64,000 nucleotides of DNA from the NCBI RefSeq assembly GCF_011516825.1, contig NZ_WOTA01000001.1:186001-250000 (forward strand). The letters are read 5' to 3'. The stretch comes from Acetobacter oeni (GTDB lineage: Bacteria > Pseudomonadota > Alphaproteobacteria > Acetobacterales > Acetobacteraceae). The notes under the pieces were generated by a model. It ran no database searches and was not told the origin of the DNA. It was given only the letters and a program-made list of their open reading frames with translations. Positions 1 to 64,000 of the stretch are shown piece after piece (within the stretch, counting starts at the first letter, position 1; each line of letters starts with the position of its first letter). The position numbers and the translations under genes were made by a program.

Positions 1-14
1 TGCGACCCGCTCAT
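1..14 (-). CDS. Start of an unidentified gene running off the left edge
   Basis: On the minus strand an ATG at 14-12 is preceded by AGGAG (complement of 22-26) with a 7-base spacer, a near-ideal Shine-Dalgarno arrangement. Only four codons (M-S-G-S) lie inside the window. It begins about 150 bases downstream of the SixA-like gene and in the same direction, so it may be the next gene of that transcription unit. The product cannot be identified. Confidence 0.4.
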
Positions 15-163
15 GGCGTTACTCCTGCAACAATCTGACCACACATCCTGCGACGGTGGCGTCACCGACGTTTGTCCCTGATCGGGCGTTATTCCGAAAC
101 CCACGGAAGGCCCCCAAACCCGTCACCTTGTTGAGAGGCAGCCCGTTCAGAGACATTTCCGGC

Positions 164-700
164 TCAATTTTGCGAGAACGACTCAAGCCAGGACGTTTTC
201 GGCCCCAGCCCCTTCCACGCCAGCGCAATCGATTCCTGTTCTTCGACCTCAACACGAAAAGACGCGAGCGTCCCGAGACCGAAATCCGATTCGAGCGCCG
301 TTTCAACACCATTCAGATAGCGGGCAAGGGCAGGGAGGCCGGGATTGTGACCCACCAGTAAAACCGTATGCACGGAATCAGGTGTCACACGCAGACGCGC
401 CAGCAACTCATCGGGCGCCGCAAGATAAAGCGTCGGTTCGATCCGGATTTCAGGCCGCGCATTCTGCCCGAATGGCAACAGACCGGCATAAGTCTGGCGC
501 GTTCTCAAAGCAGGACTGCACAGAACCAGATCCGGCACGATCCCGGTCCGGCGCATCGTCTCGCCCCGGTGGCGGGCCAGCCGATGCCCTTCATCCGTAA
601 GAGGCCGCGCAAGATCGGCCGTCGCGCTGAGATCACCACCCGCCGGCGGCTGCGCCTCGGCATGACGCAGCAGGAGCAACCGATGGGCAACGGGTTTCAC
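164..700 (-). CDS. SixA-type histidine phosphatase family protein
   Basis: A 178-residue phosphoglycerate-mutase-fold phosphatase. The phosphate-binding RHAE sits at residues 12-15, the second histidine is in VGHNPG near residue 118, and an Arg of the pocket is in CSPALRTRQT near residue 66. The short length, with no large insertions, fits the SixA group, which in E. coli removes phosphate from histidine phosphotransfer proteins; the true substrate here is not shown by the sequence. The ATG overlaps the stop of the chorismate mutase gene by four bases, so the two are probably translationally coupled. The protein has no signal peptide and should be cytoplasmic. Confidence 0.85.
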   Translation of the reverse strand: MKPVAHRLLLLRHAEAQPPAGGDLSATADLARPLTDEGHRLARHRGETMRRTGIVPDLVLCSPALRTRQTYAGLLPFGQNARPEIRIEPTLYLAAPDELLARLRVTPDSVHTVLLVGHNPGLPALARYLNGVETALESDFGLGTLASFRVEVEEQESIALAWKGLGPKTSWLESFSQN

Positions 701-1053
701 GGCCGGGTTTCCGCGACAGCGCCATCCTCTCGCGCAATGGCCTCATGATGGCGGATCACTTCGCGAATAATGAAATTCAGAAATTTCTCCGCGAAATCTG
801 GATCGAGACGGGCGCTTTTCGCCAGTTCGCGCAGACGGGCAATCTGCCGCGCCTCCCGCTGCGGATCAGCCGGCGGCATGTTGCAGCGCGCCTTCAGTTC
901 GCCAACCGCCTGCGTGCAGCGAAAGCGCTCCGCCAGCATCGCCACCAGCGCCATATCGATATTGTCGATACTCTGCCGTAATGCGCCAAGTTCCGCGACG
1001 GGATCAGCCTCACCGGCGGGAATCGTCTGCGTTTCATTATGCGAGGCTGCCGT
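697..1053 (-). CDS. Chorismate mutase, AroQ class
   Basis: Converts chorismate to prephenate on the way to phenylalanine and tyrosine. The single-domain AroQ helical pattern is visible: LRQSIDNIDMALVAMLAER, then a conserved Lys in GELKA and an Arg-rich PQREARQ stretch supplying the active-site Arg and Lys residues. I prefer the GTG at 1053, which follows GGAG with a short spacer and gives 118 residues. The frame is also open upstream to an ATG at 1137, but that extension has no family similarity and a poor ribosome site. The gene overlaps the SixA-like gene by ATGA. No ACT or prephenate dehydratase domain is present. Confidence 0.85.
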   Translation of the reverse strand, partial: TAASHNETQTIPAGEADPVAELGALRQSIDNIDMALVAMLAERFRCTQAVGELKARCNMPPADPQREARQIARLRELAKSARLDPDFAEKFLNFIIREVIRHHEAIAREDGAVAETRP

Positions 1054-1206
1054 CACGCCGCTCCATCCTGTTCTGTGTTCTTCCGGCCCGGTCTCATTCT
1101 GCAGCGCCCGGATGCTGCAAAGACAGAGATGACTCATTCACCACGGCGTGAACAATCGTGTCAAAACGTCCTCACCCGCCAGACACAGGATGAACACGCC
1201 CTGTTT

Positions 1207-1983
1207 TCAGAAAAGGGCAGGGGACGGCGTCGGCCAGTCGGAAAGAGGCTGAGCCGGATAATCCGGCACATCATCAACTTCATCCGGAAGATCTATCCAG
1301 GCAAGATGACCGCCTTTCCCGGCACCCGTATCGACAAAAACCGCAACCCCGCCGGCCCGGCCATGCTTCACCCATGGCCGCCCGTCCACGGAACGCCGGT
1401 CATGCCCGCAATAAACAGTATGCCCCGCCGGAATATGGTCCACCCAGTTGAGACGACGCTCCGGGTACCCGTCAGCCTGCGTCCGGCCGGTCACCTCACC
1501 AAACAGCGCCCGTGAGAGAAGATGCGACACGCTCTCAAGCCCCGGATGGCACGATTCCTCCAGCATCCCCGTATGAAAGGCCGCATGAACGAAAATCCGG
1601 CGGCCCAGTTTCAGCCAGGTCGGCGCCTCCTGAAGCAGACGCAGAGCCCGCTCCAGAACATCCGAATTCTCCGGTTCGATCAGTTGCCCGATCGTGGCTT
1701 CCAGCGGCGCGTCCCGGCGCAGCTTGCGGCCCAGCAGGGCACGACCGAGCTTCCGGTCATGATTTCCAAGCAGAAACAGCCCGCGCCCCTCATCGAGGAT
1801 CGACGCCATAAGCCGTAATGCGCCGGCACTGTCCGGCCCGTAATCAACCAGATCGCCAAGCTGTACAATAAACCGGTCTGTGGCGGCCGCATGCCGGAAA
1901 GCTTCAATGTCACCATGCACGTCCCCGACAACGCGAATGCGGCGACCGGCAACCCTGCGTCGAAAGTCTGTCTCGTCGTACAT
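1207..1983 (-). CDS. Calcineurin-like metallophosphoesterase (PrpA/PP2A-like)
   Basis: A 258-residue phosphoesterase with the classic metal motifs in order: GDVHG at residues 20-24, GDLVDYG at 43-49 and GNHD at 73-76. Later metal histidines are probably in the HAAF and GHDRR segments. The order matches bacterial Ser/Thr protein phosphatases and diadenosine tetraphosphatases, and the sequence alone does not separate these substrates. No signal peptide or membrane segment is seen. One plus-strand copy of the GGGCAGGGGAC word falls in its last codons, where it encodes Ser-Pro-Ala-Leu. Confidence 0.8.
   Translation of the reverse strand: MYDETDFRRRVAGRRIRVVGDVHGDIEAFRHAAATDRFIVQLGDLVDYGPDSAGALRLMASILDEGRGLFLLGNHDRKLGRALLGRKLRRDAPLEATIGQLIEPENSDVLERALRLLQEAPTWLKLGRRIFVHAAFHTGMLEESCHPGLESVSHLLSRALFGEVTGRTQADGYPERRLNWVDHIPAGHTVYCGHDRRSVDGRPWVKHGRAGGVAVFVDTGAGKGGHLAWIDLPDEVDDVPDYPAQPLSDWPTPSPALF
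1215..1225 (+). other. GGGCAGGGGAC, KOPS-like polar word (copy 1)
   Basis: Exact copy of GGGCAGGGGAC on the plus strand, inside the 3' end of the minus-strand metallophosphoesterase gene. It contains GGGCAGGG, which matches the FtsK-orienting consensus GGGNAGGG. Confidence 0.5.
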
Positions 1984-3873
<1,890 letters not shown>

Positions 3874-3968
3874 AACGCCTGCCGTCACCAGCCGGGAAGC
3901 CTGAACTCACAGAGCCTCCCGGCGTACCCGGCATTCGTTCCGGTTGTCATACCGGACCGCTACGTCTG

Positions 3969-3992
3969 ACAGGGCCTTCGGGTCCTGTTTGT
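3969..3992 (+). terminator. Rho-independent terminator after aarC
   Basis: Stem ACAGGGCC / GGTCCTGT, eight pairs including one G-U, closed by a TTCG tetraloop with a C-G closing pair and followed by TTTGT. It lies about 100 bases past the aarC stop codon. The T-run is short. Confidence 0.6.
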
Positions 3993-4140
3993 CGTTCAGG
4001 CACCCGGCTTCTCCGAACGCGACCTGCCGCCCGTTCGACTCACGTTCATGCGAATAACGCATAATAATGATTTACGAGGTTGCGAACGACCTGACGGAAT
4101 GAGAAGGTTCGGGGTAAATAATAAGAGCTGGACAGTAACC

Positions 4141-5493
4141 ATGTCAGAAACCGGCAGCGTCATGAGTGCCGTCATTGCGGACAACGATCCGGAAGACGGC
4201 ACGCGCGACCTCTTTCGCCGGGCCACGCTCCGCATCGTGCCGTTTATCTTCGTCTGTTACCTCTTCAATTATCTCGACCGCGTCAATGTCGGTTTCGCAA
4301 AGCTGCAAATGCTCGGTGCACTGGGGCTTGATGACCGTCAGTACGGATTCGCCGCCGGCATTTTCTTCCTCGGCTATGTGGCCTGCGGTGTCCCGAGCAA
4401 TCTGATGCTCGAAAAATTCGGCGCAAGACGCTGGATCGCAATCATCATGGTGGTCTGGGGCGCTCTGTCCGCCGGCCTCGCCTTCGTGCATGGCGCCAGC
4501 TCATTCTACGTCGTGCGTTTCCTGACCGGCGCCGCCGAAGCCGGATTTTTCCCCGGCCTCATGCTCTACCTGACCCGCTGGTTTCCCTCGCGGCAGCGCG
4601 GGCGAGTCATGGCCCTCTTCATGGCCGCCATCCCCCTGTCCGGCGTCATCGGCGGTCCGCTTTCAGGCTGGATTCTCTCCTCCTTCTCCACGAAAGGCGG
4701 GGAAACCATCCACGGCCTCGCCCCCTGGCAGTGGCTGTTTCTGCTCCAGGGACTCCCGACCATTCTGCTCGGCCTCGCCGTCGTCTTTCTGCTTAGCGAG
4801 AACATCGCCTCAGCGCCCTGGCTGCAAAAACCGGACCGGGAAGCCATGCAGGCAGTCCTCGTGGCCGACAGCCGGACCGCGCGCCAGACCACGGCAACCA
4901 CGTTTCGTCAGGCCCTGCAAAGCCCCTGGATATGGGCCATGGGCCTCGTCTATTTCTGTGTGCAGAGCGGCGTTTACGCAATCAACTTCTGGCTTCCGAC
5001 CATTATCCAGACGAATTTCGGCTCCGATATGCAGGCCATCGGCTGGCTGAGCGCCATCCCCTATGTCGTCGCCGCCCTCGTGATGCTCGCCACGGGTCGC
5101 TTGGCCGACCGTAGCGGGGAACGCAGGTGGCATCTCGCCGGCCCGATGCTGCTGGCCGCCGCCGGCCTCTTCGCCGGGTCCCTGAACGGCACAATCGGCC
5201 AGCATCCGTCTCTCGCCCTTTTCGGCCTGTCGCTCGGCGCTTCCGGTGCCCTGACAGGCCTGGCCATGTTCTGGCCCCTGGCCTCGTCCTTCCTTGGCGC
5301 CGAAGCTGCCGCCGGCGGCCTCGCGCTGATCAACTCGATGGGACAGATCGCCGGTTTTGCCAGTCCGTGGATCGTAGGATGGATTCGCCAGGCCACCGGC
5401 AGCACGGATTATGGCCTGATCCTGCTGGCCGCCATCATGCTCGGCGGCGTCAGTATCGTGCTTTCGAGCCCCAAATCTTCAGTCAGATCATGA
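4141..5493 (+). CDS. MFS transporter, anion:cation symporter type
   Basis: About 450 residues with twelve predicted membrane helices. The N-terminal half shows the ACS-family pattern: FNYLDRVNVGFAKLQM in the first helix and GARRWIAIIMVVWG after helix 2, as in transporters for phthalate, tartrate, 4-hydroxyphenylacetate and hexuronates. I chose the ATG at 4141; an in-frame start at 4048 would add 31 residues unlike the family. Glycerate kinase follows after 37 bases, so the likely cargo is glycerate or a related hydroxy-acid. That substrate is inferred from context only. Confidence 0.85.
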   Translation: MSETGSVMSAVIADNDPEDGTRDLFRRATLRIVPFIFVCYLFNYLDRVNVGFAKLQMLGALGLDDRQYGFAAGIFFLGYVACGVPSNLMLEKFGARRWIAIIMVVWGALSAGLAFVHGASSFYVVRFLTGAAEAGFFPGLMLYLTRWFPSRQRGRVMALFMAAIPLSGVIGGPLSGWILSSFSTKGGETIHGLAPWQWLFLLQGLPTILLGLAVVFLLSENIASAPWLQKPDREAMQAVLVADSRTARQTTATTFRQALQSPWIWAMGLVYFCVQSGVYAINFWLPTIIQTNFGSDMQAIGWLSAIPYVVAALVMLATGRLADRSGERRWHLAGPMLLAAAGLFAGSLNGTIGQHPSLALFGLSLGASGALTGLAMFWPLASSFLGAEAAAGGLALINSMGQIAGFASPWIVGWIRQATGSTDYGLILLAAIMLGGVSIVLSSPKSSVRS

Positions 5494-5530
5494 AATATCC
5501 GCTCATCACCGGGTATCACGGAGAAAACCT

Positions 5531-6682
5531 GTGAAAATCGCTATCGTCTGTGACTCTTTCAAGGAAAGTCTCTCAGCGCTGGAAGTCGCGGAAGAGATCG
5601 AAGCCGGATTTCTCGACATTTTTCCCGATGCGGATTTCATCAAACTGCCCGCCGCCGACGGCGGAGAAGGCACAGTCAGCGCTATTGTCGTCGGCACGGG
5701 AGGGCGTCTCATCCGCCGGATCGTCACCGGACCGCTGAATACGCCCGTCGATGCCTTCTTCGGCATCACCGGCGACGGCACAACAGCCATCATCGAAATG
5801 GCCGCTTCTTCAGGTCTTGAACTGGTCCCGGAAGACAGCCGCGATCCGCTCGGCGCCACCACGCGCGGCGTCGGCGAACTGGTGCAGGCTGCCCTGGACG
5901 AAGGATGCCGCCATATCATCATCGGCCTCGGCGGCAGCGCCACCAACGATGGCGGCGCCGGTTTCATACAGGCGCTCGGCGTCCTCCTGAAGGACATTGA
6001 AGGCAGAGAACTCCCCCCAGGCGGCGCGGCCCTGGCGCGACTTGCAGCAATCGACGTCTCAGGTCTCGACCCCCGTCTCACAGGCCTTACTCTGGAAGTC
6101 GCCTGCGATGTCGATAACCCGCTGCTCGGCACCGAAGGCGCATCCGCCGTTTTCGGCCCGCAGAAGGGCGCAAGCATCACTCATGTCGAACTGCTCGATT
6201 CCGCCCTGTCCCGTTACGCCGCTCAGATTGCCACCGATATCGGGCGCGACATCGCTTACACGCCCGGAGCAGGCGCCGCAGGTGGTCTTGGCGCCGCCCT
6301 GCTGGCCTTCACGGACGCAAAACTGCGCCCCGGCGTGGATATCGTTATGGAAGCGCTGGATGTCGCATCCGCTCTCGCCGACGCCGATCTCGTCATCACC
6401 GGAGAAGGGCGCATCGACGGACAAACCGTGCGCGGCAAAACGCCCGTCGGCGTCGCCCGCGTTGCAAAACGTCTGGGTAAACCGGTGATCGCAATCGCAG
6501 GATCACTCGGAACAGGTGTCGATGCCGTTTACGATGCCGGAATCGATGCCGTCTTTGGCACGGTGCAACGTCCCGGAACCCTCGCGGATGCCCTGCGTGA
6601 GTCACGGGAAAGCGTGCGCCGCACAGCCCGAAATGTTGCCAGAGTCATAAAGCTGGGAGAAACGCTCGCGCCCCGTAGCTGA
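5531..6682 (+). CDS. Glycerate 2-kinase, GarK/GlxK type
   Basis: Phosphorylates D-glycerate with ATP, normally to 2-phosphoglycerate, feeding lower glycolysis. At 383 residues it has the length of the GarK/GlxK family (type 1/2-kinases), with the N-terminal CDSFKESL, LPAADGGEGTV near residue 39 and the glycine-rich GLGGSATNDGG block. The start is GTG at 5531 with CGGAGAA just upstream. It follows the ACS-type transporter by 37 bases and is probably co-transcribed, giving an uptake-plus-kinase unit for glycerate. There is no glyoxylate carboligase or tartronate semialdehyde reductase beside it. Confidence 0.9.
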   Translation: MKIAIVCDSFKESLSALEVAEEIEAGFLDIFPDADFIKLPAADGGEGTVSAIVVGTGGRLIRRIVTGPLNTPVDAFFGITGDGTTAIIEMAASSGLELVPEDSRDPLGATTRGVGELVQAALDEGCRHIIIGLGGSATNDGGAGFIQALGVLLKDIEGRELPPGGAALARLAAIDVSGLDPRLTGLTLEVACDVDNPLLGTEGASAVFGPQKGASITHVELLDSALSRYAAQIATDIGRDIAYTPGAGAAGGLGAALLAFTDAKLRPGVDIVMEALDVASALADADLVITGEGRIDGQTVRGKTPVGVARVAKRLGKPVIAIAGSLGTGVDAVYDAGIDAVFGTVQRPGTLADALRESRESVRRTARNVARVIKLGETLAPRS

Positions 6683-6753
6683 CCCTGATAACAGACCGGA
6701 TGCCCGCCCCGCGGGCCTGTCGCACTTAACTCCGCCCAAAATCCCCGGTTGGA

Positions 6754-8163
6754 TTATTGCGTGATCCGCAGGGAACTGTCTTCCAGGATCGTGTCGAATG
6801 TCGATGCGACAGCGCTCTGGATGGCCGGACCGTCATCCGCCTGAAAATACGTGTCGGAACTCGTAGCGCAGGACTGCATGGCCCCCTGCATGGTTCCGGA
6901 CCCGGTTCCCGCGATCGGCGCAATCAGCGTATCATACTGATTGTCGTTCGGAATGGCGTAATACGGCGCCCAGATCGAGAAAATCTTGACACCCATATTC
7001 TGTAATGTTGTGCAGAGCGAAGTATAGCTGAGATCAATGCTGCGGTGCCACGGCGTTGTGCCATAGATATCTTCCACACCATCCGAAAGAAAAACGATAT
7101 ACGTCTTCATGCTGGTAGCGGAAGACCCGTCTCCGACCCCGCTGAGCCCGGCAATAGCCTGCGTCAGCGCCGCAGTGGTTTTCGTATATCCGTAGTTATA
7201 CGTGCTGTAATTTGTTGAAGAGCTGTTCGGGTTGTCCTGAGCGTTCGCCAGAGGCGTCGCCGCCTCCAGGTCAATCGAGGCCGCGTCCGTCGCGGCCGTG
7301 CTCAGATCCGTGGTCGGCGCGAGCATCTGCGTAAACGACGTGCCGAATGTATCGATGCCCACCTTGATGTGAGTCGTGTCATTCTGAGCATATTCGGTCA
7401 GTTGCGTAATGAAATCCTGAATAGCCTCATTCACATAATCGATCTTGAGATCAATGCCCTCCGTCTTCGCTTCCGCTCTCATATCGCACGGGGCCAGTGT
7501 CGACTGATGTCGTCCCGATGAAGTTTTCGTCGTGCAGCTGATCGTGGCCACGGAATATCCGTTGGGGTCGTGACACGCAAAAGCGCATTGCCCGATTCCG
7601 CTTTCAAGCGAACTGATGGCCGCCGCCGTGCCGCCAACGCCCATCGAATTGGAAATATCGACCACGAAAATAACCTGGATATAGGCATTCCCTTCCGTGG
7701 TGGTGGCAGTCGAACTGACAGAAATCGTATTGGCTCCGGATGACAGAAATCCTGAAAAAAGCAGATTCGTCGTCTGGGAAAGCGCCACCGTCACCGTGCC
7801 GGAATAAGCCGTCGTGGCCGTGTAGGTAACCTGCGATGTGGGAACAGCCACACCCGCATTCGCCGCATTGGTCGTTATCGAGGCGACAGCCGCGGTCTGC
7901 GCCGTTGATTGCGCCCCGGCGGAAGTGGAAGACGTATTTTCTTCCACCAGATAAGTACTGGCCGCTTTCGCCGCCAGTAATGAAGCAGCGTCCGCCATGT
8001 CCTGAAGCTTGCTGCGTGTATTGATAATCATCCCGAGATCAACTGTGGCTGCGATCCCGATGATAAGCGGCACAAGAGAAACGGCCGCGATCGCAATGAC
8101 ACTTCCGCTCCGTGCCGCGCGTAGCTGTCTCAGAGCCGCCATGTTGCAGGCAAAGGAGGACAT
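6754..8163 (-). CDS. TadG-like pilus-assembly protein with von Willebrand A domain
   Basis: The N-terminus has one membrane helix (GSVIAIAAVSLVPLIIGIAA) followed by VDLGMIINTRSKLQDMADAA, the pattern of TadE/TadG pseudopilin-like proteins. A von Willebrand factor A domain follows, with the metal site DISNS after VIFVV and a later FLSDGVED. TadG proteins belong to Flp/Tad pilus systems or tight-adherence machinery. Start: ATG at 8163 is preferred (469 residues); the frame is open to a TTG at 8205. No other tad gene is in the window, so it is an orphan here. It converges with the glycerate kinase gene. The Ser/Thr-rich, moderate-GC sequence suits an exported protein. Confidence 0.75.
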   Translation of the reverse strand: MSSFACNMAALRQLRAARSGSVIAIAAVSLVPLIIGIAATVDLGMIINTRSKLQDMADAASLLAAKAASTYLVEENTSSTSAGAQSTAQTAAVASITTNAANAGVAVPTSQVTYTATTAYSGTVTVALSQTTNLLFSGFLSSGANTISVSSTATTTEGNAYIQVIFVVDISNSMGVGGTAAAISSLESGIGQCAFACHDPNGYSVATISCTTKTSSGRHQSTLAPCDMRAEAKTEGIDLKIDYVNEAIQDFITQLTEYAQNDTTHIKVGIDTFGTSFTQMLAPTTDLSTAATDAASIDLEAATPLANAQDNPNSSSTNYSTYNYGYTKTTAALTQAIAGLSGVGDGSSATSMKTYIVFLSDGVEDIYGTTPWHRSIDLSYTSLCTTLQNMGVKIFSIWAPYYAIPNDNQYDTLIAPIAGTGSGTMQGAMQSCATSSDTYFQADDGPAIQSAVASTFDTILEDSSLRITQ

Positions 8164-8668
8164 CGCTCTCAGAAAAGAGAAAAGCAGGGCAAATAAACGG
8201 CTCAAAGGAATATATTTCTGTAGCTCACATGCCCTGCCAGGGTGCTCTTACCGGACCGGGAGAGGAGGGCAGGGGACGCGGAATCGCCACTCAGGAGGGA
8301 GAAACTCCGAGGAGTCACTGTCCGCGTATTACAATTTGCAAAAAAACGATCCGACCGGATGTTATGCGGACAGATCAATGCCATTCGGAAAGGCATCGGC
8401 AGATCAGAGCCGGCATCGTCACGTTCAACACACCAGCCGCCCCTCGAAACACAGGAAAGCGCGCCATCTGGCATCGTCTGATCCTCAGCAGTCATCACTC
8501 AATAAAGCGAATCGCATGCTGACACTGAGGTTTTACAGAAAAGTTAATCCGCCCGGCGCATCCGGCAGTTACCGTTTCGGGTGCAGGAAACGAGCCCGCC
8601 ACCAGCCGCATCTCATCGACACAGCATTGCAGCCCATTCCATCATCCGGCGACCGGCCCTGCTCCGGA
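8164..8668. other. Intergenic region upstream of the TadG-like gene
   Basis: No gene recognised. It lies between two minus-strand genes and probably carries the promoter of the TadG-like gene. The only notable element is an exact GGGCAGGGGAC at 8267. Several short open frames cross it but have no ribosome site and no recognisable product. Confidence 0.5.
8267..8277 (+). other. GGGCAGGGGAC, KOPS-like polar word (copy 2)
   Basis: Exact plus-strand copy in the intergenic region upstream of the TadG-like gene. It is followed by GCG, as in copy 3. Confidence 0.5.
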
Positions 8669-9514
8669 TCAGCCGCCGTCAAGCAGCTTCACAAAGCGGT
8701 CCGGATTATCCGTCACGACAATATCGACGGGCTGATTCAGAAACGCCTGTAACCGTGCCGGATCAGCCAGAGACCGGGGGCTGTCCGCAATCACGGCAGC
8801 CGCGTCATGGTGCGCCTGGGCAAAAAGGGCAGGGGACGCGTCCGAAGGCAGATAAGCCGCAAAAGGATGGCTCCCGGCCAGCCGTTTCGCCTCATGTTCG
8901 TCATGGACCGAAGTCACGGGAATCGCCACGATAATCGAGCGGTCCGCCTTCAGCGCATCCACGGTCCCTGTCTCATTCGCCGCCGACAGAATGACCCGGT
9001 GACGCATCCCGGTCGCCCGGATCACTTTCACTACGTTCTTCACCACCGTATCATGCAGCGAAAGCATGACCAGTTCACGGTTCTGCCGCGATTCCATCAG
9101 CGCGTCACTCAGAGAGCGCGCACCTTCGCGCACCAGGAGCTGACCGTCCGTATTCTCCGTGACATCAAGCTGCACCATGGAAGGCGCATTGACGACCACC
9201 GGATCGGTTCCCCGATCAGGCGGACGAACAGCGCTGGTATCCGTCGCCGCCTGCGCCGCCGAAGCCAGCGACAGCGGATGAGACGCCACCGCCGCCGCGC
9301 CGGAAGCGCATACAACCAGACCGTGATGAATCCGGGTGAGAAGCGCATCGGACTGGTGTTCGCGCCATCCGAACACACCGCCCGCCAGCGCCATGATCGC
9401 GACACCGATAAAAGCGTTGCGCCGGCACTTGCGCGTCAGAATCGTCTCCGCGCGGCGTCTGCCCGACCCGGTCTCAGCGGCCCCGGAGGGAGCGGTATAA
9501 TCAGGATCAGACAT
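8669..9514 (-). CDS. Membrane-anchored, degenerate glycerophosphodiesterase-like protein
   Basis: A 281-residue protein with one membrane helix near the N-terminus (NAFIGVAIMALAGGVFGW) and an extracytoplasmic domain. Parts resemble the GDPD TIM barrel: MVQLDVTENTDGQLLV recalls the EFDV..TKDG strand, MRHRVILSA recalls the DRVILSSF strand, and VDIVVTDNPDRF recalls the terminal DGIVTDDP strand. The usual N-terminal HRG and the catalytic Glu are not evident, so it may be inactive or a binding protein. The ATG at 9514 overlaps the smc stop codon by eight bases and has a strong AAGGAGGAG upstream, implying translational coupling to smc. Confidence 0.6.
   Translation of the reverse strand: MSDPDYTAPSGAAETGSGRRRAETILTRKCRRNAFIGVAIMALAGGVFGWREHQSDALLTRIHHGLVVCASGAAAVASHPLSLASAAQAATDTSAVRPPDRGTDPVVVNAPSMVQLDVTENTDGQLLVREGARSLSDALMESRQNRELVMLSLHDTVVKNVVKVIRATGMRHRVILSAANETGTVDALKADRSIIVAIPVTSVHDEHEAKRLAGSHPFAAYLPSDASPALFAQAHHDAAAVIADSPRSLADPARLQAFLNQPVDIVVTDNPDRFVKLLDGG
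8827..8837 (+). other. GGGCAGGGGAC, KOPS-like polar word (copy 3)
   Basis: Exact plus-strand copy inside the minus-strand GDPD-like gene, where its complement encodes Ser-Pro-Ala-Leu. It is followed by GCG, as in copy 2. Confidence 0.5.
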
Positions 9515-12500
9515 GAGCCTCCTCCTTCTTCCGTTCGCCGGCCATTTCAGAGGCCCGCTCAAGGTCGACAGAGAGAACGCGGCTCACGCCACGTTCCTGC
9601 ATGGTCACGCCATAAAGACGGTCCATATGCGCCATGGTTAGCTGATGATGGGTCACAACGAGAAAACGTGTTCCTGCTTCTCCGGCCATATCTCCCAGAA
9701 GGGAACAGAAACGGCCGACATTGGCGTCATCAAGGGGAGCGTCGACCTCGTCCAGGACGCAGATCGGGGCGGGGTTACAGCGGAAAACAGCAAAAATCAA
9801 CGAAAGAGCCGTAAGAGCCTGCTCGCCACCCGACAGAAGTGACAGTGTCGCCAGCTTCTTGCCAGGCGGTTGTGCATAGATCTCCAGACCAGCCTGCAAC
9901 GGATCATCGCTGCCGACAAGCCCCAGATGTGCCCGCCCGCCACCGAACATGCGTGAAAACAGCGACTGGAAGTGATGATCCACCTGCGTGAACACAGCCA
10001 TCAGACGCTCGCGCCCCTCCTTGTTCAGCGCCCCGATCGAGCCCCGGAGCCGCGTGATAGCCGTCTCCAGCTCATTATGTTCGCGCCGGATCGTCTCGAT
10101 CTGCTGTTCCGCCTCCTGCGCCTCAATATCGGCGCGAAGGTTCACCGGACCAAGCTCTTCCCGCTCGCGCGTCAGCCGCCCGATCTTCCGCCGCAAACTG
10201 GTCTCGGCCGCCTCCGTCAGATCCCCGACCGGCGCCAGCGGCGGTTCCGGCGTTTCCGCCAGCAACTGATCGAGAATGGCCCGCGCCTGCTCGCTCTTCC
10301 CTTCGCTCCGCAACACCGTCTCACGCGCCGCCGCCAGGCCGCTCTCTGTCTGCCGTCGCGCCTCCTGAGCCTCACGCTGCCGGAATTCAGCCGCCTCCCG
10401 CGCGGCATCATGCGCCAGAAACGCCGCCTCTGCCTCGCCAAGCGCCGTCGCGCTCGTCTCCCGGAGCCGCTGCGCTTCAGCAGGCAGGGCCGAGACCGTC
10501 TCGTGCTCCGCCATCACCACGGCCAGCCGTTGCGCCGCTTCGTCATACTGAGTCCGGGCCAGAGCCTCGCGTCCGCCCCACTCGTCGAGCGAAGCCCGCA
10601 GCGAAGCCTCCCGCGCCACCAGCGTCCCGGTCTCCGCCTGCAACGCCGCCCGCGTCTCCCGCGCCGCCTGCTCGTCCGCCCTCAACCCGGCCAGCCGCTC
10701 CCGCAACGCCCCCGGATCAGTCGTCGCCGCATCATCATCGACCGTGGCCGCTCCGGCGCGCGCCGCCTCAAGTGTCTCCGCCGCCTCGGCAAGCTCATCC
10801 CGCAACGCCGTCTCGCGCGGCTCCAGCGCCGAAAGCCGCGTTTTCCGCTCAAGCGATTTTTCCTGCATCGCCCGCAGCGCCGCATCCAGCCGACCGACTT
10901 CCGCTTCCGCGCCATCAAGAGCCGCCCGCGCCGCCGTCGCCACCGTCGCGGAGTCCTCTGCCTCCGTTTCCGCCCCGGTCAGAGCCTTCCCCGCCATCGC
11001 CGGGTCGGATGCCTCCCGCAACGCCGCGTCCGCCGTCTGAACAGCCCGCTCACCCGCTTCCCGCTCTTCCGTCAGCCGCGCCAGATCGGGAAGAAGTGTC
11101 GCCAGCCGGGACTCAACATTGCCATGCCGGGTCTCGGCCTCCTGCTTCTCCCGCCGCACCCGCTCAAGCTGCTGCTCCGCCTTCCGTCGAGCATCCCGCG
11201 CCACCGTCTCGGCTTGCGTCGCCTGCTGTTCCCGAGTCTTCGCCGCCTCATGCGCCGCCCGAAGCGCCGCCGCATCCGGCAACGCCTCTTCGGCGGCCAT
11301 CGCCTCAGCCAGACCCTGCTTCGCCGCGACCAGCGCCTGCTCTGCCCGCTCATGCTGCGGACGCACCCCGTCCAGCCGCGCCCGCGCCGCCGCATGACGA
11401 CGCGACGTTTCCGCCTCCACCGCACGCGCCCTGCCGAGCGCCGCCTCAATCCTGCTCCTCCCGGCCCGCGCGACGCGCACCGCCTCGGTCGCCATCGTCA
11501 GCGCCTGAGCCGCCCCGGAAGCCGCCCGTTCCGCCGCGGGCAGTTCTTCCGTCAGCGCATCCAGCCGCGCCTGCCCCTCGCGCAACGTCCGCCGCTGGGC
11601 CAGTCGCTGCGCCGCCGCGTTCGGCTGACCGGCCGCCACGCGATACCCGTCCCACCGCCACAGCGCGCCGTCCCGGGTCACGAGACACTGACCCGGACGC
11701 AATGCCGGAACCAGCGCCGCTCCCGCAGCCTCCGAATCAACAAGTCCCGCCTGAGACAACGCCCTCCCCAGCACCTCCGGTGCCTCAACCAGACGGCCCA
11801 GCGCCGTCACCCCGGCAGGCAATCCCTGTTCAGCCCCCGATGGCAGTGCAATCCAGGCCCGCGGCGCGCCGGGAGCCGAAGCCGCCTCCGGCGCATCCAG
11901 CCCGTCTGCCAGCGCCGCCGCCAGCGCCACCTCCAGCCCGTCCGGCACGCGAAGCTGATCCGAAACCGGCGACACCGCAGCCTCGCCGTCGCTGTCCCGT
12001 TCATCGCCCAGCGCCTGCGCCAGCCCGTCCACCTGGGCCCGCAGCCGCGTCAGTTCCGCCCGCAACACACCGAGCGCACCGTCCGCCTCTCTGCCCCGCG
12101 TCGAGCAGACGGCAAGCTCTTCCTCCGCCCGCGTCAGCGCCGCTTCCGCCTCCGCAAGACGCCGCTCCTCCGTCGCCCGCGCCGTCTGCGCCTCTTCGAG
12201 CACGGAGTCCGGCACAGCATGACGCCCGGCTTCCTCCAGCTCGCGGCCCAGCGTCGCCGCCTCCTTCTCCGCCCGTCCCAGCGTGTCCCGCGCCTTGCGA
12301 ACAGCCTCGGACGCCGCGGCCCGGGTCGAACTGTCCTCCTGAACCCGTGCCCGCGCCTCCAGCAGCGCCGCCGCCGCCGCCGCCCGCCCGGACTCTGCCG
12401 CCTCAAACGCCACGATTGCCTGCGCGTGGCCGGCTTCCGCCTCCGCGAGCGCCGTCACCAGCGCCGCCCGCTTCTCCTCGGGAACAAGCTGCCCCCGTGC

Positions 12501-14060
12501 CTCATCCCGACGTCGGGACAGAGCCTCGCAATCCCGCGTCAGCGCCGCCAGCCGTGTTTTCGCCGCCGTCAGTGCCGTCTGACAGTCCTGATGCCGCGCC
12601 CGCGTCGACTCCGCCGTGTTCCGCGCAATCGACAGCGCCAGCAGCGCCGCCGTCCGGCGCTGCACCGCCGTATCCTCAGCCTCGCGACAGCGTGCCAGCG
12701 CCTCCGAAGCTTCGCGCACGGAGACCTCAGCCGCCGTCAGCGCCTCCTCGTCAGGCAGATCAGCCCGCAGCGCCGTCATCTCGGAGTCAAGCGCTGCCCG
12801 CGCCTGTTCAATCCGCTCATGCCGCGCGGTCGCCACCTCCAGGGCCGCCCGCGCCTGCTCCGCCCGCGTTCTCGCCGCCGTCGCTTCCGCCGTGCGCTGC
12901 TCCAGAACCAGCGTCGCCTCGTTCACCGCAGCCTGCGCCGCCTGAACCGCGTCGTCCGCCCCGGCCTGAAGCCCGGGAAGCGCCGCCTGCTTCTCTGCGA
13001 CCGCCAGAGCCTCGTCCCGAAGCCGCGCCAGCGTCTCACTGGCATCCTTCAGACGTGACGCCGCTGCATCCCGATCCGTCTCACACTGCCGCAACCGGCC
13101 CGAGGCCGCCTCCGCCGCCTCCGCCGCGCGCTGCTCTTCCCGCGCCACCCCTTCCGCCGCCACGCGCCGCCTCTCAAGCGCCGTCCGGGCCAGCTCCGCC
13201 GCCTCCCGCAGCGGAGGCAGAGCCTTGTCCGCCTCATAATCCGCCAGAACAGCCGTCTCAGCCGCCTCTTCCGCCGCAACCAGCGCCTTCCGCGCCTCGA
13301 TCGTCGCCAGCTGCGCCCGCTCGACCTGATGCCGCGCCCGTGCATGAAGCAGCGCCAGCAGAGATGTCTCCGCTTCCCGCAGCCCCGCCGATAGTTCGCG
13401 ATATTTCAAAGCCTGTGTGGATTGCCCCGTCAGCCCCTCAAGACGCGATTCAAGCTGCGTGCGAAGATCCTCCGCCCGCGTCAGATTGGTCTCGGTCGCC
13501 CGCAGCTTCAGCTCCGCTTCATGCCGCCGCGCATGCAGGCCGGTAATCCCCGCGGCTTCCTCAAGAATGGTCCGCCGCTCTTCCGGTCGCGCCCCGACCA
13601 GCATCGCCACGCGCCCCTGACTGACCATCGCCGAGGACCGCGCCCCGGAGGCCAGATCGGCAAACAACGTTTGCACATCGCGCGCGCGTGTCGGTTTCCC
13701 GTTCAGCCGGTAGTCGCTGCCCGCGCCCCGCTCGGCCCGCCGCGTCACCTGAAGATCGTCCTGTTCGGCAAACGCCCCCGGCGCAAGCCCCTTCGCATTC
13801 TCCAGCGTGAGCGTGACTTCCGCGAGATTGCGCGCCGGACGGCTCGCCGTCCCCGCGAAAATCAGATCGTCCATCTCTCCGCCGCGCAACGACCGGGCGG
13901 AGGTCTCGCCCATCGCCCATCGCAACCCCTCGACGACATTCGACTTGCCGCAGCCATTCGGCCCGACAATCCCCGTCAGGCCCGGCAGAATATCAACGGT
14001 GACAGGGTCCGCGAAGCTCTTGAAGCCCACGATCCTCAGCTGAACGAAACGCGCCGTCAT
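9507..14060 (-). CDS. smc: Chromosome segregation protein SMC
   Basis: The ATPase that, with ScpA and ScpB, organises and segregates the chromosome. Walker A GPNGCGKS is at residues 33-40. The ABC signature LSGGEQALTALSLIF and Walker B PICVLDEVDAPLDDAN are near the C-terminus. A presumed hinge lies around residues 700-805, between two very long Ala/Arg/Glu-rich coiled coils. At 1517 residues it is far longer than the roughly 1150-1200 usual for bacterial SMC; the extra length is in the arms. Long SMC proteins are known from acetic acid bacteria. The gene is preceded by a DsbA-like gene and overlaps the downstream GDPD-like gene. Confidence 0.95.
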   Translation of the reverse strand: MTARFVQLRIVGFKSFADPVTVDILPGLTGIVGPNGCGKSNVVEGLRWAMGETSARSLRGGEMDDLIFAGTASRPARNLAEVTLTLENAKGLAPGAFAEQDDLQVTRRAERGAGSDYRLNGKPTRARDVQTLFADLASGARSSAMVSQGRVAMLVGARPEERRTILEEAAGITGLHARRHEAELKLRATETNLTRAEDLRTQLESRLEGLTGQSTQALKYRELSAGLREAETSLLALLHARARHQVERAQLATIEARKALVAAEEAAETAVLADYEADKALPPLREAAELARTALERRRVAAEGVAREEQRAAEAAEAASGRLRQCETDRDAAASRLKDASETLARLRDEALAVAEKQAALPGLQAGADDAVQAAQAAVNEATLVLEQRTAEATAARTRAEQARAALEVATARHERIEQARAALDSEMTALRADLPDEEALTAAEVSVREASEALARCREAEDTAVQRRTAALLALSIARNTAESTRARHQDCQTALTAAKTRLAALTRDCEALSRRRDEARGQLVPEEKRAALVTALAEAEAGHAQAIVAFEAAESGRAAAAAALLEARARVQEDSSTRAAASEAVRKARDTLGRAEKEAATLGRELEEAGRHAVPDSVLEEAQTARATEERRLAEAEAALTRAEEELAVCSTRGREADGALGVLRAELTRLRAQVDGLAQALGDERDSDGEAAVSPVSDQLRVPDGLEVALAAALADGLDAPEAASAPGAPRAWIALPSGAEQGLPAGVTALGRLVEAPEVLGRALSQAGLVDSEAAGAALVPALRPGQCLVTRDGALWRWDGYRVAAGQPNAAAQRLAQRRTLREGQARLDALTEELPAAERAASGAAQALTMATEAVRVARAGRSRIEAALGRARAVEAETSRRHAAARARLDGVRPQHERAEQALVAAKQGLAEAMAAEEALPDAAALRAAHEAAKTREQQATQAETVARDARRKAEQQLERVRREKQEAETRHGNVESRLATLLPDLARLTEEREAGERAVQTADAALREASDPAMAGKALTGAETEAEDSATVATAARAALDGAEAEVGRLDAALRAMQEKSLERKTRLSALEPRETALRDELAEAAETLEAARAGAATVDDDAATTDPGALRERLAGLRADEQAARETRAALQAETGTLVAREASLRASLDEWGGREALARTQYDEAAQRLAVVMAEHETVSALPAEAQRLRETSATALGEAEAAFLAHDAAREAAEFRQREAQEARRQTESGLAAARETVLRSEGKSEQARAILDQLLAETPEPPLAPVGDLTEAAETSLRRKIGRLTREREELGPVNLRADIEAQEAEQQIETIRREHNELETAITRLRGSIGALNKEGRERLMAVFTQVDHHFQSLFSRMFGGGRAHLGLVGSDDPLQAGLEIYAQPPGKKLATLSLLSGGEQALTALSLIFAVFRCNPAPICVLDEVDAPLDDANVGRFCSLLGDMAGEAGTRFLVVTHHQLTMAHMDRLYGVTMQERGVSRVLSVDLERASEMAGERKKEEAHV

Positions 14061-14179
14061 GCCGCGCCCGAATCATCCGGCAATCCGTGGCGCAGGCACA
14101 CATCTCCCGCGCGGAAAGACACCATCCCGGCGCCTCTCACATCCGAAGACCCCAACGAAAGATCCGATATTTCCAGCAT
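14057..14179 (-). CDS. Possible 40-residue ORF coupled to smc
   Basis: A short frame fills the space between the DsbA-like gene and smc. It starts with ATG at 14179 and its TGA shares an ATGA overlap with the smc start, an arrangement typical of translational coupling. The predicted peptide begins MLEISDLSLG and has no recognisable domain. No good Shine-Dalgarno precedes its ATG, so this may be chance. Confidence 0.2.
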   Translation of the reverse strand: MLEISDLSLGSSDVRGAGMVSFRAGDVCLRHGLPDDSGAA

Positions 14180-14191
14180 GATCTGAAGAAA

Positions 14192-14809
14192 TCAGCCGCC
14201 CGCGGCGACAACTTTCTTCTCAAACTCGGCATAGCTCAGTTCGCCGTCACGATAAATCGTGTCGTTGAAACGGAAGCTCGGCGTGCCGGTGATTTTGTAC
14301 TCGGTCTCGGCCTTGCTCTGCTCGCTGAGAATCTCATTCTGAAGCTGCGCGTCGTTGACCGCGCGGTCGAAACTGTCAGCCGACAACCCGGCAAGTGCCG
14401 CCATCTTCCGAAGCTGCTCTTCCTGAGTCCCGTCCTGCACAAAAGCCCAGTGATCCTGATTGGCCAGCAGAGCCATGATAAACGGCTCATACCGCTCCGG
14501 AGGAAGCGAACGCGCCACCTCGGCCGCCATCAGCGAAACCCGGTCCAGCGGATAATCGCAGAACACATACCGGATGCGGCCCGTGTCGATCAGCTTCGTT
14601 TTGATCTCCGGCAGCACGTTGATCGCGAATTGAGCACAGTGAGGGCAGGTGAGGGAAAACCACTCCTCAACCGTTACTTTCGCATCCGCCTTCCCGATCG
14701 AACGTTGCGCCATGCGCGGGTCGGTCGCCGCAACAGCCCGACGGATCAGGCCAGGAGCCAGCGCGACAGGAAGAGCGGCGGCGAGAAAGGCGCGGCGGGT
14801 GGCTGACAT
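14192..14809 (-). CDS. DsbA-family thiol:disulfide oxidoreductase
   Basis: An exported thioredoxin-fold protein. The N-terminus has a twin-arginine-like signal, TRRAFLAAALPVALAPGL, ending near AVA. The active site is CPHC within FSLTCPHCAQF, as in DsbA, and the cis-proline loop is TGTPSF. It should introduce or shuffle disulfides in periplasmic proteins. The start is placed at the ATG at 14809 (MSATRRAF); an in-frame upstream ATG at 14827 would add six residues. It is the first gene of a minus-strand set that continues into smc. Confidence 0.85.
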   Translation of the reverse strand: MSATRRAFLAAALPVALAPGLIRRAVAATDPRMAQRSIGKADAKVTVEEWFSLTCPHCAQFAINVLPEIKTKLIDTGRIRYVFCDYPLDRVSLMAAEVARSLPPERYEPFIMALLANQDHWAFVQDGTQEEQLRKMAALAGLSADSFDRAVNDAQLQNEILSEQSKAETEYKITGTPSFRFNDTIYRDGELSYAEFEKKVVAAGG

Positions 14810-15017
14810 TGGCACGGTCTCCGGCAAAAGAATGGTTCTCAGTCGACAATCCGGACAGGCTCATGACGGCACATGACCGTGAGCGTCAACCCCGAACCCT
14901 GACCGCAAAAGCATTACGTTATGGTCAGGATGCAGCCGTTAGCTGGTTTTTGCCATGTTTTGCAGGCAGAATACCCCCGAGCGGCTCCCCGGAGCCAGGA
15001 TATAACAGGATATATTT

Positions 15018-15410
15018 ATGAAAAAACTGCTCTGTGCGACCATGGCCGCAGCGCTGACCGTCGGTTCAGTCTCCGCCGCGCAGGCTGAACCCGGAGGTTG
15101 CGTGAAATACGGAGCCGCCGGCGCAGTCGGTGGCCACGTTGCCCATCACGGCGTTCTCGGCGCCCTCGGCGGCTGCGTGACCGGCATGTATGTGCGTCAC
15201 AGATACCGCAAGGAAGCCAAAGAGAAAGCTGCCCTCTACGACAAGGAACACCCCGGCTCAAAGGGAACGTGGTCCGAAAAAGCGACCGCGTATGATGTCG
15301 AACACTCGACCGAGCCCGGCACGATGACCCCGTCCGCACAGGGCAGCACGGCTCCCGGCGCCCAGGCTCCGGCAACCCAGCCTCAGTCCGGCAGCAACAC
15401 CCAGATGTAA
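15018..15410 (+). CDS. Secreted glycine-zipper-like hypothetical protein
   Basis: A 130-residue exported protein of unknown function. A clear signal peptide (MKKLLCATMAAALTVGSVSA) is cleaved near AQA-EP. A Gly/Ala/His-rich stretch between two cysteines (C28 and C53) follows, resembling glycine-zipper envelope proteins. After it come a basic, Lys/Glu-rich segment and a Pro/Ser/Thr/Gln-rich tail. It is monocistronic, with its own strong terminator just downstream. The function cannot be inferred beyond an envelope location. Confidence 0.75.
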   Translation: MKKLLCATMAAALTVGSVSAAQAEPGGCVKYGAAGAVGGHVAHHGVLGALGGCVTGMYVRHRYRKEAKEKAALYDKEHPGSKGTWSEKATAYDVEHSTEPGTMTPSAQGSTAPGAQAPATQPQSGSNTQM

Positions 15411-15721
15411 TGCGGTAACGCTGATCGTCGAAAAGGCCGGTCCTGAAAAAACAGGGCCGGCCTTTTTTATGGCGTTTATATGCCTTGCAAACACGACTGC
15501 CTCCGTCTCACTCACGACATCGAAGCAATGTCAGCACAACCGTAATTTACGCTCCGGATCGCCCCGCTTCAGCTTTTCTTTATCCATCCGGTCTCGCGAT
15601 CTGTCGCAAAACAGACGGATCACGGAACGAAATTCCCCACACCTGAAATGCCTCAACCGGCATTGAAGCCTCTTTCATTCAGCCCGGACTCCCGGCTCCG
15701 CCACCAGAAACCCGGCAAACG
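15411..15721. other. Intergenic region between convergent genes
   Basis: Holds the terminator at 15431-15468. The remaining roughly 250 bases contain nothing recognisable. It separates the secreted-protein gene from the end of epmB, which converge here. Confidence 0.6.
15431..15468 (+). terminator. Strong Rho-independent terminator
   Basis: Stem arms at 15433-15445 (AAGGCCGGTCCTG) and 15452-15464 pair over 13 bases with one G-U, around an AAAAAA loop, followed by a T-run and flanked by A-rich sequence. It ends the secreted-protein transcript and could also work in reverse for epmB. Confidence 0.9.
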
Positions 15722-16819
15722 TCAGAGCTCCGAAAGCACATGCTGTCGCCCCTGCGGATCGGTCACCCGATCAGCGCCGGTATCCACATAGTCCGGCCCC
15801 AGCGGCACCTTGCCGAACCCACCCGGAATATCCAGCACATAAGTCGGCCAGGCCAGCCCGGTCACACGCCCGCGCAACCCCTGAAGCAGCGTCCGCCCCT
15901 CTTCGACCGGCACATGAAACCGTGCCGTCCCCGGCGCCGGATCAAGCTGATGCAGATAATAAGGCTTGACCCGGTTCTCCACCATCGCCCGGAACAGCCC
16001 CTCAAGCACCGGTACGCTGTCATTCACCCCCCGCAACAGCACCGACTGCCCCAGCAACGGAATCCCCCGCCGCTGCATGCGCTTCAGCGCCGCCCGGCCT
16101 TCCACCGTAAATTCCCGCTCATGATTGGCATGAAGCACCAGCCACATCGCACGGTCCGTCTCCATCGCCGCAACCAGCTCATCCGTAATCCGCTCCGGAT
16201 CGGCCAGCGGAACCCGCGAATGAATCCGGATCGTCGTCACATGCGGAATCTCATCCAGCGCCCGCACGATATGCCCCAGCCGCCGCGCCGAGAGCATCAG
16301 CGGATCGCCTCCCGTCAGAATGACCTCCCGGATCTGCTCATGCTCCCCCAACCAGTCCAGCGCCGTCGCCAGAGCCGCATCGTCCAGCAGCCCCCCGTCC
16401 GGCCCGACATGCTCCCGCCGGAAACAGAACCGGCAATAAAGCGGGCAGATCAGCAAAGGCTTGAGCAGCGCCCGGTCCGCATAGCGATGCACAATGCCCG
16501 GCACCGGAGACAAAGCATCGTCCCCGATCGGGTCGGCCCGCTCGGAAGGCGCGGAAATCAGCTCATCCGGATGCGGAATCACCTGCCGCCCGATCGGATC
16601 GTCCGGCGTCCCGATCAGCGAGAGAAATGTTGTCGGGATCGCCGTCGCGTAACGTGCCGCAACCTCTTCGACATCATGCCGCATCGTTTCCGGTATAAGA
16701 CCGGCCTCAACCAGTTGCCCGGGCGAACGAAGCGTGCTCCTTCCCTTGCGGGATGAGCCGCCGGACGCATCGGGCGATCGCGGGACGGAAGCCGGAACGG
16801 GCGGAACAGAGGACGTCAT
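15722..16819 (-). CDS. epmB: EF-P lysine 2,3-aminomutase (radical SAM)
   Basis: A KamA/EpmB radical SAM enzyme of 365 residues that isomerises lysine to beta-lysine for modification of elongation factor P. The cluster motif CxxxCxxC is CPLYCRFC at residues 125-132, followed by GGDPLML and the C-terminal IPGGFGKVPL, where the Lys is the expected pyridoxal phosphate site. It is transcribed away from epmA, with their starts under 100 bases apart. This pairing favours EpmB over a catabolic lysine aminomutase. The efp gene and the hydroxylase EpmC are not in the window. Confidence 0.9.
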   Translation of the reverse strand: MTSSVPPVPASVPRSPDASGGSSRKGRSTLRSPGQLVEAGLIPETMRHDVEEVAARYATAIPTTFLSLIGTPDDPIGRQVIPHPDELISAPSERADPIGDDALSPVPGIVHRYADRALLKPLLICPLYCRFCFRREHVGPDGGLLDDAALATALDWLGEHEQIREVILTGGDPLMLSARRLGHIVRALDEIPHVTTIRIHSRVPLADPERITDELVAAMETDRAMWLVLHANHEREFTVEGRAALKRMQRRGIPLLGQSVLLRGVNDSVPVLEGLFRAMVENRVKPYYLHQLDPAPGTARFHVPVEEGRTLLQGLRGRVTGLAWPTYVLDIPGGFGKVPLGPDYVDTGADRVTDPQGRQHVLSEL

Positions 16820-16906
16820 CAGGCGGTTCTAATGGCCCGGCCCGCTCCGGAGCAAACAGCATTTCCGTTCCGACCGGAAAAGGGAGCCATCGGGAAGAGG
16901 AAGTTC

Positions 16907-17926
16907 ATGAAAGCAGCCGACCGCGCCATGCCGCATCCAGCACCCGATCCCGCCCGCATCGCCGAACGGCTCCCGTTGCTGCGCCGACGCGCCCTGATGC
17001 TGAACGCCACACGCGCTTTCTTCGGCCAGCGTGGCTATCTCGAAGTCGAAACCCCCTGCGCCGTGCCCGCTCCCGGCGAGGAAGTCCACCTCCACGTCTT
17101 CGAAACAGAACGCATTTCGCCGGACGGCGAGCGTGAAGCTCTCTTCCTCCACACCAGTCCCGAATTCGCCATGAAGCGGATCGTCGCCGCCACCGGCCTG
17201 CCGATCTTCCAGCTCGCCCGCGTCTGGCGCAACGGCGAAGGCAGCGCACTTCACGCCCCCGAATTCACCATGCTCGAATGGTACCGCCCCGGCGCCGATC
17301 TCGCCTCCCTGATGGATGAGACCGAAACCTTCGTCCGACGCCTCCTCCCGCCCGAAATCCATCGCGAGGGCCACACGATCCCCGTCGATACACCCTTCGA
17401 ACGTCTGACCGTCGCGGAGGCCTTTCACCGCTATGTCGGTGCCGACGTCCTCGCCACCGCCGATAACGCCGAAGCGCTCGCCGCCCAGGCCGGCAGCACT
17501 CTGCGTGAGAAGGAAACCTGGGAAGACCTGTTCTTCCGTCTCCTGCTCGAACGGATCGAACCTGCAACAGGACGTGAGCGCCCCGTTTTTCTGACCCACT
17601 GGCCCGCAAGTCAGGCCGCCCTGGCCAGAACCTGCCCGACCGATCCGCGCGCTGCTCTCCGATTCGAGCTCTATCTCGGTGGCGTCGAACTCGCCAATGC
17701 CTTCGAGGAACTGACCGACAGCACGGAGCAGCGCCGCCGCTTCGAAACAGACCGCAAAAGGAGAGCCGAATTTTACCCGGACAGAAAATCCTGGGCGATA
17801 GACGAAGACTTTCTCACTGCGTTATCAGCCATGCCACCGGCATCGGGCATCGCGCTGGGCTTCGACCGGCTCGTGATGCTCGCAACAGGCGCCCCCCGAC
17901 TGGGAGACGTCTTGTGGCTTGGGTAA
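16907..17926 (+). CDS. epmA: EF-P--(R)-beta-lysine ligase
   Basis: A class II lysyl-tRNA-synthetase paralogue (GenX/PoxA/YjeA) of about 339 residues that attaches beta-lysine to EF-P. It has the catalytic core only: motif 2 as FQLARVWRNGEGSALHAPEFTM-like sequence, then ELYLGGVELANAFEEL and the motif 3 GIALGFDRLVML. The anticodon-binding domain of a true LysRS is missing, as expected. The start ATG at 16907 follows GAAGAGGAAG; the frame is open a further 75 bases upstream without a ribosome site. It is divergent from epmB. Confidence 0.9.
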   Translation: MKAADRAMPHPAPDPARIAERLPLLRRRALMLNATRAFFGQRGYLEVETPCAVPAPGEEVHLHVFETERISPDGEREALFLHTSPEFAMKRIVAATGLPIFQLARVWRNGEGSALHAPEFTMLEWYRPGADLASLMDETETFVRRLLPPEIHREGHTIPVDTPFERLTVAEAFHRYVGADVLATADNAEALAAQAGSTLREKETWEDLFFRLLLERIEPATGRERPVFLTHWPASQAALARTCPTDPRAALRFELYLGGVELANAFEELTDSTEQRRRFETDRKRRAEFYPDRKSWAIDEDFLTALSAMPPASGIALGFDRLVMLATGAPRLGDVLWLG

Positions 17927-18012
17927 TTTCGCGTCACTTTAGCCAGACCTGCTGTTCCGGACGACCCGGCGCCGGTCTCACAGATTTGCCGAAAGAAGAT
18001 AGGGGCGTCGTC

Positions 18013-18453
18013 ATGGTCTCAAAACGTATCTGGCCCCTGCTGGCCATTCTGGTTGTTGCCGGCTGTACAGGCCCGACAAAACAGCAGCGCAGAGAACTCA
18101 ATTCGCTGGTCGGCAAAACGGAAGTCGATGTCATCCGCGCCTATGGTGTGCCAACCCGCACTTATCAGACCAACGGGCACGTCTTCCTCGCCTATGTCGA
18201 TAACGAGACAAATTACTCTCCCGGCAGCATGGGAATGGGCTGGGGCTGGGGTGGCTGGGGCGGCGGTCCCGGCTGGGGCGGCGGATGGGGTGGTTACGGC
18301 GGCGGCTGGGGCGGCGGCGGTGGCTGGGGCGGCGGTGGCTGGGGAATGGGCGGCGGCTTCCCGCCCAGCTATTATAATTCGGTATGTCAGACGACCTTCG
18401 AACTCGCGGGCGGCTTTGTCACCGGATGGACCATGCGCGGAGACGGGTGCTGA
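18013..18453 (+). CDS. Gly/Trp-rich lipoprotein
   Basis: A 146-residue putative lipoprotein. The signal sequence MVSKRIWPLLAILVVAGC ends in a lipobox (VVAGC), so it should be lipid-anchored. A small domain follows (LVGKTEVDVIRAYGVPTRTY), resembling the SmpA/BamE-like fold in which a helix leads to a GxP turn. Next is a tandem Gly-Trp array (GWGGGW-type units, about residues 75-118) encoded by a G-rich low-complexity stretch at about 18238-18360, then a conserved-looking Cys-containing end. The start ATG at 18013 is preceded by ATAGGGGCG; upstream codons overlap epmA and are not convincing. Function unknown. Confidence 0.7.
   Translation: MVSKRIWPLLAILVVAGCTGPTKQQRRELNSLVGKTEVDVIRAYGVPTRTYQTNGHVFLAYVDNETNYSPGSMGMGWGWGGWGGGPGWGGGWGGYGGGWGGGGGWGGGGWGMGGGFPPSYYNSVCQTTFELAGGFVTGWTMRGDGC
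18238..18360 (+). repeat. G-rich low-complexity array coding Gly-Trp units
   Basis: Repeated GGC/GGT-TGG codons of the form ggctggggcggc form an imperfect tandem array inside the lipoprotein gene. Such an array could expand or contract by slippage and could form G-quadruplexes on the plus strand. Confidence 0.7.
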
Positions 18454-18615
18454 CAGGGCGCTCCCGCCCCCGGGACTTGTGACAGCGGGCAAGAGCCGAT
18501 AATCCGCGCAGGGCCGGTCGCGGATTTACAGATGTGAAACCCGGACGGCATAGATTTGTCTGTGCGGTCCGCCTCTGTCCGGTGTGAGCGCTGAAACTCG
18601 GGATCGGAGACTGGG

Positions 18616-19410
18616 ATGCGGCCAGGTTTGGCGGGACGATACGGAATGGCTGGAGCCGCGGTAATGGTGGCTCTGTCACTCGGCGGTTGTCAGAGCACGG
18701 CCCGGCAGGACGCCTACGCACAGGTCGGGAGCGTGTGTTCTTTCATGGCGCCCACCGTCTCGGGAACACGTAATTATACGCCCCGCACCACTAAGGAAGC
18801 ACCGGACAGCGCCGTAGCCTACCCGGACCCGGAAACGCCGGTTTACTGCGACCGCACGATCGCTGAATCGCTGAGATCGGTCATCGAACTCGCCAATTAT
18901 GCCCGCGCACTTCAGACGGTCGGGCTGTTCAGTATTCTGCAGCGGAACGGCCCGTTTACAGTGTTCGCCATCCCGAACGGTCCTCTCCAGCAGTATGAAG
19001 CCCGCGTTGCCAGAGGCGCCCCGCCGCCAGTCAGCACACCGGACCTGAAATCCCTTCTCGGATACACCATCGTGAGGGGCAGATGGTCCCCCGATGCCCT
19101 GCGGAAAGCGATCGCCCGACAGCCAACGCACGCCATCGGCCTGCAAACACTCTCAGGCGCAGTCCTGACCGTTTCTCCCGAACCCGGAACCGGCAAGCTG
19201 GTGCTCAGTAACGCCGCCGGCGCCGTGAATAAACTGTGGGTCACCGGCGTGCCGCAGTCCAACGGTGTGCTGTATTTCACGCAGTCGGTTCTGCCTCCCG
19301 TCTTCCCGCCGGCACCTCAGCCCGGGACCGCGACAGCCACATCCGCAATCACTTATTATGGCAAAGGCGCGGGCGCCGTCGTGGCAAAACCTCTGGCGGT
19401 GTCGCACTGA
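18616..19410 (+). CDS. Fasciclin-domain lipoprotein
   Basis: A 264-residue exported protein. The N-terminal hydrophobic segment ends in LSLGGC, a lipobox, so it is probably a lipoprotein. A FAS1 (fasciclin) domain follows: the SLRSVIELANYARALQTVGLFSILQ helix, GPFTVFAIPNGPLQ, and ALLTYHIV-like LLGYTIVRG, then a LTVSPEPG strand and the closing VLYFTQSVLPP. FAS1 domains act in adhesion and cell-envelope contacts. It follows the Gly/Trp lipoprotein in the same direction, about 160 bases away, and precedes the deaminase. Confidence 0.8.
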   Translation: MRPGLAGRYGMAGAAVMVALSLGGCQSTARQDAYAQVGSVCSFMAPTVSGTRNYTPRTTKEAPDSAVAYPDPETPVYCDRTIAESLRSVIELANYARALQTVGLFSILQRNGPFTVFAIPNGPLQQYEARVARGAPPPVSTPDLKSLLGYTIVRGRWSPDALRKAIARQPTHAIGLQTLSGAVLTVSPEPGTGKLVLSNAAGAVNKLWVTGVPQSNGVLYFTQSVLPPVFPPAPQPGTATATSAITYYGKGAGAVVAKPLAVSH

Positions 19411-19456
19411 ACCGCTCTCCCGGGTTTCAAAATTCTTCTGAGCTGAGTGGGAAATA

Positions 19457-20830
19457 ATGCCGGCAACGATACTGCTCATCAACGCCCACATCGCCACTAT
19501 GAATGACGAGCGCCGGGAAATTCCCGGCGGCTGGGTGCGGATCTCCGGAAACCGTATCGAAGCCCTCGGCGAAAAAAACGACGATCCCGGGTCCGCCGAT
19601 GAGATCATCGACCTGACAGGCCATGTGCTGATCCCGGGTCTGGTCAACACGCATCATCACATGTTCCAGACGCTGACCCGCGCTGTGCCCGCCGCCCAGG
19701 ACGCCTCCCTCTTCGGGTGGCTGAAGGCGCTCTATCCGATCTGGGCGCGCCTGACCCCGGACATGGTCCGCGTCTCGACCCGCACGGCAATGGCCGAACT
19801 CCTCCTGTCCGGCTGCACCACGACAAGCGACCATCTCTATCTGTTCCCGAACGGCTCCACGCTCGACGATCAGATCGAGGCCGCCGATACAATGGGAATG
19901 CGTTTTCACGCCGCCCGCGGCGCCATGAGCGTCGGAGAAAGCAAAGGCGGTCTGCCTCCCGACAGCCTTGTCGAAGACGAAGCCTCCATTCTCCGGGACA
20001 TACAGAAGCGGATCGAACGCTGGCACGATCCGTCCCGCTACGCGATGCGCCGCGTGGTGGTCGCGCCATGCTCCCCGTTCTCCGTCAGCACGGATCTGAT
20101 GCGGGAAGCGGCACATCTCGCCCGCGCGACCGGCACCACCCTGCACACTCATCTCGCCGAAAATGACAGCGATGTCGATTACAGTCGCGAAGTCTTCGGC
20201 CGCACCCCCGCCGAATACGCCGGGGATCTCGGCTGGGTCGGCCCGGATGTCTGGCACGCCCACTGCGTCAAACTGGACCCGGACGGCATCGCCCGCTTCG
20301 GCGCCACCCGCACCGGCATCGCCCATTGCCCCTGCTCGAACATGCGCCTCGGCTCCGGCATCGCCCCGGTGCAAACCATGCAGTCAGCCGGCATTCGTGT
20401 CGGTCTCGGCGTGGACGGCTCGGCGTCCAATGACAGCAGCCACATGCTTGCGGAAGCCCGCCAGGCTATGCTCCTGGCCCGCGTCCGGACCGCTTTCGAG
20501 TCCGATCCGCAAACCCGCCAGTTCATGACCGCGCGGGAAACGCTCGCCATGGCCACCCGGGGCGGGGCCGCCACCCTGGGACGCGACGATATCGGCTTCC
20601 TCGCCCCTGACATGGCGGCCGACCTTGTCGCTTTCGATATCAGCGGCCTCGACCACGCCGGCGCTCAGTCCGATCCGGTCGCCGCCCTCCTGTTCTGCAC
20701 ACCAGGACGCACCGCACTGACAATGGTCAACGGTCGCATCGTCGTCAGACAGGGTGAATTGCTGTGCACAGACGAACGCCACCTGACCGAAACGCATAAC
20801 CGTCTCGCCCGGACGCTCCTCACAGGCTGA
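19457..20830 (+). CDS. 8-oxoguanine deaminase-like amidohydrolase
   Basis: A 457-residue metal-dependent deaminase of the ATZ/TRZ amidohydrolase group. The HxH metal pair is in NTHHHMFQ (about 66-68), further ligands are H232 in HTHLAEN and H269 in HAHCVK, and the metal Asp is about D320 in GVDGSASNDSS. The segment QTLTRAVPAAQDASLFGWL matches what I recall of 8-oxoguanine deaminases, which turn 8-oxoguanine into uric acid. Atrazine chlorohydrolase relatives have the same fold, so the exact substrate is not certain. No purine-pathway genes adjoin it. Confidence 0.8.
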   Translation: MPATILLINAHIATMNDERREIPGGWVRISGNRIEALGEKNDDPGSADEIIDLTGHVLIPGLVNTHHHMFQTLTRAVPAAQDASLFGWLKALYPIWARLTPDMVRVSTRTAMAELLLSGCTTTSDHLYLFPNGSTLDDQIEAADTMGMRFHAARGAMSVGESKGGLPPDSLVEDEASILRDIQKRIERWHDPSRYAMRRVVVAPCSPFSVSTDLMREAAHLARATGTTLHTHLAENDSDVDYSREVFGRTPAEYAGDLGWVGPDVWHAHCVKLDPDGIARFGATRTGIAHCPCSNMRLGSGIAPVQTMQSAGIRVGLGVDGSASNDSSHMLAEARQAMLLARVRTAFESDPQTRQFMTARETLAMATRGGAATLGRDDIGFLAPDMAADLVAFDISGLDHAGAQSDPVAALLFCTPGRTALTMVNGRIVVRQGELLCTDERHLTETHNRLARTLLTG

Positions 20831-20954
20831 ATCCCGAGACTACGGCTCCCGCCAGCGATGGCAGAAGAACCTCACGCGACGCCGCTCCGAAAGAAACGCG
20901 CCGGAGAAGTCTTCCGCTCAGGAAAAAGCAGAGGTCAGAAACTCTGTCAGGGTT

Positions 20955-23612
20955 TTACCCCTGAACAGCCGCCTCAATCCCCGCTCTGACAGCATTCAGT
21001 GCCGCATCGGCCGCCCCGATATCCGGGCCGCCTGCCTGCGCCATATCGCGACGTCCACCGCCGCCCTTGCCCCCGAGCGCCGCGCTGGCCGCCCGCACAA
21101 GCGTCACCGCGTCCAGAGACGATGGCAGAGCCGGGTTTACCGAAACCACAACGCTGCCTTTCCCGTCCGCTGTCGAGACCAGCGCCACAACACCCGGACC
21201 AGTCTGTTTCCCGATCGTCTCGGCCAGTCCCTTGAGCTCACGCGGCGACGTGTCTCCCACGTTCCGGCCCACAAACGGAATACCCGCAATCGTCTCGGCA
21301 GCCGTCTCAGCGGTCCCGCCCATCGCCACCTTGCGCTGAAGATCGGAAATCCGCTTCTCCATCACGCGCCGCTCTTCCAGAAGCGTCGCCAGCCGCTCCG
21401 GCACCTCGGCAATCGTGACCTTCATCATCGCCGCCATCTGCACCAGCCGCTGCTCATTGGCCACCGCAACCGCTTCCGCCGCTTCGCCGGCCACAGCCTC
21501 GATCCGTCGCACACCTGCCGACACACCGCTTTCCGAGGCAATCCGGAACAACCCGATATCGCCCGTGCGACCGACATGAGTGCCCCCGCAGAGTTCCACC
21601 GACCAGCCCGGCTTCCCGCCCGCCTCGTCAGCGCCACCCATCGAAACGACCCGTACCTCGTCGCCATACTTCTCGCCGAACAGCGCCATCGCCCCTTCGG
21701 CAGACGCGTCTGCCGGCGCCATAATCCGTGTCGTCACCGGCGTATTGGCACGGATACGCGCATTTACCTCCGCCTCGATCTCGTCGAGTTCCTCGCGGGT
21801 AATCGGACGAGGCTGACTGACATCGAAACGTAGCCGATCCGGCGCATTCAGGCTGCCTTTCTGAGTCACATGCTCGCCCAGCCGCCGCCGAAGCGCTTCA
21901 TGCAGCAGATGCGTCGCGGAATGATGCGCCCGGATCGCCGACCGCCGCCGGTGATCGACCACTGCGCGAACAGCCATACCCGTTTTCAGCGTGCCCTCAG
22001 TCACCGTTCCATAATGAACGAGCAGATCGCCAAGTTTCTTCTGCGTGTCAGAGACCGCGATCCGCACACCCGGCGCAGTGATCTCACCGGTATCGCCAAC
22101 CTGTCCGCCGCTCTCGCCGTAGAACGGAGTCTGGTTCAGCAGAACAGCCACTTCAGCGCCGACACCTGCTTCGGACACAGCCGCATTGCCCACGACAATG
22201 AACTGAACCTCGGCTTCCACATCCTCGGTGCCGTAACCCAGGAACTCTGTCGCCCCGAAACGATCCCGCGCCTCGAACCACACGGTCTCAATGGCCGCAT
22301 CGCCCGAGCCCGACCATGCTGCACGGGCACGGTCCCGCTGCACCTTCATCGACGCCTCGAAACCATCGACATCGACCGTGTGCCCGCTGCCCCGCAAAGC
22401 ATCCTGGGTCAGATCGAGCGGGAAACCGAACGTGTCATAAAGCCTGAACGCCACATCGCCCGGCAGTGCCCCGCCGGCGGGAAGCTGCTCCGTTTCGTCC
22501 GCCAGCAGCGAAAGACCACGACCCAGCATCACCTTGAACCGCTCTTCCTCGCCCCGCATCGTCTCGCGGATCAGAGGCGCAGCCTGTCCAAGCTCCGGAT
22601 AAGCCGCGCCCATCTGCTGAATCAGTGCTGGCAGAAGCTTGTAGAAAACCGGCTCCGTCGTTCCCATCATATGCAGATGCCGCATGGCCCGCCGCATGAT
22701 CCGGCGCAGCACATAGCCGCGCCCGTCTTTGGACGGCAGCACGCCGTCGGCAATCAGAAACGCCGTGGACCGGAGATGATCCGCGATAATCCGGTGGCTC
22801 GCCTTAAACAGACCATCCGGCGCCTGGGATGTCGCATCCGCCGACGCTATGATCAGCGCCCGGAACGTGTCCGTGTCATAGTTGTCGCGTTTCCCCTGCA
22901 AAATCGCGGCAAAACGCTCCAGCCCAAGCCCGGTGTCGATCGAAGGCCGGGGCAGGGGAGAACGAACCCCCGGCGGATCTTCGAAAAACTGCATGAAAAC
23001 CAGGTTCCAGATCTCAACAAACCGGTCCCCGTCCTCGTCCGGCGAACCCGGAGGTCCGCCCGGCACATCCGGTCCATGATCGTAGAAAATCTCGGAACAC
23101 GGGCCGCACGGACCCACATCGCCCATCCGCCAGAAATTATCGGACGTCGGAATGCGAATGATCCGGTCATCCGTCAGACCGGCAATCTGTTTCCAGAGAG
23201 AAGCCGCCTCCTCATCCTCGGAAAAAACCGTAACAAGCAGCTTCTCTTTCGGAAGCCCGAAATCCCTGGTGACCAGGTTCCATGCCAGTTCGATCGCCAG
23301 CGGCTTAAAGTAGTCGCCGAACGAGAAATTCCCCATCATTTCAAAGAACGTATGATGACGGGCCGTGTAGCCGACATTGTCCAGATCGTTATGCTTCCCG
23401 CCGGCCCGCACCACTTTCTGCGCAGTCGTGGCGCGCGAATAAGGACGCGTTTCCTGGCCGGTAAACACGTTCTTGAACTGCACCATGCCGGCATTGGTAA
23501 AGAGCAGCGTCGGATCGTTCCGCGGCACAAGCGACGAAGACGGTACGATCTGATGACCATGAGACGCGAAGTAATCGAGAAAAGCTGCGCGAATTTCGTT
23601 TGTTGATGGCAT
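20955..23612 (-). CDS. alaS: Alanyl-tRNA synthetase
   Basis: Charges tRNA-Ala. The full domain series is present in about 885 residues: the class II core ([16 protein letters not shown], then [13 protein letters not shown]), the tRNA-binding middle, the editing domain with [13 protein letters not shown] and [13 protein letters not shown] (zinc-type His/Cys), and the C-terminal DHHA1/C-Ala domain with [13 protein letters not shown]. The ATG at 23612 (MPSTNE) agrees with the family; a GTG at 23642 would add ten residues, and neither start has a strong ribosome site. One GGGCAGGGGA word lies on the plus strand at 22950. GtrA lies upstream in the same direction. Confidence 0.95.
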
Positions 23613-23735
23613 GGCGCGAGGAGAAGTCCTGATAGCGGTCACAGAGCCCGGAAAAATAGCAGGTGACCAGAAAGATAAAGACAGTGGTTTTGCAGGCTCA
23701 ACTGTAGCGCAGACGGAACAGTCCCGAAAGTGTCG

Positions 23736-24293
23736 TTACTGCGATCCCGTCCCGGAACCCGCAGAGGGCGCGTCTTCTGTTTCAGGGATCTCCGGGTCCA
23801 CGACACCGGTCGCGATTTCCGCCAGATCAAGCGCCGAACTCGGAGGCCGTTCACGAAACACAAGCCGTCGGCTCAGAGTAAAATTCGCAAACATCCCGGC
23901 AAAAGAACCTGCGGCGAGGGCTGCAAAAGGATACTCGCGGCATAACGGCTCAAAATAGAAGAGCCCATAGACAGTGCCACGGTTCAGGAAAAACCCGAGA
24001 CTGTTCGCGGTCAGAAAGCGCAGCCACTGGAGCACCGGATGTTCATGTCGCCCGGCATCGCCAAACGTCCAGAACCGGTTGGCCACCCAGTTGAGCGTCG
24101 CCGCAACAAAATAGGCGATCAGCGTCGCCGTTCCCAGTCCGAGAACCGGCATGAGGGCATAAACCGTTCCCGTGTCCCACAGATACCCGGCGCTTCCGAC
24201 AACGCCGAATTTGAGCAGACGACGAACTGACCCCGAGTGTTCATCAGAAGATACTTTTGCGGGGGCGGAAGGAGAGTGAGAAGCACTGGCCAT
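23736..24293 (-). CDS. GtrA-like membrane protein
   Basis: A 185-residue protein with four membrane helices in the GtrA pattern: RRLLKFGVVGSAGYLWD in helix 1, NWVANRFWTFGD after helix 2, LQWLRFLTANSLGFFLN in helix 3 and FTLSRRLVFRER at the end. GtrA proteins are thought to move or present polyprenyl-linked sugars during surface-glycan glucosylation. The C-terminal tail is acidic and probably cytoplasmic. No sugar-transferase partner (GtrB) is adjacent. Confidence 0.85.
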   Translation of the reverse strand: MASASHSPSAPAKVSSDEHSGSVRRLLKFGVVGSAGYLWDTGTVYALMPVLGLGTATLIAYFVAATLNWVANRFWTFGDAGRHEHPVLQWLRFLTANSLGFFLNRGTVYGLFYFEPLCREYPFAALAAGSFAGMFANFTLSRRLVFRERPPSSALDLAEIATGVVDPEIPETEDAPSAGSGTGSQ

Positions 24294-24347
24294 AATAAAC
24301 GAGCAGGCTCTTCCGGAAGGTTAAGGCAGACCACGCGGTCCGGAATG

Positions 24348-24373
24348 AAAAAAGGGCGCCGGTATGGCGCCCT
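24348..24373 (-). terminator. Rho-independent terminator of the OmpA gene
   Basis: Arms AGGGCGCC (24353-24360) and GGCGCCCT (24366-24373) form an 8-bp GC-rich stem with a 5-base loop. Read on the minus strand it is followed by six T residues, as expected just past the OmpA stop codon at 24410. Confidence 0.85.
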
Positions 24374-24409
24374 CTTTCCTGATTATCCTGAAAGATACCG
24401 AAAACGGGA

Positions 24410-25534
24410 TCAGTGCAGGATGATCTCGACGCGGCGGTTCTGCGGCTCGCGGGTGTTCGGACCCGTCGGAACCAGCGGATGCTGCTCACCATAACCATGG
24501 ATGTCGATCGCGCTGGCCGGAACGCCATCACGAACCAGTTCAGCCTTCACGCTGTCAGCGCGACGGATGGACAGACCCATGTTGTACTTCGCACCCGAAG
24601 CACCACCACGAGCCGACGAGTTATCGGTGTAACCGTTAACTTCGATACGGGTCGTCTGAACGTGTGTTGAAGCCTGAGCAGCCTCAGCAACGATCTGGCG
24701 CGCACGTGCCGTGAGGTTCGACTTATCCCAGTCGAAGAACACGAGATACGTGCGGGCTGGTGTTACAACCGGCGGAGCAACAACCGGAGCCGGCGGCGGC
24801 GGCGGCGGAGCCGTATCGAACGCGTAACGCAGACCCAGAATGAACTGGTGGTTGAAGCGGTGATCGAAGTTCACGTTACCCGTGGAACGATGACCGTTCG
24901 TGATCGACGTGCCGCTGTAAGCGCCGTCCGTGAACGAACCCGGCTGACCGATCATGCGATACTCGGTCGTGACCTGCAGACCCGGAATGCCCGTGTCATA
25001 AGCCGCACCGACGATGCCCTGATAAGCGAAGCCACCGTTCGTGCCGCCGAGGCGGGTGGTGTTGCCGTTCGCATAGTTGGACTGTGTCGGGTTGTAATGC
25101 TGCCAGAGATAACCGGCACCAACACCGACAAACGGTGTCACAGGAGCATCGATACCGAACTGCTTCAGATCAATGTCATACAGGACATTGACCAGGCCGC
25201 CATAGGACTGGTCGCTGCCGCGGGTCCGGTTCGCCGAAGCGTTGCTGGCGTGGTTGATCTCGGAGTAGTTGTAAACACCCTCGACCTCAGCGCGCAGACC
25301 GTTACCAAAGCCCCAGCCGAACGAGCCGAAGCCCGTAAAGCCGTTCTGGTGACGGTATGTAGCGGAACCACCGCCCGATCCGCCGGCATCACCGGCGAAA
25401 TGAGCGTGCTGGCTCTGTGTCAGGTCATAACCGCCACCGATATCAACATACGGTCCGGTAATGGTTGTGGCAGATGCGGCCACAGGGGCCGCTGCCATAA
25501 GGGTTGTAGCGAATAACGCCGTACGGAGACGCAT
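24410..25534 (-). CDS. OmpA-family outer-membrane porin
   Basis: An outer-membrane beta-barrel with a peptidoglycan-binding domain, about 374 residues. The signal peptide is MRLRTALFATTLMAAAPVAASA. A beta-barrel of alternating residues follows (YVDIGGGYDL to FILGLRYAF), then a Pro hinge (PPPPPPAPVV), then the OmpA C-terminal domain with VFFDWDKSNLT, VNGYTDN and LSIRRADSVKAELV. The ATG at 25534 has GAGGAC upstream and gives the better signal peptide; an ATG at 25555 is also in frame. Codon use is markedly biased to a few preferred codons, as in highly expressed genes. It has its own terminator and a structured leader. Confidence 0.9.
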   Translation of the reverse strand: MRLRTALFATTLMAAAPVAASATTITGPYVDIGGGYDLTQSQHAHFAGDAGGSGGGSATYRHQNGFTGFGSFGWGFGNGLRAEVEGVYNYSEINHASNASANRTRGSDQSYGGLVNVLYDIDLKQFGIDAPVTPFVGVGAGYLWQHYNPTQSNYANGNTTRLGGTNGGFAYQGIVGAAYDTGIPGLQVTTEYRMIGQPGSFTDGAYSGTSITNGHRSTGNVNFDHRFNHQFILGLRYAFDTAPPPPPPAPVVAPPVVTPARTYLVFFDWDKSNLTARARQIVAEAAQASTHVQTTRIEVNGYTDNSSARGGASGAKYNMGLSIRRADSVKAELVRDGVPASAIDIHGYGEQHPLVPTGPNTREPQNRRVEIILH

Positions 25535-25624
25535 TTTTTCGTCCTCATTCTTCATCTGTCGGGGCCGACACCTACCATCGGTAATTCCGCCCCTGCAAGA
25601 TGTCTAAAAGCCCTATAAAGCGAG

Positions 25625-25644
25625 GGGTTCCGTGAATGGAACCC
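25625..25644 (-). promoter_or_regulatory. Hairpin in the OmpA gene leader
   Basis: Arms GGGTTCC (25625-25631) and GGAACCC (25638-25644) flank a 6-base loop about 100 bases upstream of the OmpA start. Leaders of ompA genes elsewhere often carry stabilising hairpins or small-RNA targets; that role is inference here. Confidence 0.4.
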
Positions 25645-25832
25645 ATACTCCCATGCTTTCGGGCATTAGACGCCATAAGCGTGATTTATATGCAACAGTT
25701 CATTTCGGTCTCTGAAAAAACTCAGCGTGATCGAATGGTATTCATAGCAACAATAAAGCCAGTTGCACACTGACTCAGGACTGTTAACCGCCGTTTTACA
25801 TGCTGCCGAAATGACACAGGTCATTATGGCCT

Positions 25833-27653
25833 TCAGTTATTCGGGGGCTGCACCGCGTCAGATGCACAACCATCTTCAATAAGGACAGATCGCACCGCCT
25901 CCACCGGCACATCACGGCATGTAAACGCCTTGCCGATTCCACGAACCAGCACAAATGTCAGCCTGCCATCACGCATTTTCTTGTCGCGTGTCATGTGGTG
26001 AAGAAGTGTTTCAGCAGAGAAATGTTCCCCGATATCGGAAATCCGCACAGGCATTCCGTTAGACTCGAGATGCCTGGTCACCCGGTCGAGATCCGCCCCG
26101 GAGCAGTAACCAAGACGAACCGACAGAAGGAACGCCAGCCGGAGACCGATCGATACGGCCTCGCCATGAAGCAGACGCCCGTCATACCCAAGCTCCGCCT
26201 CCAGAGCATGCCCGAACGTGTGCCCCAGGTTCAGCAGCGCCCGCCCGCCCTCGGAACTCCGCTCGAACTCGTCCTTCGTGACGACAGCCGCCTTGAAGGC
26301 GCAGGCCTTCTCCACAGCCTCCGCCAGTGCCCCCGGCTCCTGAGAGAGAACCGCCGCGCCATGCTTCTCGCACCACGTAAAAAGCGCCTCATCACCGATA
26401 AGACCCGATTTGACGATCTCGGCATAACCGGCCCGAACCTCGCGCGGAGGCAGAGTCGCCAGAGTCGAAATATCAGCCAGCACAACAGCCGGCTGATGAA
26501 ACGCGCCGATCAGGTTCTTGCCCCAGGGCGTGTTGATCCCCGTTTTGCCGCCAACGGACGAATCAACCTGCGAAAGCAGAGTCGTGGGGATCTGCGCGAA
26601 CGGAAGTCCCCTCATGAGGGTCGCCGCGACAAAACCGGCCAGATCGCCGACAATCCCGCCGCCGAGAGCAATAACCGTCGTGCGGCGTTCAACTCCGTGC
26701 TCAAGAATCGCATCCGTGACACGACCGAATTCCTCAAGGGATTTCGATTTCTCGCCAGGCGGCACGACAACGGACTGAACCTGAAAGCCCGAATCAGCGA
26801 GAGATTCCAGCAGGGAAGGGAGATAAAGCCCCGCCACCGTCTCATCGGTCACGACGACAGCGCGCTTCTGCGGAACAACCGGCGCAAGCAGCGCGCCCGC
26901 CCGCTCAATAAGGCCCGCGCCGATCACCACATCATAAGATGCGTTTCCCAGTTCAACCGGCAGACGTCGCGGACGACGGTTCAGCGCCAGCGCTTCAATG
27001 ACCTTTGTGGTGGAATTATCCACGTTGTCGTCTCCACATTGTACAATGATATCAGCCTCGGCATACACAGGATGCCGGTCCGTCATCAGCCGGTCGAGAA
27101 TCTCCCGCGGCCGGGTGTTGTTAAGCAGCGGCCGGTGACTGCGCCCCGAAACCCGGCGGACCAGAATATCCAGCGAACAGCGAAGCCATACCGAAATCGC
27201 GCGTTCCCGGATCAGCGAACGCGTTTCGTCATTCATAAAAGCGCCGCCACCCGTCGCCAGCACCCGCGATGGCCCGTCAAGCAGCCGCCGGATGACCCGC
27301 CGCTCGCCATCCCGGAAAGCCGCCTCGCCATACATCCGGAACACATCGTTGATGGAACACCCGGCAGCCCGCTCGATTTCAGCGTCCGCATCCACAAAAC
27401 CGAGTCCCAGCCTTTGCGCCAGCCGCCGTCCGATGGTCGATTTGCCCGCCCCCATGAGGCCAATCAGAACAATGCTGCGACCAGCATGCGGCCCGAAGCC
27501 GGTACTGATCCTCAGCGCATCGAGATTAAGCGGGAACGGGTCCGTCCGGGATAAATCAGAGCCAGACACAGATGATGATTCGCCATCCGGGGCGTGCTGT
27601 TCGAATGTGGCCGGAGAATTTTCCGGCTCTTCAGAAGGGTATGGGCGTGACAT
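25833..27653 (-). CDS. aroKB: Fused shikimate kinase / 3-dehydroquinate synthase
   Basis: Two enzymes of the shikimate pathway on one chain of 606 residues. Residues 59-225 form shikimate kinase, with Walker A GLMGAGKST (K71), DADAEIER and the TGGGAF motif. Residues 235-600 form 3-dehydroquinate synthase, with GGGIVGDLAGFVAATLMRG, QVDSSVGGKTGIN, and the metal-binding NLGHTFGHALEAE. The chain begins with a Ser/Pro/Glu-rich, probably disordered leader of about 50 residues. Adjacent aroK and aroB genes are common in Alphaproteobacteria; fusion is typical of Acetobacteraceae. It is divergent from the unit leading to xerD. Confidence 0.95.
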   Translation of the reverse strand: MSRPYPSEEPENSPATFEQHAPDGESSSVSGSDLSRTDPFPLNLDALRISTGFGPHAGRSIVLIGLMGAGKSTIGRRLAQRLGLGFVDADAEIERAAGCSINDVFRMYGEAAFRDGERRVIRRLLDGPSRVLATGGGAFMNDETRSLIRERAISVWLRCSLDILVRRVSGRSHRPLLNNTRPREILDRLMTDRHPVYAEADIIVQCGDDNVDNSTTKVIEALALNRRPRRLPVELGNASYDVVIGAGLIERAGALLAPVVPQKRAVVVTDETVAGLYLPSLLESLADSGFQVQSVVVPPGEKSKSLEEFGRVTDAILEHGVERRTTVIALGGGIVGDLAGFVAATLMRGLPFAQIPTTLLSQVDSSVGGKTGINTPWGKNLIGAFHQPAVVLADISTLATLPPREVRAGYAEIVKSGLIGDEALFTWCEKHGAAVLSQEPGALAEAVEKACAFKAAVVTKDEFERSSEGGRALLNLGHTFGHALEAELGYDGRLLHGEAVSIGLRLAFLLSVRLGYCSGADLDRVTRHLESNGMPVRISDIGEHFSAETLLHHMTRDKKMRDGRLTFVLVRGIGKAFTCRDVPVEAVRSVLIEDGCASDAVQPPNN

Positions 27654-27748
27654 GGATCACATCGTAACATAGAGCGAGCGAACACACGTCAAGGCGAGGC
27701 CGCAGGGACAACACTATGTACCCCGGCCTCATGGGAATCGAGGCTGTA

Positions 27749-28048
27749 ATGCGCCGAATCGTCATTATCGCTGCGGCAGCCGTCGCAGTCCTTCTTCTTG
27801 CGGGCATCGCAATGCTCGGCGCAGGCTCCACGCCGCCCGCGCAACAGATGGTCCATAAGGATCTGCCGCCAGCCGTGTTCGCGGCGGCCGCACCGGCTCC
27901 GACACTCCCCGTCATGCCGCCGCTGCCAGCGGCCACAGCCCCCGCACCCGCCGTCGCGGCCCCCCCGGCTCCTGCCGCCGCCCCGGCACCCGCTCCGGCC
28001 ACGACAACGCCGGCCACGGCCACACCGGCAGCCTCCCTGGCGCACTGA
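27749..28048 (+). CDS. Ala/Pro-rich membrane-anchored hypothetical protein
   Basis: A 99-residue protein with one N-terminal membrane segment (MRRIVIIAAAAVAVLLLAGIAML) and a periplasmic tail made almost only of Ala, Pro and Thr (APAPA repeats). The ATG at 27749 is preceded by CGAGG; an upstream in-frame start at 27716 would hide the membrane segment. It sits directly before xerD, in the same frame and direction. The function is unknown, and composition alone gives no homology. Confidence 0.55.
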   Translation: MRRIVIIAAAAVAVLLLAGIAMLGAGSTPPAQQMVHKDLPPAVFAAAAPAPTLPVMPPLPAATAPAPAVAAPPAPAAAPAPAPATTTPATATPAASLAH

Positions 28049-28129
28049 TCGCCGGGACCCGCTTCTGTCGCCAGCACCGATAAAGGAACCGGACGCCTGA
28101 GTCAGTTCTGCACAGAACCGTTCCTGGAA

Positions 28130-29053
28130 ATGCTGGCGGCAGAACGCGCCGCCGCTCCCGCCACACTGGCCGCCTACACGGCGGACCTCACCGACTGTGA
28201 AACAGCTCTTCTCCAACAGGGCGAAACGCTCGGAACAGCGAGCGCGGAAGGACTCCGCGCGTGGGTCAGCGATATGAGCGCCTCCGGTGCCGCCCGCCGT
28301 ACCATCGCCCGCCGCATCTCATGCATCCGGCAATACTTCCTCTTTCTCCTGCGTGATGGCCGCCGCGCCGATAATCCCGCCGCGCAGCTGGATGCCCCTT
28401 CGCCACAGCGCTCGCTGCCAGGATTCCTGACCGAAGCAGAAGTCGTCGCCCTCATCGAAGCCGGTCTGCCACCGCCCGGTGCAAAACCCGCCGAACGCCG
28501 CCGCTTCATTCTGGGCCGCGCCGCACTCGAACTGCTCTACGCCACCGGACTTCGTATCTCGGAAATGCTCGCCCTGCGCCGCGACTCCTTTCGGGAAAAC
28601 ACCCGCATGCTCCTGATCCGTGGCAAAGGTGGCCGCGAACGGCTCGTGCCACTCTCCGAACCCGCCCGCATCGCCATCCAGGCTCTGCTCCAGGAAGACA
28701 AAACACGTCCCGGCCCATGGCTCTTCTCCGGCCGTTCCCCGGAAAAACCTCTGACAAGACAGGGGTTCGACAAAATCCTCGCCGAACTCGGGGGCAGGGC
28801 AGGGGTACCGCCCGATCGCCTTTCGCCCCACGTCCTGCGCCATTCCTTCGCCACCCATATGCTCGCCCACGGCGCCGACCTGCGCACCCTGCAAACCCTG
28901 CTCGGTCATGCCGATATCTCGACGACCCAGATTTACACCCATGTCCAGGCCGACAGGCTCAGAGATATCGTGCAGACCCATCACCCCCTCGGTCAGCCTC
29001 AGAGCCGCAGCGAAGACTCCGCCACAGCCGCAACAGATGAAAAGAATCTGTAA
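28130..29053 (+). CDS. xerD: Tyrosine recombinase XerD
   Basis: Site-specific recombinase that resolves chromosome dimers at dif with XerC and FtsK. The N-terminal SAM-like domain is followed by the catalytic domain with ATGLRISEML (Arg), GKGGRERLVPL (Lys), HVLRHSFATHML (His, Arg), LLGHADISTTQIYTH (His, then catalytic Tyr). From the ATG at 28130 it is 307 residues. The conserved first-helix residues FLEML begin before this ATG: the frame is open upstream, and a CTG at 28097 follows AAAGGA with good spacing, so the true start may be that CTG. It lies 54 bases before accA, a known gene order. Confidence 0.9.
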   Translation: MLAAERAAAPATLAAYTADLTDCETALLQQGETLGTASAEGLRAWVSDMSASGAARRTIARRISCIRQYFLFLLRDGRRADNPAAQLDAPSPQRSLPGFLTEAEVVALIEAGLPPPGAKPAERRRFILGRAALELLYATGLRISEMLALRRDSFRENTRMLLIRGKGGRERLVPLSEPARIAIQALLQEDKTRPGPWLFSGRSPEKPLTRQGFDKILAELGGRAGVPPDRLSPHVLRHSFATHMLAHGADLRTLQTLLGHADISTTQIYTHVQADRLRDIVQTHHPLGQPQSRSEDSATAATDEKNL

Positions 29054-29107
29054 CCTGACGTCCCCTAAGGCTTGGTTTTGGCGGTGACTGTGCTATCGGC
29101 ATCGCCC

Positions 29108-30079
29108 ATGCGTCAGTTTCTTGATTTCGAAAAGCCGATCGCCGAACTTGAAACCAGGATCGACGATCTGCGGAATACAGCCGCCTCCCACGAGGGCGAG
29201 GCAGGGAATGTCAGCATGGCCGACGAGATCGGCAAGCTGACGGACAAGGTGGAAAGGCAGCTTCGCGCGCTCTACGCCAAACTCACCCCATGGCAGAAAG
29301 TGCAGGTCGCCCGCCACGCGCAGCGACCCCACGCGCTCGACTACATCAATGCCCTGATCACGGATTTCACCCCGCTCGCAGGCGACCGCCAGTTTGCTGA
29401 CGACAAGGCCATCGTCGGCGGACTCGGTCGGTTCAATAACCAGTCCGTCATGGTGATCGGCACGGAACGCGGCTCGGACCTCGAAACGCGGCTCGCCCAT
29501 AATTTCGGCATGGCCCGCCCCGAAGGCTACAGAAAAGCCATCCGCCTGATGAAGCTGGCCGGCCGGTTCCGCCTGCCCATCCTTACCTTCGTCGATACCT
29601 CCGGTGCCTGGCCCGGAATCGACGCCGAAGCCCGTGGACAGGCCGAAGCCATCGCCCGCTCCATCGAAACCTGCCTGTCCGTCCCGGTCCCGCTCATCGC
29701 GACCGTTATCGGCGAAGGCGGTTCAGGTGGCGCCGTGGCACTCGCATCCGCCGACCGCGTCCTGATGCTCGAAAATGCCATTTACTCGGTCATCTCGCCG
29801 GAAGCCTGCGCCTCGATTCTCTGGCGTGATCCGAAACAGGCCTCTTCCGCCGCGGACGCTCTGCGCCTTACCGCCCAGGACCTGAAAAAATTCGGCCTGA
29901 TCGACCGCATCGTCAACGAACCCGTTGGCGGCGCCCAGCGCGATCCGAAAACAATGATCGAACATCTCGGTCAGGCGCTCGCGGAAGAACTGATGCCGCT
30001 GCTGACCGTCAGCCCGGCCTCAATCGTCGCTCAGCGACGCGAAAAATTCCTCGCCATGGGCCGCGCCGCGCTTACGTGA
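29108..30079 (+). CDS. accA: Acetyl-CoA carboxylase carboxyltransferase subunit alpha
   Basis: Carboxyltransferase alpha subunit of acetyl-CoA carboxylase, which makes malonyl-CoA for fatty acid synthesis with AccB, AccC and AccD. The 323-residue chain begins MRQFLDFEKPIAELE, the family N-terminus, and contains PEGYRKAIRLMKLA, FVDTSGAWPGIDAEARGQ-type sequence, GEGGSGGAVALASAD and SVISPEACASILW. The ATG at 29108 is chosen on alignment; its ribosome site is weak. It follows xerD by 54 bases. accD is not in the window. Confidence 0.95.
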   Translation: MRQFLDFEKPIAELETRIDDLRNTAASHEGEAGNVSMADEIGKLTDKVERQLRALYAKLTPWQKVQVARHAQRPHALDYINALITDFTPLAGDRQFADDKAIVGGLGRFNNQSVMVIGTERGSDLETRLAHNFGMARPEGYRKAIRLMKLAGRFRLPILTFVDTSGAWPGIDAEARGQAEAIARSIETCLSVPVPLIATVIGEGGSGGAVALASADRVLMLENAIYSVISPEACASILWRDPKQASSAADALRLTAQDLKKFGLIDRIVNEPVGGAQRDPKTMIEHLGQALAEELMPLLTVSPASIVAQRREKFLAMGRAALT

Positions 30080-30083
30080 TCGC

Positions 30084-30104
30084 CCGGGCTCTGCCCGAGC
30101 CCGG
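30084..30104. terminator. GC-rich hairpin after accA, possible terminator
   Basis: Arms CCGGGCTC (30084-30091) and GAGCCCGG (30097-30104) around TGCCC, directly after the accA stop codon. No T-run follows, so Rho-independent termination is doubtful. Confidence 0.35.
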
Positions 30105-30129
30105 CAGGGGCCGGAACCCCCCGCACCCC

Positions 30130-30203
30130 GATTTGCCGATAAACAAACCTGTTTCCAAAGGCCCCGGCCTTTGGCGGGTTTCAGGGCAAAGCCTGAGAAA
30201 AAG
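30130..30203 (-). repeat. Degenerate intergenic repeat, copy A
   Basis: Read on the minus strand, this segment has TTCTCAGG, CTTTGCCCTGAAACCC, a palindromic CCAAAGGCC/GGCCTTTGG block at 30155-30174, and TTTGTTTATCGGC. The same order of blocks recurs on the plus strand at 41980-42050. The two copies lie in gaps after accA and after the dihydroxyacetone kinase gene and are in opposite orientation. Confidence 0.5.
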
Positions 30204-30229
30204 AACCAGACAGTTAAAATCGCCGCCCC

Positions 30230-30985
30230 TCAGACAGGCGGCTCGCCTTCAACAGGCTCCGCTCCCGCCGCCGCAATCAGATCACGCACCGCCCTGGCTG
30301 CCGCTGCCAGTTCCCGGTGATCCGTCCCCTTGACCACAAGCGCCAGTCCCCGCCGCCCGTCATCCCGGTGGAACGGATAAGACCCCACATCCAGATCCGG
30401 CCAGCGCTTCTGCACAGCCTCAAGCGGCGCGGCAATGACGCTTTCGTACAGATTCAGAGCATACCATGTGCGCGACTCCACACTCTCACCATGCTTCAGT
30501 CGTGGCTCAACCGACTCAAACATGGCCTGCATGATCGAAGGCACACCCGCCATCACATGCACATTGCCAATCGAGAACCCCGGCGCGACCGATTTCGCAT
30601 TCGTAATCGGCGTCGCCCCCCGGGGCAGCATCGCCATGCGCTGCCGGGCCGGAGAAAACTCGTCCTTTCCGTAATGCGCCTCCATCAGAGCCACCGTCCC
30701 GGCATGCAACTCAAGCGGAACCCCGAACGCCTCGGCAATGCAGGCGCTCGTAATGTCATCATGCGTCGGACCAATCCCGCCGGTCGTGAAAACCTGGTCA
30801 TACCGGGCCTTCATCTCCGTCACCGTCGTCACAATCGTCTCAGCAATATCCGGGATCACCCGAACCTCACGCAAAGGCGCTCCGATCCTCCCCAGATGAA
30901 CAGCGAGATAACGGATATTCGCATCCTGCGTCCGGCCCGAAAGAATTTCGTTGCCGATCACCACAAGGGCAGAGGTGGGATTCAT
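30230..30985 (-). CDS. CinA N-terminal domain / molybdopterin-binding-like protein
   Basis: A 251-residue protein of the COG1058 family (competence/damage-inducible protein A N-domain). It begins TSALVVIGNEILSGRTQDAN and has the family signature TTGGIGPTHDDITSACIAEAFG, followed by AMLPRGATPITN and VHVMAGVPSIM. This domain is related to MoaB/MogA and in full-length CinA acts as a pyrophosphatase on NAD-derived or ADP-ribose compounds. The C-terminal PncC amidase domain is missing, as in many alphaproteobacterial homologues. The gene is convergent with accA and follows the GNAT-Nudix gene by 99 bases. Confidence 0.85.
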   Translation of the reverse strand: MNPTSALVVIGNEILSGRTQDANIRYLAVHLGRIGAPLREVRVIPDIAETIVTTVTEMKARYDQVFTTGGIGPTHDDITSACIAEAFGVPLELHAGTVALMEAHYGKDEFSPARQRMAMLPRGATPITNAKSVAPGFSIGNVHVMAGVPSIMQAMFESVEPRLKHGESVESRTWYALNLYESVIAAPLEAVQKRWPDLDVGSYPFHRDDGRRGLALVVKGTDHRELAAAARAVRDLIAAAGAEPVEGEPPV

Positions 30986-31084
30986 GTCAGTCGCTCCAGT
31001 CAGACAGGGCCGGGGAGGCAGATACCAGTCGCCATTATGGGACTATGATGACGGAACGCCAGACCGGAGCATCCGTCCCCACGC

Positions 31085-32122
31085 TTACAGCAGATCGCGC
31101 AGAAACGGGATCAGCGGCAGATCAGCGGGCGGCATCGGATATTTCTCCAGATTCTCCGCCCTGACCCAGGCCAGAGCCTGACCCTCGCGTCCTTGCGGCG
31201 TCCCGTGCCAGCGGCGGCAAAGCCATAAAGGCATCAGCAGATCGAATTTTTCATAAGCATGCGACACGAACGTAAATGGAGCCAGACACGCCCGGCTGAC
31301 ATCAATGCCCAGCTCCTCATCAAGCTCCCGGATGAGCGCCGCCTCCGGTGTCTCCCCGGCATCGACCTTGCCGCCGGGAAACTCCCACAATCCGGCCAGA
31401 GTTTTGCCTTCCGGCCGACGCGCCAGCAAAATCCTGCCGTCTGAATCGATCAGCGCCACAGCCACGACCAGCACAAGCCTGCGACCTGAAACCAAAGCTT
31501 CCGGTTGCTCCCGCACAGTCTCCGCACCACCCTCAGACGAGCCGGTCATCTCACGAATGGCATCGAAATCCGACCGTTCGGCCTCAAATGTAAAAACCGG
31601 AATTTCGCCCCCACGTGCCATGAACGGTCGCGTCGCCGTGCCGGTCTGGCGAAATCCGATACGTTTCAGCACGGCAACCGAACCCGCATTGTCCTGCGCC
31701 GCCGTGGCCTCAAGCCTGTCGAGACGAAGATTCGCCAGCGCCCACCGGCAGACGCGATTCGCCGCCAGCGACGCAACGCCACGTCCCCAGTGCGCCCGGC
31801 CAATCCAGTAGCCAAGAGACGCCGAACGCAAGCCCTGCCTGGAATCGAGTGTCAGCCCCACGCATCCAATCAGACTCCCCGTCTGATTATCGATGACAGC
31901 GAAATGATAAGCCGTCCCGTCCGCCGCCTGCCGCGCCGTGCCGGCAATCCATTCCGAAGCCAGATCATGCGGATAAGGGAAGGGCAGGCGGCTCAGCATC
32001 CGGATGACGTTCCAGTCATTCACCAGACGATGAATGGCATTCGCGTCTCCCGGGAGAAGGCCCCGCAGCGTGTAAGCCCCGACCGTCAGGACCGGGGTAT
32101 CGACGTTTCCGTTACCGGGCAA
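31085..32122 (-). CDS. GNAT acetyltransferase fused to Nudix (MutT-like) hydrolase
   Basis: Two enzymes on one chain of 345 residues. Residues 15-185 form a RimJ/RimL-type GNAT N-acetyltransferase ([50 protein letters not shown]). After a Glu-rich linker, residues about 214-345 form a MutT-like Nudix hydrolase with the Nudix box at 250-272, where the G, E, RE and EE positions are all present (ending RELDEELG). MutT clears oxidised dGTP. The fusion joins an acetyltransferase to a sanitising hydrolase, for which no shared job is obvious. It begins seven bases after the Rieske gene and is probably co-transcribed with it. Confidence 0.85.
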
Positions 32123-32129
32123 AATGCAA

Positions 32130-33473
32130 TCAGACTTTCTGTTCGGCCGCCACCGCCGCCTTACGTTTTCTGCGGGCGGTCCGGCCCGTTTTTACCGGCG
32201 CGCTGCTCCGTCCGGAACTGTCATCAGCCGCAGCGGTCACTTTCGCGCTCTCATCAACAGCCTGCGGCTGGTTCTCAGTCGCAACAACAGCCTCAGACTG
32301 CGTCTCCGTTTTTCCGGCCTCGTCCTCCGGCACGAAGCCGGACTCCGCCAGCAGTCCCCGCAGCAGATTGATGACCGGGAAAACCTCCAGATTGTGGTCG
32401 CCCCCGAGATCCCGCCAGGCCTGCTGTTCCAGCTCGACGATCTCGCGATCTTCCGCGAAAATCCGCTCCGTAAAGGCCACCAGAAACGGCCAGGCCAGAT
32501 CGAGCAGACCCGGAATCCCCGGTTTTTTCACGGAGAGAAGACCAAATGTGCGGTTGGTGAGCTGCTCGCCATCCTGCGGCGTATAAGCAATCCACAGATC
32601 CATGACTGGTTCGGCATCGCCAGTCTGGATATGAAGTGTCTGATAAGGATAAACCGTCCGGATCGTCATGACATCACGGTCAGCATATTTCGAGGACGTA
32701 TCACGACGCTCGCCGAAAATCAGCGCCTCGCCCAGAGGCTGCTTCCCGCTCGTCCGTGCGAAAGAATACCGGGCCTCAACCATCCCCGGCTCCCGCTTCT
32801 GACCCAGGAAGCGCGGCCGCATCTGACCCATCTGTTTCATGTGCATAAACTGATGATTCATATCCATCAGATTCTCATGCATGAAACTGTAGTGGCAGTT
32901 CACAACCCGGCCAAAACGGCGCGTCTTGTAGCCGGGATCGTCAACACGGGCGAGAACCGCCGGCAGATGCGTCGTCGCGGCCTTCTCAGGATCGCCCGGA
33001 AAAACAAAAATCAGACCGTCCTGCTCCAGAACCGGATACGTCCGTACCCCGTTCGGCAGCTTGCCCTTGCCAAGATACGGAACATCAATGCACCGCCCCG
33101 AGCGCCCGTAAGCCCACCCGTGATAACAGCACTGAACCGACTGCCCGCAGACCCGGCCCTTGCTGAGCGGAACCTGACGGTGAGCACACCGGTCCTCAAG
33201 CGCGAAAACCTCGCCTTTTTCAGGACGGATCAGCGCAATGGGATGCTCCGCGTAACGCACCCCGATGGTCTTGCCAGGCTTCAGCTCGCGCGACCAGGCA
33301 ACCGGGTACCAGAAGTTCGGATCACAATGAACCCGCCGGAGATCAACACCCGGCATCACTCCCTCAGGCTTATCGCCGGTTTCAGACAGCTCTGTCGCCA
33401 TCTCCTGTGACATACCGGCCGGCTGGGCCGGGAATTCGCTCTGAAGTGACTGGTCCATCGTGTCCCTGCTCAT
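32130..33473 (-). CDS. Rieske 2Fe-2S oxygenase-like protein
   Basis: A 447-residue Rieske protein like the oxygenase component of ring-hydroxylating or demethylating systems. The Rieske domain spans about residues 53-160, with cluster ligands in CAH (C96, H98) and CCYH (C115, H118). The catalytic domain follows, with a mononuclear iron site in [13 protein letters not shown]. The C-terminal 70 residues are a low-complexity tail ending in a basic patch ([11 protein letters not shown]), which is not usual for the family. The ATG at 33473 has GGAGGAA at ideal spacing. No reductase or ferredoxin is adjacent. It lies downstream of the exported RidA gene, separated by 136 bases; the substrate is unknown. 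Confidence 0.8.
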
Positions 33474-33609
33474 GCTTCCTCCATCCGTTTCCGCCCCTGC
33501 TCCGGCAAAGCGGCGAAAATATGGACGCATAGCGTCTATACCATCCGTTCCGGACTGTCGAAGTGAGCCAGATCAAGCCCCGCACTCTCTTCGCACAATC
33601 CGGTCTGTT

Positions 33610-34134
33610 TTACGGATGCGTCGTGCGGACAGCGGTGACTTCAATCTCGATCAGCCAGCCCGGATTGGCGAGGTGTGCCACTTCAAAAGCCGAACGAACA
33701 GGGAGATTCGGCTGTGCTTTTGTGCCAAAAAATTGCGTGTAGGCCTTCATCATGCCCGGAAAATCGATCTTTCCCAGCTTCGGGTCCGCAGCCATGTACA
33801 TGTGCATCTGAATAACGCTGCCCATGGTCAGATTCAGCTTCGACAACTGATCCTGAATCTTCTCCAGCGCCCCGCGCGTCTGCGTTTCCGTGTCGCCATA
33901 AGCGGCAAGCGAATGCGCATCAGCCGTTTTATCGACCGGCGGCGCGCCCATGCCACTCAGATAAATTGTGGTGGCACCGGGCGGCACCTCAATCGCCTCG
34001 GCAATCGGGAAATGACTGGCCGGGTCCACATGACGCAGGACCGCATCCGCAGCCGACGCGCCGCTGACGCCGGAGAACCCGGCCACACCGGCACAGGCGA
34101 GCGCGACAAATGCGTGACGTGAGAAAAAGCTCAT
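33610..34134 (-). CDS. Exported RidA-family enamine/imine deaminase
   Basis: A RidA-family protein of 174 residues with an N-terminal signal peptide (about 1-29, ending GASA-AD). Family members hydrolyse reactive enamines and imines released by amino-acid and amine enzymes. The substrate-binding Arg of active RidA proteins is present as R147 in PVRSAFEVA, followed by the EIEV strand with Glu at 163/165, so activity is plausible. Most RidA proteins are cytoplasmic; this one appears periplasmic. It begins three bases after the cytochrome c gene, in an operon with an exported amine oxidase, the kind of enzyme whose imine product RidA would clear. Confidence 0.85.
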   Translation of the reverse strand: MSFFSRHAFVALACAGVAGFSGVSGASAADAVLRHVDPASHFPIAEAIEVPPGATTIYLSGMGAPPVDKTADAHSLAAYGDTETQTRGALEKIQDQLSKLNLTMGSVIQMHMYMAADPKLGKIDFPGMMKAYTQFFGTKAQPNLPVRSAFEVAHLANPGWLIEIEVTAVRTTHP

Positions 34135-34137
34135 GGG

Positions 34138-34572
34138 CTATTCATCTTCCTTAGTGAGTTCAGGGCGCATCGGCGCGACATCCGTCGGCGTGGCGGCACC
34201 GCTGAAGTGGTTGCCAAAATGAGTGCGGATAAAGTTGACCACATCGGCAACCTGTTTGTCAGTCAGCAGCCCGGCGAATGATGGCATGCCACCATGCCCG
34301 TTGAGAACGGTATAAATCGGGAAATCCGCCGTCTGCAATTTCGTATTTCCCGCAAAACCGGGAAATCCCGAACTCGCCCCCGCAGCGCCTCTGCCGTCAG
34401 CCATGTGACAGCCCTGACAGACATGCTGATAAATCGCGGCCCCCGTCGTCAGCGGCTGCATCGGACCCGCGACCGATGACGCCGAGTCAGCCCGCGCCAC
34501 ACCCGGCGCCGCCAGTGTCGCAATGGCGCCGGACACAGCCGCCACCGCCAGAAAATAAGTCCCGAAGCGCAT
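34138..34572 (-). CDS. Exported single-heme cytochrome c
   Basis: A 144-residue class I cytochrome c. The signal peptide MRFGTYFLAVAAVSGAIATLAA ends near ARA-DS. The heme motif is CQGCH (C52, C55, H56), and the axial Met is probably M96 in GHGGMPSF, followed by the C-terminal helix TDKQVADVVNFIRTHFG. It should be a soluble or loosely bound periplasmic electron carrier. Its ATG overlaps the stop of the amine oxidase gene as TGATG, a coupling that implies matched synthesis; it is the natural electron acceptor for that flavoenzyme. An upstream in-frame extension to 34650 lies inside the oxidase gene and is not favoured. Confidence 0.88.
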   Translation of the reverse strand: MRFGTYFLAVAAVSGAIATLAAPGVARADSASSVAGPMQPLTTGAAIYQHVCQGCHMADGRGAAGASSGFPGFAGNTKLQTADFPIYTVLNGHGGMPSFAGLLTDKQVADVVNFIRTHFGNHFSGAATPTDVAPMRPELTKEDE

Positions 34573-36173
34573 CACGCACCTCCCACAGCGCGTTTGTGCA
34601 GCGTCGTAATGGCCGCCAGCGAGGACAGAATCGCGCCCTCCTGCCAGCAACCGACATAAGAAGCGTGTTCACCCGCCAGAACGATCCGGTTATCCATGGT
34701 GACAAGCGTTTTGTAATGCTCCTTGCGAGCCTGTTCCGTCCATGCGCCGCAACAGCCAAGCGTCCACGGCACACGGCTCCACGCAAAACCGACGCCGTTG
34801 GAAAATTCTTTTCGATACTGCGGATGAAGCAGACTCCCCTGGCGGAGACCCTCTTCCACGCGCTGCTCCGGCGTCATCCCGGCAAAATCGAGCGCCGCCG
34901 GCCCGAACATGTAGCCACCAAGCAGAACCCCGGGTCCCTTCGAGAAAATCCCCGAACTCGGATAGGAAATCTGGCTGATCTGCTGCGACGTGAAGCTGAT
35001 CCCCCCGTAAATCTGCTCATCCTGCTCCCAGAACCGACGTTTGAATTCCAGCCCGAGCTTTACCGACGAACCATAAGGCACCGCTGCAATCGCAGCCTTC
35101 AGCGGCGCGCCAACCTGCACATCGAGCTGCGAAAGAACGGGCAGGGGGATCGTGCACACGCAGTAATCCGCATCCACCGTCCGCACGGCATTTCCGGCCG
35201 CCATGTCGTTATACGTGACCTTCACGCCATGATCGTCCTGATGGATCGACGTGACCTTGCAGTTCAGCGTGATGAGATCATGCACCTGCCGGGCAAAGCT
35301 CTTGCCGATGTTGTCCATGCCGCCAACCGGCTGGAACATCGTCGTCTGCATGTCCAGACGCTCATGAAAGGCAATATACTGCCACAGACCCGAACTCATG
35401 ATTTCGTCACGCGACATCAGACCGGACGGGATCGGCGCTCCGTCAATGCCGCCCCCCTGCGCCCGCTCGAAGCCACGGCGAAGCGAACTCCGGTTTCCCT
35501 TCGTCCAGGTCGCGTCATCACTGAGCCCGCCCCAGGCCTGCATGGCCGCCTTTACATGCTCCCGCTCATCCGGCGACATCACATCGTCAAGCTTGTGCTG
35601 TTCGACCGATTTGGAAATCAGCTCCGCCGTGTAGCCGAAGAAATCGCTCGCAAACTCGCGGTAACGCACCGGCTTGCCACCAAACGCGTCCGGTGAATGC
35701 AGATACGAATTATGATTCAGCTCGATAAACGGTTCCAGCGCCACGCCAAAAGCGTTGCAATAATGCAGCAGCCCCTGATGATGGTAAGGAATCCGCCATG
35801 GACCCGGATTGATATAGTTCCCCGGCGCAAACCCGACCTTCTGCGTGTGCCCGCCCATCTCGGTTACCGTATCGCCACCACGCAGCGTGATATTGCGGCC
35901 GCCCGGACGGTTCTGAAATTCGAGCACCTGAACGGCATAACCGGCCTTGCGCAGCTCATAGGCCGCCAGCATTCCCGCCAGCCCGCTGCCCAGAACCACA
36001 ACCCGCGTGCCTTTCCGGGCCCCGGCAAGATTCGGCGGCCCCCTGAAATCCGTCCCCATCGCATGCCCGAGGCTCGTCATCGCCTGATAAAGACCCGCGC
36101 TGCCCGCGAGAAGTCCGATCCGGGTCAGCAACTGGCGGCGAGTAGGCGCCGTTTGCTGAGAAGCGTCTGCCAT
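34572..36173 (-). CDS. Tat-exported flavin amine oxidase / amino-acid oxidase-like protein
   Basis: A 533-residue FAD enzyme of the monoamine oxidase/L-amino-acid oxidase family, which oxidises amines to imines. The twin-arginine signal TRRQLLTRIGLLAG is at residues 11-24. The FAD Rossmann motif GSGLAG (62-67) is followed by E85 and RPGGR (89-93). The C-terminal FAD motif AGEHASYVGCWQEGA starts about residue 500. Export, and a cytochrome c gene overlapping its stop codon, suggest that it acts as a dehydrogenase passing electrons to cytochrome c, as shown for the related NicA2 of Pseudomonas putida. The substrate is unknown. It heads the minus-strand unit that continues through RidA. Confidence 0.88.
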   Translation of the reverse strand: MADASQQTAPTRRQLLTRIGLLAGSAGLYQAMTSLGHAMGTDFRGPPNLAGARKGTRVVVLGSGLAGMLAAYELRKAGYAVQVLEFQNRPGGRNITLRGGDTVTEMGGHTQKVGFAPGNYINPGPWRIPYHHQGLLHYCNAFGVALEPFIELNHNSYLHSPDAFGGKPVRYREFASDFFGYTAELISKSVEQHKLDDVMSPDEREHVKAAMQAWGGLSDDATWTKGNRSSLRRGFERAQGGGIDGAPIPSGLMSRDEIMSSGLWQYIAFHERLDMQTTMFQPVGGMDNIGKSFARQVHDLITLNCKVTSIHQDDHGVKVTYNDMAAGNAVRTVDADYCVCTIPLPVLSQLDVQVGAPLKAAIAAVPYGSSVKLGLEFKRRFWEQDEQIYGGISFTSQQISQISYPSSGIFSKGPGVLLGGYMFGPAALDFAGMTPEQRVEEGLRQGSLLHPQYRKEFSNGVGFAWSRVPWTLGCCGAWTEQARKEHYKTLVTMDNRIVLAGEHASYVGCWQEGAILSSLAAITTLHKRAVGGA

Positions 36174-36308
36174 GCATCGTTCCTATTAAGTGATCAGAAA
36201 ATAGCGTGCTCTTGCTGCGGAATGTTCCTGACACGGATCAATGCGGATTGTAAACGGGCCTGCGCACGACAAAAGCCTTTACCGCAGCACAACCCGTTTC
36301 AGATTCTC

Positions 36309-37163
36309 TCATTTCGTTTCAAGCGACGCCGCCAGGTCATCGGTAAACTGGACAGCAACACGCCCCGACCGGTTTCCCCGCGAAATCGACCAGGCATTCG
36401 CCCGCCGGCACAGCTCATCATCGGCAATCTCAAGCCCGCGCTCCTTCGCGTAAGCCCGCACCATGTCGAAATAGACATCCTGCGAACAGGCATGAAAGCC
36501 GAGCCACAACCCGAACCGGTCCGACAGTGACACCTTCTCCTCAACCGCTTCCCCCGGATTGATCGCCGTCGACCGTTCATTGTCGATCATGTCCCTTGGC
36601 ATCAGATGCCGCCGGTTCGACGTGGCATAAAACAGAACATTCTCCGGCCGCCCCGCGATCCCGCCATCCAGTACCGATTTCAACGCCTTGTAATCCCGGT
36701 CCTCGCGCTCGAACGACAGATCGTCGCAAAACACAATAAACCGTCGGGAAGAGCCGCGCAGCAGCGCCAGCAGCTCAGGCAGCGTCGCCAGATCCTCGCG
36801 CTCGATCTCAATCAGCACCACAGGGCCAGAAGCAGGCCTCTCCGCATTAATCGCCGCATGACAGGCCTTGACCAGAGACGACTTGCCCATCCCCCGCGAG
36901 CCCCACAGCATCGCATTGTTCGCCGGCAGCCCCCGCCCGAAATGACGGGTGTTCTCCAGCAACTGATCCCGCTGCGAATCGACCCCCCGGATCAGCCCGA
37001 TCGGCACATGAGCAACGTGAGCAACCGGATCGAGCCGGCCCCGCTCCGGCTGCCAGACAAAGGCATCGGCCGCGTCCAGACCACCCAGCGTGGCAGGCGG
37101 CGGTGACAGACGTTCCAGCGCGGAGGCGATCCGTTCCAGAATGGGGTGCAGCTCGGTCGTCAT
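36309..37163 (-). CDS. DUF815-family AAA+ ATPase
   Basis: A 284-residue P-loop ATPase. Walker A is GSRGMGKSS, Walker B is RFIVFCDDLSFE, and the segment LLRGSSRRFIVFCDDL and YKALKSVLDGG fit the COG2607/DUF815 family, whose role is not established. Sensor-like residues follow in VLFYATSNRRHLMPRD. The ATG at 37163 follows CCGGAGA; an in-frame start at 37235 would add 24 residues without family support. It is divergent from yajC, as in several Alphaproteobacteria. Confidence 0.85.
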   Translation of the reverse strand: MTTELHPILERIASALERLSPPPATLGGLDAADAFVWQPERGRLDPVAHVAHVPIGLIRGVDSQRDQLLENTRHFGRGLPANNAMLWGSRGMGKSSLVKACHAAINAERPASGPVVLIEIEREDLATLPELLALLRGSSRRFIVFCDDLSFEREDRDYKALKSVLDGGIAGRPENVLFYATSNRRHLMPRDMIDNERSTAINPGEAVEEKVSLSDRFGLWLGFHACSQDVYFDMVRAYAKERGLEIADDELCRRANAWSISRGNRSGRVAVQFTDDLAASLETK

Positions 37164-37311
37164 CGTCGGATCTCCGGAACGAAATGTGCTAAAGCGCGAC
37201 ATACGCCTCCCGGCCTTCAGCACAGGTTGACGCACGCCGCCTGAAATCTATGGTCCCGGCGTATCAGTCAGCCCGGACAGCCCGCAAGCCGTCCTTCAAA
37301 AAGTGAGCACG

Positions 37312-37680
37312 ATGCCAGATTTCCTGATTTCCCCGGCTTACGCCCAGAGCGTCGGAGGCGCCGCAGGCGCGCTCGGCAGTTACGTCCAGTTCCTGCCCTA
37401 TGTTCTGGTCTTCGGAATTTTCTATTTCCTGATGATCCGCCCCCAGCAGCAGAAGCAGAAGCAACTGCGCGAAAGCCTCAGCAAACTGCGCCGCGGCGAC
37501 CGCGTGCTGACAGCCGGCGGCATCATCGGCCTGGTCCGCAAGACAGATGCCGATTCTGACGAAGTCGAACTTGAAATCGCACCAAACGTGCGCGTCCAGG
37601 TCCTGCGCTCGACAATCACCTCGGTCCTGACCAGCACGGAAAAACCCGCAAACGACGTTACGCCCGCGCCTAAAAGCTGA
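37312..37680 (+). CDS. yajC: Preprotein translocase subunit YajC
   Basis: Small accessory membrane protein of the SecDF-YajC complex. It has one membrane helix (FLPYVLVFGIFYFLMIRPQQ) with the family hallmark MIRPQQQKQKQ right after it, then the cytoplasmic domain with LRRGDRVLTAGGIIGLV. The start could be this ATG or a GTG nine bases upstream. secD and secF normally follow yajC, but here the next plus-strand gene is absent and the next genes run the other way. Confidence 0.92.
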   Translation: MPDFLISPAYAQSVGGAAGALGSYVQFLPYVLVFGIFYFLMIRPQQQKQKQLRESLSKLRRGDRVLTAGGIIGLVRKTDADSDEVELEIAPNVRVQVLRSTITSVLTSTEKPANDVTPAPKS

Positions 37681-38029
37681 GGCCGTCTGCATCTGAATGA
37701 AAGATCCGTGCCGTTACCACAATAACTGCACGGTTCGCGGATCTTCCGATGCTGGCACTGATCGTGTCTTCGCGGACAGCAGCGGGGTCAGTCCCCGCGA
37801 GACCTTTAAGATCCCCACCCGTGCCCATGCGGCACCGTTTCTGTGGTCAGATCACAGAATGATAAAGAAACCGGCGATCACGCCTGCCGGAAACTTCGCA
37901 TCACCAGATTTCACGAACTGAGTTCAGCTTTTCCATAGTTGCTGACCTGTCAAAACAGATAAAAATACTTACAGACAGATAAAGTAACAGAAGTAAAAAT
38001 ATCGGTTCCACAAAAAAGCGGCATATTAC
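37681..38029. other. Intergenic region after yajC
   Basis: No gene is supported. Arms AAGATCCG (37701-37708) and CGGATCTT (37738-37745), with an inner CCGTGC/GCACGG pair, form a hairpin just after yajC that lacks a T-run. The stretch from about 37920 to 38020 is AT-rich and unlike the rest of the window. A 74-codon frame at 37697-37921 has no ribosome site or recognisable product. Confidence 0.5.
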
Positions 38030-38368
38030 CTAAGGCCCGCCAAACGCCAGATACGGCAACACCAGAATGATCGCTGCAAAGACAGCGCTGAAGGCCGCCA
38101 GAACGCCACGCGGTAATGTTTGCCCGCCAAAAATAATCAGCACGACAAGCGGCACGATCGCCACCGCTTCCGCCTGAGCGACAAACAGCGCGTCAACATG
38201 AGAAATCTGGAGGATCGCCGGAATCAGCACCAGAATTGCCAGCGCAGCAGGGCAGACCGGAGCCGCCACCATCAGCAAGCGTAGAAAAAACCGGAACTCC
38301 GGAGCCGTGGCGACCCCGGAAACCGGCACATCATCAGGATTGTGAGGTTGTCGGTTATTGAGATCCAT
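38030..38368 (-). CDS. Small polytopic membrane protein, unknown
   Basis: About 112 residues with three predicted membrane helices: FFLRLLMVAAPVCPAALAIL, AEAVAIVPLVVLIIFGG and VLAAFSAVFAAIILVLPYL. The N-terminal 20 residues are polar and Asn/Pro-rich. The start is placed at the ATG at 38368; a TTG two codons upstream is also possible. It lies 63 bases downstream of the phosphate transporter gene in the same direction. The family is not recognised. Confidence 0.6.
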   Translation of the reverse strand: MDLNNRQPHNPDDVPVSGVATAPEFRFFLRLLMVAAPVCPAALAILVLIPAILQISHVDALFVAQAEAVAIVPLVVLIIFGGQTLPRGVLAAFSAVFAAIILVLPYLAFGGP

Positions 38369-38431
38369 TCGCAATTAGATACGCATCCCGATGGCGCCTG
38401 TAAAGCATCATCGGGATGTCGCTGATCACAT

Positions 38432-40060
38432 TCAGAACAGCTGGCGGAACACAATGTAGAGACAACCCGAAATCGCCATGGCAGCGGGGAGGGTGGTCAC
38501 CCACGCCAGAGCCATGGACCGGAGCGTCGCCATCTGAATGCCGGAGCCGTTCGCCGCCATCGTCCCCGCAACACCACTCGACAGAATATGCGTCGTGGAA
38601 ACCGGCAGACCGAAGCGTTCCGCCAGACCAATCGTGGTCATCGCCACAATCTCAGCCGAAGCCCCTTCGGCGTAAGTCATGTGCGTCTTGCCGATCTTCT
38701 CGCCAACCGTCACGACAATCCGCTTCCAGCCAACCATCGTGCCCAGACCCAGCGCAATCGCTACCGAAATCTTGACCCACAGCGGAATAAACCGCGTGCC
38801 GGCATAGAGATCGGACTGAAAAGCTTTCACCGTCTTCCTGTCATCCGCACTGAAGCTCTCGTTCTTCTCGCCCATCACCCGGATCGCATCCGCAACCAGA
38901 TACATGTCAGTACGAACGTTCGGCACAGCCGCCGCCGGAACCGACTTCATCGAACCATAGGTGCGAACCGAAGAGGAAATGTCGCTGCTCAGAACAGCCA
39001 GGGCCGCAAACGTGTCCGGAGACGAAACCGACTTCGCCCGCAGCGCAGCGCCCACAGCCTCACGCGCCTTCATCTCATTCATCGTCACAGGCACATCGCC
39101 CGCATGAGCCTGGAAAACCTGACGCGCATGATCCGCCGACTGAATGAACGCCGGCATCGCACTCTCCGGCATCGCCCGGTTCAGAGCATACGCCGTCGGC
39201 GCCGCACCGATCAGGATCAGCATGATCAGACCCATGCCCTTCTGACCGTCATTACCACCATGCGAGAAAGACACGCCCGTGCACGTGAAAATCAGCAGAC
39301 TGCGGATCCAGAGCGGCGGCGGCCTGTCGCCTTCAGGTGACTTGTAAAGAGACCTGTTTTTAATAAAAAACTTCATCACCAGAAGCAGAAGACCGGCCAT
39401 CACGAACCCGCAGATCGGGCTGAACAGCAGCGCCGAGAAAACCTTCTCCACCTGGCCCCAGTCCACGCCCTGCGTCGCCGCGCCATCCGGCGCCAGAAGC
39501 TGATTCGCCAGACCCACCCCCATGATCGAACCCACCAGAGCGTGAGACGAACTGTTGGGAATGCCGAAGGCCCACGTGACCAGATTCCAGATAATGGCCG
39601 CGAGCAGCAGCGCGAAAATCATCGCGTACCCTGCCGTACTGCCCGCCTGAAGAATCAGTTCCACCGGCAAAAGCGTCACAATGCTGTAAGCCACCGCGCC
39701 CGTGGAGGTCGCAACACCAAGGAAATTCCAGAAGCCAGACCAGATAACGGCAACCAGCGGCGGAAGGCTGCGGGTGTAGATCACCGTCGCAACCGCATTC
39801 GCCGTGTCGTGAAAGCCGTTCACGAACTCGAACCCGAGCGCAATCAGCAGCGCGATTCCCAGCAGGACAAATGTCCCGGTCGCCAGCGTGCCTTCGTCAA
39901 CAGCATGCATGTCACGCAGAATGCTGAACGCCGCAAAACCAAGCGCGCCGAGCAGCACGCCAAAAAAAATTGCAACATGAAGGGGCTTGTTGCCGCCTCC
40001 CATATCGGGACGAGATGACGGTGGCGTCTCCCGAACAGACCCCATGATCGTCTGAGACAT
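38432..40060 (-). CDS. Inorganic phosphate transporter, PiT family
   Basis: A 542-residue low-affinity phosphate permease of the PiT family. The two inverted signature repeats are visible: GFHDTANAVATVIYTR near residue 82, with NSSSHALVGSIMG after it, and in the C-terminal half SHGGNDGQKGMG and GLPVSTTHILSSGVAG. A hydrophilic insertion of roughly 100 residues, with Met/Ala/Ser-rich helices, sits between the two halves. A polar N-terminus of about 25 residues precedes the first helix. No phoU-like regulator (DUF47) is next to it. It is divergent from the dihydroxyacetone kinase gene. Confidence 0.92.
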   Translation of the reverse strand: MSQTIMGSVRETPPSSRPDMGGGNKPLHVAIFFGVLLGALGFAAFSILRDMHAVDEGTLATGTFVLLGIALLIALGFEFVNGFHDTANAVATVIYTRSLPPLVAVIWSGFWNFLGVATSTGAVAYSIVTLLPVELILQAGSTAGYAMIFALLLAAIIWNLVTWAFGIPNSSSHALVGSIMGVGLANQLLAPDGAATQGVDWGQVEKVFSALLFSPICGFVMAGLLLLVMKFFIKNRSLYKSPEGDRPPPLWIRSLLIFTCTGVSFSHGGNDGQKGMGLIMLILIGAAPTAYALNRAMPESAMPAFIQSADHARQVFQAHAGDVPVTMNEMKAREAVGAALRAKSVSSPDTFAALAVLSSDISSSVRTYGSMKSVPAAAVPNVRTDMYLVADAIRVMGEKNESFSADDRKTVKAFQSDLYAGTRFIPLWVKISVAIALGLGTMVGWKRIVVTVGEKIGKTHMTYAEGASAEIVAMTTIGLAERFGLPVSTTHILSSGVAGTMAANGSGIQMATLRSMALAWVTTLPAAMAISGCLYIVFRQLF

Positions 40061-40297
40061 GACTGATCCATATTTTGTTAACCAGTCCGGGCTTTACGGC
40101 AGCAGGACCGCTATTGCGATCAATGAAGCATGATCGTTTTATGACACGCACAGAGAGTCCGGAACCAGGCCTCCGGTCGAAATTCCTGCGCTCCGGACAT
40201 CAGATAAGCTCATTAACTTCACCCCGAAGCCTTGCTTTTTCGTGGCCGGGAGGGCGCAATCCCCGACCAGTTCGAAGCTCGCAGAGGATTTTGCCGC

Positions 40298-41941
40298 ATG
40301 AAACGGTTTCTCAACAGTCGCGAAACGCTGGTCACGGAGGCGCTCGACGGCCTGTTGCGTTCCCCCGCGGGCGCCAGCCTCTGCCGCCTGGACGGCTACC
40401 CCGATATCCGCGTCCTGATCAGAAAAGACTGGGATAAAGACTGCGGCAAAGTCGCCGTCCTCTCCGGCGGCGGCTCAGGCCACGAACCCGCTCATGCCGG
40501 CTTCGTCGGCAAAGGTATGCTCACCGGCGCCGTCTGCGGCTCCCTCTTCGCCTCGCCCGGCGTGGACGCCATCCTCGCCGGCATCCTCGCCGTCACGGGG
40601 AAGGCGGGCTGCCTGCTCGTCGTCAAAAACTACACGGGCGATCGCCTCAATTTCGGTCTCGCTGCTGAACAGGCCCGTGATCTCGGCCTGAAAGTCGAAA
40701 TGGTCATCGTGGGCGACGACATCTCCCTGCCCGAACACCGCCATGCCCGCGGTGTCGCCGGCACCGTGCTCGCCCATAAAATCGCCGGCCACCTCGCCGA
40801 AAGCGGCGCGAATCTCGAAAAAGTGACCAGCACCACTCGCGAGGCCATCGGTAAAATCCGCTCCATCGGCCTCTCCCTGAGCGACTGCTACACCTATGAC
40901 GAGGAATTCGAGACCAGGCTCGGCGAAGACGAAGTTGAACTCGGCCTCGGTATTCACGGCGAACCCGGCGCCAAACGCATCGAAATGGCCGACGCCAATA
41001 AACTGATGCGCCTCGCTGCCGACGAACTCACCGCAATCCTGCCAGAGAGCGGCGACGCGAAACACGCCCTGATGCTCAACAATCTCGGCACGACATCCAT
41101 CCTGGAAATGCTCCTGCTGCTCGAAGCATTCTCGAAAACAAAGCTCGCGTCGAAAATCGTGCTCGTCGCCGGACCGTCACACTTCCTGACCGCCCTCGAC
41201 ATGAACGGCTTCTCCCTCTCCCTCATTGAACTCACCGACGAGATCGAAGCGGCCCTCCGGTCCCCCGTCGGCCCGACCGCCTGGACAGGCATGGCGCCGT
41301 GGCACGAACCCGCCACCGTTCCGGTCCCGGCCATCCCGGATGTCTTCTCCGCCATCCCCTCCGCCAACCCGATCCTCAAAGGCGTCGTGCAGCGGGGCGC
41401 CACCGTCCTGCTCGAAAACGAAGATGCCCTCAACGCCCTCGACGCCAAAATCGGTGACGGCGACGCCGGTTCCACCTTCGCCGAAACCGCCCGCGTTATC
41501 CGCGATCACCTCGACCGCCTGCCTCTCAACGACCCGAAAGCCCTGATGCAGACCATCGGCCGCCTCCTCGCCCGTCACGCCGGCGGCTCCAGTGGCGCGC
41601 TCCTTTCCATCATGTTCTCCACCGCAGGCCGCAGCGATCAGAAACGCTGGCAGGCCGCTCTGAAGGATGGCCTCACCGCCATGCAGGATTACGGCGGCGC
41701 AAGGGCAGGGGACCGCACCATGCTTGATGCCCTGATTCCCGCCATCGACGCGCTGGACGAAGGAAAAGACTGGAACACAGTCGTCACAGCCGCCCGCAAA
41801 GGCGCCGACGCAACCGCGAAAATGAAAACCGCCGCCGCCGGCCGCGCCTCCTACGTCCCGTCAGGCCATCTCGACAACATTCCCGACCCCGGCGCCGAAG
41901 CCATCGCCCGCCTCTTCGAAGCCATGAAACCAGGCGCCTGA
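40298..41941 (+). CDS. ATP-dependent dihydroxyacetone kinase (DhaK-DhaL fusion)
   Basis: Phosphorylates dihydroxyacetone to dihydroxyacetone phosphate using ATP. This matters in acetic acid bacteria, which make dihydroxyacetone by oxidising glycerol. The 547-residue chain has an N-terminal Dak1 (DhaK) domain with LSGGGSGHEPAHAGFVGKG and the substrate-binding histidine H220 in GIHGEPG, then a C-terminal Dak2 (DhaL) domain with KIGDGDAGSTFAE and HAGGSSGALLSIMF. The fused form is the ATP-type, not the PTS-dependent type. The ATG at 40298 follows AGAGGA. One GGGCAGGGGAC copy lies in frame at 41703, encoding Arg-Ala-Gly-Asp. Confidence 0.93.
   Translation: MKRFLNSRETLVTEALDGLLRSPAGASLCRLDGYPDIRVLIRKDWDKDCGKVAVLSGGGSGHEPAHAGFVGKGMLTGAVCGSLFASPGVDAILAGILAVTGKAGCLLVVKNYTGDRLNFGLAAEQARDLGLKVEMVIVGDDISLPEHRHARGVAGTVLAHKIAGHLAESGANLEKVTSTTREAIGKIRSIGLSLSDCYTYDEEFETRLGEDEVELGLGIHGEPGAKRIEMADANKLMRLAADELTAILPESGDAKHALMLNNLGTTSILEMLLLLEAFSKTKLASKIVLVAGPSHFLTALDMNGFSLSLIELTDEIEAALRSPVGPTAWTGMAPWHEPATVPVPAIPDVFSAIPSANPILKGVVQRGATVLLENEDALNALDAKIGDGDAGSTFAETARVIRDHLDRLPLNDPKALMQTIGRLLARHAGGSSGALLSIMFSTAGRSDQKRWQAALKDGLTAMQDYGGARAGDRTMLDALIPAIDALDEGKDWNTVVTAARKGADATAKMKTAAAGRASYVPSGHLDNIPDPGAEAIARLFEAMKPGA
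41703..41713 (+). other. GGGCAGGGGAC, KOPS-like polar word (copy 4)
   Basis: Exact plus-strand copy inside the plus-strand dihydroxyacetone kinase gene, read in frame as part of Arg-Ala-Gly-Asp. Confidence 0.5.
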
Positions 41942-41979
41942 ACGCGTCATCCGGCTCGGTTCCCGTCAGGTGTCGTCGC

Positions 41980-42050
41980 TTTTCTCAGGACTTTGCCCTG
42001 AAACCCATCAAAGACCGGAGGCCGCCGGACACCTGTTTGTCGATAACAGA
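41980..42050 (+). repeat. Degenerate intergenic repeat, copy B
   Basis: Contains TTTCTCAGGACTTTGCCCTG, then AAACCC, a CAAAG...CCGGAGGCCGCCGG block and CCTGTTTGTCGATAAC. These match in order the complement of 30130-30203. Confidence 0.5.
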
Positions 42051-42054
42051 TCGG

Positions 42055-42082
42055 GCGGCAGGGATTTGCCATTCCCTGCCGC
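42055..42082. terminator. Perfect 10-bp hairpin, possible terminator
   Basis: Arms GCGGCAGGGA (42055-42064) and TCCCTGCCGC (42073-42082) around an 8-base loop. No T-run follows on either strand, so it may be a factor-dependent terminator or a stability hairpin for the dihydroxyacetone kinase mRNA. Confidence 0.4.
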
Positions 42083-42434
42083 TCTGACTCATTCCCGTGC
42101 AGGTAAAAATCAGCCGATCACAAGCGAAGGAGACGTAAATCCGCGCTTCTTTAGTCCGGATCGTTTCTTTGTGTAAAAAAATCCTTTTCCAGTATTCTTT
42201 TTTGCAACAAAAGCATTAAACAGACAGCGGATATATCGCCAATACACCCGGGGCCGGATACCTTCCCACCCTGCCGGTAAGATGATCCGCAGACCTGCCC
42301 ACCTGTTCTGATGCTCGCCCTGCCCACCAGCACAGCCGAACAGAATCGCCATCGTATCGGGCGGGGCGCCCGGTCTCAGAATGAGGACCACACGCCCGAC
42401 ACAGACTCAGAGCAGACTAACAGGGGAACAAAAC

Positions 42435-43223
42435 GTGTCGACTGTATGGAATCCGCATTTCGAGAGCCTTAACAACAAAAATCTCGAAACATGGCTTGCC
42501 GGGCTTCCCCGGACCGTTGCGCCGAAAAAGACAATTATCGTCGCCTCGGAAGAACGCTCGGGCAGCGAATGGCTCTGCCAGCTCATGTGCGCCACCGGCC
42601 GCCTCGGTCGCCCGTCCGAATATCTGAATGCCCCCTGGTTCCGGCGTTTCGTACCGGATTACCCCGAAGACGTGCCCGCCGGAATATCGGTCGCTCAAAG
42701 AGCCGGCACCACACCGAACGGGTGTTTCGCCATCAAACTCCATCCCTGGCATTTCGATAAACTTCAGGAAGCGCGGGCGGAGGGCAAAATGACCTTCGCG
42801 GAAGCCTTCCCCAATCCCTGCTTCGTGCGGATCATCCGGCGGGACATCCTCGGACAGGCCATTTCCCTGTCACGCGCACGGCAGAGCGGCAGCTACCACG
42901 CCCATGTGGAGGCAACAGGCCGCCCCGTTTTCAATGCGGACGAAATTACCGGATGTATCAGGGAAATCGCCACCAACCGGGAAAGATGGGAACTCTATTT
43001 CGCCCGTAACGGACTCACGCCGCTTGTCATCGAATATGAGACGCTCATGCGTGCCCCCGCGAAATCCATCCGGGACATCGCCCGCTATGCCAAAATCCCG
43101 CTCGGACTGTTTTTTAGAAAACCAGCAAAACCGATAGAAATTCAGAGAAATACCGAATCAGCCGAATGGCGCGCCGCTTATCTGAAAGTCGCAGGAGACC
43201 CGGGCTACCTCGATCGGGTGTAA
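42435..43223 (+). CDS. Stf0-like sulfotransferase
   Basis: A 262-residue protein resembling the Stf0 (trehalose 2-sulfotransferase) family, which transfers sulfate from PAPS. The N-terminal phosphosulfate loop is IIVASEERSGSEWLCQLM, followed by GRLGRPSEYLN. The 3'-phosphate-binding segment is RIIRRDILGQAISLSRARQSG, and VIEYETLMRAP follows later, all in family order. The start is GTG at 42435, with AGGGGA eight bases upstream. It opens the plus-strand part of the glycan island and probably decorates a surface sugar. The true acceptor is unknown, and no PAPS synthesis genes are nearby. Confidence 0.75.
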   Translation: MSTVWNPHFESLNNKNLETWLAGLPRTVAPKKTIIVASEERSGSEWLCQLMCATGRLGRPSEYLNAPWFRRFVPDYPEDVPAGISVAQRAGTTPNGCFAIKLHPWHFDKLQEARAEGKMTFAEAFPNPCFVRIIRRDILGQAISLSRARQSGSYHAHVEATGRPVFNADEITGCIREIATNRERWELYFARNGLTPLVIEYETLMRAPAKSIRDIARYAKIPLGLFFRKPAKPIEIQRNTESAEWRAAYLKVAGDPGYLDRV

Positions 43224-43368
43224 GACTTTCCAGCCATGGCTCCCCTCGCTATAAAAACCGCCACTTAAAAACCGGCGCCGAAGAACAAATGGCCGGCACG
43301 AACCGCATCGTCGCCCCGCCGTCTGTTCTTCAGATGCGTCCCGTAAATTTGAAAGCAGGACTTTAACA

Positions 43369-44898
43369 ATGCAGAACAGTCCTGTCGCGCCGTCCTTCCA
43401 GACGATATTCGAGAGCGATCTGAACTGCGCGCTCCACCCCGGGCTGGAAAAAGAAGCGCCCCATACCCGCCACACGCTGGATTTCCTGACAGACCGGCAA
43501 CGCACCAGCCCTGACAGCTACACACATCTGCCGGAAGCAACCCTTCGCTGGTTCCAGCGCGACATCGCATCGGACGGCAGCTTCCTCATTCCATCGCCGT
43601 ACACCGGCGAAATGATCCGCTCCGGCGACTCAATCGTCACAGCACAGCGAAAAGTCTTTTTCCGTTTCCCGTCCGAACCGCGCGTCCTGCTTGCCCAGGC
43701 CAATCTCGGGCGCGGCTACCCCATCGTCGCGCTCGTCCTGCTTGACCTGGGATTCGTGTTGCAGCTTGAGGAGCGTATCTGGGGCATTCAGGTCGAGGAC
43801 GTTCTGCGATATCTCGAAGTCGTCAGGGCAAAGAACCTGGAAACGCCCCAACCCGCCCGGGCCATACAGCTTCTGACGGGCGACGAAAATTTCGCCCATC
43901 ACCTGTGGAATCAACTCGGCGCTCTGCTGGAACTGGCCACGATCCGGAAGGGCAGGGAAGACGTTTCCCTGTTCTTCACTCATCAGTCTCTGGGGCCGTT
44001 AAAAGCTCTGTGCCCGACCATTCAGTCCTGGCCCACAGAGTGGATCGACATCGGTGAACTGGAAACGCTCAACCGGGCCGGAACAGTCACATTCTGTCCC
44101 GGCGGAATGCTGGTCACGCCCGAAGCAAAAAAAGCTGTCAGAAAAGTCGCTGAAACGAGCCAGTCCGCCCCGATACGGAAACTTATCAGCAGTCTTTCCG
44201 GCAAACACCCGATAATCTGGGTCAGTATCAGAACATCCTCCCGAACGGCGACAAATCAGACGGAGTTTCTGCGGGCGTTTTGTGATGCGATTTTCAGGAA
44301 ACATCGAAAGGCCGTTATCCTGCTCGACGGCGTCTCTTATCCGCACGATTTCAGGAGTAACCCAAATTATCGTGTCAGCGGCATCGAAAAAACAGAGCGG
44401 AACGATCAGGAATTTATCGGAACATTTCTGAAATCGTATGCAACCTCACCGGTCCGTCCAGGTAAAAAATCAGTATTTCCCGCCTGCGGCCTCGATATTC
44501 TCGATTCAATATCGCTGGTCCATGAAGCTGATTTTTACGTATGTCACCACGGAACCGTGCAGCATAAAATCGGCTGGACCACAGACTGCCCGGGCGTCGT
44601 CCAGACAAACAGACGCGTCATCGCCATCCACCCCGGAAGATGGGTCGCGCTCCAGGCCGGATTGCAAAAAGAACCATTTTATATCGACGAAAACCTTATC
44701 GAGGATATCACCATCCCCGAAAGCGAGCAGTCGGCGGAAGACGCCTCCCGCAAGTTTGACAGCTACCGGATCACCGACATTCCGAAAATGGTCGATGTCA
44801 TCATCAGCCAGATGGATGCCGTTATACCACCGACGAAAAAATCCGGGTTCAGCCTGTTCGGATGCAACATCAGGCTGCCCTCTCTGCTGAAGCGTTGA
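43369..44898 (+). CDS. Unrecognised glycosyltransferase-like protein
   Basis: A 509-residue soluble-looking protein I cannot assign. The N-terminal half is mixed alpha/beta (VLLAQANLGRGYPIVALVLLDLGF). The C-terminal half has strand-turn features of a nucleotide-sugar fold: PIIWVSIRTSSRTATNQTEF, AVILLDGVSYPHDF and HEADFYVCHHGTVQHKIGW, the last recalling the donor-site region of GT-B enzymes. There is no signal peptide or membrane helix. It follows the sulfotransferase-like gene by 145 bases and converges with the polytopic protein gene. Glycan-related work is inferred from the neighbours. Confidence 0.6.
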   Translation: MQNSPVAPSFQTIFESDLNCALHPGLEKEAPHTRHTLDFLTDRQRTSPDSYTHLPEATLRWFQRDIASDGSFLIPSPYTGEMIRSGDSIVTAQRKVFFRFPSEPRVLLAQANLGRGYPIVALVLLDLGFVLQLEERIWGIQVEDVLRYLEVVRAKNLETPQPARAIQLLTGDENFAHHLWNQLGALLELATIRKGREDVSLFFTHQSLGPLKALCPTIQSWPTEWIDIGELETLNRAGTVTFCPGGMLVTPEAKKAVRKVAETSQSAPIRKLISSLSGKHPIIWVSIRTSSRTATNQTEFLRAFCDAIFRKHRKAVILLDGVSYPHDFRSNPNYRVSGIEKTERNDQEFIGTFLKSYATSPVRPGKKSVFPACGLDILDSISLVHEADFYVCHHGTVQHKIGWTTDCPGVVQTNRRVIAIHPGRWVALQAGLQKEPFYIDENLIEDITIPESEQSAEDASRKFDSYRITDIPKMVDVIISQMDAVIPPTKKSGFSLFGCNIRLPSLLKR

Positions 44899-44943
44899 AA
44901 TAATCCGGTCGGGTATTTTTCCTGAACCCGACAGAGCCATTCA

Positions 44944-46722
44944 TCAGGACGGCAATACCGCCCGCTCCGCACCCGATACCGCCGGCTGCACATAGTCCCG
45001 GCGCCTCGGAAACGCCAGTGCAATCATGAAAGGCACAAGGACAGCGGACGGAAGCATGTACCGGTCGATGCCCCCGGTCGGATAAGCACTTGCATCGAGC
45101 AGCGCAACCAGTACGACGCGCAGCAAAGCCAGTGTCGAGATAAACAAAAGCCCGCACAGATTCCGATACTGAAACACCTGCTTCCGAAAAACCGCGACAA
45201 ATCCCAAGGTCACCAGAAGAAAAACAGCAACAGCCGGACGATAGGCCGAAGCAAGAAATCTCAGAGTCGCACCAGCACGGACCGATTTTTCATCCGGATG
45301 ACCCGGCACGGTCAGCGCTGTTCGCCTGTTCGCATCCCTGTCGAATTCCTGAGTGATCTCCGGCGGCACAACCCCCTGGGTCAGAACATTCTGCGGGTGA
45401 TGCCCGGGTACAAGTCGTCTGAATGCCAGACTCAACGAAGCCGGGAAATAAGGCAGCCATACCCTCCAGTGCGGATCGACGAGCGCCAGAGGAAACCGGT
45501 CGATCGCAATATGCTGTGCCTTCGCGCCGGCTTCCAGTTCTGCCCCGACCTTTCTGTAAACCTCCTGCCGCGCTGCCATGGTGAGGGCGCCTGTATTCTG
45601 GGCCGCCTCGGTCAGAGCCCAGAGCAGCCATCCACCCGCGATCTCTTCCGAAACCCCGGCCTGATTTCGGGAAATATTCCGGAAAGTGTCCCCGACTTTT
45701 CCCTGCAACGACGGATACATCTTTGCAAAAGTCGGGCTGAGCTGGCTGGCCAGCGCCATCTGCTCATTGCTGAACGGAACGAAGTGAGTCTGTTTCCCGA
45801 TATGGAGCCCCTGCATGGCATCATAAGCCCGGACAAAAGCCTTGCTCTGAAATATCTCAACAGAAGAATAGTAATTAAAGTATTTTATATTCAGACTATA
45901 AACTGCGAGCGTGGCAATCGCGACAGCAACTGATGTTGCGAGAAATCCGGATACATTCTTAAACAGAAGAGTTTTCTCTGATCGCCTGAAATAAAGCAGA
46001 ATGGAACAAAAGAAAATCTCACTGAAAATCGCAAGCAAAAACAAGGCAGACTCAGACCGCGAATACCATCCGAGCGTGACTGAAACAGCAAAAAGACACA
46101 GATGCAGCCAGAAGGAGCGGCCCCGCGAACTGAAGACGTAGCACAACTCCGACGTACAAAGCAGAAGGATCGAAACAAGGAGACATTCGACCATCGCGAA
46201 ATCGAAACATTCGATTGAATAGGGGGTAAATACTGTCAAAGCAAACGCGATCGTCGCAACCAGTATCGGCGTGCCCAGCCTGATAACGGCGGAAGACATT
46301 CTGAACGCGGAAAAAATAAACAGAGATTCAAATATAAGCCGAAGCGGAATACCGGTATTCCGGGATAAAGCGAGAAAGAGAGGAAAGACCGGCCGCCTGG
46401 CCAGACTACCGTCATTGTGCCAGTAGAGCGCATCAGACATCCAGAAATACTGGTAGGAATCCCAGGGCATGGCGATGATATCGCGACCCGCGATACAGTA
46501 TAGTTTAAGAGCAGAAATCAAAACAACAGTCAGATAAAAAACTGACATATTATTGAGTGATCTGGAAACAGACCGAAGAAAATTCATAATAGCCATATCT
46601 GTTGCTGATCTGTCCGCATCAGTATCTAAAAAACAAATATCCGGCAACGAAAAACCGGACATGACAATATCCGATGACCCGGAAGCTTCCATTCCACGGA
46701 TAAACAGGCCATTGCCAGCCAC
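44944..46722 (-). CDS. Polytopic membrane protein, possibly a GT-C glycosyltransferase
   Basis: Up to 592 residues with about ten membrane helices. After the first helix comes MPWDSYQYFWMSDALYW, an acidic first periplasmic loop as in GT-C transferases that use lipid-linked sugars, then RRPVFPLFLAL. A large soluble loop of about 200 residues lies between the middle and last helices. The start is uncertain: the first 45 residues are polar, and the ATG at 46587 (MNFLRSVSRS), just before the first helix, is a good alternative. The DNA is AT-richer than its neighbours, and codons ending in A or T are common. It is the last gene of the minus-strand glycan unit, 74 bases after the methyltransferase gene. 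Confidence 0.7.
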   Translation of the reverse strand: MAGNGLFIRGMEASGSSDIVMSGFSLPDICFLDTDADRSATDMAIMNFLRSVSRSLNNMSVFYLTVVLISALKLYCIAGRDIIAMPWDSYQYFWMSDALYWHNDGSLARRPVFPLFLALSRNTGIPLRLIFESLFIFSAFRMSSAVIRLGTPILVATIAFALTVFTPYSIECFDFAMVECLLVSILLLCTSELCYVFSSRGRSFWLHLCLFAVSVTLGWYSRSESALFLLAIFSEIFFCSILLYFRRSEKTLLFKNVSGFLATSVAVAIATLAVYSLNIKYFNYYSSVEIFQSKAFVRAYDAMQGLHIGKQTHFVPFSNEQMALASQLSPTFAKMYPSLQGKVGDTFRNISRNQAGVSEEIAGGWLLWALTEAAQNTGALTMAARQEVYRKVGAELEAGAKAQHIAIDRFPLALVDPHWRVWLPYFPASLSLAFRRLVPGHHPQNVLTQGVVPPEITQEFDRDANRRTALTVPGHPDEKSVRAGATLRFLASAYRPAVAVFLLVTLGFVAVFRKQVFQYRNLCGLLFISTLALLRVVLVALLDASAYPTGGIDRYMLPSAVLVPFMIALAFPRRRDYVQPAVSGAERAVLPS

Positions 46723-46796
46723 GAAACAGACGAAAAACCAGACAGGAAACAGGTCTCCGACAACCGCCGGCAGCCGCTACGAGATCACGCTCACTT

Positions 46797-48143
46797 TCAT
46801 CTGCCGAACAGGCGCCTGACCACGCGGAGCGGAAACGTCACGCGCCATGACGTCGATTTTCTGATCTGGTTATAGCCTTCAGACAGTTTTTCAAACTCAT
46901 CACGAACGGCCATTTCTTCCCGGGCCCTTCGCTTCATTCCGCTCTCAAGCTCCACATTCGCCGCGGATATTTCCCGACATTCCCGGGTTTTCTGGTCAAG
47001 CTCACGGCGCAGTTCGCCAATAACGGAGAGTTCACCGATATAGCGCTGCACCTGGACGTGCAGACTTGCGTTTGCTGCTGAAAGAAGACCATTTTCAGAA
47101 GTTTTTTCAGCACATTCCGCTTTGATACTCTCTTCGCGCGCTCTGCTTTCCTGTGTGGTCCGGCGCGCTTCACTGAGCGCGTTTTCCAGCGAGCCGATCG
47201 TTTCTTTTGCGACAGTCAAAGTGTTTTCAGTCCCGGAAATTCTGGTTTCCGGGCTGTCGAGAACAGTGCGGGTAAAAGGAAAGGCCGCCGGATCGGTCTC
47301 GTAATCATCGCTGGAATGAGCAACTGTTTTCAGAGCAGGAAGGTCACTCCTGCCAGAAGCCCATGCGGCAGTGAGCGCATCGAAATCCTGTTCTTCCAGC
47401 CCGGCCGCCGCTGCCCGGTGCGGCCGCCAGTGGTAAAGAATGCTCGCCAGCCACGCCGAAGGATGAATACGGGCGAGAGGGCCGTCTGATGTTTCTTCAG
47501 AAAAGCGGCTGAATACTTCGCTGTCTTCGCGAACGAAAACAAGGATGTTCTGGGCATACCACCATTTGACATCCGAAGATGACCAGAACCGGTCACGCAG
47601 AAAATCGAAACAGAGGTATCCCTGCCGGCGAAACAGAAGCGCCCAGAATTCAGGCCACTGCTCATTGATGTGCCCCGTCCCGTACTGATAAGGCACCGCC
47701 GCCGAAAACAGCACGACATCACTCAGACCCGTCAGATCTTCAACAAAACTTTCCGAGCGCGCGAACGGCAGATGCTCGGCAACCTCCAGACAAATCGCCA
47801 GATCAAAACGCGCTTCCGCCGTCCGGCCGGCAACGACGCTGCCAAGCCCGGGCGCCGAAAGATCCGCCGGCAAAAACAGATCCCGCCCCACGAGCAACTG
47901 CTCCGGTGAAACATAATCACCGTCAACACCCAGCCCGCGCGTCGCGCCATTCTCCATCGCCGCCCGCAGCCACGAGCCGACGCCACATCCGATATCCACA
48001 ACGGATTCAGCGGGATGATAACGGAACAGTTCCGGCAGAACAGTGCGTGCCGACATCAGGCTTTCCGTGGCCTGGTCTTCGTAAAAAGCGGTATTGTAAA
48101 GGTCTGAACTGCCGTTTTTCAGATCATCGGATGTCACGGGCAT
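46797..48143 (-). CDS. SAM-dependent methyltransferase with coiled-coil C-terminus
   Basis: A 448-residue protein. Residues 1-210 form a class I methyltransferase: VVDIGCGVGSWLRAA is motif I, GLGVDGDYV the next acidic strand and FDLAICLEVAEHLPF motif IV. A middle segment is followed by a coiled coil of about 120 residues (about 300-425) and a C-terminal STSWRVTFPLRVVRRLFGR (430-448). That ending is shared with the GT4 protein of the same unit. Overlap of 20 bases with the upstream GT2 gene indicates coupling. It probably methylates a surface sugar or glycan end. Confidence 0.8.
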   Translation of the reverse strand: MPVTSDDLKNGSSDLYNTAFYEDQATESLMSARTVLPELFRYHPAESVVDIGCGVGSWLRAAMENGATRGLGVDGDYVSPEQLLVGRDLFLPADLSAPGLGSVVAGRTAEARFDLAICLEVAEHLPFARSESFVEDLTGLSDVVLFSAAVPYQYGTGHINEQWPEFWALLFRRQGYLCFDFLRDRFWSSSDVKWWYAQNILVFVREDSEVFSRFSEETSDGPLARIHPSAWLASILYHWRPHRAAAAGLEEQDFDALTAAWASGRSDLPALKTVAHSSDDYETDPAAFPFTRTVLDSPETRISGTENTLTVAKETIGSLENALSEARRTTQESRAREESIKAECAEKTSENGLLSAANASLHVQVQRYIGELSVIGELRRELDQKTRECREISAANVELESGMKRRAREEMAVRDEFEKLSEGYNQIRKSTSWRVTFPLRVVRRLFGR

Positions 48144-49146
48144 ACTCCGGCAGAGCTAATGGCAGGGCCGGCTCCGGCCTCTTGTCATCCGCCTCCATAG
48201 CATCCGCGATACCCTTTGCGCGAGACAGGAAAAAAGCCTGGCTGTAAGCTTTGTCCAGAGCTTCCTGCAGACGTTCATGAACAGGACATCCCGCTTCCTC
48301 ACGTGCAAGCGTCAGAGCTTCCAGCCTGCGCGCTCGCCGCAGAAGACGCGCATAGTCCGGCCAGCTTTCCCGCCACGCCGCCAGAGCCCGGTCGATCTCG
48401 CAATAGTCGCGAATTTCCGGGTCCGGATGCATTTTGGCGAACAGATACTGCGATCGTCCCTGGCGCCAGGACCGGTCACAGAACTGATCGAAGGAAAGCG
48501 CCCGGATCATGATCGCACAGGCGTCCGGCTCATAAACAACACGTAACCCGTGCCGGGAGAGCCGCCAGCCCAGCTCGATGTCTTCACATCCGAAGCGAAA
48601 TTCCGGCCGGAAAACGCCATGCCGCACCAGAAGGGAGCGTTTGCAGGAACTCCGCCCGCCCCAGAACTCCCGAAAGCTCAGAACCTGCCTGGGCTGAATC
48701 CACCCATACGAAAAAAGCTGCATCCCGACCTGCGTGACATGACGCATGAGCGGAAGGGATTCGATCTCCGGCGCAAGGACGGTCCGGCTCAGAACCGCCG
48801 TTTCCACCCGGGGATCGGACAGATGTGCCGCGAGATGCATGCAGAGAAATTCGGGCATCGTCACATCGTCATCGTCAAGAAAAACGACCACCGGCGCCCG
48901 CGCCGCAAACACACCGAGATTTTTAGCAGCCGCAAGCCCCGCCGCCCGCTGTGAGAAAATACGGAGCGGAAGCCGGTTGCTCCACGCCGCCAGAATCTCG
49001 CGCGTGTCATCCGTCGAGCCATCATCGACAGCTATAATTTCAAACCGGTCCGGCTGAAGCGTCTGGCTGGCAAGCCCTTCCAGCACCCGGGGAAGCAGAT
49101 GCGCGCGATTATGCGTCGTCAGGATCGCGGAGATCTCAACCGTCAT
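48124..49146 (-). CDS. Glycosyltransferase family 2
   Basis: A 340-residue GT-A enzyme. The N-terminus ISAILTTHNRAHLLPRVLEGL and VDDGSTDDT are the nucleotide-sugar-binding motifs, VVFLDDDDVTMPEF holds the metal DxD, and GCEDIELGWRL holds the probable catalytic acidic residues. The C-terminal 100 residues are helical and probably membrane-associated or for partner contacts. No membrane helix is seen. It overlaps the upstream gene by ATGA and the methyltransferase gene downstream by 20 bases. The donor and acceptor cannot be read from the sequence. Confidence 0.88.
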   Translation of the reverse strand: MTVEISAILTTHNRAHLLPRVLEGLASQTLQPDRFEIIAVDDGSTDDTREILAAWSNRLPLRIFSQRAAGLAAAKNLGVFAARAPVVVFLDDDDVTMPEFLCMHLAAHLSDPRVETAVLSRTVLAPEIESLPLMRHVTQVGMQLFSYGWIQPRQVLSFREFWGGRSSCKRSLLVRHGVFRPEFRFGCEDIELGWRLSRHGLRVVYEPDACAIMIRALSFDQFCDRSWRQGRSQYLFAKMHPDPEIRDYCEIDRALAAWRESWPDYARLLRRARRLEALTLAREEAGCPVHERLQEALDKAYSQAFFLSRAKGIADAMEADDKRPEPALPLALPEYARDIR

Positions 49147-49850
49147 TGTGTAAAAATTTCCACAATCGAGAAGGCTTCATCAATTTTGAGATGTGGATGG
49201 CGGGCCAGCAGACAGTGCATCTCCTCATGAGCCTCGGAACTGCTGTAATGCTGCGCGGGCCGCCGGAGACGATGCGCCATCGTCACATCGTCAACAATCC
49301 CCATTCGGAGACCGGCATTTTCAATGATAACCGGCCAGATAAAATCCAGCCCCCAGCCCATGCGGAAATCGTTACTGAAAGGCAGAAGAAGCTTCACGGC
49401 ATCGCGTCTGATACAAACGAGCGGTCCGATTTCAACAAACCGGGTCCGTCGCGCAATCACGCCGGGAAGCACCTGCACGATAGGATGATCCGTAAAGCTG
49501 TCAGGCGTCCGCGCCGGCTGACAAAGAGCCAGATCGTATTTCCGGGCATACCCCAGAAGACGATCGATCGTGTCTTCCGCCAGCTCAATGTCATCGTCGG
49601 CAATAATGACCCAGTCAAAATCCCGTGCATCGGTCAGGATCTGATTCAGCAGAATAAATTTTGGCGTCGGCCTGGTGACGACAAATCCGGTGCCGGGATG
49701 ATCGTAACACCCATGCCCGCCCGGAGCGAGCGCCACCCAGCGCTGCGTAACGTCGTTTTCGCGGGCCGAGGCAAGACAGTAACCGACATGGGCAACGTTG
49801 CTGGGTCTGTCAGACAGATAAATGCCGACAGCAAGCACTTTATCCACCAA
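49143..49850 (-). CDS. GT-A-like putative glycosyltransferase
   Basis: A 235-residue protein with a compact GT-A-like layout. DFDWVIIADDDIELAEDTI carries a DxD-like metal motif, and FRMGWGLDFIWPVIIENAG recalls DUF707-type proteins. It ends with a His-containing VDDVTMAHRLRRP. The family assignment is tentative. It overlaps the GT4 gene upstream by 11 bases and the GT2 gene downstream by four, so all three are made from one message. Confidence 0.7.
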   Translation of the reverse strand: MVDKVLAVGIYLSDRPSNVAHVGYCLASARENDVTQRWVALAPGGHGCYDHPGTGFVVTRPTPKFILLNQILTDARDFDWVIIADDDIELAEDTIDRLLGYARKYDLALCQPARTPDSFTDHPIVQVLPGVIARRTRFVEIGPLVCIRRDAVKLLLPFSNDFRMGWGLDFIWPVIIENAGLRMGIVDDVTMAHRLRRPAQHYSSSEAHEEMHCLLARHPHLKIDEAFSIVEIFTQ

Positions 49851-51414
49851 TAATCTCCCGCAGGGTTTTCTCCACGACCTTACGCGAAAGAGTATTTATA
49901 ATGTGGTTACGGCCAGCGACCGAAAGGCGCGTCCATAATTCATCGTCAAGATAAAGCCGGATCACCGCCTCGGCAAAAGCCGCCGGATCATCCTCGACAA
50001 GAATATCAACCCCGTCTTCCAGCCCCATGCCCTCCGCGCCCACGCCCGTGGCAACGACCGGCAGTCCGCCCGCCAGACTCTGGCCGACTTTTCCTTTCAT
50101 GCCGGCACCGAAACGGAGCGGTGCCACAAAAATCCGGTGGCTGTCGAGATAGGGCTGCACCTCGGGGATGTATCCAACGACATCCACACCGGGAATCTCG
50201 CAAAGCGCCAGAATTTCATTGCCCATATTGGAACCGGCAATCGTGAACCGCACGTCCGGCAGAGCCTCGCGGATCAGCGGCCAGACCTCGCGAACAAACC
50301 AGAGCACCCCGTCGCCATTCGGCGTGTGCCAGAAGCCCCCGATAAAGAAGATATCTTTCCGCCCGCTTACCCCCGGCGGCTCCGCTTCATCAATCTCGAA
50401 AACATTCGGCAGAACCCTGACACATGCCCGGGGCGCAAGCGCCAGAACCGCCTCCCGTTCATCAGCCGTAACGGCAAGCGTCACATCGGCCGCCAGAGCA
50501 ACCTCCACCTCTACATCCCGGACCCGACGCGCCTCCGCCAGCTTTACGTCGTCGCCAAGCACCAGAGCCTCCCGCTCCTGGCGCACGCCATGAAAATCGA
50601 CCATGTCGAAGATAATCACGGCATCCGGAAAGTGCAGACGCACAAACGGCATGAAATTCAGAGCGATGCCGTAAAAGGAAATAAAAGCCCGGTCCAGCAT
50701 CGGAGGCCCGTCACAGATCCATGACGCCAGTTCGTCAGCGCCATAGAGAACCCGGATGACCCCCAGTCTTTCAAGCGCATCCTCGTAATGTTTGCGCCCC
50801 TCCGGCGTCCCCGCCGTGCCCGGCTGCTGCTCCCGCGTAAACGCGGAGAGAAAAATGATCTTCCATCCGGATTTGTTAAGTATATCAATGATATTTAACA
50901 GACGCAGCCCGCCGGAATGCTGATCGTACAGCGGAAGCATGTCCGCCACGACAAGAATATGGCCGCGAATACGTGGGTGCACAGACAGCGCCGGGGACAG
51001 GTCCGCAGCCACAACATCAGGTGCCGCGGCAATAAGCGCCTGAGAGGCCGCCGGAAGAGCCGGAACCCCGTCCTCACCAGTGTCGGACAGACCGCGCAGC
51101 ATCATCACGGCCCGGCGCAGAGGCTTCGTAAGCCGCCACGATGTCGACTGGTAAAACGCCTGAATAAAGGTCGTCAGCTGGATATTCTCAGCCCGAAGAT
51201 GCTGACACTCCGCCTCAAGGCCCGGAAGACGATCCGCTTCCGCCTTCAGTTTTTCCGCGCGCTCCTCAAGCTCCGTCCGCGTCGCGCGCAAATCATCGCG
51301 TTCACACATAAGACGTGCGATTTCGCGATGCAGAATGGCTTCCCTCGGCGTGATGTTCGTCGCCGCCACGTCAATCCCGGGCGCGCTGGCGCTCGATGTA
51401 TTCAGTTGATTCAC
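49840..51414 (-). CDS. Glycosyltransferase family 4 with N-terminal coiled coil
   Basis: A 524-residue protein. Residues 25-85 are a coiled coil rich in Glu, Arg and Leu, followed by STSWRLTKPLRR at about 90-101, then a linker. From about residue 150 a GT-B fold begins (HILVVADMLPLYDQHSGGLR). Its C-terminal half has KDIFFIGGFWHTPNGDGVLW and the donor-site GMKGKVGQSLAGGLPVVATG, typical of GT4. It is first in the minus-strand glycan unit, behind an AT-rich promoter region. The coiled coil and STSWR segment match the C-terminus of the methyltransferase encoded in the same unit. Confidence 0.85.
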   Translation of the reverse strand: MNQLNTSSASAPGIDVAATNITPREAILHREIARLMCERDDLRATRTELEERAEKLKAEADRLPGLEAECQHLRAENIQLTTFIQAFYQSTSWRLTKPLRRAVMMLRGLSDTGEDGVPALPAASQALIAAAPDVVAADLSPALSVHPRIRGHILVVADMLPLYDQHSGGLRLLNIIDILNKSGWKIIFLSAFTREQQPGTAGTPEGRKHYEDALERLGVIRVLYGADELASWICDGPPMLDRAFISFYGIALNFMPFVRLHFPDAVIIFDMVDFHGVRQEREALVLGDDVKLAEARRVRDVEVEVALAADVTLAVTADEREAVLALAPRACVRVLPNVFEIDEAEPPGVSGRKDIFFIGGFWHTPNGDGVLWFVREVWPLIREALPDVRFTIAGSNMGNEILALCEIPGVDVVGYIPEVQPYLDSHRIFVAPLRFGAGMKGKVGQSLAGGLPVVATGVGAEGMGLEDGVDILVEDDPAAFAEAVIRLYLDDELWTRLSVAGRNHIINTLSRKVVEKTLREIIGG

Positions 51415-51815
51415 TGCGCCGACCAGTTAAATATTACACAATTTCTCATTATATATTATTTTGTAAACTTCTTGTAGATGGAAAAAGACCGCCAGAGGCT
51501 GACCTTCCGCAGTCAAAAGAACTGCTGCCTTCCGGATACTCAGTCAGCATGCCGGAAACCCGAACCCGCTCCACGAAGCTCCATGCCGCGCTGTCATCCC
51601 TCATCCCGGTCGGACAAACACAGCCGGAGCACATCGCATCAGCATCTTCATCCGCAAAAAGAACACCCGGAAAGTCCGGGGCGGAAAACAGCACGAAACA
51701 GGAAACTTCTCAACCTCGCCAGATAGACGAGCCCGCACCGTATCAGAAGTGAAACACAGCCCGTCCGGACCGCGAAAGCAGGCGCTCAGCAACAGAGGAT
51801 GATAACAGGTGTCCG
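51415..51815. other. Right border of the glycan island
   Basis: The first 60 bases are very AT-rich and contain the candidate promoter for the glycan unit. The rest has short open frames on both strands (for example a 67-codon frame from 51549) without ribosome sites or recognisable products. It may be remnant sequence. Confidence 0.45.
51448..51476 (-). promoter_or_regulatory. Candidate promoter of the glycan unit
   Basis: On the minus strand a perfect TATAAT (complement of 51448-51453) lies 17 bases after TACAAG (51471-51476), about 35 bases upstream of the GT4 start codon. The -10 is ideal, the -35 is poor, and the AT-rich setting makes chance matches likely. Confidence 0.35.
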
Positions 51816-52298
51816 TTAAAGAAACCGATACATCACCAGCGCATCCACCGGCCCCAGTGACGGATGATCGAACGCCTCCGGCAGCCGTCCGACCGTCTCA
51901 AATCCCAGAAACGTCCACAGCCGGACCGCCCGGACATTGGTGGAAATCACAAAATTGAACTGCATCGCCCGAAACCCGCTCTCACGGGCCAGTTCCAGAG
52001 ATCGCAGACACATTGCCCGCGCCACACCCCGACCCGTCACGAACGATCCTGTTACATACCCGCAATTACACACATGCCGTCCGCCACCGGACTGATTGGC
52101 CCGGATATAGAAAGTCCCGACCGGCCGACCCGCTTCACAGGCCACAAATGTCCGTTTGTCCGGCGCCAGCCAGTAAGCCAGCATCGCATCCCGGCTCATG
52201 TCCCGGTCCAGCGCATACGTCTCCCCGTTCCGGATCACCGGCTCCAGAATCGCCAGGATCGCCTCGTCATCCCCGGCCCGAACCGCCCTGATCTCCAT
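51816..52298 (-). CDS. Phosphinothricin-type GNAT acetyltransferase
   Basis: A 160-residue N-acetyltransferase. MEIRAVRAGDDEAILAILEPVIRNGETYALD resembles the N-terminus of phosphinothricin/methionine-sulfone acetyltransferases. The acetyl-CoA loop is VTGSFVTGRGVARAM, and the C-terminal LWTFLGFETVGRLPEAF is typical of GNAT. The start ATG at 52298 has CCGGAGG upstream and lies one base after the MFS stop codon, so it is coupled to that transporter gene. The substrate is probably an amine or amino-acid analogue; pairing with an exporter would suit detoxification, which is inference. Confidence 0.8.
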   Translation of the reverse strand: MEIRAVRAGDDEAILAILEPVIRNGETYALDRDMSRDAMLAYWLAPDKRTFVACEAGRPVGTFYIRANQSGGGRHVCNCGYVTGSFVTGRGVARAMCLRSLELARESGFRAMQFNFVISTNVRAVRLWTFLGFETVGRLPEAFDHPSLGPVDALVMYRFL

Positions 52299-52299
52299 C

Positions 52300-53529
52300 T
52301 CACGCCTCCGGTGTTTCACGACGCCACCGGGCAGCCGGCACCATCAGCAGCGGAACGATCCCTGCCAGCGCCGCCAGCGCCGCCACCAGGAAAACCCCCG
52401 GCAGCGAAAAATACCGCGCCACCGTGCCGGAACACAGCGCCGCAATCCCGGCCCCGCTGTCAAAAAAGGCGTCGAACAGCGCAAAAGCCATCCCGCGCCG
52501 CGCCGCCGGAACCGTCGCCAGAACCGGCAGATTCAACAGCGGATAGCCCATCGAAAACCCGAACCCCGTCACAACCGTCCCCGCCAGCGCCATCACCGGC
52601 GTCGGCGCCAGCCAGATCACGCAAAGCCCGAGCGCCTCAACTACCAGACACATGACAGCCGGCCAGCGCGAACGGACCCGATCGCTCAGATCCGAAAACA
52701 GCACCCGCGCCGCCACATGACCGACGCCAAACCCCGCAATCCCGGTCCCGGCACTCCCCAGCGGCAGAACGCCCCATCCATGCGCCTCGTAATCCAGAGC
52801 CAGAAACGACGTAATCGCCGCAAACCCGCACGCATTGGCAAACAGCCCAAGCCCCGGAAGCAGAATCACCGCAAGCAGCGGACCAATGGGCGCAGCGTCA
52901 TGATGATGCGTGACAGACCCGGGCCGGATGAAAAACGACACCCCGATCCCGACCAGAGGGATCAGCATGGAAACAACACATGCCAGCCTGAACCCGCCCG
53001 GCTGGCCATGGTCAAGCCACGCCCCGAACACCGATCCCAGAGCCAGCCCCGCAAACAGCCCGAGCCCAACCCACGACACCGCCCGCCCGACGCGCTCCGG
53101 CCCCGCCCGGTCAACCGCCCAGAGCCCGGTCCCGGAAATCACCAGTCCCTCGCCAATACCCATGAAAATCCGTCCCGAGACGATCAGCCCCGTCGCGGCC
53201 CGCCGCCCCGCAACGCCCGCATCGAGGAAAAAGTCAGAGACGGTGTAGGCCAGACCGCAAAACATCATCGCAACCAGCCCGGCCACAACCGCGAACTGCC
53301 CGCCCCGCCGGTCCGTCAGATGCCCGCACCACGGACGCGACAGCAACGTCGCAATCGATTCCAGCCCGATGATCCAGCCAACAAACGTCAGACTGTAACC
53401 GGCGTCCCCGTTCAGCCGCTGCGGCAGGATCGGCAGCGCAATCCCCATCGCCGTCATGCCCAGCAGCGTGATCCCGGCAATCCCCGCCGTGGCGGCCACA
53501 CCCGACGACGCATGATTGCGCCCGCTCAT
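52300..53529 (-). CDS. MFS transporter, drug-efflux-like
   Basis: A 409-residue permease with twelve predicted helices. The loop 2-3 motif appears as SRPWCGHLTDRRGGQF, close to the MFS signature G-x-L-x-D-R-x-G-R, and GRIFMGIGEGLVISG lies in helix 4. The layout resembles the YfcJ/YhhS and arabinose-efflux group. It overlaps the murJ stop by four bases (ATGA) and precedes the acetyltransferase gene by one base, so the three form one unit. The substrate is unknown. Confidence 0.85.
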   Translation of the reverse strand: MSGRNHASSGVAATAGIAGITLLGMTAMGIALPILPQRLNGDAGYSLTFVGWIIGLESIATLLSRPWCGHLTDRRGGQFAVVAGLVAMMFCGLAYTVSDFFLDAGVAGRRAATGLIVSGRIFMGIGEGLVISGTGLWAVDRAGPERVGRAVSWVGLGLFAGLALGSVFGAWLDHGQPGGFRLACVVSMLIPLVGIGVSFFIRPGSVTHHHDAAPIGPLLAVILLPGLGLFANACGFAAITSFLALDYEAHGWGVLPLGSAGTGIAGFGVGHVAARVLFSDLSDRVRSRWPAVMCLVVEALGLCVIWLAPTPVMALAGTVVTGFGFSMGYPLLNLPVLATVPAARRGMAFALFDAFFDSGAGIAALCSGTVARYFSLPGVFLVAALAALAGIVPLLMVPAARWRRETPEA

Positions 53530-55091
53530 CGGGCCGCGGAACGCCGCCGGATCAGACGCCTGCGCAGCCTTTCCAGAGCGGAAACCAGATCCAGCACGCC
53601 CAGCACATGCAGCAGCACGAGATACACTATGCCACCCAGCGGAACCTCTGCCGCAAGACGCATCCCCAGCCAGAACGTGATGTGAGCCACCGGCACCGGC
53701 AACAGGACATTGACGATCACCAGAACAACTCCCATCGCCAGCGCCGCCCCCGTCATCATCACAACCCGGTTGCGCGCCACCTCATCGATCCGCAGCGCAT
53801 CCCGTCGGTAAAGCAGCATCGACAGAATCGTGACATTGACGATCGCCGCCAGACTGCTTGCCAGCGGCGGTCCGACATGCGCCAGAGGCCGCATCAGCAG
53901 AAGATTCAGGACCAGGTTGAGCGCCATCGTAAAGAACCCGACCTTCACCGGCGTCGAAGTGTCGCCACGCGCAAAAAAGGCCGGCGACAGCACCTTGATC
54001 AGCACAAACGCCGGCAGCCCCAGCGCATAGGCCCGCAGAGACTGCGCCGCCAGCGTGCCGTCCAGCAGCGTAAACGACCCGTGCGAAAACAGAACCTGCA
54101 TGATCGGCGTGCCCAGCGCGATCAGCCCCGCCATCGCCGGCAGCGTCAGCATCAGCACGTAATCAAGAGCCCGCCCCTGGAGCCGGTGCGCCTCGTCATG
54201 CTCGCCCGCCGCCAGATGCCGGGTCAGAACCGGCAGCAGCGTCGTCCCCGCCGCAGCCCCCAGAACCCCGAGCGGCAGCTGGTTCAGTCGGTCGGCGAAA
54301 TACATCAGCGACACACTGCCCGTCGGCAGCAACGTCGCAATAATCGTGTCGATCGTCAGATTGATCTGTGTGACACCGCTCCCGATCAGCCCGGGCAACA
54401 TCCGGCGCCCAAGCAAACGAATACGCGGTGTCAGACGGGGGGGCAGGGGGGTGATGTCAAACCCGGCCCGCCGCGCCGCGATCATCAGCAACCCCAGCTG
54501 CACCACACCGGACACCGTGACACCCCACGCCGCCGCATGGGCCACGGAAGGGAAATAAGGTGTCGCAAACAGAATGAAGGCAATGCCGATGACATTGAAA
54601 GCCAGATAAGCCGCCGCTGCCATGCTGAACCGGTGCAGCCCGTTCAGCACGCCCGAAACCAGCGCCGCCGCGCAGATCAGCACCAGATAGGGGAACGTGA
54701 TCCGGCTCAGCGTCACCCCGAGATCATATTGCGGCCCGTTGGCCACAAACCCCGGTGCAATCACCCGCAGAACATTCGGCATGAAAATCTCGCCGAGAAT
54801 GCAGAGAGTGATCAGCCAGGTCAGCAGAACACCAAAGACCCGCCGCGCCAGCAGCCGCGCTTCCGCCTCGCCGTCTTCAGCCAGAATCGAAGAGAACAGC
54901 GGCACAAACGCCGCGTTGAACGCCCCCTCGCCAAACAGACGACGAAACATGTTCGGCAGCCGGAACGCCACCAGATACGCATCCTGCATCGGCCCGGCGC
55001 CCATGAAAGCAGCAAAAAGCTGATCACGAACCAGACCGAGAACACGGCTGAGCATCGTCCAGACACTGACTGAGAAGAATCCTTTAAGCAT
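53526..55091 (-). CDS. murJ: Lipid II flippase MurJ
   Basis: Flips the peptidoglycan precursor lipid II across the inner membrane. The 521-residue chain begins MLKGFFSVSVWTMLSRVLGLVRDQLFAAFMGAG, the MurJ signature, and continues with LPNMFRRLFGEGAFNAAFVPLF. Fourteen membrane helices are expected. The conserved charged residues of the central cavity (Arg in SRVLGLVRD and RRLFGEG) are present. The last 20 residues are Arg-rich. It is the first gene of a unit with an MFS transporter and an acetyltransferase, which is not the common murJ setting. Confidence 0.95.
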   Translation of the reverse strand: MLKGFFSVSVWTMLSRVLGLVRDQLFAAFMGAGPMQDAYLVAFRLPNMFRRLFGEGAFNAAFVPLFSSILAEDGEAEARLLARRVFGVLLTWLITLCILGEIFMPNVLRVIAPGFVANGPQYDLGVTLSRITFPYLVLICAAALVSGVLNGLHRFSMAAAAYLAFNVIGIAFILFATPYFPSVAHAAAWGVTVSGVVQLGLLMIAARRAGFDITPLPPRLTPRIRLLGRRMLPGLIGSGVTQINLTIDTIIATLLPTGSVSLMYFADRLNQLPLGVLGAAAGTTLLPVLTRHLAAGEHDEAHRLQGRALDYVLMLTLPAMAGLIALGTPIMQVLFSHGSFTLLDGTLAAQSLRAYALGLPAFVLIKVLSPAFFARGDTSTPVKVGFFTMALNLVLNLLLMRPLAHVGPPLASSLAAIVNVTILSMLLYRRDALRIDEVARNRVVMMTGAALAMGVVLVIVNVLLPVPVAHITFWLGMRLAAEVPLGGIVYLVLLHVLGVLDLVSALERLRRRLIRRRSAAR

Positions 55092-55273
55092 GAGCGCTTA
55101 TAGAGAACCCATGACGTTGCCGGAAAGACCGCAGATCAAAGACTTTTCATCGGATTTTTGCCCGGAGGGTCTGCCCCCGCGTTGCCCCGGAGCTTTTTGC
55201 CGGTATGGCTCCGCTCCGCGCACTGCTATAGGAGAGACCGTCGTTTAGTCAGCCTCACGCCGGAGTTGCGATT

Positions 55274-55483
55274 ATGACACAGTTCAGGCTCCCCCGATCG
55301 CCGATCACCTCGACAGCCATCGTCAGAATGGTGGCCATCGGACTCGGCGCCGTGTTTCTGGCCTTCGCCGTGCGCTTCGCACTGGAAATGCCCGACGTCA
55401 TGCCCGGCAACGCAGCCGGAATCCTCGCGCTCGTCGCCCTGGGCACCATTCTCATTCTGGGCGCAATCTGGATCGCCATCTGA
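55274..55483 (+). CDS. Small two-helix membrane protein
   Basis: A 69-residue hydrophobic protein with two predicted helices (VRMVAIGLGAVFLAFAVRF and AAGILALVALGTILILGAIWIAI) and a polar N-terminus. It ends directly at a bidirectional terminator, which supports its expression. The family is not recognised. Confidence 0.6.
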   Translation: MTQFRLPRSPITSTAIVRMVAIGLGAVFLAFAVRFALEMPDVMPGNAAGILALVALGTILILGAIWIAI

Positions 55484-55486
55484 AAA

Positions 55487-55511
55487 AAAACCCGCCGGAA
55501 AGGCGGGTTTT
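55487..55511. terminator. Bidirectional Rho-independent terminator
   Basis: Arms AAAACCCGCC (55487-55496) and GGCGGGTTTT (55502-55511) around GGAAA. On the minus strand it is followed by eight T residues and on the plus strand by TTTTCTT, so it can end both the small membrane protein gene and the minus-strand small ORF. Confidence 0.9.
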
Positions 55512-55583
55512 CTTAACTTTGCAGACCATTCCGGTCACGTCAGCCCGGCGCTTTCGCCGCGACGTTCCGAACGTCAGCCCTGA

Positions 55584-55691
55584 TTACTTATCGGCAGGGG
55601 TGACCGGCACTGCATTTTTAGAGTGATCATGAGCAGCCACGAGCACAGCTACGAGGCTGCTTGAGAAAATGCGTGCGATCCGGGTGACCAT
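55584..55691 (-). CDS. Putative 35-residue membrane or secreted peptide
   Basis: A short gene: ATG at 55691, preceded on the minus strand by AGGAG with a 7-base spacer, and TAA at 55584. The peptide starts MVTRIARIFSSSLVAVLVAA, a basic N-terminus followed by a hydrophobic run like a signal or membrane segment, then a polar tail. A terminator with eight T residues lies 73 bases downstream on the same strand. The ribosome site and terminator together make it a believable small protein, but no family is known to me. Confidence 0.5.
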   Translation of the reverse strand: MVTRIARIFSSSLVAVLVAAHDHSKNAVPVTPADK

Positions 55692-55807
55692 GGCGATGCT
55701 CCTGAGGAGGTTCTGCTATGAAGATTAGCAGCCTGCGGCCTTCAGGTAAATTTAAATCGTATATCCGACATGAAAATTTCACATAGCTTCACACAGGCGC
55801 AACAGAG

Positions 55808-56563
55808 TTACAGGCAGTTCAGAATCCGACCCAGTTTCCGTGTCGTCGGCAACACATCCCGCCGTCCTTCCCAGTCACGCCGCTCCGCGTCGGAAATGAC
55901 GGCAATCCGGTCATATTCCCCGTTGCCCCGGGCAGACACCCGCTCCCGTACTTCGTCGCCGGAAAGAGGCGTCCTCAGCGGAATCCCGATATCGACGATG
56001 TGGGTCCCGGTATGTGTCACCGCGAGCAACGGCTCGCCGATCTCCAGATCCTCCCGCGTCAGTCCCAACTCCTCCTCCGCCTCCGCCGCGATCTGATCCG
56101 CCAGACAGACAGAATCGTCGCCGTCCCGCGCCTCGACCGTACCCGCCGGCGGCGACTGCCAGAATCCTCCAAGATACAGGGAAGACGCAGCGCGCCGCGC
56201 CATCACAAACCCATCGGCACATCGCAGCGCACCGCAAACCGCCAGCTGCCGTAACGGCCGGTCTCCGAAAATCAGCGGGTCCCGCATCTGCGCGAGCGCA
56301 TGACGATAATCGGTCCAGTGCCCCCCGATCCTTCCGGGCATGAGCCGGTCCGCAGAAAAAATCCGGCCATTGAACAGCTCCGGCCGCGCCGCCTTCGCCT
56401 CATCCCAGATGGCCGTCACACGCGCTTCGACCGCATCGGAAAACGCAGGCCCGGCCGCCCCGGTCACAACAGTCAGGCCCGGCAACAGCTTCATCTCCGT
56501 CCAGCCGCCAAACTCACCTCCGGTCATCGCATCGCTCCTGGTCGTCTCCGCTTTTTCTTTCAT
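55808..56563 (-). CDS. Nudix-like hydrolase with divergent Nudix box
   Basis: About 251 residues. The central fold resembles Nudix enzymes: LAVCGALRCADGFVMARRAASSL, then GFWQSPPAGTVEAR and a helix ending AEAEEELGL. In the canonical box this helix reads REUxEExGU; here the Arg is replaced by Ala, while the Glu residues are kept. The N-terminal 100 residues resemble extended Nudix proteins with an extra lobe. The ATG at 56563 has a purine-rich GGAGGGAAGG upstream; the frame is open to 56608. It is divergent from the large transglutaminase gene. The substrate is unknown. Confidence 0.6.
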   Translation of the reverse strand: MKEKAETTRSDAMTGGEFGGWTEMKLLPGLTVVTGAAGPAFSDAVEARVTAIWDEAKAARPELFNGRIFSADRLMPGRIGGHWTDYRHALAQMRDPLIFGDRPLRQLAVCGALRCADGFVMARRAASSLYLGGFWQSPPAGTVEARDGDDSVCLADQIAAEAEEELGLTREDLEIGEPLLAVTHTGTHIVDIGIPLRTPLSGDEVRERVSARGNGEYDRIAVISDAERRDWEGRRDVLPTTRKLGRILNCL

Positions 56564-56695
56564 CGTCCTTCCCTCCGGGCAGCCCGGTCCGTCCTCCGGG
56601 ATCAACATTTTTTTGAGACCGCAACGAAATAGGCCTGTCAGCCGCGCCGGTGCTGGGCTTAACTCGTCTCACGAACGGCGCTGGAAAGATTACAG

Positions 56696-59600
56696 ATGAC
56701 ACTCAATGTCGCCCTGACTCACAAAACAACCTACGATTACGATCACCCGGTCACACTCGGACCGCAGATCATCCGGCTGCGTCCCGCCGCCCACGCCCGG
56801 ACAAATATCCTTTCCTACGCCCTCAAAATCGAACCGGAACCGCATTTCATCAACTGGATGCAGGACCCGTCAGGCAACTGGCAGGCCCGCGTCGTCTTCC
56901 CCGAACGAGTCGACCACTTCCACGTCACCGTCGATCTCGTCGCCGATATGGCCACCATCAACCCGTTCGACTTCTTTCTGGAACCCCAGGCCGAAACCTG
57001 GCCCTTCACCTACGATCACGTCCTCGACCAGGAACTCGCGCCCTATCGCAACCTTGATGAACCCGGTCCGAAACTCTCGGCCTTCCTCGACGAAATCCCG
57101 CTCACCGAACAGCATACCGTCGATATGCTGGTCGCCCTCAACCAGGCCGTTCAGAAGCGCATCAGCTACGTCGTCCGCATGGAACCCGGCGTCTGGACAC
57201 CCGAACAGACACTCTCCGAAGGTAAAGGTTCCTGCCGCGACAGCGCCTGGCTGCTGGTGCAGACCCTCCGCCATCTCGGCTTCGCGGCCCGCTTCGTCTC
57301 CGGCTACCTGATCCAGCTCGTCGCCGACGAAAAGCCCGTCGAAGGCCCCGCCGGACCGGAGGCCGACTTCACCGACCTGCACGCCTGGGCCGAAGTCTAT
57401 CTCCCCGGCGCTGGCTGGATCGGCCTGGACGCCACCTCCGGCATGCTGACCGGAGAAGGCCATATCCCCCTCGCGGCCACCCCCGAACCCACCTCCGCCG
57501 CCGCCATCTCCGGCGGTGTCGAAAAATGCGAAACGACCTTCGGCTTCGACATGCAGGTGCGCCGCATCGCCGAAACCCCACGCACGACAAAGCCCTACGA
57601 TGAGAACACCTGGCGCGCCATCCTCGCCGCCGGCGACGAGGTCGATGCCCGGCTGAACGCCGGAGACGTTCGCCTCACCATGGGCGGTGAACCCACCTTC
57701 ATCGCCGCCGCCGACATGGACGCGCCCGAATGGAATATCGAGGCCCTCGGCCCGACCAAACGCGCTTATGCCGGACGCCTCCTGCGCCGCCTGATGCCCA
57801 TGTGGTCTCCGGGTTCGGCCTTCATGACCCTGTTCGGCAAACACTACCCCGGCGAACAGCTGCCCCGCTGGGCGCTTACCTGCTACTGGCGCGCGGACGG
57901 CGAACCCGTCTGGACCGACCGCTCCCTGCTCGCCCTGGATGACGACACGGACACCGCCACCGGGCACGACGCCCGCCGCTTCGCCCGCGCCCTCGCCGAA
58001 AAACTCCAGGTCGATCCGGAACTGGTCACCCCCGCCTACGAAGACATCCACTACTATCTCTGGCGCGAACACCGCCTCCCGGCCAACGTCCTGGCCGAAG
58101 ACTCGAAACTCAACGATCCGCTGGAACGCGACCGCCTCGCCCGCGTCTTCGAGCGCGGCCTGTCCCGCGAGTCCGGCTTCGTGCTGCCCCTCCGCGTCGT
58201 CCCGCAGAACGGCACGCGCCGCTGGCAGTCCGGCCGCTGGTTCCTGCGCGGCGACATCATCTTCCTTGTCCCAGGCGACGCCTCCATCGGCTTCCGCCTG
58301 CCGCTGCAAAGCCTCCCCTGGGCCGAAGCCGACCACATCGACCAGCAGGTCGAGGCCGATCCTTTCGCACCGAAAACCCCGCTTCCGCCCCACCCGTCCT
58401 TCGTCCGCCGCACCGGCACAGTCTACGGCGCCTCCGTGCCCGACCTGATCGCCCGTTCCGGACGCCCTCCCGAAGGCTCCGTGCCGCAACTCTCCGATCT
58501 TCCGGCCCTGCCACCTTATCCGGTCCGCAAGGCATGGCGCCTCACCACCGCTCAGGCCTTCGACGAAAACCTCCTCGCCATCGACCGTGAGGAGCCGGAC
58601 GAAGTCCGCACCGCGCTGACCGTCGAGACCCGCAACGGCATCCTGCACGTCTTTTTCCCGCCACTCAGCGCCATCGAAGACTGGCTCGACCTCTGCGCCG
58701 CCGTGGAAGCGACCGCCGCCGAAACCGGCCGGAAAGTCGTGCTGGAAGGCTACGCCCCGCCGCGCGACCCCCGTGTTCCGTCCTTCTCCATCACCCCCGA
58801 TCCCGGCGTCATCGAAGTCAACGTCCACCCCGCCGCAAGCTGGGACGAATACGAAATCCGCAGCCGCCAGCTCTATGACGAAGCCCGCTCCGTCGGCCTC
58901 ATCGCCGAAAAATTCATGCTCGACGGACGCCATGTCGGCACCGGCGGCGGCAACCACGTCGTCATGGGGGCGGCGAGGGCGGAAGACAGCCCCTTCCTCC
59001 GGCGCCCCGACCTCCTCCGGTCAATGGTCAGCTTCTGGCATAACCACCCGTCGCTGTCCTACCTGTTCAGCGGCCTGTTCATCGGCCCCAGCTCACAGCA
59101 CCCCCGCATCGACGAAGCCCGGCAGGATTCCCTTTACGAACTGGAAATCGCCTTCCGGCAGGTCAGCCGGCAGCACCTCACACCGCCCTGGCTGACAGAC
59201 CGCCTGTTCCGCAATCTGTTCGCCGACATCACCGGCAACACCCACCGTACAGAGTTCTGCATCGACAAACTCTACGCCCCCGAAAGCGCCTCGGGCCGCC
59301 TCGGCCTCGTGGAATACCGCGCCTTCGAAATGCCGCCACACCACCGGATGGCCGCCGCCCAGTCGCTTCTCATGCGGGCCTGCATCGCCACTTTCTGGAA
59401 AACGCCCTACGAACGCCGCCTCATCCGGTGGGGCACCCGCCTCCATGACGATTTCATGCTGCCCCATTACGTCGAACAGGATTTCCGGGACGCCATCGCC
59501 GAACTGAACCAGCTTGGCGCCCCCCTCGACGCCGACTGGTTCCTGCCCCATTTCGAATTCAGGTTCCCCGAAATCGGCTCCGTCTCCGAACTCGGCATGA

Positions 59601-60103
59601 CCCTCGAACTCCGCACCGCCCTCGAACCCTGGAACACACTCGCCGAAGAACCGGCCGCCGGCGGCACCGCCCGCTACGTCGACAGCTCGGTCGAGCGCGT
59701 CCAGGTCCTCGTTTCCGGCTGGGTCGATGAACGCTACATCCTGTCCTGCAACGGCGTCGGCGTCCCGCTGAGCCGCACCGAACGACAGGGCGAATATGTC
59801 GGCGGCGTCCGCTTCAAAGCCTGGAATCCGCCCAGTTCCCTGCATCCGACCATCGGCGTCGAAACCCCGCTGGTGTTCGACATCTGCGATACCTGGTCCG
59901 GCCGCAGCATCGGCGGCCTCACCTATCACGTCGTCCACCCCGGCGGCCGCAGCTACGAAACCCGCCCGGTTAACGCAAACGAGGCGGAAGCCCGCCGCCG
60001 CATCAGATTCTTCCCGTTCGGACACACCCCCGGCACCATGAAAATCCCCGTAACGGAACGCTCCCTCGAACAGCCCCGCACACTCGACCTGCGCCGGTTC
60101 TGA
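56696..60103 (+). CDS. Transglutaminase-like protein fused to DUF2126
   Basis: A 1135-residue protein. Residues 1-290 hold a bacterial transglutaminase N-region and core with a complete papain-like triad: C180 in GKGSCRDSAWL, H229 in DLHAWAEVY and D245 in GLDATSG. The remaining 800 residues form the DUF2126 region (MGGEPTFIAAADMDAPEWN, GGGNHVVMGAARAEDSPF, HPSLSYLFSGLFIGPSSQHPR-type segments), which often accompanies this enzyme. No signal peptide is seen, so it is cytoplasmic. It heads a plus-strand unit with a zinc-ribbon peptidase and an ATP-grasp/alpha-E protein. Such sets are predicted to make and cut peptide-like amide bonds. Confidence 0.9.
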   Translation: MTLNVALTHKTTYDYDHPVTLGPQIIRLRPAAHARTNILSYALKIEPEPHFINWMQDPSGNWQARVVFPERVDHFHVTVDLVADMATINPFDFFLEPQAETWPFTYDHVLDQELAPYRNLDEPGPKLSAFLDEIPLTEQHTVDMLVALNQAVQKRISYVVRMEPGVWTPEQTLSEGKGSCRDSAWLLVQTLRHLGFAARFVSGYLIQLVADEKPVEGPAGPEADFTDLHAWAEVYLPGAGWIGLDATSGMLTGEGHIPLAATPEPTSAAAISGGVEKCETTFGFDMQVRRIAETPRTTKPYDENTWRAILAAGDEVDARLNAGDVRLTMGGEPTFIAAADMDAPEWNIEALGPTKRAYAGRLLRRLMPMWSPGSAFMTLFGKHYPGEQLPRWALTCYWRADGEPVWTDRSLLALDDDTDTATGHDARRFARALAEKLQVDPELVTPAYEDIHYYLWREHRLPANVLAEDSKLNDPLERDRLARVFERGLSRESGFVLPLRVVPQNGTRRWQSGRWFLRGDIIFLVPGDASIGFRLPLQSLPWAEADHIDQQVEADPFAPKTPLPPHPSFVRRTGTVYGASVPDLIARSGRPPEGSVPQLSDLPALPPYPVRKAWRLTTAQAFDENLLAIDREEPDEVRTALTVETRNGILHVFFPPLSAIEDWLDLCAAVEATAAETGRKVVLEGYAPPRDPRVPSFSITPDPGVIEVNVHPAASWDEYEIRSRQLYDEARSVGLIAEKFMLDGRHVGTGGGNHVVMGAARAEDSPFLRRPDLLRSMVSFWHNHPSLSYLFSGLFIGPSSQHPRIDEARQDSLYELEIAFRQVSRQHLTPPWLTDRLFRNLFADITGNTHRTEFCIDKLYAPESASGRLGLVEYRAFEMPPHHRMAAAQSLLMRACIATFWKTPYERRLIRWGTRLHDDFMLPHYVEQDFRDAIAELNQLGAPLDADWFLPHFEFRFPEIGSVSELGMTLELRTALEPWNTLAEEPAAGGTARYVDSSVERVQVLVSGWVDERYILSCNGVGVPLSRTERQGEYVGGVRFKAWNPPSSLHPTIGVETPLVFDICDTWSGRSIGGLTYHVVHPGGRSYETRPVNANEAEARRRIRFFPFGHTPGTMKIPVTERSLEQPRTLDLRRF

Positions 60104-60117
60104 CCCGGAGCAGGGCG

Positions 60118-60125
60118 GGGCAGGG
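60118..60125 (+). other. GGGCAGGG between transglutaminase and peptidase genes
   Basis: KOPS-like GGGNAGGG word on the plus strand, in the same polarity as the other copies. Confidence 0.35.
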
Positions 60126-60190
60126 AAACGAACGATGTGTTCCTGCGTTCATCGAAACGATCCGGTAACAGAGGCGGGAGCCGACCGATT

Positions 60191-61300
60191 ATGAAACTCT
60201 TCGTCTGTCAGGGATGCCGGCAGATCGTCTTCTTCGAGAATACGTTTTGCGAAAAATGCTCAAGACGGCTCGGTTTTTGCAGCGAGAGCCTCAATATGCT
60301 CGCTCTCGACCCCGGCGGCGACGATCCGGCCGCGCCCGCCAGCGGCCCCGCAACCGGGGACTGGCTGCCCGCCGCCCGGCGTGGCGCCGCGCCGGCACGC
60401 CGCTTCTGCGCCAATGCCGGATACGATGTCTGCAACTGGCTGCTCCCGGAAGGCTCCACGGACACGTTCTGCGTCGCCTGCCGCTACAACCACGTCATCC
60501 CCGATCTGACAAAAGACGGAAACCAGGGCCGCTGGAGCAAACTCGAACAGGCCAAACACCGGCTGTTTTACAGCCTGCTCAGACTGAACCTGCCCATGCA
60601 GTCCCGCGCCGAAAACCCGACCGGCGGCCTGATGTTCAACTTCCCCGATGACCCGGCCGACGGCGACCCCTCGCATAAAATCATGACCGGCCACGACGAG
60701 GGCGAAATCACCATCGCCCTGCGCGAAGCCGACGATGTCGAACGCGAGAAAATGCGTGTCGAAATGGGCGAACATTACCGCACGCTTCTCGGCCACTTCC
60801 GGCACGAGGTCGGACATTATTACTGGAATGTCCTCGTCCGCGACGCAGGCAATACCGATGCCTGCCGCGCAGTCTTCGGCGATGATTCACAGGATTACGG
60901 CGCCGCGTTGCAGGCACATTATCAGAACGGACCACCCGCCGGCTGGCCGGAACAGTATGTGAGCGCCTATGCGACAACCCACCCCTGGGAAGATTTCGCC
61001 GAGACCTGGGCCCATTACCTGCATATCGTCGATACGCTGGAAACCGCCGTCGCCTACGGCATCGCCGTCGATCCGTCCGTCGTCCGGGATGACAGCCTCA
61101 CACAGCATTTCGAGTTCGACCCCTACGAAGCCGGCTCATTCGACCAGATCCTTCAGGCCTGGCTGCCCCTGACCCTCGCTGTCAATTCGCTCAACCGCTC
61201 CATGGGACAGCAGGATCTTTACCCCTTCGTCATTACCCCCGCGATCGCAAACAAACTGCATTTCATTCACCGGCTGGTTCATCACCTGCCGTTTTCATAA
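60191..61300 (+). CDS. Zinc-ribbon putative metallopeptidase
   Basis: A 369-residue protein of the putative zinc-binding metallopeptidase type (DUF2248). The N-terminus has a zinc ribbon with C6, C9, C20 and C23. A second Cys cluster lies in RRFCANAGYDVCNW and TFCVACRYNH. The catalytic motif HEVGH is at residues 205-209, with later acidic candidates in WEDFAETWAHYLH, giving a gluzincin-like layout. The ATG at 60191 has GGGAG upstream. It lies 87 bases after the transglutaminase-DUF2126 gene, and the ATP-grasp gene starts 151 bases later, so it belongs to the same system, perhaps as the hydrolase that removes what the ligase adds. Confidence 0.82.
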   Translation: MKLFVCQGCRQIVFFENTFCEKCSRRLGFCSESLNMLALDPGGDDPAAPASGPATGDWLPAARRGAAPARRFCANAGYDVCNWLLPEGSTDTFCVACRYNHVIPDLTKDGNQGRWSKLEQAKHRLFYSLLRLNLPMQSRAENPTGGLMFNFPDDPADGDPSHKIMTGHDEGEITIALREADDVEREKMRVEMGEHYRTLLGHFRHEVGHYYWNVLVRDAGNTDACRAVFGDDSQDYGAALQAHYQNGPPAGWPEQYVSAYATTHPWEDFAETWAHYLHIVDTLETAVAYGIAVDPSVVRDDSLTQHFEFDPYEAGSFDQILQAWLPLTLAVNSLNRSMGQQDLYPFVITPAIANKLHFIHRLVHHLPFS

Positions 61301-61451
61301 AGTCCCCGACCCGCACAGATCCCGCCCCGCACAGTTTCCCGACCGGACAGCGCGGACACCCTGACAGCAGACCGTCCGCCAGGCGCTTTTCAGAAGCTGA
61401 ATGAAAAGTCAGGATTGCGCGTGTCGACGGCAACCTCCTAGAACGGCACGC

Positions 61452-64000
61452 ATGACAGGTACGATACCGATTGATGAAATGGTCGATGGCCGCGGGGGCG
61501 TACGTCCACACTGGCGCCGCCTGCTCGGCATCATCTCGGATATCGGTCACAGAGAACTGGTCGCGCGGCGCCATCACATCGGCCTGGCCCTCTCCGATCA
61601 GACCGGAATGCCGGTCCCCGCCGCCGACACCCTGTCATCCTCCCCGGAAAAGAAAGCCACAGGCCCGTTCGGCGTCCTCTGCGACCCGATCCCCCTGATC
61701 CTTCAGGCCGATGAGTTCGCCGCCCTGGAGGCCGGGATCATCCAGCGGGTCAAACTCCAGGAAGCCATCCTGCGGGATATCTTCGGCCCGCGAACCATCC
61801 TGGCGGAACGCCTGCTGCCGCCCGGCCTCGTCTGGGCCAATCACGGCTTCCTGCGCGGCGGCACGCCAGACGGCGCCTCCCCGCTGCCCGACCGGTTCTT
61901 CTCGTTCTACGCCGTGGACCTGGTGCGCGGCCCGGATGGAAGCTGGCGCGTGCTGGCCGATCGCGCCTCCCGCGCCAACGGCGCCGGCCTGGCCATCGAA
62001 AACCGCAGGCAGATGACCCGCGTTTTCCCGGAACTCTTCACCGGTCAGGAACTGCGCCGCCTGTCCCCGTTTCTGGACACATGGCAGGAAGCCCTCCAGC
62101 AGGACGGACTGAACGAGACCTCCAACCCCGGCCTGGCGCTGCTGACCCCCGGCCCGACCAGCCCCCACTGGGGCGAACACGTCATCCTCTCCCGCGAACT
62201 CGGCTGCACCCTGGCCGAAGCCGGTGATCTGACCGTGCGAGACGGCGAACTCTGGCTCAAAACAATCCGCGGATTGCGCCGTGTCGATGTGCTCCTCATC
62301 CGCCAGAACGCCGATACGGTCGATCCCCTCGAACTCGAAGGCCACGGCACCGCCGGAATCGCCGGCCTGCTCGATGCCGCCCGCGCCGGATCGGTCCGGC
62401 TGCTGAACGATCCGAGAGTCGGATTTGTCGAAGCCCCCGGACTGACCCCGTTCCTGGCCCCGCTCTGCGGCCACCTGCTGGGTGAGGCCCCGCTGCTCGA
62501 AAACATCGAAACAATCTGGCTGGGCGACGCTCTCGGTCACGCGTTTCTCGATAAAACCCTGTTCCCGCCAGAGGTGAGGGCAGGGGACGACACGCAGGAC
62601 GACAGCGCCCGCTGGATCATCGCCTCCGCCCTGAACGCCGGTCTCCCCGTGCACAGACTCGCCGGTCAGGATGCCACCCGCCGCAAAACCCTGGAAAACA
62701 AGGTCAGAGCCGCCCCCTGGCGCTACATCGCCTACCGCGAACCCGTCGTCTCCGTCGCGCCGACAGTCGCCGAAAAAGGAATCGTGCCCGCACCCGTCGT
62801 GCTCCGCCTCTTCGCGGCCTTCGACGGCACGGAATGGACCGTGCTCCCCGGCGGAACGGGCCGCGTATTCCCGGAGGGCGAAGCCGTCACCATCGAACCG
62901 ATCGCCGGGTCGCAACTCACCAAAGACGTGTGGGTCACAACCGACGAACGCTTTGCCCCACGCGAACACGCGGTCACGCTTGCGCGCCCGCTTCCCATCC
63001 GTCGCTCCCAGGGCGACCTTCCCAGCCGCGCCGCCGACGATTTCTTCTGGCTCGGCCGCTATCTCGAACAGCTCGAAGGCGCCGCCAGACTCCTCCACGT
63101 CGTCCTCGCCCACCTGTCCGGACCGGACCCGTCCCCCCGCGAGCGCGCCGATCTGGACGTTCTGATGCGTCAGATGCGCAGCGCCGGGCTCATCAGCGAC
63201 GTCTCCTTCTCAGGTTACGCCGTGGCCGGCATGATCAGGGAGCTGTCCGCCGCCGCCGGACCGGACGGGCTCTTCGTCCGCCTGCTCCGCAAAATCATCC
63301 GCCTGGTGCCGGAACTGACCGACCGGCTGACCCGCGAGATGCGCGATTTCATCACCCACAACGCACACGCCATCCTGCGCGAAATCGAAAAGCGGCCCTC
63401 CCGAAGCGATTCCGCCCGCATGCGCGATTTCCTGAACGGACTCACCGGGCGCCTGCTGGCCTACGGCGCCACCCTGTCCGGCCTGGCCGCGGAAAACATG
63501 GTCCGCTCGGGCGGCCGCCAGTTCCTGGACCTCGGACGCCGCATCGAACGCGCCGCCACGGTGCTGATCAGCTGCGCCGGCATCCTCGAACAGCCGGACG
63601 TCCATCAGCGCGGTCGCATGGAAGGTGCGCTGCGACTCATGCTCGAACTCTGCGACAGCGTCATCACCTACCGCTCCCGTTATTTCAGCGTCGTCCAGCC
63701 CGCCCCCGTGCTCGACCTCCTGCTGCTCGATGACGATAATCCCCGTGGCGTCGGCTTCCAGCTCGCCGCCCTGCGCGACTCCCTCTCGGAACTGGCCTCG
63801 GAAGACGAAAGCGCCGCCCCCGCCACCCAGCGCGCGGCCTCGGCGGAACTGGCCGCCTCCGCCGGTAGCATCATCGGAATGCTCTCCTGCCTCGTCTCCT
63901 CCGTGATGAACGACCCGGATCAGGACCGCGCCGCCGCCGCCCTGCCGGAAGCCCTGCGCCAGGCACACGCCTCGGTCATGCTGCTCTCCACGGAAATCGG
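61452..64000 (+). CDS. Circularly permuted ATP-grasp fused to alpha-E domain (cut by window end)
   Basis: An uninterrupted frame from ATG 61452 to the last base (849 codons, no stop). Residues about 60-480 match the circularly permuted ATP-grasp family (CP_ATPgrasp_2): FGPRTILAERLLPPGLVW, then YAVDLVRGPDGSWRVLADR, PGPTSPHWGEHVILSRELG and NDPRVGFVEAPGLTPFLAP. Residues about 520-849 match alpha-E (DUF403): SRAADDFFWLGRYLEQLEGAARLL, HQRGRMEGALRLMLEL and YRSRYFSVVQPAPVLDLLLLD. The two are usually separate adjacent genes (COG2308, COG2307). ATP-grasp enzymes join carboxyl groups to amines with ATP. It follows the peptidase gene. The true end lies beyond the window. Confidence 0.88.
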   Translation, partial: MTGTIPIDEMVDGRGGVRPHWRRLLGIISDIGHRELVARRHHIGLALSDQTGMPVPAADTLSSSPEKKATGPFGVLCDPIPLILQADEFAALEAGIIQRVKLQEAILRDIFGPRTILAERLLPPGLVWANHGFLRGGTPDGASPLPDRFFSFYAVDLVRGPDGSWRVLADRASRANGAGLAIENRRQMTRVFPELFTGQELRRLSPFLDTWQEALQQDGLNETSNPGLALLTPGPTSPHWGEHVILSRELGCTLAEAGDLTVRDGELWLKTIRGLRRVDVLLIRQNADTVDPLELEGHGTAGIAGLLDAARAGSVRLLNDPRVGFVEAPGLTPFLAPLCGHLLGEAPLLENIETIWLGDALGHAFLDKTLFPPEVRAGDDTQDDSARWIIASALNAGLPVHRLAGQDATRRKTLENKVRAAPWRYIAYREPVVSVAPTVAEKGIVPAPVVLRLFAAFDGTEWTVLPGGTGRVFPEGEAVTIEPIAGSQLTKDVWVTTDERFAPREHAVTLARPLPIRRSQGDLPSRAADDFFWLGRYLEQLEGAARLLHVVLAHLSGPDPSPRERADLDVLMRQMRSAGLISDVSFSGYAVAGMIRELSAAAGPDGLFVRLLRKIIRLVPELTDRLTREMRDFITHNAHAILREIEKRPSRSDSARMRDFLNGLTGRLLAYGATLSGLAAENMVRSGGRQFLDLGRRIERAATVLISCAGILEQPDVHQRGRMEGALRLMLELCDSVITYRSRYFSVVQPAPVLDLLLLDDDNPRGVGFQLAALRDSLSELASEDESAAPATQRAASAELAASAGSIIGMLSCLVSSVMNDPDQDRAAAALPEALRQAHASVMLLSTEI
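62578..62588 (+). other. GGGCAGGGGAC, KOPS-like polar word (copy 5)
   Basis: Exact plus-strand copy inside the ATP-grasp/alpha-E gene, read in frame as part of Arg-Ala-Gly-Asp. Confidence 0.5.

Follow-up and report, generated by a model that had tools for sequence, protein, structure and literature searches.

A lao–cccA–ridA operon in Acetobacter oeni predicted to join an L-amino-acid oxidase-type flavoprotein, its own cytochrome c and an exported RidA protein

Conversion of tryptophan to auxin in the sugarcane bacterium Gluconacetobacter diazotrophicus requires an operon, lao–cccA–ridA, that was published in 2016 (PMC5053998, cited here and below from the part of its text available). Tn5 insertions in GDI2456–2454 abolished IAA and left most tryptophan unused; lao itself was needed both to form auxin and to consume the bulk of the tryptophan, and cytochrome c maturation mutants, as cited in the same text, made 5% of wild-type IAA. 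In other clades, kinetics from 2025 established that a Tat-exported oxidase with an adjacent Sec-exported cytochrome c is a good predictor of cytochrome-using dehydrogenases; that survey began from NicA2 hits, and the terms 'LAAO' and 'amino acid oxidase' are absent from its text (PMC12224317). The LAO1/LAO2 system of Chlamydomonas, like the operon described here, combines a periplasmic L-amino-acid oxidase (LAAO) with a RidA-like partner, and makes indole-3-pyruvate; unlike that operon, it releases H2O2, and a partner cytochrome is unnamed in the available part of its description (PMC10805672).

We analysed 64,000 nucleotides of A. oeni DNA (the window, meaning the whole of that stretch), in which three contiguous genes on one strand follow the order of the lao–cccA–ridA operon (Table 1). 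The gene layout of the original prediction was confirmed throughout: the oxidase has a Tat signal, its stop codon (TGA, 34574–34572) and the cytochrome c start codon (ATG, 34572–34570) overlap by one base in TGATG, ridA starts three bases past the cytochrome c stop, and 136 bases separate ridA from the Rieske gene, counting from the Rieske Met at 33473 (the longest Rieske frame begins at 33530). A promoter scan gave no promoter-like sites around the operon; a terminator scan gave five terminator-like sites against 3.3 expected, neither scan being informative, and the RNA fold between the ridA and Rieske genes had a z score of −2.2. Judged by sequence, the operon is orthologous to that of G. 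diazotrophicus. The six RT-qPCR primers published for the latter all match a single locus (L036) exactly, and the products of that locus share 77% (531 aa), 65% (119 aa) and 78% (147 aa) identity with those of the window. Genes, order and strand are the same as in G. diazotrophicus PAL5, as is a Tat-signal Lao of 533 aa; unlike the PAL5 operon, that of the window has a Rieske gene on one flank and a DUF815 gene on the other.

Table 1. Coordinates of the operon and its flanking genes in the window
Feature	Position	Strand	Evidence
Tat-exported L-amino-acid oxidase-type flavoprotein (Lao), 533 aa, predicted	34572..36173	-	PF01593, 6.5e-53
Sec-exported monohaem cytochrome c (CccA-like), 144 aa, predicted	34138..34572	-	CxxCH; PF13442, 6.7e-13
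Sec-exported RidA-family protein, putative imine deaminase, 174 aa	33610..34134	-	PF01042, 5.8e-15
Rieske [2Fe-2S] protein, VanA_C-type oxygenase	32130..33473	-	PF00355 (1e-23)/PF19112
GNAT-NUDIX fusion protein	31085..32122	-	PF13302 + PF14815; syntenic; usual Rieske neighbour
DUF815 ATPase, other flank of the lao slot	36309..37163	-	PF05673, 6.6e-102; syntenic

To call signal peptides we used a home-made rule, not SignalP; the rule is lenient, with 12 of the 42 gene-like open reading frames in the window positive under it. By this rule, the cytochrome c and RidA proteins carry Sec-type signal peptides, and the N terminus of Lao has a twin arginine (TRRQLL), in line with the claim that all three proteins appear periplasmic. 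The Rieske protein has no signal peptide by the same rule, and therefore three proteins, not four, look exported. These features of the operon products are not a matter of chance, because the motifs are kept among relatives: the twin arginine in 83/83 related oxidases, the CxxCH haem motif with its Met ligand (Met96) in 81/81 related cytochromes, and the putative catalytic Arg and Glu residues (R147, E163 and E165) in 38/38 related RidA proteins.

The pairing of oxidase and cytochrome is close to invariant near the window copy. In a single-sequence search of the 80 nearest named loci (same strand, at most 300 bases from lao), a cytochrome c frame lies beside Lao in 79; at the eightieth (L147), the contig ends 79 bases past the Lao frame. 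Three more distant homologues (L058, L059 and L062, 36–37% identity) have no haem-motif frame beside the oxidase, and the pairing is therefore not a rule across the whole oxidase family. RidA adjoins the oxidase in 36 of the 80 loci, in two arrangements: of 84 tree rows, 28 have it downstream of lao and 12 have it upstream. Across a sample of 299 genomes, 60 of 76 RidA places have a Lao place at most 1.5 kb away and an exported-type RidA occurs with no lao nearby at 16/76; conversely, 44 of 104 Lao places lie further than 1.5 kb from any RidA, so RidA is either dispensable or supplied in trans. The co-occurrence sought in acetic acid bacteria was found, with oxidase, cytochrome and RidA kept as one unit. 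As originally proposed, the genes form a self-contained periplasmic module in which a predicted flavin dehydrogenase is joined by its cytochrome c and by a putative imine hydrolase that is exported; the operon had already been published (PMC5053998, available part).

Export of RidA had been called unusual. Compared with the genome's five other Rid proteins, none of which has a signal peptide by the home-made rule, it is; beside a Lao-type oxidase, an exported RidA is the predicted rule, with 36 of 38 such proteins passing the signal-peptide cut-off and the other two lying 0.01 below it. Neither unsignalled RidA homologues nor an unconserved neighbourhood, the pattern set beforehand as telling against the module, was what we saw. 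This rule is an addition of the present analysis; in the available part of the G. diazotrophicus paper, export is discussed for Lao and not for RidA (PMC5053998). The nearest solved relatives of the window RidA are PFL1385 and PSPTO3006, which the available part of PMC5619798 places in Rid3 and credits with imine deaminase activity, naming an Arg-105 equivalent as the criterion for that function. Through alignments to solved relatives, R147 of the window RidA was equated with Arg-105. The protein is nearest to Rid3 members and can be described as Rid3-like, a putative imine deaminase.

Lao is probably of the L-amino-acid oxidase type rather than the NicA2 type, as judged from its sequence and a structure model. 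Its closest solved relative is the LAAO of Rhodococcus opacus (2jae, 286 bits), followed among sequence matches by ancestral and snake LAAOs; the structure model shares the fold of 2jae, its best match (TM 0.81–0.82 by query length), and the best 50 structural matches start with R. opacus and snake LAAOs. These matches tell against the NicA2-type reading, and a NicA2-type amine as first choice of substrate was rejected on the same grounds. R127, kept in 83/83 related oxidases, we take to be the carboxylate-binding Arg by alignment to R. opacus LAAO, whose substrate Arg and Trp have aligned counterparts in Lao; Y421, which aligns to the substrate Tyr, is at a position occupied by Phe in 42 of 83 related oxidases. 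To our knowledge, no partner cytochrome of R. opacus LAAO has been described. The flavin-site Lys (K372) is likewise kept in 83/83, and such a Lys is common to nearly all oxidases and dehydrogenases (PMC12224317). With NicA2/Pnao–CycN and the other cytochrome-c-using flavin amine dehydrogenases of that survey, Lao shares the plan of a Tat flavoprotein with an adjacent Sec cytochrome c; unlike them, it has L-amino-acid oxidases as its nearest relatives and frequently RidA alongside. A literature search, covering few subscription journals, found no kinetics for the Lao clade.

We reason, with a probability of roughly three in four, that the operon oxidises L-amino acids in the periplasm and passes the electrons to its own cytochrome c, while the exported RidA clears the imine. 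Lao would fold with FAD in the cytoplasm before Tat export and, once in the periplasm, would convert L-amino acids to imino acids; tryptophan would be among the substrates, as it is in G. diazotrophicus. The reduced flavin would then hand single electrons in turn to the operon's cytochrome c, with O2 not the main acceptor, and RidA would convert the imino acid to a 2-oxo acid and ammonium; with tryptophan, the product would be indole-3-pyruvate, an auxin precursor. An auxin role, published as far as we found for G. diazotrophicus only, may extend to the window operon by analogy. We infer the direct flavin-to-cytochrome transfer, the final electron sink and the action of RidA on the imine that Lao releases. 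Of 22 oxidase-bearing Acetobacter genomes, 18 show no recognisable cytochrome c oxidase; PF03150 (the cytochrome c peroxidase/MauG family) was found in 49/49, and cytochrome c peroxidase is mentioned as a route to reoxidise cytochrome c in acetous bacteria (PMC10715153). More tentatively, and at a little short of even odds, this LAAO branch, separately from the NicA2 line, may have become an L-amino-acid dehydrogenase that depends on cytochrome c, comes with a periplasmic imine hydrolase of its own and in many cases also has a TonB receptor to itself; it would work in Acetobacter without cytochrome c oxidase, with electrons leaving otherwise, for example through cytochrome c peroxidase.

The same genome survey would also suit an ordinary periplasmic, H2O2-forming L-amino-acid oxidase whose cytochrome works for a peroxidase or has no more than a loose part in the reaction, as would the LAAO identity of the nearest solved relatives and the distant homologues that have no adjoining cytochrome. 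We regard this as unlikely, given that the cytochrome adjoins lao more tightly than RidA does (79 against 36 of the 80 near loci) and that loss of c-type cytochrome maturation cut IAA so sharply in the work cited by PMC5053998 (available part).

About as improbable is a true substrate other than a common free amino acid, namely a compound imported by a TonB-dependent receptor. At 26 or more of the 104 Lao places, in 24 genomes, a member of one receptor subfamily is found no more than 1 kb away, and in sphingomonads receptor, RidA, Lao and cytochrome genes run on one strand (for example L136, L138, L140, L141 and L144); yet the window copy has no adjoining receptor, and G. diazotrophicus uses free tryptophan (PMC5053998, available part). 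Among the matches listed, all NCBIfam matches of five receptors were below cut-offs, and solved receptors match these TonB receptors mostly over the plug. In a search covering few subscription journals, a link between receptor and lao was absent from the available parts of PMC9368920 and PMC12502724.

The Rieske oxygenase, proposed as a member acting on the product, is probably a bystander. Of 299 genomes, 127 have the Rieske gene and 72 have lao, and in 37 Rieske loci chosen by hand, some for the linkage itself, the GNAT-NUDIX neighbour is kept in 30, lao is present in only 4, and the gap between Rieske and DUF815 holds nothing visible in 11; the Rieske block is thus kept without lao, and a co-conserved Rieske–lao neighbourhood was not found. 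A functional fourth member acting on product or substrate is therefore very improbable, the missing export signal included, even though lao–cccA–ridA sits between Rieske and DUF815 in the window, L051 and L052 and next to Rieske on the other strand in L169, and Rieske is adjoined by ridA alone in L167 and, in L183 and L190–L194, by a TonB receptor from the subfamily linked to lao.

The lao–cccA–ridA operon was already known; the present analysis adds the exported-RidA rule, the TonB-receptor linkage and the Acetobacter genomes without a recognisable cytochrome c oxidase. For an operon required in bacterial auxin formation, the preferred reading, with cytochrome c receiving the electrons and RidA clearing the imine, names a likely electron acceptor and imine handler, and it would carry the new class of cytochrome-using amine dehydrogenases over to an amino-acid oxidase clade. 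The recurring signal peptides show an exported branch among RidA proteins, and the operon supplies a concrete electron donor for probing the role of c-type cytochromes in those acetic acid bacteria that lack cytochrome c oxidase.

In the window, the oxidase stop and the cytochrome c ATG share one base on the minus strand and the RidA frame starts 3 bases past the cytochrome c stop, with the DUF815 ATPase gene upstream and the genes for the Rieske protein and a GNAT–NUDIX fusion downstream (table). The original prediction's observation of a packed twin-arginine (Tat) oxidase, exported cytochrome c and signal-bearing RidA is sound; its interpretation, a self-contained periplasmic dehydrogenase with a Rieske protein perhaps acting on the product, was right only in part. 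The operon is a further member of an already known kind, lao-cccA-ridA. In the available portion of the report on Gluconacetobacter diazotrophicus PAL5, each of two Tn5 disruptions of lao abolished indole-3-acetic acid (IAA), left most tryptophan unused and reduced transcripts of all three genes; Lao bears a Tat signal, and ccm mutants described previously formed 5% of the IAA (PMC5053998). The RT-qPCR primers of that study match exactly at 6/6 sites in locus L036 and 5/6 in L035. L036 is 77% (Lao), 65% (cytochrome) and 78% (RidA) identical to the window, and its RidA frame, like the window's, opens with a signal-like stretch. In the accessible part of a second G. diazotrophicus study, a Fur box is predicted ahead of nuoA-N and lao, and lao is placed among electron-transport genes (PMC9368920).

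Genes of the lao-cccA-ridA operon and of related loci (L, locus; G, genome; C, contig; G000 is the window's genome)
Feature	Location	Strand	Remarks
Lao, flavin amine oxidase, 533 aa	window 36173..34572	minus	twin-arginine signal; PF01593 (Pfam)
Exported cytochrome c, 144 aa	window 34572..34138	minus	PF13442 (Pfam)
RidA-family protein, 174 aa	window 34134..33610	minus	Sec-type signal; PF01042 (Pfam)
GNAT acetyltransferase fused to NUDIX domain	window 31085-32122	minus	usual Rieske-gene neighbour
Second Lao, 77% identical to the window's	L050 (G000:C4:99000-114000) 6803-8404	plus	own cytochrome c; RidA not adjacent
Exported RidA without lao, with TonB receptor, Transp_cyt_pur (purine/allantoin-type) permease, M20 peptidase and amidohydrolase	L173 (G109:C12) 4759-10720	minus	
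Divergent cbb3-like oxidase genes (CcoN-like, CcoO-like, two further multi-haem c proteins)	L174 (G000:C41) 3397-7830	minus	
COX1-like frame, 450 aa	L067 (G000:C3) 1399-2751	plus	weak PF00115; adjoins a presumed haem O synthase-like gene

A contig search with the window's Lao confirmed at least 586 relatives, and the best 80 loci, each with at least 56% identity, were compared. The conserved co-occurrence anticipated for oxidase and cytochrome c was borne out: a cytochrome ORF lies less than 300 bases from Lao on the same strand in 79 of these loci, the contig of the 80th ending there, and all 81 cytochrome ORFs have CxxCH and a Met ligand. Among 15 further stretches, 12 gave a cytochrome match. 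The other three (L058, L059 and L062; oxidases at 36–37% identity) gave none, L058 lying on a contig of 4.2 kb, and their nearby ORFs lack a haem motif save for one out-of-family ORF in L062. The pairing breaks down in more distant homologues.

Of the named oxidases among the matches listed, the A. fallax (91%) and A. musti (88%) proteins come closest. The top solved relative is the Rhodococcus opacus L-amino-acid oxidase 2jae (286 bits), followed by ancestral and snake L-amino-acid oxidases; 2jae is also the best structural match of the AlphaFold model (mean pLDDT 79), with a TM score of 0.81–0.82 by query length and an rmsd of 2.7. Across 83 oxidases from the 80 loci, R127, aligned to a 2jae Arg that we take to be carboxylate-binding, and W510 are invariant (83/83 each), and position Y421 carries Tyr (40), Phe (42) or Asn (one). 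On these grounds, an L-amino acid is the most probable substrate.

Counted at more than 60 bits, leaving out weak matches in L107 and L132, 38 RidA ORFs occur in 36 of the 80 loci, always on Lao's strand and less than 1.5 kb away, and all 38 retain the three putative catalytic residues, one Arg and two Glu. Signal peptides score above the cut-off in 36, the remaining two falling short by 0.01; the same rule gave 0/5 for the other Rid proteins of the window's genome and was also positive for 12/42 window ORFs. A predicted signal is thus the rule for RidA beside Lao, in line with the export originally proposed; the supposed rarity of periplasmic RidA agrees with the genome's other Rid proteins but not with the copies beside Lao. 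In a quick oxidase tree of 84 rows, in which any same-strand RidA nearby counts and tandem copies are both counted, the 28 rows with RidA downstream of Lao belong to acetic acid bacteria and Aminobacter, the 12 with RidA upstream to sphingomonads, and 44 rows have no RidA. In a 299-genome sample of the same order, a threshold of 1e-40 gave Lao in 72 genomes, at 104 places that include fragments, and one of 1e-20 gave exported-type RidA in 71, at 76 places, of which 60 are less than 1.5 kb from Lao and 16 are not. Because the RidA of L173, the one annotated among five surroundings inspected of those 16, stands without lao, exported-type RidA is not tied to Lao alone.

A TonB-dependent receptor gene lies 73 bases upstream of the second Lao of the window's genome. 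Of the 80 loci, 20 have a homologue, at under 700 bases from Lao in 19 and at 1.1 kb in one; in the 299-genome sample they lie within 1 kb of at least 26 of the 104 Lao places, in 24 genomes, a lower bound given that three candidates were scored per genome. Many other members of the receptor subfamily lie away from Lao, and some adjoin the Rieske gene. Our literature search, including the accessible part of PMC9368920, found no published link between this receptor and lao.

A Tat signal with an adjacent cytochrome c is described, in the available part of one study, as a good predictor of cytochrome-using dehydrogenases (PMC12224317). Lao is present in 22 of 36 Acetobacter genomes searched. The best CtaD matches in these 22 score 557–572 bits, and their lengths and scores suggest CyoB, as checked for the window's genome alone; they fall below the matches of 672 and 657 bits in genomes G321 and G003, which are seemingly the true enzyme. 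CcoN-like matches, both under the cut-off, occur in two of the 22 (the window's genome, 251–252 bits, and G064, 154 bits), and matches above 150 bits in only 4/49 Acetobacter genomes. Another two, G011 and G129, have an unclassified 90-bit CtaD-type match. By CtaD and CcoN matches, 18 of the 22 are left without a recognisable cytochrome c oxidase. Weak COX1-like frames (about 420–490 aa, less than 50 bits) occur in many genomes; that of L067, read by eye, lacks HPEVY, which we take to be the usual COX1 motif, and so resembles a degenerate subunit of a cytochrome oxidase. PF03150 is found in 49/49 Acetobacter genomes and cytochrome c1 in 47/49.

The Rieske protein, present in 127/299 genomes at 1e-60, did not hold up as part of the module: it has no export signal by the signal-peptide rule, and it occurs without lao. 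Among 37 Rieske loci, the window included, hand-picked and in some cases chosen for their linkage, neighbours are GNAT–NUDIX in 30, DUF815 in 24 and lao in four. Between the Rieske and DUF815 genes lie nothing visible (11 loci), a member of the lao-linked TonB-receptor subfamily (six; L183 and L190–L194), lao-cccA-ridA (three), other ORFs (three) or ridA alone, without lao and cccA (one; L167, G112:C78). The Lao and cytochrome genes of G112 are on a different contig (L168). In L169, lao-cccA-ridA adjoins the Rieske gene on the opposite strand. Because lao, ridA or the lao-linked receptor recur at Rieske loci, a common history is likely, and there may be a functional tie.

Taken together, these data add to the published operon a predicted exported RidA as the rule beside Lao, a recurrent TonB receptor neighbour and a missing electron sink.
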